8,797 nt of DNA, taken from Syntrophobacter sp. DG_60. GTDB lineage: Bacteria; Desulfobacterota; Desulfofervidia; Desulfofervidales; DG-60. The notes beneath the pieces were generated by a model. It was not told where the DNA came from. It ran no database searches and worked only from the letters and a program-made list of their open reading frames with translations. The stretch spans positions 1 to 8,797 of the forward strand of contig LJNA01000058.1 of assembly GCA_001304365.1 (NCBI GenBank), in the 5' to 3' direction. Numbering within the stretch: position 1 is the first letter of the stretch; each line of letters opens with the position of its first letter. Shown one piece after another: positions 1 through 8,797 of this stretch. Position numbers and translations under genes: made by a program.

Positions 1-59
1 GCACACATCATCATAATGGTAGCTACTGGCCTTCTTATGCAGGTGTCTGAAATGATCAT
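1..59 (-). CDS. RND efflux pump inner-membrane subunit, N-terminal fragment (runs off left edge)
   Basis: Only the first 19 codons are visible. They read MIISDTCIRRPVATIMMMC, which matches the typical N-terminus of AcrB/MexB-family RND pumps: a short amphipathic helix ending in I-R-R-P-V-A-T, followed by the start of TM1. The ATG (59-57) overlaps the TGA stop (58-56) of the upstream adaptor gene as ATGA, so translation is probably coupled. There is an AAGG just before the ATG but no well-spaced Shine-Dalgarno. Full RND pumps are about 1000-1050 residues, so nearly all of the gene is outside the window. The family call rests on the short N-terminal motif plus its position directly after an outer-membrane factor and a periplasmic adaptor. 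Its substrate cannot be told from this fragment. Confidence 0.85.
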   Translation of the reverse strand, partial: MIISDTCIRRPVATIMMMC

Positions 60-1171
60 CCTTCTATTTCCTTTATAATTTCTACCTTACTTCCGTCCTC
101 AAGTAGGTAATTTCCTTTAGTAGCTATTAGACTATTTTCAGATATACCTGATATTATCTCAATTTTTCCTTCAAATTGCTCACCTATTTTTACTTCCCGC
201 TTATAGGCTATATTATTCTCTACCACATAGACCATAGTCTTCCCTTCTTTATAAAGCACTGCCTCTTGAGGAAGTATCATAGCCCTTTCATTTATGTCCT
301 TTATCAAAGTTACATCGGCAAAAAACCCTGGCTTAAGCCTCATATCATCATTTTTTACATAGGCCTTTATCTCTACAGATCTGCTCTTTTGGTCTATTTG
401 AGGATTTATAAAATATATCTTTCCTTTAAATACCTCATTGGGGTGGGCCTTTACCTTCAACTTGGCCTCTTTACCTATAGTAAGGTAGGTACTATATCTT
501 TCAGGTACTGTAAAAAACAATTTTAAAGGATTTATGCTAACCATTTCAAAAAGTATATTCCCAGCGCCCACCATTTGTGTACTTCCCACATATTCCCCTA
601 AAGAAATCAGCCTTTTAGTTATTATGCCATCCATTGGGGAATATATTTTTGTATCTTTAAGATCTTTTTGGGCCAAATTTAAGGTCGCTTTAGTACTTTG
701 AAGGCTGGCTTTGGCCAAAAGGAATTTAGTAAAGGTATCATCATATTCCTGCTGAGATATTACCTTTTCCTTAACAAGCTTTTCTTTTCTACCAAGAGTA
801 AGTTCCATATTTTTAAGATTGGCTTTAGCTTCCTCCACTTGTGCCTTCCTTTTTTCCACCTCTAATCTGTATCTTTCATCATCTATTATTGCTAGTATCT
901 GCCCTCTTTTTACCATGTCACCTTCGTCTGCTAACAATTTAGCTATCTTTCCCTCTATTTCAGGGCTTATGGATAGTTGCTCATCGGCTAGAAAAGAGCC
1001 CACTGCTCTAATTATGTGTTCCACTTTTTGGATGGTGGGCTTTGTGGCTTCAACTCTGATTGAGGTCTTCCCCTTTTTTTCAGTTTTTCTATCAACATCT
1101 TTTTTTGTACAGCCTTGGGCTAAAAAGGCTACCATAAGCACTATGATAAAAAATATATTACTATTTCTCAT
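56..1171 (-). CDS. Periplasmic adaptor (membrane fusion) lipoprotein of an RND efflux pump, AcrA/MexA-like
   Basis: This 371-residue protein should link the RND pump to the TolC-like channel across the periplasm. The N-terminus is a lipoprotein signal: a hydrophobic stretch ending in FLAQGC with the likely lipidated Cys at residue 21, then a charged Lys/Asp-rich segment. Next comes the first half of a lipoyl-like domain (EGKIAKLLADEGDMVKRGQILA). A Lys/Glu-rich helical hairpin follows, then the second lipoyl half with SPMDGIITKRLISLGEYV, and then beta-barrel and membrane-proximal domains (LKLFFTVPE; LKPGFFADVTL; ILPQEAV). This is the usual HlyD/RND-MFP order and a normal length. The ATG lies 1 nt after the tolC-like stop codon, and the 3' end overlaps the RND gene by ATGA, so the three are one translation-coupled unit. 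No good Shine-Dalgarno is seen. The family is secure; the substrate is unknown. Confidence 0.93.
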   Translation of the reverse strand: MRNSNIFFIIVLMVAFLAQGCTKKDVDRKTEKKGKTSIRVEATKPTIQKVEHIIRAVGSFLADEQLSISPEIEGKIAKLLADEGDMVKRGQILAIIDDERYRLEVEKRKAQVEEAKANLKNMELTLGRKEKLVKEKVISQQEYDDTFTKFLLAKASLQSTKATLNLAQKDLKDTKIYSPMDGIITKRLISLGEYVGSTQMVGAGNILFEMVSINPLKLFFTVPERYSTYLTIGKEAKLKVKAHPNEVFKGKIYFINPQIDQKSRSVEIKAYVKNDDMRLKPGFFADVTLIKDINERAMILPQEAVLYKEGKTMVYVVENNIAYKREVKIGEQFEGKIEIISGISENSLIATKGNYLLEDGSKVEIIKEIEG

Positions 1172-1172
1172 T

Positions 1173-2513
1173 TTATATTTCTGAACCTTTTCTTAGTCTA
1201 TTCTTCATATATTCTCTAGCAAACAGACCAATGCTTTTTTTCAGATTGAGAAGGGCTACCTGATAATCATAGGTGGTAGTAGTAAGCTCGGTTCTAGCAG
1301 AATCCAACTTAGTTAATGCATCAGTAACATCTAAGCTAGTAGCCAACCCTACTTTAAATCGCTCAAAAATAATGTGATAATTTTCTTCAGACAATTCTAC
1401 CTCTTTTCTTAAGTTATCTAAAGTGCCTTCATAGGTTTCAACTGTAAGCATAGCATCCTCCACTTCTATTTTTATATCCTTTTTTAAGTCGTCATGCGCA
1501 AGAATAGCTTGATTGAGGGACTTTTGTTTTTCTTTATAATCCCAAATCCTTATGCCTCCCTCAAATATAGGTACACTAACCTTAAGGGTAATGTCCCAGA
1601 AGTTATCTTTTTGTACAAAGGTCTCTGGATCGACCCTGTGATAAGACCAGACAGCGGATAGAATAGGATGATACTTGGCTTTTACTAGATTTTTATCTTC
1701 CTTAGCAATGTCTACTCCTAATTTGCTAATCTTATAGTCATATCTATGCTTTAAGGCCTTACTTACAAGGGCTTTATAATCTTGGTCAATTTTTGGCAAA
1801 GTAGGTGGTTTAATTATATGGTAGTCTATTTGTTTTATACCTATAAGACGAGATAATGTATCTTTAGCCAACTTTAAATAATTGTTATTTTTTATCAGAT
1901 TACGCTTGGCCCTAGTGACATCTACTTCAGCCCGTAGTACTGCTGTTTTTGTGACTTCACCCACCTCGAATCTGGCTTTGGCTACCCTGAGTTCTTCTTC
2001 AGCTAGCTTAAGGGTCTCTTTGGTATTTTCTACCAATTCCTCAGCCTTAAGAACCTCATAATAGGCGTTAGCAACTTCAAATAGGACATCCTGAATGGTT
2101 TTATAAGAATACTCTATACTACTGGTTTTGAAATTTAAGGCCTTTTTCCTTAAAGGAAAGAAGCTTCCTTGATAAATAGGTTGTTCTATATTAAAATCAG
2201 AAAGCCATTGCTCTAAAGGAAGGGCTACATATTCACCAAATTTAATTTCCTCTTTTTGCCTGACGAACCTTCCTTCAATCTCGGCTGTAGGCATCATTAC
2301 TGAGAATGCCTTCTTTGTTAGAAGACCACTTTTTTCTACCTCCTTTTTAGAGATCATAATTTTCTCATGGGTTTTTAGGGCCAGGTCATAGGCCTCTTCC
2401 AGGGCAATACTCCTTTCCTTTCCTTGAGCATATAAAATACATGGAAAATAAAAAACACATAACACAGCCATTACAATCAACATAAGGAAATTTCTTAAAG
2501 AGCTTCTCTTCAT
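1173..2513 (-). CDS. TolC-family outer membrane efflux channel protein
   Basis: This 446-residue protein is a TolC/OprM-like outer-membrane factor (two OEP repeats), expected to form a trimeric channel. It starts with a Sec signal peptide: MKRSSLR, then about 20 hydrophobic residues ending near LYAQG. The first repeat has the long helices typical of the family (ALEEAYDLAL; a run around ELVENTKETLKLAEEELRVA with RFEVGEVTKT, the G-E-V turn of OEP repeats). The second shows the parallel pattern, with YHIIFERFKVGLATSLDVTDA near the C-terminus. An AAGGGGG Shine-Dalgarno (2526-2520) lies 6 nt before the ATG and supports the start. It follows tetR by 24 nt and precedes the adaptor by 1 nt. It is the only outer-membrane channel gene in the window, so it may also serve the EmrAB-type pump upstream (inference). 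Confidence 0.93.
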   Translation of the reverse strand: MKRSSLRNFLMLIVMAVLCVFYFPCILYAQGKERSIALEEAYDLALKTHEKIMISKKEVEKSGLLTKKAFSVMMPTAEIEGRFVRQKEEIKFGEYVALPLEQWLSDFNIEQPIYQGSFFPLRKKALNFKTSSIEYSYKTIQDVLFEVANAYYEVLKAEELVENTKETLKLAEEELRVAKARFEVGEVTKTAVLRAEVDVTRAKRNLIKNNNYLKLAKDTLSRLIGIKQIDYHIIKPPTLPKIDQDYKALVSKALKHRYDYKISKLGVDIAKEDKNLVKAKYHPILSAVWSYHRVDPETFVQKDNFWDITLKVSVPIFEGGIRIWDYKEKQKSLNQAILAHDDLKKDIKIEVEDAMLTVETYEGTLDNLRKEVELSEENYHIIFERFKVGLATSLDVTDALTKLDSARTELTTTTYDYQVALLNLKKSIGLFAREYMKNRLRKGSEI

Positions 2514-2537
2514 CTTTTTCCCCCTTATTTCTATTAT

Positions 2538-3134
2538 CTACCATCTCACTTTTTTCCTTCTCGCCTCTCCCTTCTTAATAATTCCACTTAACGTAAGCAC
2601 AAAAGCATTATCAAAATATGATTCATAGGGAAAGTCTTGATCAAAATTTGTCCTAAATAAGATATTTGAAACCATTTCATAAAATGTTAGAGCCACTTGG
2701 CTACGGTCTTTAATAAAAAATACTTCTTTTTTCTCCCCTTCTAAAAGCACAGATTCCAAAATATTTAGTAGTTTTGGCTTGAATTGATTGGCAATAGAGA
2801 CAATCTTATGAAATAACCTTTCAGGTTTTACTGAAAATAAAAAGAAACTCCTTCTTTTATCCATAACATAAGTAAGTCTTGTTTTTAGAAGATTGTATAG
2901 TTTTTTTTCAGGTGTAAGTTTTGATTCTTGGATTTTAGTCCATCTATCTATAAGTTCAATTTGTCCTAAAGAGACCAGTTCTAAAAGTATCTCTTCTTTG
3001 CTCCTAAAATGAAGATAGATGCTTCCCTTGCCTATATCTGCGTCTTTGGCAATCTCTTCTATTGTGGTTTTGTCATATCCATAGTGGGCAAATTTTTTGG
3101 CAGCTACTTCTAAGATAGTTTCTTTTACTCCCAT
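2538..3134 (-). CDS. TetR/AcrR-family transcriptional repressor, first gene of the RND operon
   Basis: With the ATG at 3134 the protein has 198 residues, normal for TetR regulators. The N-terminal HTH domain is clear: ETILEVAAKKFAHYGYDKTTIEEIAKDADIGKGSIYLHF at about residues 5-43, then the S-K-E-E start of helix 4. The rest is an all-helical ligand-binding and dimerisation domain with no recognised effector signature. The frame is open to a TTG at 3152, but that codon lies inside the palindrome only about 9 nt from the predicted transcription start. The ATG also gives the usual TetR N-terminus, so I prefer the ATG. Neither start has a good Shine-Dalgarno, so initiation may be weak. The gene lies just downstream of the palindrome at 3143-3171 and heads an operon with tolC-, acrA- and acrB-like genes. 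Autorepression is therefore likely, and a second palindrome before emrA suggests a wider regulon. Confidence 0.92.
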   Translation of the reverse strand: MGVKETILEVAAKKFAHYGYDKTTIEEIAKDADIGKGSIYLHFRSKEEILLELVSLGQIELIDRWTKIQESKLTPEKKLYNLLKTRLTYVMDKRRSFFLFSVKPERLFHKIVSIANQFKPKLLNILESVLLEGEKKEVFFIKDRSQVALTFYEMVSNILFRTNFDQDFPYESYFDNAFVLTLSGIIKKGEARRKKVRW

Positions 3135-3142
3135 TTTTTGAC

Positions 3143-3171
3143 TTTTGACCAAAATCGTTTTTTAGTCAAAA
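3143..3171 (-). promoter_or_regulatory. Putative TetR-family operator in front of tetR (copy 1)
   Basis: This is a 29-bp imperfect palindrome with half-sites TTTTGACYAAAA facing each other around a short centre. The inner core TGAC, 15 bp, GTCA spans 3146-3168. It overlaps the -10 box (3168-3173) and extends toward the tetR start, where bound repressor would block RNA polymerase. A further TTTTGAC at 3136-3142 repeats the left half-site in tandem. The same core occurs at 7557-7579 before emrA. Symmetry, position and duplication are seen; TetR binding is inferred. Confidence 0.75.
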
Positions 3172-3196
3172 TAACCATGATTTTTAAAAATGTCAA
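3168..3196 (-). promoter_or_regulatory. Sigma-70 promoter of the tetR-tolC-acrA-acrB operon
   Basis: On the minus strand there is a perfect -35 box TTGACA (3196-3191), a 17-nt spacer and a -10 box TATTTT (3173-3168). This gives a predicted transcription start near 3161, about 27 nt before the tetR ATG at 3134. The box spacing is optimal, and both boxes lie in the segment shared with the emrA upstream region. The palindrome begins at the -10 box. Confidence 0.75.
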
Positions 3197-3253
3197 TATT
3201 TTGTATGTCTTGAAAAAATGCAGAAGCTACTTAGTACTTAGGAGTATTCTTGA

Positions 3254-3628
3254 CTATTTTTTGAAGCTTTTAACTTTTTTTCTTACAAATTCTAAAAATT
3301 CTCTAATAGCCCCTTCTGGTTTATCACTTATGTGGCTTTGAACTACTTTATCCTCATCTCCATCATGAAAATGCTTTGGGAATGTTGCAATATTTTCCCA
3401 TCTTTTATGTGGAGCGTTATCATGACGATATATATGGCCATCCATAAATTTTCTCTCCCAATGATAACTGTATCTTCCTTTTAATTTTAATGAAAACCAA
3501 ACATCTATGAAGCTTCCATCAATAAGAATAATACGAAGTTCATTAATATCAGTGAGAATTACATCTTCAATGATATCACTAAATTCAACTTCAGCAATTT
3601 CTTTAAGTTTCTTAGTATCAACAATCAA
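3254..3628 (-). CDS. TumE-family (DUF6516) toxin of a type II-like toxin-antitoxin pair
   Basis: This is a 124-residue soluble protein. Its middle carries the signature of the TumE/DUF6516 toxin family: RYSYHWERKF, a tract like YRHDNAPHKRW, and a His-rich FPKHFHDG. The N-terminal part has the beta-hairpin pattern ELRIILIDGSFIDVWFSLK, and the C-terminus is a helix rich in Lys (FLEFVRKKVKSFKK). The clustered His, Arg and Asp residues look like an active centre, but I cannot name the reaction. The start is TTG at 3628, overlapping the upstream stop as TTGA. AAGGA at 3639-3635 lies 6 nt before it and supports this rare start. The coupling to a small helical DNA-binding-like protein is typical of antitoxin-first modules. 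The family call rests on motif recognition; toxicity is inferred. Confidence 0.75.
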   Translation of the reverse strand: MIVDTKKLKEIAEVEFSDIIEDVILTDINELRIILIDGSFIDVWFSLKLKGRYSYHWERKFMDGHIYRHDNAPHKRWENIATFPKHFHDGDEDKVVQSHISDKPEGAIREFLEFVRKKVKSFKK

Positions 3629-3918
3629 CCTATTTCCTTAAGAAGCTTTTCCAATTCATCTCTTTTAAACTCTAAATGGTCTAACTTTTGTAAATCTTGC
3701 CAAGAATCTTTCTCTTCAACTTCCCCCTTTTTATACAATTCTTCTAATTCTTCAACAGAAGAAACCTTATACTTTCCTACAATTTTAAAAATTTCAGTCT
3801 TTATCTCTCTCAATTTCCTCTCCAGAAAAACTTTTAAACTTTCCCTTAAGATTGCTTCTTTAGATAGGTTGAACTCTTGAGCTAACATCTCAATAGTTTT
3901 ATCAGCCCCTAATTGCAT
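3625..3918 (-). CDS. Small helical antitoxin-like protein paired with the TumE-type toxin
   Basis: From the ATG at 3918 this is a 97-residue, charged, mostly helical protein. The N-terminal part (DKTIEMLAQEFNLSKEAILRESLKVFLERKL) looks like a short helix-turn-helix or ribbon-helix-helix DNA-binding region. It is followed by KYKVSSVEELEELYKKGEVEE and a Trp-containing tail (DSWQDLQKLDHLEFKRDELEKLL). That tail layout is common in antitoxins that wrap their toxin. The frame is open further to an ATG at 3960, which would add 14 residues but has no ribosome-binding site. The 3918 ATG has a strong GGAGGAG just upstream, so I chose it. The stop overlaps the toxin start by 4 nt. Autoregulation by the complex would be usual for such modules, but no operator was pinned down. 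The name follows from the toxin neighbour. Confidence 0.7.
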   Translation of the reverse strand: MQLGADKTIEMLAQEFNLSKEAILRESLKVFLERKLREIKTEIFKIVGKYKVSSVEELEELYKKGEVEEKDSWQDLQKLDHLEFKRDELEKLLKEIG

Positions 3919-3921
3919 AAT

Positions 3922-3928
3922 CTCCTCC
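3922..3928 (-). promoter_or_regulatory. Strong Shine-Dalgarno deciding the antitoxin start
   Basis: On the minus strand GGAGGAG is followed by ATT and then the ATG at 3918. The GGAGG core lies 5 nt from the ATG, and a further GAGGTG lies a few bases upstream. It is the strongest ribosome-binding site in the window. The alternative start at 3960 has nothing comparable, so translation most likely begins at 3918. Confidence 0.75.
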
Positions 3929-3991
3929 ACCTCTTTTATCCTATTGAAAAGATTATACATCTAAAACTTTAAGTATCAAGCTTTACAACTT

Positions 3992-4021
3992 CTTATAGGT
4001 TTTGCTCTAGCCTTCTGGCAA
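3992..4021 (-). promoter_or_regulatory. Possible promoter of the toxin-antitoxin pair
   Basis: On the minus strand TTGCCA (4021-4016) and TATAAG (3997-3992) are separated by 18 nt, about 75 nt before the antitoxin ATG. Both boxes are moderate matches. A 6-bp inverted repeat (AGCCTT at 4009-4014, AAGGCT at 4024-4029) spans the -35 box and could be an operator, but it is short. This is a weak call. Confidence 0.4.
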
Positions 4022-4059
4022 TAAAGGCTTCTGTAAGGCATGTAGAGGCAAAATTCGCT

Positions 4060-4590
4060 TTAGCTAAACTTTGAAAAAAATGCATTGGCCAAAAGACCAA
4101 TAATGGGTGGAAGGAAAAAGGTAGTTGCCAGACGTACTATGGCAAACTTCCAACCAACTATCCCAATTTCTATGGGAAGGCGGGTAAAACCACAGAGAAA
4201 CTTTGCTGAATAAAAGGCCATTATCACCCCAATGCTTATACCTGTCTGGAAAAGTCCAGCCAAAATAGGCAAAATCGTATAAGGCCCACCTGGGGCAAGG
4301 AGCCCAGCTATGGTAGCAAGGAGTATCCCCTTAAAACCCGACTCTGCCCCTAGCCATTTAGAAATTACTGCTTGGGGGATGAGCACATTAACCATGCCCC
4401 CTACTATAAGGGAGAGAACTAGTAGAGGTATAATCTGAATTATCATAGACATGGCACCTTTTATGCCCAAAAGGTGCTTTCCTCCCCCCTGGTGGTAGCC
4501 AATAAAGATGAGGATAAGTGCCAAAATGCCCATTATTGCAGTTGAAATTAACATTTCCTTACTCCATTTTTTGTTTTGGTATTTATGCAT
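4060..4590 (-). CDS. Half-size integral membrane permease, ArsP/DUF318-like
   Basis: This 176-residue hydrophobic protein has about five membrane segments (roughly residues 13-32, 46-71, 86-112, 117-135 and 150-172). The pattern IIPLLVLSLIVGGMVNVLIP, then KWLG, then a Gly/Pro-rich LLAPGGPYTILPI and an A-F-Y-S-A-K-F segment resembles one repeat of the ArsP_1 (DUF318) predicted permeases. Those are usually 300-plus residues with two such halves. This gene therefore looks like one half unit that must dimerise or work with a partner gene not seen here. AAGG lies 8 nt before the ATG and supports the start. A 30-bp hairpin lies just upstream. Some relatives move organoarsenicals, but nothing here shows the substrate, and only one Cys (residue 133) is present. 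It sits between emrB and the toxin-antitoxin pair. Confidence 0.65.
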   Translation of the reverse strand: MHKYQNKKWSKEMLISTAIMGILALILIFIGYHQGGGKHLLGIKGAMSMIIQIIPLLVLSLIVGGMVNVLIPQAVISKWLGAESGFKGILLATIAGLLAPGGPYTILPILAGLFQTGISIGVIMAFYSAKFLCGFTRLPIEIGIVGWKFAIVRLATTFFLPPIIGLLANAFFSKFS

Positions 4591-4604
4591 TGGATACCTT
4601 ATAT

Positions 4605-4634
4605 CTGCTCAAAATTCAGTGGAATTTTGAACAG
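4605..4634 (-). promoter_or_regulatory. 13-bp-arm inverted repeat just upstream of the permease gene
   Basis: The arms CTGCTCAAAATTC (4605-4617) and GAATTTTGAACAG (4622-4634) are complementary at 12 of 13 positions. The exception is a G-U pair in RNA. The loop is 4 nt. On the minus strand it ends about 14 nt before the permease ATG, right next to the AAGG ribosome-binding site. No T-run follows, so it is not a normal intrinsic terminator. It may be an operator for an unknown regulator or an RNA hairpin that masks the start. Confidence 0.6.
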
Positions 4635-4701
4635 ACAATGAAAAATGAATATTGCAAATGCAAAATTTAAAATAAACACTTAAACAATAAATCTTTTCTT
4701 G

Positions 4702-4789
4702 CTATTCAGCCACAGATTTACGCTGATTACCGCTGATATTTTTTCTTTTATTATCTATCTTTCATCTGTGTGAATCTGCGGCTAAATAG
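4702..4789. repeat. 88-bp imperfect inverted-repeat (MITE/REP-like) element
   Basis: Two 26-bp arms (4702-4727 and 4764-4789) are inverted copies with about 21 of 26 matches, separated by 36 bp of A/T-rich DNA. Each arm contains a form of AGCCRCAGATT followed by short period-like GAT/CTG words. Interspersed repeats of the CCACAGATT type are known from many unrelated bacterial genomes. The arms are more GC-rich than the loop, so the transcript can fold into a long hairpin that may end or protect emrAB mRNA. Confidence 0.7.
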
Positions 4790-4798
4790 TTACCTTTT

Positions 4799-4842
4799 CT
4801 TTCATTTTGCATTTTTCAATTTGCACTCTGCATTTTGCAATC
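4799..4842. repeat. TGCAAA/TGCATTT-rich short repeats
   Basis: Within about 45 bp the words TTTTGCA, TTTTTCAA, TTTGCA and TTTTGCAA recur at 10-12 bp steps. A related tract in inverse orientation lies at about 4635-4676 (TTGCAAATGCAAAATTT). It is non-coding and ends just before the emrB-like stop codon. It is probably a degenerate interspersed repeat flanking the 88-bp element. Confidence 0.5.
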
Positions 4843-4844
4843 AA

Positions 4845-6347
4845 TTACGATACCTTTTTTATCCTTTTGAAAATCAGCAAGCTAGGCAATAGAAAAAGAA
4901 CAAAGATAGATAGAATATAAAAGGCATCATTAAAAGAAAGCATTGATGCTTGCCTTAAGAGTTCGTGATAAATAGAGCCTAGAACCATATCTTCTGGCAG
5001 CAGGTGCTTTAATGTTTCACAGGCATGTTGAAATGGTATATCTGTAGGGGTTAAATGGGTAACAAGCTGTGTTTGATGGAATTGAGCCCGACGTGCAAGT
5101 ACAGTAGTAACAAAGGCCACCCCAAAGCTACTCCCTAGATTACGCAAAAGATTAAAAATACTTGTGGCATTCCCCATATCTTCCTTTTTTATGCCTACAA
5201 AGGTAACTACAGTTAAAGGGACAAACAGAAAGGCCATGCCCACTCCCTGAACTAACCTAGGCCAAACAATGTTCCAAAAACCGGCACTAAGGTTGAATTG
5301 GGACATAAGGTAAATGGAATATGCGGCTATTGAAAGCCCAATCCCTAAAAGATAACGATTGTCTACCTTTTGGGTGAGCTTGCCCACTAATGGGAAAAAT
5401 AAAAGGGTGGCTATAGCCCCTGGTGCTAAGATAAGGCCTGCCAAAAATGCAGTATAACCCATGAGCTTTTGGACATATAACGGTAAAAGTACAACACTTC
5501 CCAGAAAACAAAAAAAATAAAGAAATATAACGAAAGTTCCTGTAGCATAGGAGCGATCCTTAAACGCCCTTAGATTTATCACTGGCTCTTTATATAAAAG
5601 TTCTCTAATCACAAGCAGGATAAGGGCAATAGCAGCAATTATAGACAAAGTTACAATAAAATGGGAACTAAACCAGTCTTTTCTCTGGCCTTTATCAAGT
5701 ACTATTTGCAAACATCCTATGCCAACTACTAAAAGCACTAGCCCCATATAGTCTATAGAGAAGAACTTACGCTTGAGATATGGAGGGTCAAAGATAAATA
5801 GCAGGGTCAAAATAATAGAAACAGTGCCAATAGGGATATTGATATAAAATATCCAGGGCCAACTCCAGTTCTCAGTAATCCATCCTCCTAATATAGGCCC
5901 AAGAATGGGCGCAAGCACAATGCCCGTTCCCCAGGTAGCCATAGCCATGCCGTGTTCCTCTTTGGGAAATGTCTCTAGGAGTATAGCCTGAGAAATAGGC
6001 TGGAGTCCCCCACCAGCTAGGCCTTGAATAACACGGAAAAATACTAACATACCTAAAGTAGTAGCACTGCCACACATAAAAGAACTTAGGGTAAAAAATG
6101 TAGCACAAAATATGAGGTACCTCTTTCTGCCAAATGCACTGGCCAGCCAGCCAGTAATAGGTATGATGATAGCATTAGAAACCAAATAAGAGGTAAGCAC
6201 CCAAGTGACTTCATCTACCCCTACACTGAGACTGCCTTGAATGTGAGGTAGAGATACATTGACAATGGTAATATCCATGATTTCCATAATGGTAGGAAGC
6301 ATCACTGTTACAGCGATTAACCATTTATTGATGGGCCTTCTTTCCAT
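4845..6347 (-). CDS. emrB: EmrB/QacA-type (DHA2, 14-TM) MFS drug efflux transporter
   Basis: This 500-residue protein from the ATG is a proton-driven MFS exporter of the DHA2 family. MEIMDITIVNVSLP in TM1 is the DHA2 motif D1, with Asp at about residue 25. TGWLASAFGRKRYL is motif A between TM2 and TM3. APILGPILGGWITENWSWPWIFYINIP carries the antiporter motif C (G-P-x-x-G-G) and the W-R/W-x-F-x-I-N-x-P stretch typical of EmrB. Length and hydrophobicity fit 14 TM helices. The upstream emrA stop is in TTGATG context. A TTG at 6350 would overlap by 4 nt and the ATG at 6347 by 1 nt; I prefer the ATG, as ribosome-binding evidence is weak for both. Together with EmrA it should expel toxic compounds across both membranes via a TolC-like channel. 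The substrate is unknown, and the symbol is by family resemblance. Confidence 0.92.
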   Translation of the reverse strand: MERRPINKWLIAVTVMLPTIMEIMDITIVNVSLPHIQGSLSVGVDEVTWVLTSYLVSNAIIIPITGWLASAFGRKRYLIFCATFFTLSSFMCGSATTLGMLVFFRVIQGLAGGGLQPISQAILLETFPKEEHGMAMATWGTGIVLAPILGPILGGWITENWSWPWIFYINIPIGTVSIILTLLFIFDPPYLKRKFFSIDYMGLVLLVVGIGCLQIVLDKGQRKDWFSSHFIVTLSIIAAIALILLVIRELLYKEPVINLRAFKDRSYATGTFVIFLYFFCFLGSVVLLPLYVQKLMGYTAFLAGLILAPGAIATLLFFPLVGKLTQKVDNRYLLGIGLSIAAYSIYLMSQFNLSAGFWNIVWPRLVQGVGMAFLFVPLTVVTFVGIKKEDMGNATSIFNLLRNLGSSFGVAFVTTVLARRAQFHQTQLVTHLTPTDIPFQHACETLKHLLPEDMVLGSIYHELLRQASMLSFNDAFYILSIFVLFLLPSLLIFKRIKKVS

Positions 6348-7327
6348 CAATCTCTTGCCAATACGGTAGTGATCACGGACATGCCAATCCTAAGTGGTAA
6401 ATTTGGATCTTGCTCTTCCTCCAAGACGATTTTTACAGGAATCCTTTGCACTACCTTTACCCAATTACCTGTAGCATTTTCTGGAGGAAAAAGGGAAAAG
6501 ACTGCTCCGCTTCCTGCCTGAATACTTTCCACCCGCCCATAAAACTTTTTCCCAGGATAGGTATCCACCTTAATAGTCACCTTCTGGCCTACTTTGATCC
6601 TCTCTAACTGGGTTTCCTTATAGTTTGCCTCTATCCAGATGTTGCTCAAAGGAACCATAGCCAAAAGCGGCATTCCAGGTTTCACCCTATGACCTACTTC
6701 TACAGACCTCTTTGTGATATATCCAGTTACTGGTGCCTTAATGATAGTATATTTTATGTCCAGCATAGCGTCATTTACCTGTGCTTCTTGGTCTTCCACT
6801 TGAGCCTTGGCTATATCTATCATTACTTTTGCCTGACTTAATTTTTCTTTAGCTACATCAAGACTAGCCTTTGTTACCTTATAATGTGTAAGGGCATGGT
6901 CATATTTTTCTTTTGAAACGGCAGCCTTTTTAAATAAGGCCTCTGCCCTATTTAGGTCTATCTTTGCTTGTTCGAACTGTGCTTTGGCCAATGTCAAATT
7001 TGCCTGAGCTGCTTGAAAATTTACCTTTGCCTCTCTTAATTTCCACTTGGCTAGAGAAAGGGAAGCCCTCGCCTGTGAAAGTTTTACCTCATACCTTTCA
7101 GGATCAATAGTTAAAAGTACTTCTCCCTCTTTTACCAATTCATTGTCATCTACTAAGACTTTGAGCACTGTACCCTCTATTCGGGGGCTAATCCAATGGA
7201 TATGCCCGCACACATATGCATTGTCTGTGGTAATATGGGTCTTTTTGTATTGTAAATAGAAAAGCACTGCAACTAAGGAAATTAAAATAAAGATAAAAAC
7301 AAAGATAGAAATCTTAATTACCTTCAT
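6347..7327 (-). CDS. emrA: EmrA-type membrane fusion protein of an MFS efflux pump (HlyD family)
   Basis: This 326-residue protein anchors in the inner membrane by one N-terminal helix (about residues 4-26) and reaches into the periplasm. The EmrA hallmark T-T-D-N-A-Y-V is at residues 33-39, followed by HWISPRIEGTVLKVLVDDNELVKEGEVL (first lipoyl half). An Ala/Lys-rich coiled-coil hairpin of about 110 residues follows. Next are IIKAPVTGYITKRSVEVGHRVKPGMPLL (second lipoyl half) and the barrel domain with ANYKETQLERIKVGQKV and QRIPVKI, all in EmrA order. It has no lipobox, unlike the RND adaptor downstream. The ATG has only a weak AGAAGA upstream. The 3' end is coupled to emrB. Transcription probably starts at the TetR-type promoter near 7571, leaving a leader of about 245 nt. 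Confidence 0.92.
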   Translation of the reverse strand: MKVIKISIFVFIFILISLVAVLFYLQYKKTHITTDNAYVCGHIHWISPRIEGTVLKVLVDDNELVKEGEVLLTIDPERYEVKLSQARASLSLAKWKLREAKVNFQAAQANLTLAKAQFEQAKIDLNRAEALFKKAAVSKEKYDHALTHYKVTKASLDVAKEKLSQAKVMIDIAKAQVEDQEAQVNDAMLDIKYTIIKAPVTGYITKRSVEVGHRVKPGMPLLAMVPLSNIWIEANYKETQLERIKVGQKVTIKVDTYPGKKFYGRVESIQAGSGAVFSLFPPENATGNWVKVVQRIPVKIVLEEEQDPNLPLRIGMSVITTVLARD

Positions 7328-7416
7328 CTATATTCTTCTATAGTAGTTTTTTATTGTGTCCATAATGTAAAAATCTTTTGCAGCCACCTTCAAAATAATA
7401 TCTCTTGTAATCGTTC

Positions 7417-7505
7417 ACCGCAGAGTGCACAGAGGACACAGAGAAAAATAAGAATTTTAAAAATGCTTTGCTTTTGTGCTTTGCGATCTCTGCTTTCTCT
7501 GCGGT
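7417..7505. repeat. 89-bp imperfect inverted-repeat element in the emrA leader
   Basis: The arms at 7417-7443 and 7479-7505 are inverted 27-bp copies with about 19 of 27 matches. Both outer ends are a perfect ACCGCAGAG / CTCTGCGGT pair, and the loop is 35 bp and A/T-rich. The inner parts consist of CAGAG-like words, a type of CGCAGAG interspersed repeat common in many bacterial genomes. It lies wholly inside the predicted emrA leader transcript, where it could form a hairpin. Confidence 0.7.
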
Positions 7506-7553
7506 AAATAAAAAATGATGAACGCTTGCTATCTCTTTGCTTCCCTTTTTGAC

Positions 7554-7582
7554 TTTTGACCAAAATCGTTTTTTAGTCATAT
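7554..7582 (-). promoter_or_regulatory. Putative TetR-family operator in front of emrAB (copy 2)
   Basis: The core TGAC, 15 bp, GTCA (7557-7579) is identical to that before tetR. Outside the core one flank differs (GTCATA instead of GTCAAA), so the palindrome is slightly shorter. It abuts and overlaps the -10 box at 7578-7583. Repression of emrAB by the TetR protein encoded at 2538-3134 is inferred from the identical site. Confidence 0.72.
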
Positions 7583-7605
7583 AACATGATTTTAAAGAAT
7601 GTCAA
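7578..7605 (-). promoter_or_regulatory. Sigma-70 promoter of emrAB
   Basis: On the minus strand the -35 box TTGACA (7605-7600) is followed by 16 nt and a -10 box TATATG (7583-7578), giving a start near 7571. The -35 is perfect and the -10 fair. Both correspond by alignment to the promoter before tetR. The emrA ATG is about 245 nt downstream. Confidence 0.68.
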
Positions 7606-7712
7606 TATTTTTAACGTTGCTATTGGAATTAAAAAAGAGAGAGATACTATCATGCTTAGGAAACCAGTTTGTTGGGTTTTATTGTTGAACAGCCAATCTC
7701 CCAATTTCTCTA

Positions 7713-8797
7713 TCAGTCTCTATCAGTCTCTTCTTTAATCAAGTCTCCTTTCACCAATACCTGTTTAATGTCCGTAATAGTCTTATACTGAGTGGTGATA
7801 ATTTCAATGCCTGCATCGGAAAGGACATAAAATGGCCCACGTCCTTCTAACTTCTGTCTGCTTACTACTATATCCACACCGTTTTTAATTAACCATTCAC
7901 CTACCTTTATACCCTTTCCCTTCTTTTCTGTGGCATATGGATTAGATATAATCTTTTCTTCCAAGATATAATTATCTTTCCTTAATTTAATAAAATAAAA
8001 GTAAGGGGCATCGCCAAAGTGCTCTGAGACAGCAATCTTGTCTATGTCCAATGGAGCACTATAAACCAAGCTATCTTTGGATATAGGTTCATAGTGGATC
8101 AAGATATGGTCTACGTGAGGGATTTCTTGTTTGATCCTTTGCTCAATCTGCTCACTAATCAAATGGGCCTTTTTAAAATCGTGCACATTGAGGGCGGTTA
8201 CTAGTTCAATAAATTTATACCTTCCCGAACTTCTTCCCCAAATGGTCTTTACCTTCGCCACACGGGGTTCAGATAAAACAATCTCCTTTACTTTATCTAA
8301 AGTGGTAAAATCTACAGAGGCATCTAAAAGCACCTTGATACTATCTACAAAGATCTCTAAGCCAGCTTTACCAATAAGAACCGCTACAAGTAACGCCACA
8401 ACCCTATCCAAACCAATCCCAAAGCTTTCCCCTATTAGGCCCACCAAAATAGCCAATGATGATAACATATCTGTCTTAATGTGCTGGGCATCGGCTACAA
8501 TGCTGGGAGAGCCTATTTCCTGTCCTTTTTTATATTCATATCTAGAAAATAGATATGTAATAACTATGGTCAGACATACACCTATTATAGCTACGGGTAT
8601 CTGGCGGAGATAAGTTACACCTCCTTTGGTAAAAGCATGTTTGACAATCTCAAAACCTGCGCCAAAGATTAAGAAAGCTACCACTAAAGAAATGAGGTTT
8701 TCCACCTTGTATAAACCATAGGGGAAGATGGAAGAGCGGCGTTTGGAAATTTTAATGCCTATTAAAATAGTACCAGAGGCCACAACATCAGAAAGAG
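7713..8797 (-). CDS. Cation diffusion facilitator with C-terminal NifX/NifB-like domain (5' end outside window)
   Basis: The reading frame is open to the right edge, so TM1 and part of TM2 are missing. The visible part begins L-S-D-V-V-A-S, the metal-site end of TM2. The GTG at 8783 is just an internal Val. Counting from that Val, TM segments follow at about 31-50, 62-80 and 103-147. The CDF metal motif H-I-K-T-D (H101, D105) sits at TM5. Next is the cytoplasmic CDF domain (about 155-232, ending VDHILIHYEP). A further domain at about 245-345 (DIDKIAVSEHFGDAPYFYFI; GEWLIKNGVDIVVS; GRGPFYVLSDAGIEI) resembles the NifX/NifB accessory fold (PF02579). The protein should export divalent metals such as Zn or Fe; the metal is not decidable. 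Its link to the pump genes downstream is unknown. Confidence 0.9.
   Translation of the reverse strand, partial: LSDVVASGTILIGIKISKRRSSIFPYGLYKVENLISLVVAFLIFGAGFEIVKHAFTKGGVTYLRQIPVAIIGVCLTIVITYLFSRYEYKKGQEIGSPSIVADAQHIKTDMLSSLAILVGLIGESFGIGLDRVVALLVAVLIGKAGLEIFVDSIKVLLDASVDFTTLDKVKEIVLSEPRVAKVKTIWGRSSGRYKFIELVTALNVHDFKKAHLISEQIEQRIKQEIPHVDHILIHYEPISKDSLVYSAPLDIDKIAVSEHFGDAPYFYFIKLRKDNYILEEKIISNPYATEKKGKGIKVGEWLIKNGVDIVVSRQKLEGRGPFYVLSDAGIEIITTQYKTITDIKQVLVKGDLIKEETDRD

Follow-up and report, generated by a model that had tools for sequence, protein, structure and literature searches.

Can one TetR-family repressor govern two separate efflux operons, and how would the second of them have come by its operator? 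These questions are raised by an 8,797-nucleotide stretch of Syntrophobacter sp. DG_60 contig LJNA01000058.1 (the window, by which we mean the whole stretch of DNA analysed), in which the regulator, the pump genes and two promoter/operator units all lie on the minus strand. The regulator (2538-3134, 198 aa) carries the recognition helix GKGSIYLHF. Its N-terminal helix-turn-helix matches Pfam TetR_N (PF00440; 3.7e-17, 62.3 bits, cutoff 24), its C-terminal part is the all-helical ligand-binding domain of the TetR fold, and by sequence its nearest solved structure is QacR (PDB, 3.7e-18); 18 NCBIfam models matched it, none reaching its cutoff. It is followed by a TolC-like outer-membrane channel of the OEP type (1173-2513; PF02321, 7.6e-59, 199 bits, cutoff 22), an RND periplasmic adaptor (56-1171; TIGR01730, 274.2 bits, cutoff 94.9) and, at 1-60, the start of a next gene (MIISDTCIRRPVATIMMMC, about 20 residues in translation), which is cut by the window end and which, by its resemblance, we take to be RND-pump-like. 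The second operon encodes an adaptor with HlyD domains in Pfam (6347-7327), named only EmrA-like because its TIGR00998 score of 306.8 bits is below the cutoff of 390.8, and an EmrB-like DHA2 MFS transporter (4845-6350; TIGR00711, 481.5 bits, cutoff 230.2), whose gene overlaps emrA by 4 bases. The only tolC-like gene in the window belongs to the tetR operon, and no gene for an outer-membrane channel is part of the emrAB operon, a distribution that would explain co-regulation of the two. No MarR-type domain was found by Pfam among the ten window proteins scanned.

Both operons are preceded by the same DNA. The bases 3135-3168 before tetR and 7546-7579 before emrA are identical over 34/34 bp, as the sequence-only reading had stated, and no exact repeat in the window is longer; in dinucleotide shuffles (n=200) the longest repeats reach 11 to 16 bp. 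On the minus strand the two units align locally over 82 columns, between AAAATATTGACA and a point shortly beyond the tetR ATG. In the part that begins a little ahead of the -35 box and reaches the operator, 29/34 columns are identical with two 1-base gaps, which bears out the earlier statement that the match continues through the -35 box with small gaps. Unit 1 (3135-3202; identified by repeat, alignment and promoter scan) consists of TTGACA (3191-3196), a 17-nt spacer, TATTTT (3168-3173), the operator and an extra half-site AGTCA. The 23-bp operator copy 1, TGACTAAAAAACGATTTTGGTCA (3146-3168), overlaps the 3′ end of the tetR -10 box, so that a palindromic site coincides with the promoter of the regulator's own gene; it is defined by the exact repeat, a motif scan and a similar site before the ortholog in locus L001. 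Operator copy 2 (7557-7579; exact repeat, motif scan) is identical to it in all 23 bp and lies in unit 2 (7546-7611; repeat, alignment), which is composed of TTGACA, 15-16 nt, TTATAT/TATATG, operator and AGTCA.

The -10 box that had been assigned to both units is clear in copy 1 and weaker in copy 2. The promoter scan recovers TTGACA-17-TATTTT before tetR (10/12 matches), whereas copy 2 is absent from its list, because the spacer is shorter and the -10 box would be either TATATG (spacer 16, TG one base before) or TTATAT (spacer 15). The palindrome TGAC-15 bp-GTCA, also part of the initial description, is exact in both copies, with 8/9 of the outer nine positions pairing. A palindrome arising by chance was ruled out: TGACYAAAAN5TTTTRGTCA with up to three mismatches matches twice in the window against 0.04 expected, and the background of a looser motif is 0.01 per 320 bp.

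If this palindrome is the operator of the regulator, it should be found with its relatives. A scan of genome contigs with the single TetR gave no match; with alignment A1 it gave 72 loci. The 23-bp site TGACY-N13-RGTCA is located upstream of 23/43 TetR genes with the helix KGSIYLHF, a number of TetRs inflated because the patterns used to find loci include KGSIYLHF, and upstream of 0/61 with other helices. This count takes in the window and L001 and drops L073 and L075, which are second fetches of the L001 locus; with these duplicates, 25 of 105 rows have the site. By helix, 23/29 TetRs with GKGSIYLHF have the site and 0/14 with a different residue preceding KGSIYLHF. Among the 20/43 KGSIYLHF TetRs without it are six GKGSIYLHF rows; L030 has a 24-bp version, L028 a 25-bp version, and L027 and L037 provide no usable upstream DNA. 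The TetR genes preceded by the site come from Acidobacteriota (one site per locus), Myxococcota and others, and on the TetR tree its presence is clustered (6 changes versus a shuffled mean of 21.1; 4 changes without the rows of unknown site state). Bases outside the search pattern are conserved too (A8 in 20, A11 in 19 and C12 in 17 of 21 distinct sites). In the inner halves of these sites 64/126 positions pair, and 484/5000 reshuffles of the right half do equally well; the core is thus conserved, not strictly palindromic. By this comparative evidence, TGACY-N13-RGTCA is very probably the operator of the regulator. We found no paper on this site, a search that is weak for subscription papers, many of which lay outside it.

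Elsewhere, matches were scarce. A further genome-wide scan gave extra places in 3 genomes, near the control level (1 reversed match); its pattern was narrower than the motif and did not recover the established sites in L006 and L007. One exact match to a degenerate operator falls on a phage-like contig (L105); no TetR was recognised on reading among the ORFs listed for it, and the match is taken as chance. Viral contigs contained no relative of the regulator, and the 320 plasmid records that matched TetR were all below 60% identity.

The nearest protein relatives of the TetR (P0002) and of EmrA (P0012) are 82% and 89% identical, respectively; EmrA homologues yielded no DNA context. The closest tetR-tolC-adaptor locus, L001, encodes a TetR with 66% identity. 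Here, TTGACA-17-TATTAT is followed by the 23-bp dyad directly before tetR-tolC-adaptor, with 20/23 bases kept and a differing spacer; the contig ends within the adaptor gene. No EmrB match was obtained in the L001 genome (2.1 Mb, completeness not established, no positive control), which leaves the emrA site without a second example. The part of this genome analysed contains one TetR at 1e-15 (profile), one site with a single mismatch and one with two (L074); the latter was rejected as an operator, since it adjoins a tRNA-like gene and on reading resembles a terminator stem. Searches of the order and class covered this genome alone. Across the phylum of the L001 genome, profile A1 matched 31/395 genomes at 1e-15, with a best E-value outside L001 of 5.7e-21, and none of these other matched loci has the site. 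Exact TGACYAAAAN5TTTTRGTCA occurs in 0/395 of these genomes, the reversed control in 1/395; the L001 site escapes the exact pattern because one base differs.

The myxobacterial relatives, one of which (L002) has ACR_tran, carry several copies. In 11/11 genomes a site-derived pattern matches only at the tetR-efflux locus, with two to four sites each, indicating that in this branch one TetR is associated with several operators. The site precedes tetR in all 11 loci and also matches between tetR and the adaptor in 10; in the eleventh, L020, the sequence stops between these genes. Five of the loci have a patatin gene upstream of tetR, and in each of them that gene is preceded by two sites. Together with the conservation of the site before related tetR genes, these multiple copies form the pattern of autoregulation plus further operons. 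Comparative sequence (L001, the helix counts and the myxobacterial copies) thus supports the claim, made from the window alone, of TetR autorepression with control of a second operon in trans.

How copy 2 arose is an aspect absent from the earlier reading. Immediately before emrA ends a decayed, frameshifted 5′ remnant of a second tetR (7334-7406, minus strand), which matches tetR nt 9-80 with indels and 52/74 identical columns. Its score of 27 compares with 15.5 for the best of 718 other window pieces, and tblastn of the region gives 6e-4. Between unit 2 and the remnant lies a CCGCAGAG-type inverted-repeat element (7416-7505, not assigned to a strand) with a hairpin of -33.6 kcal/mol (z -3.6); it is a dispersed element, related arrays being present in 15/198 genomes. 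The 60 bases directly after the 34-mer show no tetR homology (937/1000 shuffles equally good), as the homology begins past this inserted element. An 80-aa ORF at 7338-7580, which begins within the operator and has no Pfam match, is taken as chance. Since copy 2 heads the decayed gene, it looks like the retained operator of a lost paralogous repressor, not a promoter freshly copied to emrA. A convergent origin was rejected, as the match takes in the -35 box, extends beyond the tetR start and is followed by the remnant.

Is copy 2 still in use? It could be a functionless relic of the tetR promoter after its duplication, with emrAB transcribed from elsewhere and the identity due to recent duplication or gene conversion. 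The altered -10 region that the promoter scan did not call, the dead tetR behind it and the hairpin element in the emrA leader would all fit. Gene conversion could indeed maintain the identity of the two 34-bp blocks. However, while the remnant has fallen to 70% with indels, the operator block is unchanged at 34/34 (Fisher p 1.5e-4 against the remnant), a contrast that suggests selection exerted by the TetR that survives, and the -35 part retains 29/34; moreover, the promoter scan lists no other promoter-like site on the minus strand of 7327-7611. We therefore regard a dead copy 2 as improbable. An equally low probability attaches to another intact TetR paralogue, encoded elsewhere in the genome, that reads one or both sites: the decayed gene before emrA implies that paralogues once existed, and this family includes several near relatives, but tetR stands directly behind copy 1, likewise in L001, whose genome, in the part analysed, has one TetR at 1e-15 and one single-mismatch site. 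We give hardly any credence to a reading of the 34-mer as a dispersed repeat, or as the end of a mobile element, with no relation to TetR. Although the window does contain a dispersed element, the site follows the TetR recognition helix across phyla, and exact cores were absent from the 395 genomes of the L001 phylum.

From the repeats, the motif conservation in related TetRs, the remnant and the gene content, all read in the DNA itself, we infer binding, repression, ligand release, sharing of TolC and an order of decay as follows. TetR, probably in the form of one dimer or two, would bind the 23-bp dyad and obstruct RNA polymerase in the -10/+1 region. It would repress its own operon (tetR-tolC-RND adaptor-pump) through copy 1 and emrAB through copy 2, 4.4 kb away. 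A ligand, perhaps amphipathic or lipid-like, would release both operators, so that EmrAB and the TolC channel on which this pump depends would be produced jointly. Copy 2 would once have been the promoter/operator of a second tetR heading emrAB; this gene would then have decayed, its 3′ part being lost and the CCGCAGAG element now separating promoter from remnant, while the surviving TetR would have kept the operator in use. We consider this account, from dyad binding to the origin of copy 2, probable as a whole. With somewhat less assurance, and leaning only slightly in its favour, we suggest that TGACY-N13-RGTCA is the operator code of the GKGSIYLHF TetR group in at least four phyla, held constant while targets were swapped (the RND and EmrAB pumps of this locus, an RND pump together with a patatin phospholipase in myxobacteria, and an S41 peptidase in Acidobacteriota), with a dead paralogue's operator taken over here by the survivor. 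For a group of TetRs that occurs in several phyla, the locus would supply an operator sequence that can be tested; it would also tie two tripartite pumps, probably with one common outer-membrane channel, to one signal, and mark a likely step from local repressor to two-operon regulator, in which a paralogue is lost and its operator kept.

The predicted arrangement resembles that of QacR, the nearest solved sequence relative, in having the operator at the promoter of a pump operon. The QacR operator is a 28-bp inverted repeat with GACC/GGTC-type half-sites bound by two dimers, whereas the operator predicted here has 23 bp. In Vibrio cholerae the channel gene vceC is part of the same operon as the VceAB pump genes, in contrast to emrAB here, which has no channel gene. 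VceR is a ligand-responsive repressor of this EmrAB-type pump, VceCAB (PMC6780985). Multidrug-pump repressors of the QacR, AcrR, CmeR and TtgR type are described as local-only or proximal regulators (PMC8053128), unlike the present case, in which two operons have a common site. For the half-sites there is a precedent in Clostridium thermocellum TetR_0692, which is autoregulated and in gel shifts binds TGACCACGTGGTCA, a palindrome with TGACC/GGTCA half-sites like those here; PMC8457756 calls it unique in its genome and also places predicted sites before two putative efflux genes. The half-sites of TGACCACGTGGTCA are, however, 4 bp apart rather than 13, and the comparison made here is one of sites.

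The nearest functional parallel is Neisseria gonorrhoeae MtrR, a TetR-family protein without an obvious consensus site (PMC8053128). It regulates the RND pump MtrCDE and also sets the level of the EmrAB-like FarAB; this second effect is indirect, opposite in sign and exerted through repression of farR (PMC6780985). As there, an RND-pump regulator would here be tied to an EmrAB-like MFS pump; in contrast, an identical operator stands at both operons and the window shows no intermediate regulator. FarAB works with MtrE, the outer-membrane channel of the RND system (PMC6780985), and the gene content here fits such channel borrowing, with the TolC-like protein of the tetR operon predicted to serve EmrAB as well.

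Read from upstream to downstream, the assignable genes of the window, all on the minus strand, are a CDF cation transporter (7713-8795, start beyond the window) whose C terminus carries a Nitro_FeMo-Co domain (PF02579, 8.5e-15), emrA (6347-7327), emrB (4845-6350), an ArsP-like gene (4060-4590), a toxin/antitoxin-like pair (3254-3960), tetR (2538-3134), tolC (1173-2513), an RND adaptor (56-1171) and the opening codons of a next gene (1-60), presumably RND-pump-like. The half-length ArsP-like gene (176 aa; ArsP_1 match to positions 10-132 of 294) is a split or truncated permease. One gene of the toxin/antitoxin-like pair carries a TumE domain (PF20126, 2.1e-17), and its upstream partner encodes 111 aa without a Pfam match. 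Between emrB and the ArsP-like gene, the second of two inverted-repeat stretches in the window (4700-4790, CCACAGATTTACGCTGAT ... CATCTGTGTGAATCTGCGG) looks, by reading only, like a dispersed repeat.

The sequence-only reading had proposed that one TetR controls two pumps through twin promoter/operator copies. The repeat itself is borne out: a 34-bp block is identical before tetR (3135-3168, copy 1) and before emrA (7546-7579, copy 2) and is the longest exact repeat of the window, compared with longest repeats of only 11 to 16 bp in 200 dinucleotide shuffles. Both copies start on the gene strand with AAAATATTGACA, and in both the dyad TGACT-N13-GGTCA (3146-3168 and 7557-7579) directly follows the -10 box. 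The claimed -10 box holds for copy 1, which has a 17-nt spacer and TATTTT and is listed by a promoter scan; in copy 2 it is altered, with a shorter spacer region and either TATATG (spacer 16) or TTATAT (spacer 15), and this copy is absent from the list. A third half-site, AGTCA, begins 7 bp after the GGTCA start (3139-3143 and 7550-7554, minus strand). It may mark a second dimer; by reading, GGTCA stands at the equivalent position in L001, the Syntrophaceae MAG locus with the nearest TetR for which DNA context is available.

The L001 TetR is 66% identical to that of the window and heads a tetR-tolC-adaptor operon like that of the window, upstream of which TTGACA-17-TATTAT is followed by TGACCAAAAAACAAATTTGGTCA, with 20/23 operator bases as in the window. 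Among 70 of the 72 TetR loci found (two are without upstream DNA), 37 carry TGACY-N9..17-RGTCA in the 300 bp preceding the TetR match; the rest of those loci yields 33 matches in 1.03 Mb, true second sites included, or 0.01 per 320 bp. The exact 23-bp spacing accompanies 23 of the 43 TetRs with KGSIYLHF in the recognition helix (window and L001 counted) versus 0/61 with other helices. All 23 are among the 29 that read GKGSIYLHF, as the window TetR does, and none of the 14 with another preceding residue has the site. Apart from the window/L001 group, the site-bearing TetRs come, by record titles, from Acidobacteriota/Pyrinomonadaceae, one Verrucomicrobia MAG and myxobacteria. A 111-row TetR tree, in which 54 of 105 inner branches are weak, requires 6 changes of the site label (4 with rows of unknown state omitted) versus 21.1 in shuffles. 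On the strength of the L001 site and the helix counts, we judge the central proposal, one TetR acting on two pump operons, to be probably right. The predicted fold of this protein matches the TetR fold, with low confidence in the HTH part of the model, and QacR is its nearest solved relative by sequence.

Conservation among 21 distinct sites extends beyond the search pattern to A8 (20/21), A11 (19/21) and C12 (17/21), with the approximate consensus TGACY-N-R-A-W-N-A-C-N-A-W-T-Y-Y-RGTCA. Their inner halves pair no better than reshuffled halves (484/5000 as good), so TetR probably recognises the outer TGAC/GTCA dyad together with the conserved AT-rich core. The literature searched contained no description of this 23-bp motif. 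A phage-like contig (L105) has an exact match to the degenerate operator at 12120-12142, with another GGTC after it, probably by chance.

The leader of emrA points to the origin of copy 2. Positions 7334-7406 align with tetR nt 9-80 (52/74 columns, score 27; at most 15.5 among 718 other 88-bp window pieces) and with the L001 tetR (score 30; controls at most 17.5), and tblastn also detects tetR homology here in two frames (E 6e-4). This stretch, which reaches up to emrA, is what decay and frameshifting have left of the 5' part of a second tetR; emrAB was thus very likely once headed by a separate tetR that had the same operator, an origin that goes beyond the twin copies first proposed. At 7416-7505, between this remnant and the promoter/operator unit of copy 2, stands an inverted-repeat element that has CCGCAGAG arms and could form a hairpin. 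Among 198 genomes of the phylum to which L001's genome belongs, 15 contain related arrays, at up to 59 places in one, and the reversed control gives 1 place across all 198.

The identity of the two blocks could have been kept by gene conversion. What the comparison with the remnant argues for is retained operator function, copy 2 being read most obviously by the surviving TetR: the block is unchanged at 34/34 bases versus 52/74 (Fisher test, p 1.5e-4), and at the remnant's 30% change rate the chance of 34 unchanged bases is ~6e-6 if sites are independent and the remnant reflects the background rate of change. The emrA site is without a second example, because a search of L001's genome (2.1 Mb, completeness not established), run without a positive control, gave no EmrB match.

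Several operators for one TetR do occur in related loci. In 11 myxobacterial genomes (10.2-13.6 Mb), picked because the locus carries the site, a pattern built from these sites finds two to four distinct places in every genome, each on a contig belonging to the tetR-efflux locus, and its reversed control finds none. One such locus is spread over two contigs, the second with its site before an adaptor-like reading frame (by reading). The plain 23-bp motif also gives two to four sites per locus, placed before tetR and, in 10/11, between the tetR and adaptor matches (L020 stops there); in L002, tetR is followed by the genes for the adaptor, the RND pump (ACR_tran) and the OEP, in that order. Five of the loci (L002, L010, L014, L018 and L020) contain a patatin-like phospholipase gene preceded by two 23-bp sites, 3.0-3.4 kb upstream of the tetR site, and the six loci without this gene have no site at that place. 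As a guess, the patatin partner hints at a lipid or amphiphile ligand. In the two Acidobacteriota loci with annotated neighbours, an S41 peptidase gene directly follows a tetR with the same operator (L004 2665-3756, L007 10595-11677). With a narrower pattern, 10 of 11 other genomes give matches, most of them at the tetR site already known; the single extra places in three genomes are about at the level of the reversed control (1). Sites kept before such differing neighbours suggest that the operator code persists while target genes change, and several sites per TetR appear to be the rule in the myxobacterial branch, seen elsewhere in this window alone.

We propose that both operons would be blocked by TetR bound at their -10/+1 regions. 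EmrAB-type pumps require an outer-membrane channel; no channel gene lies beside the emrAB of the window, and tolC is in the tetR operon. For half-sites of the TGACC/GGTCA type there is a bench precedent in Clostridium thermocellum TetR_0692, which shifts DNA carrying TGACCACGTGGTCA (PMC8457756), where the half-sites have a closer spacing. For the partnership, two gonococcal reports describe an EmrAB-like pump able to use the channel of an RND system, and a regulator of the RND pump that can link both pumps (PMC6780985, PMC8053128). There, however, the link runs through FarR with opposite sign, whereas the TetR proposed here would block both operons.
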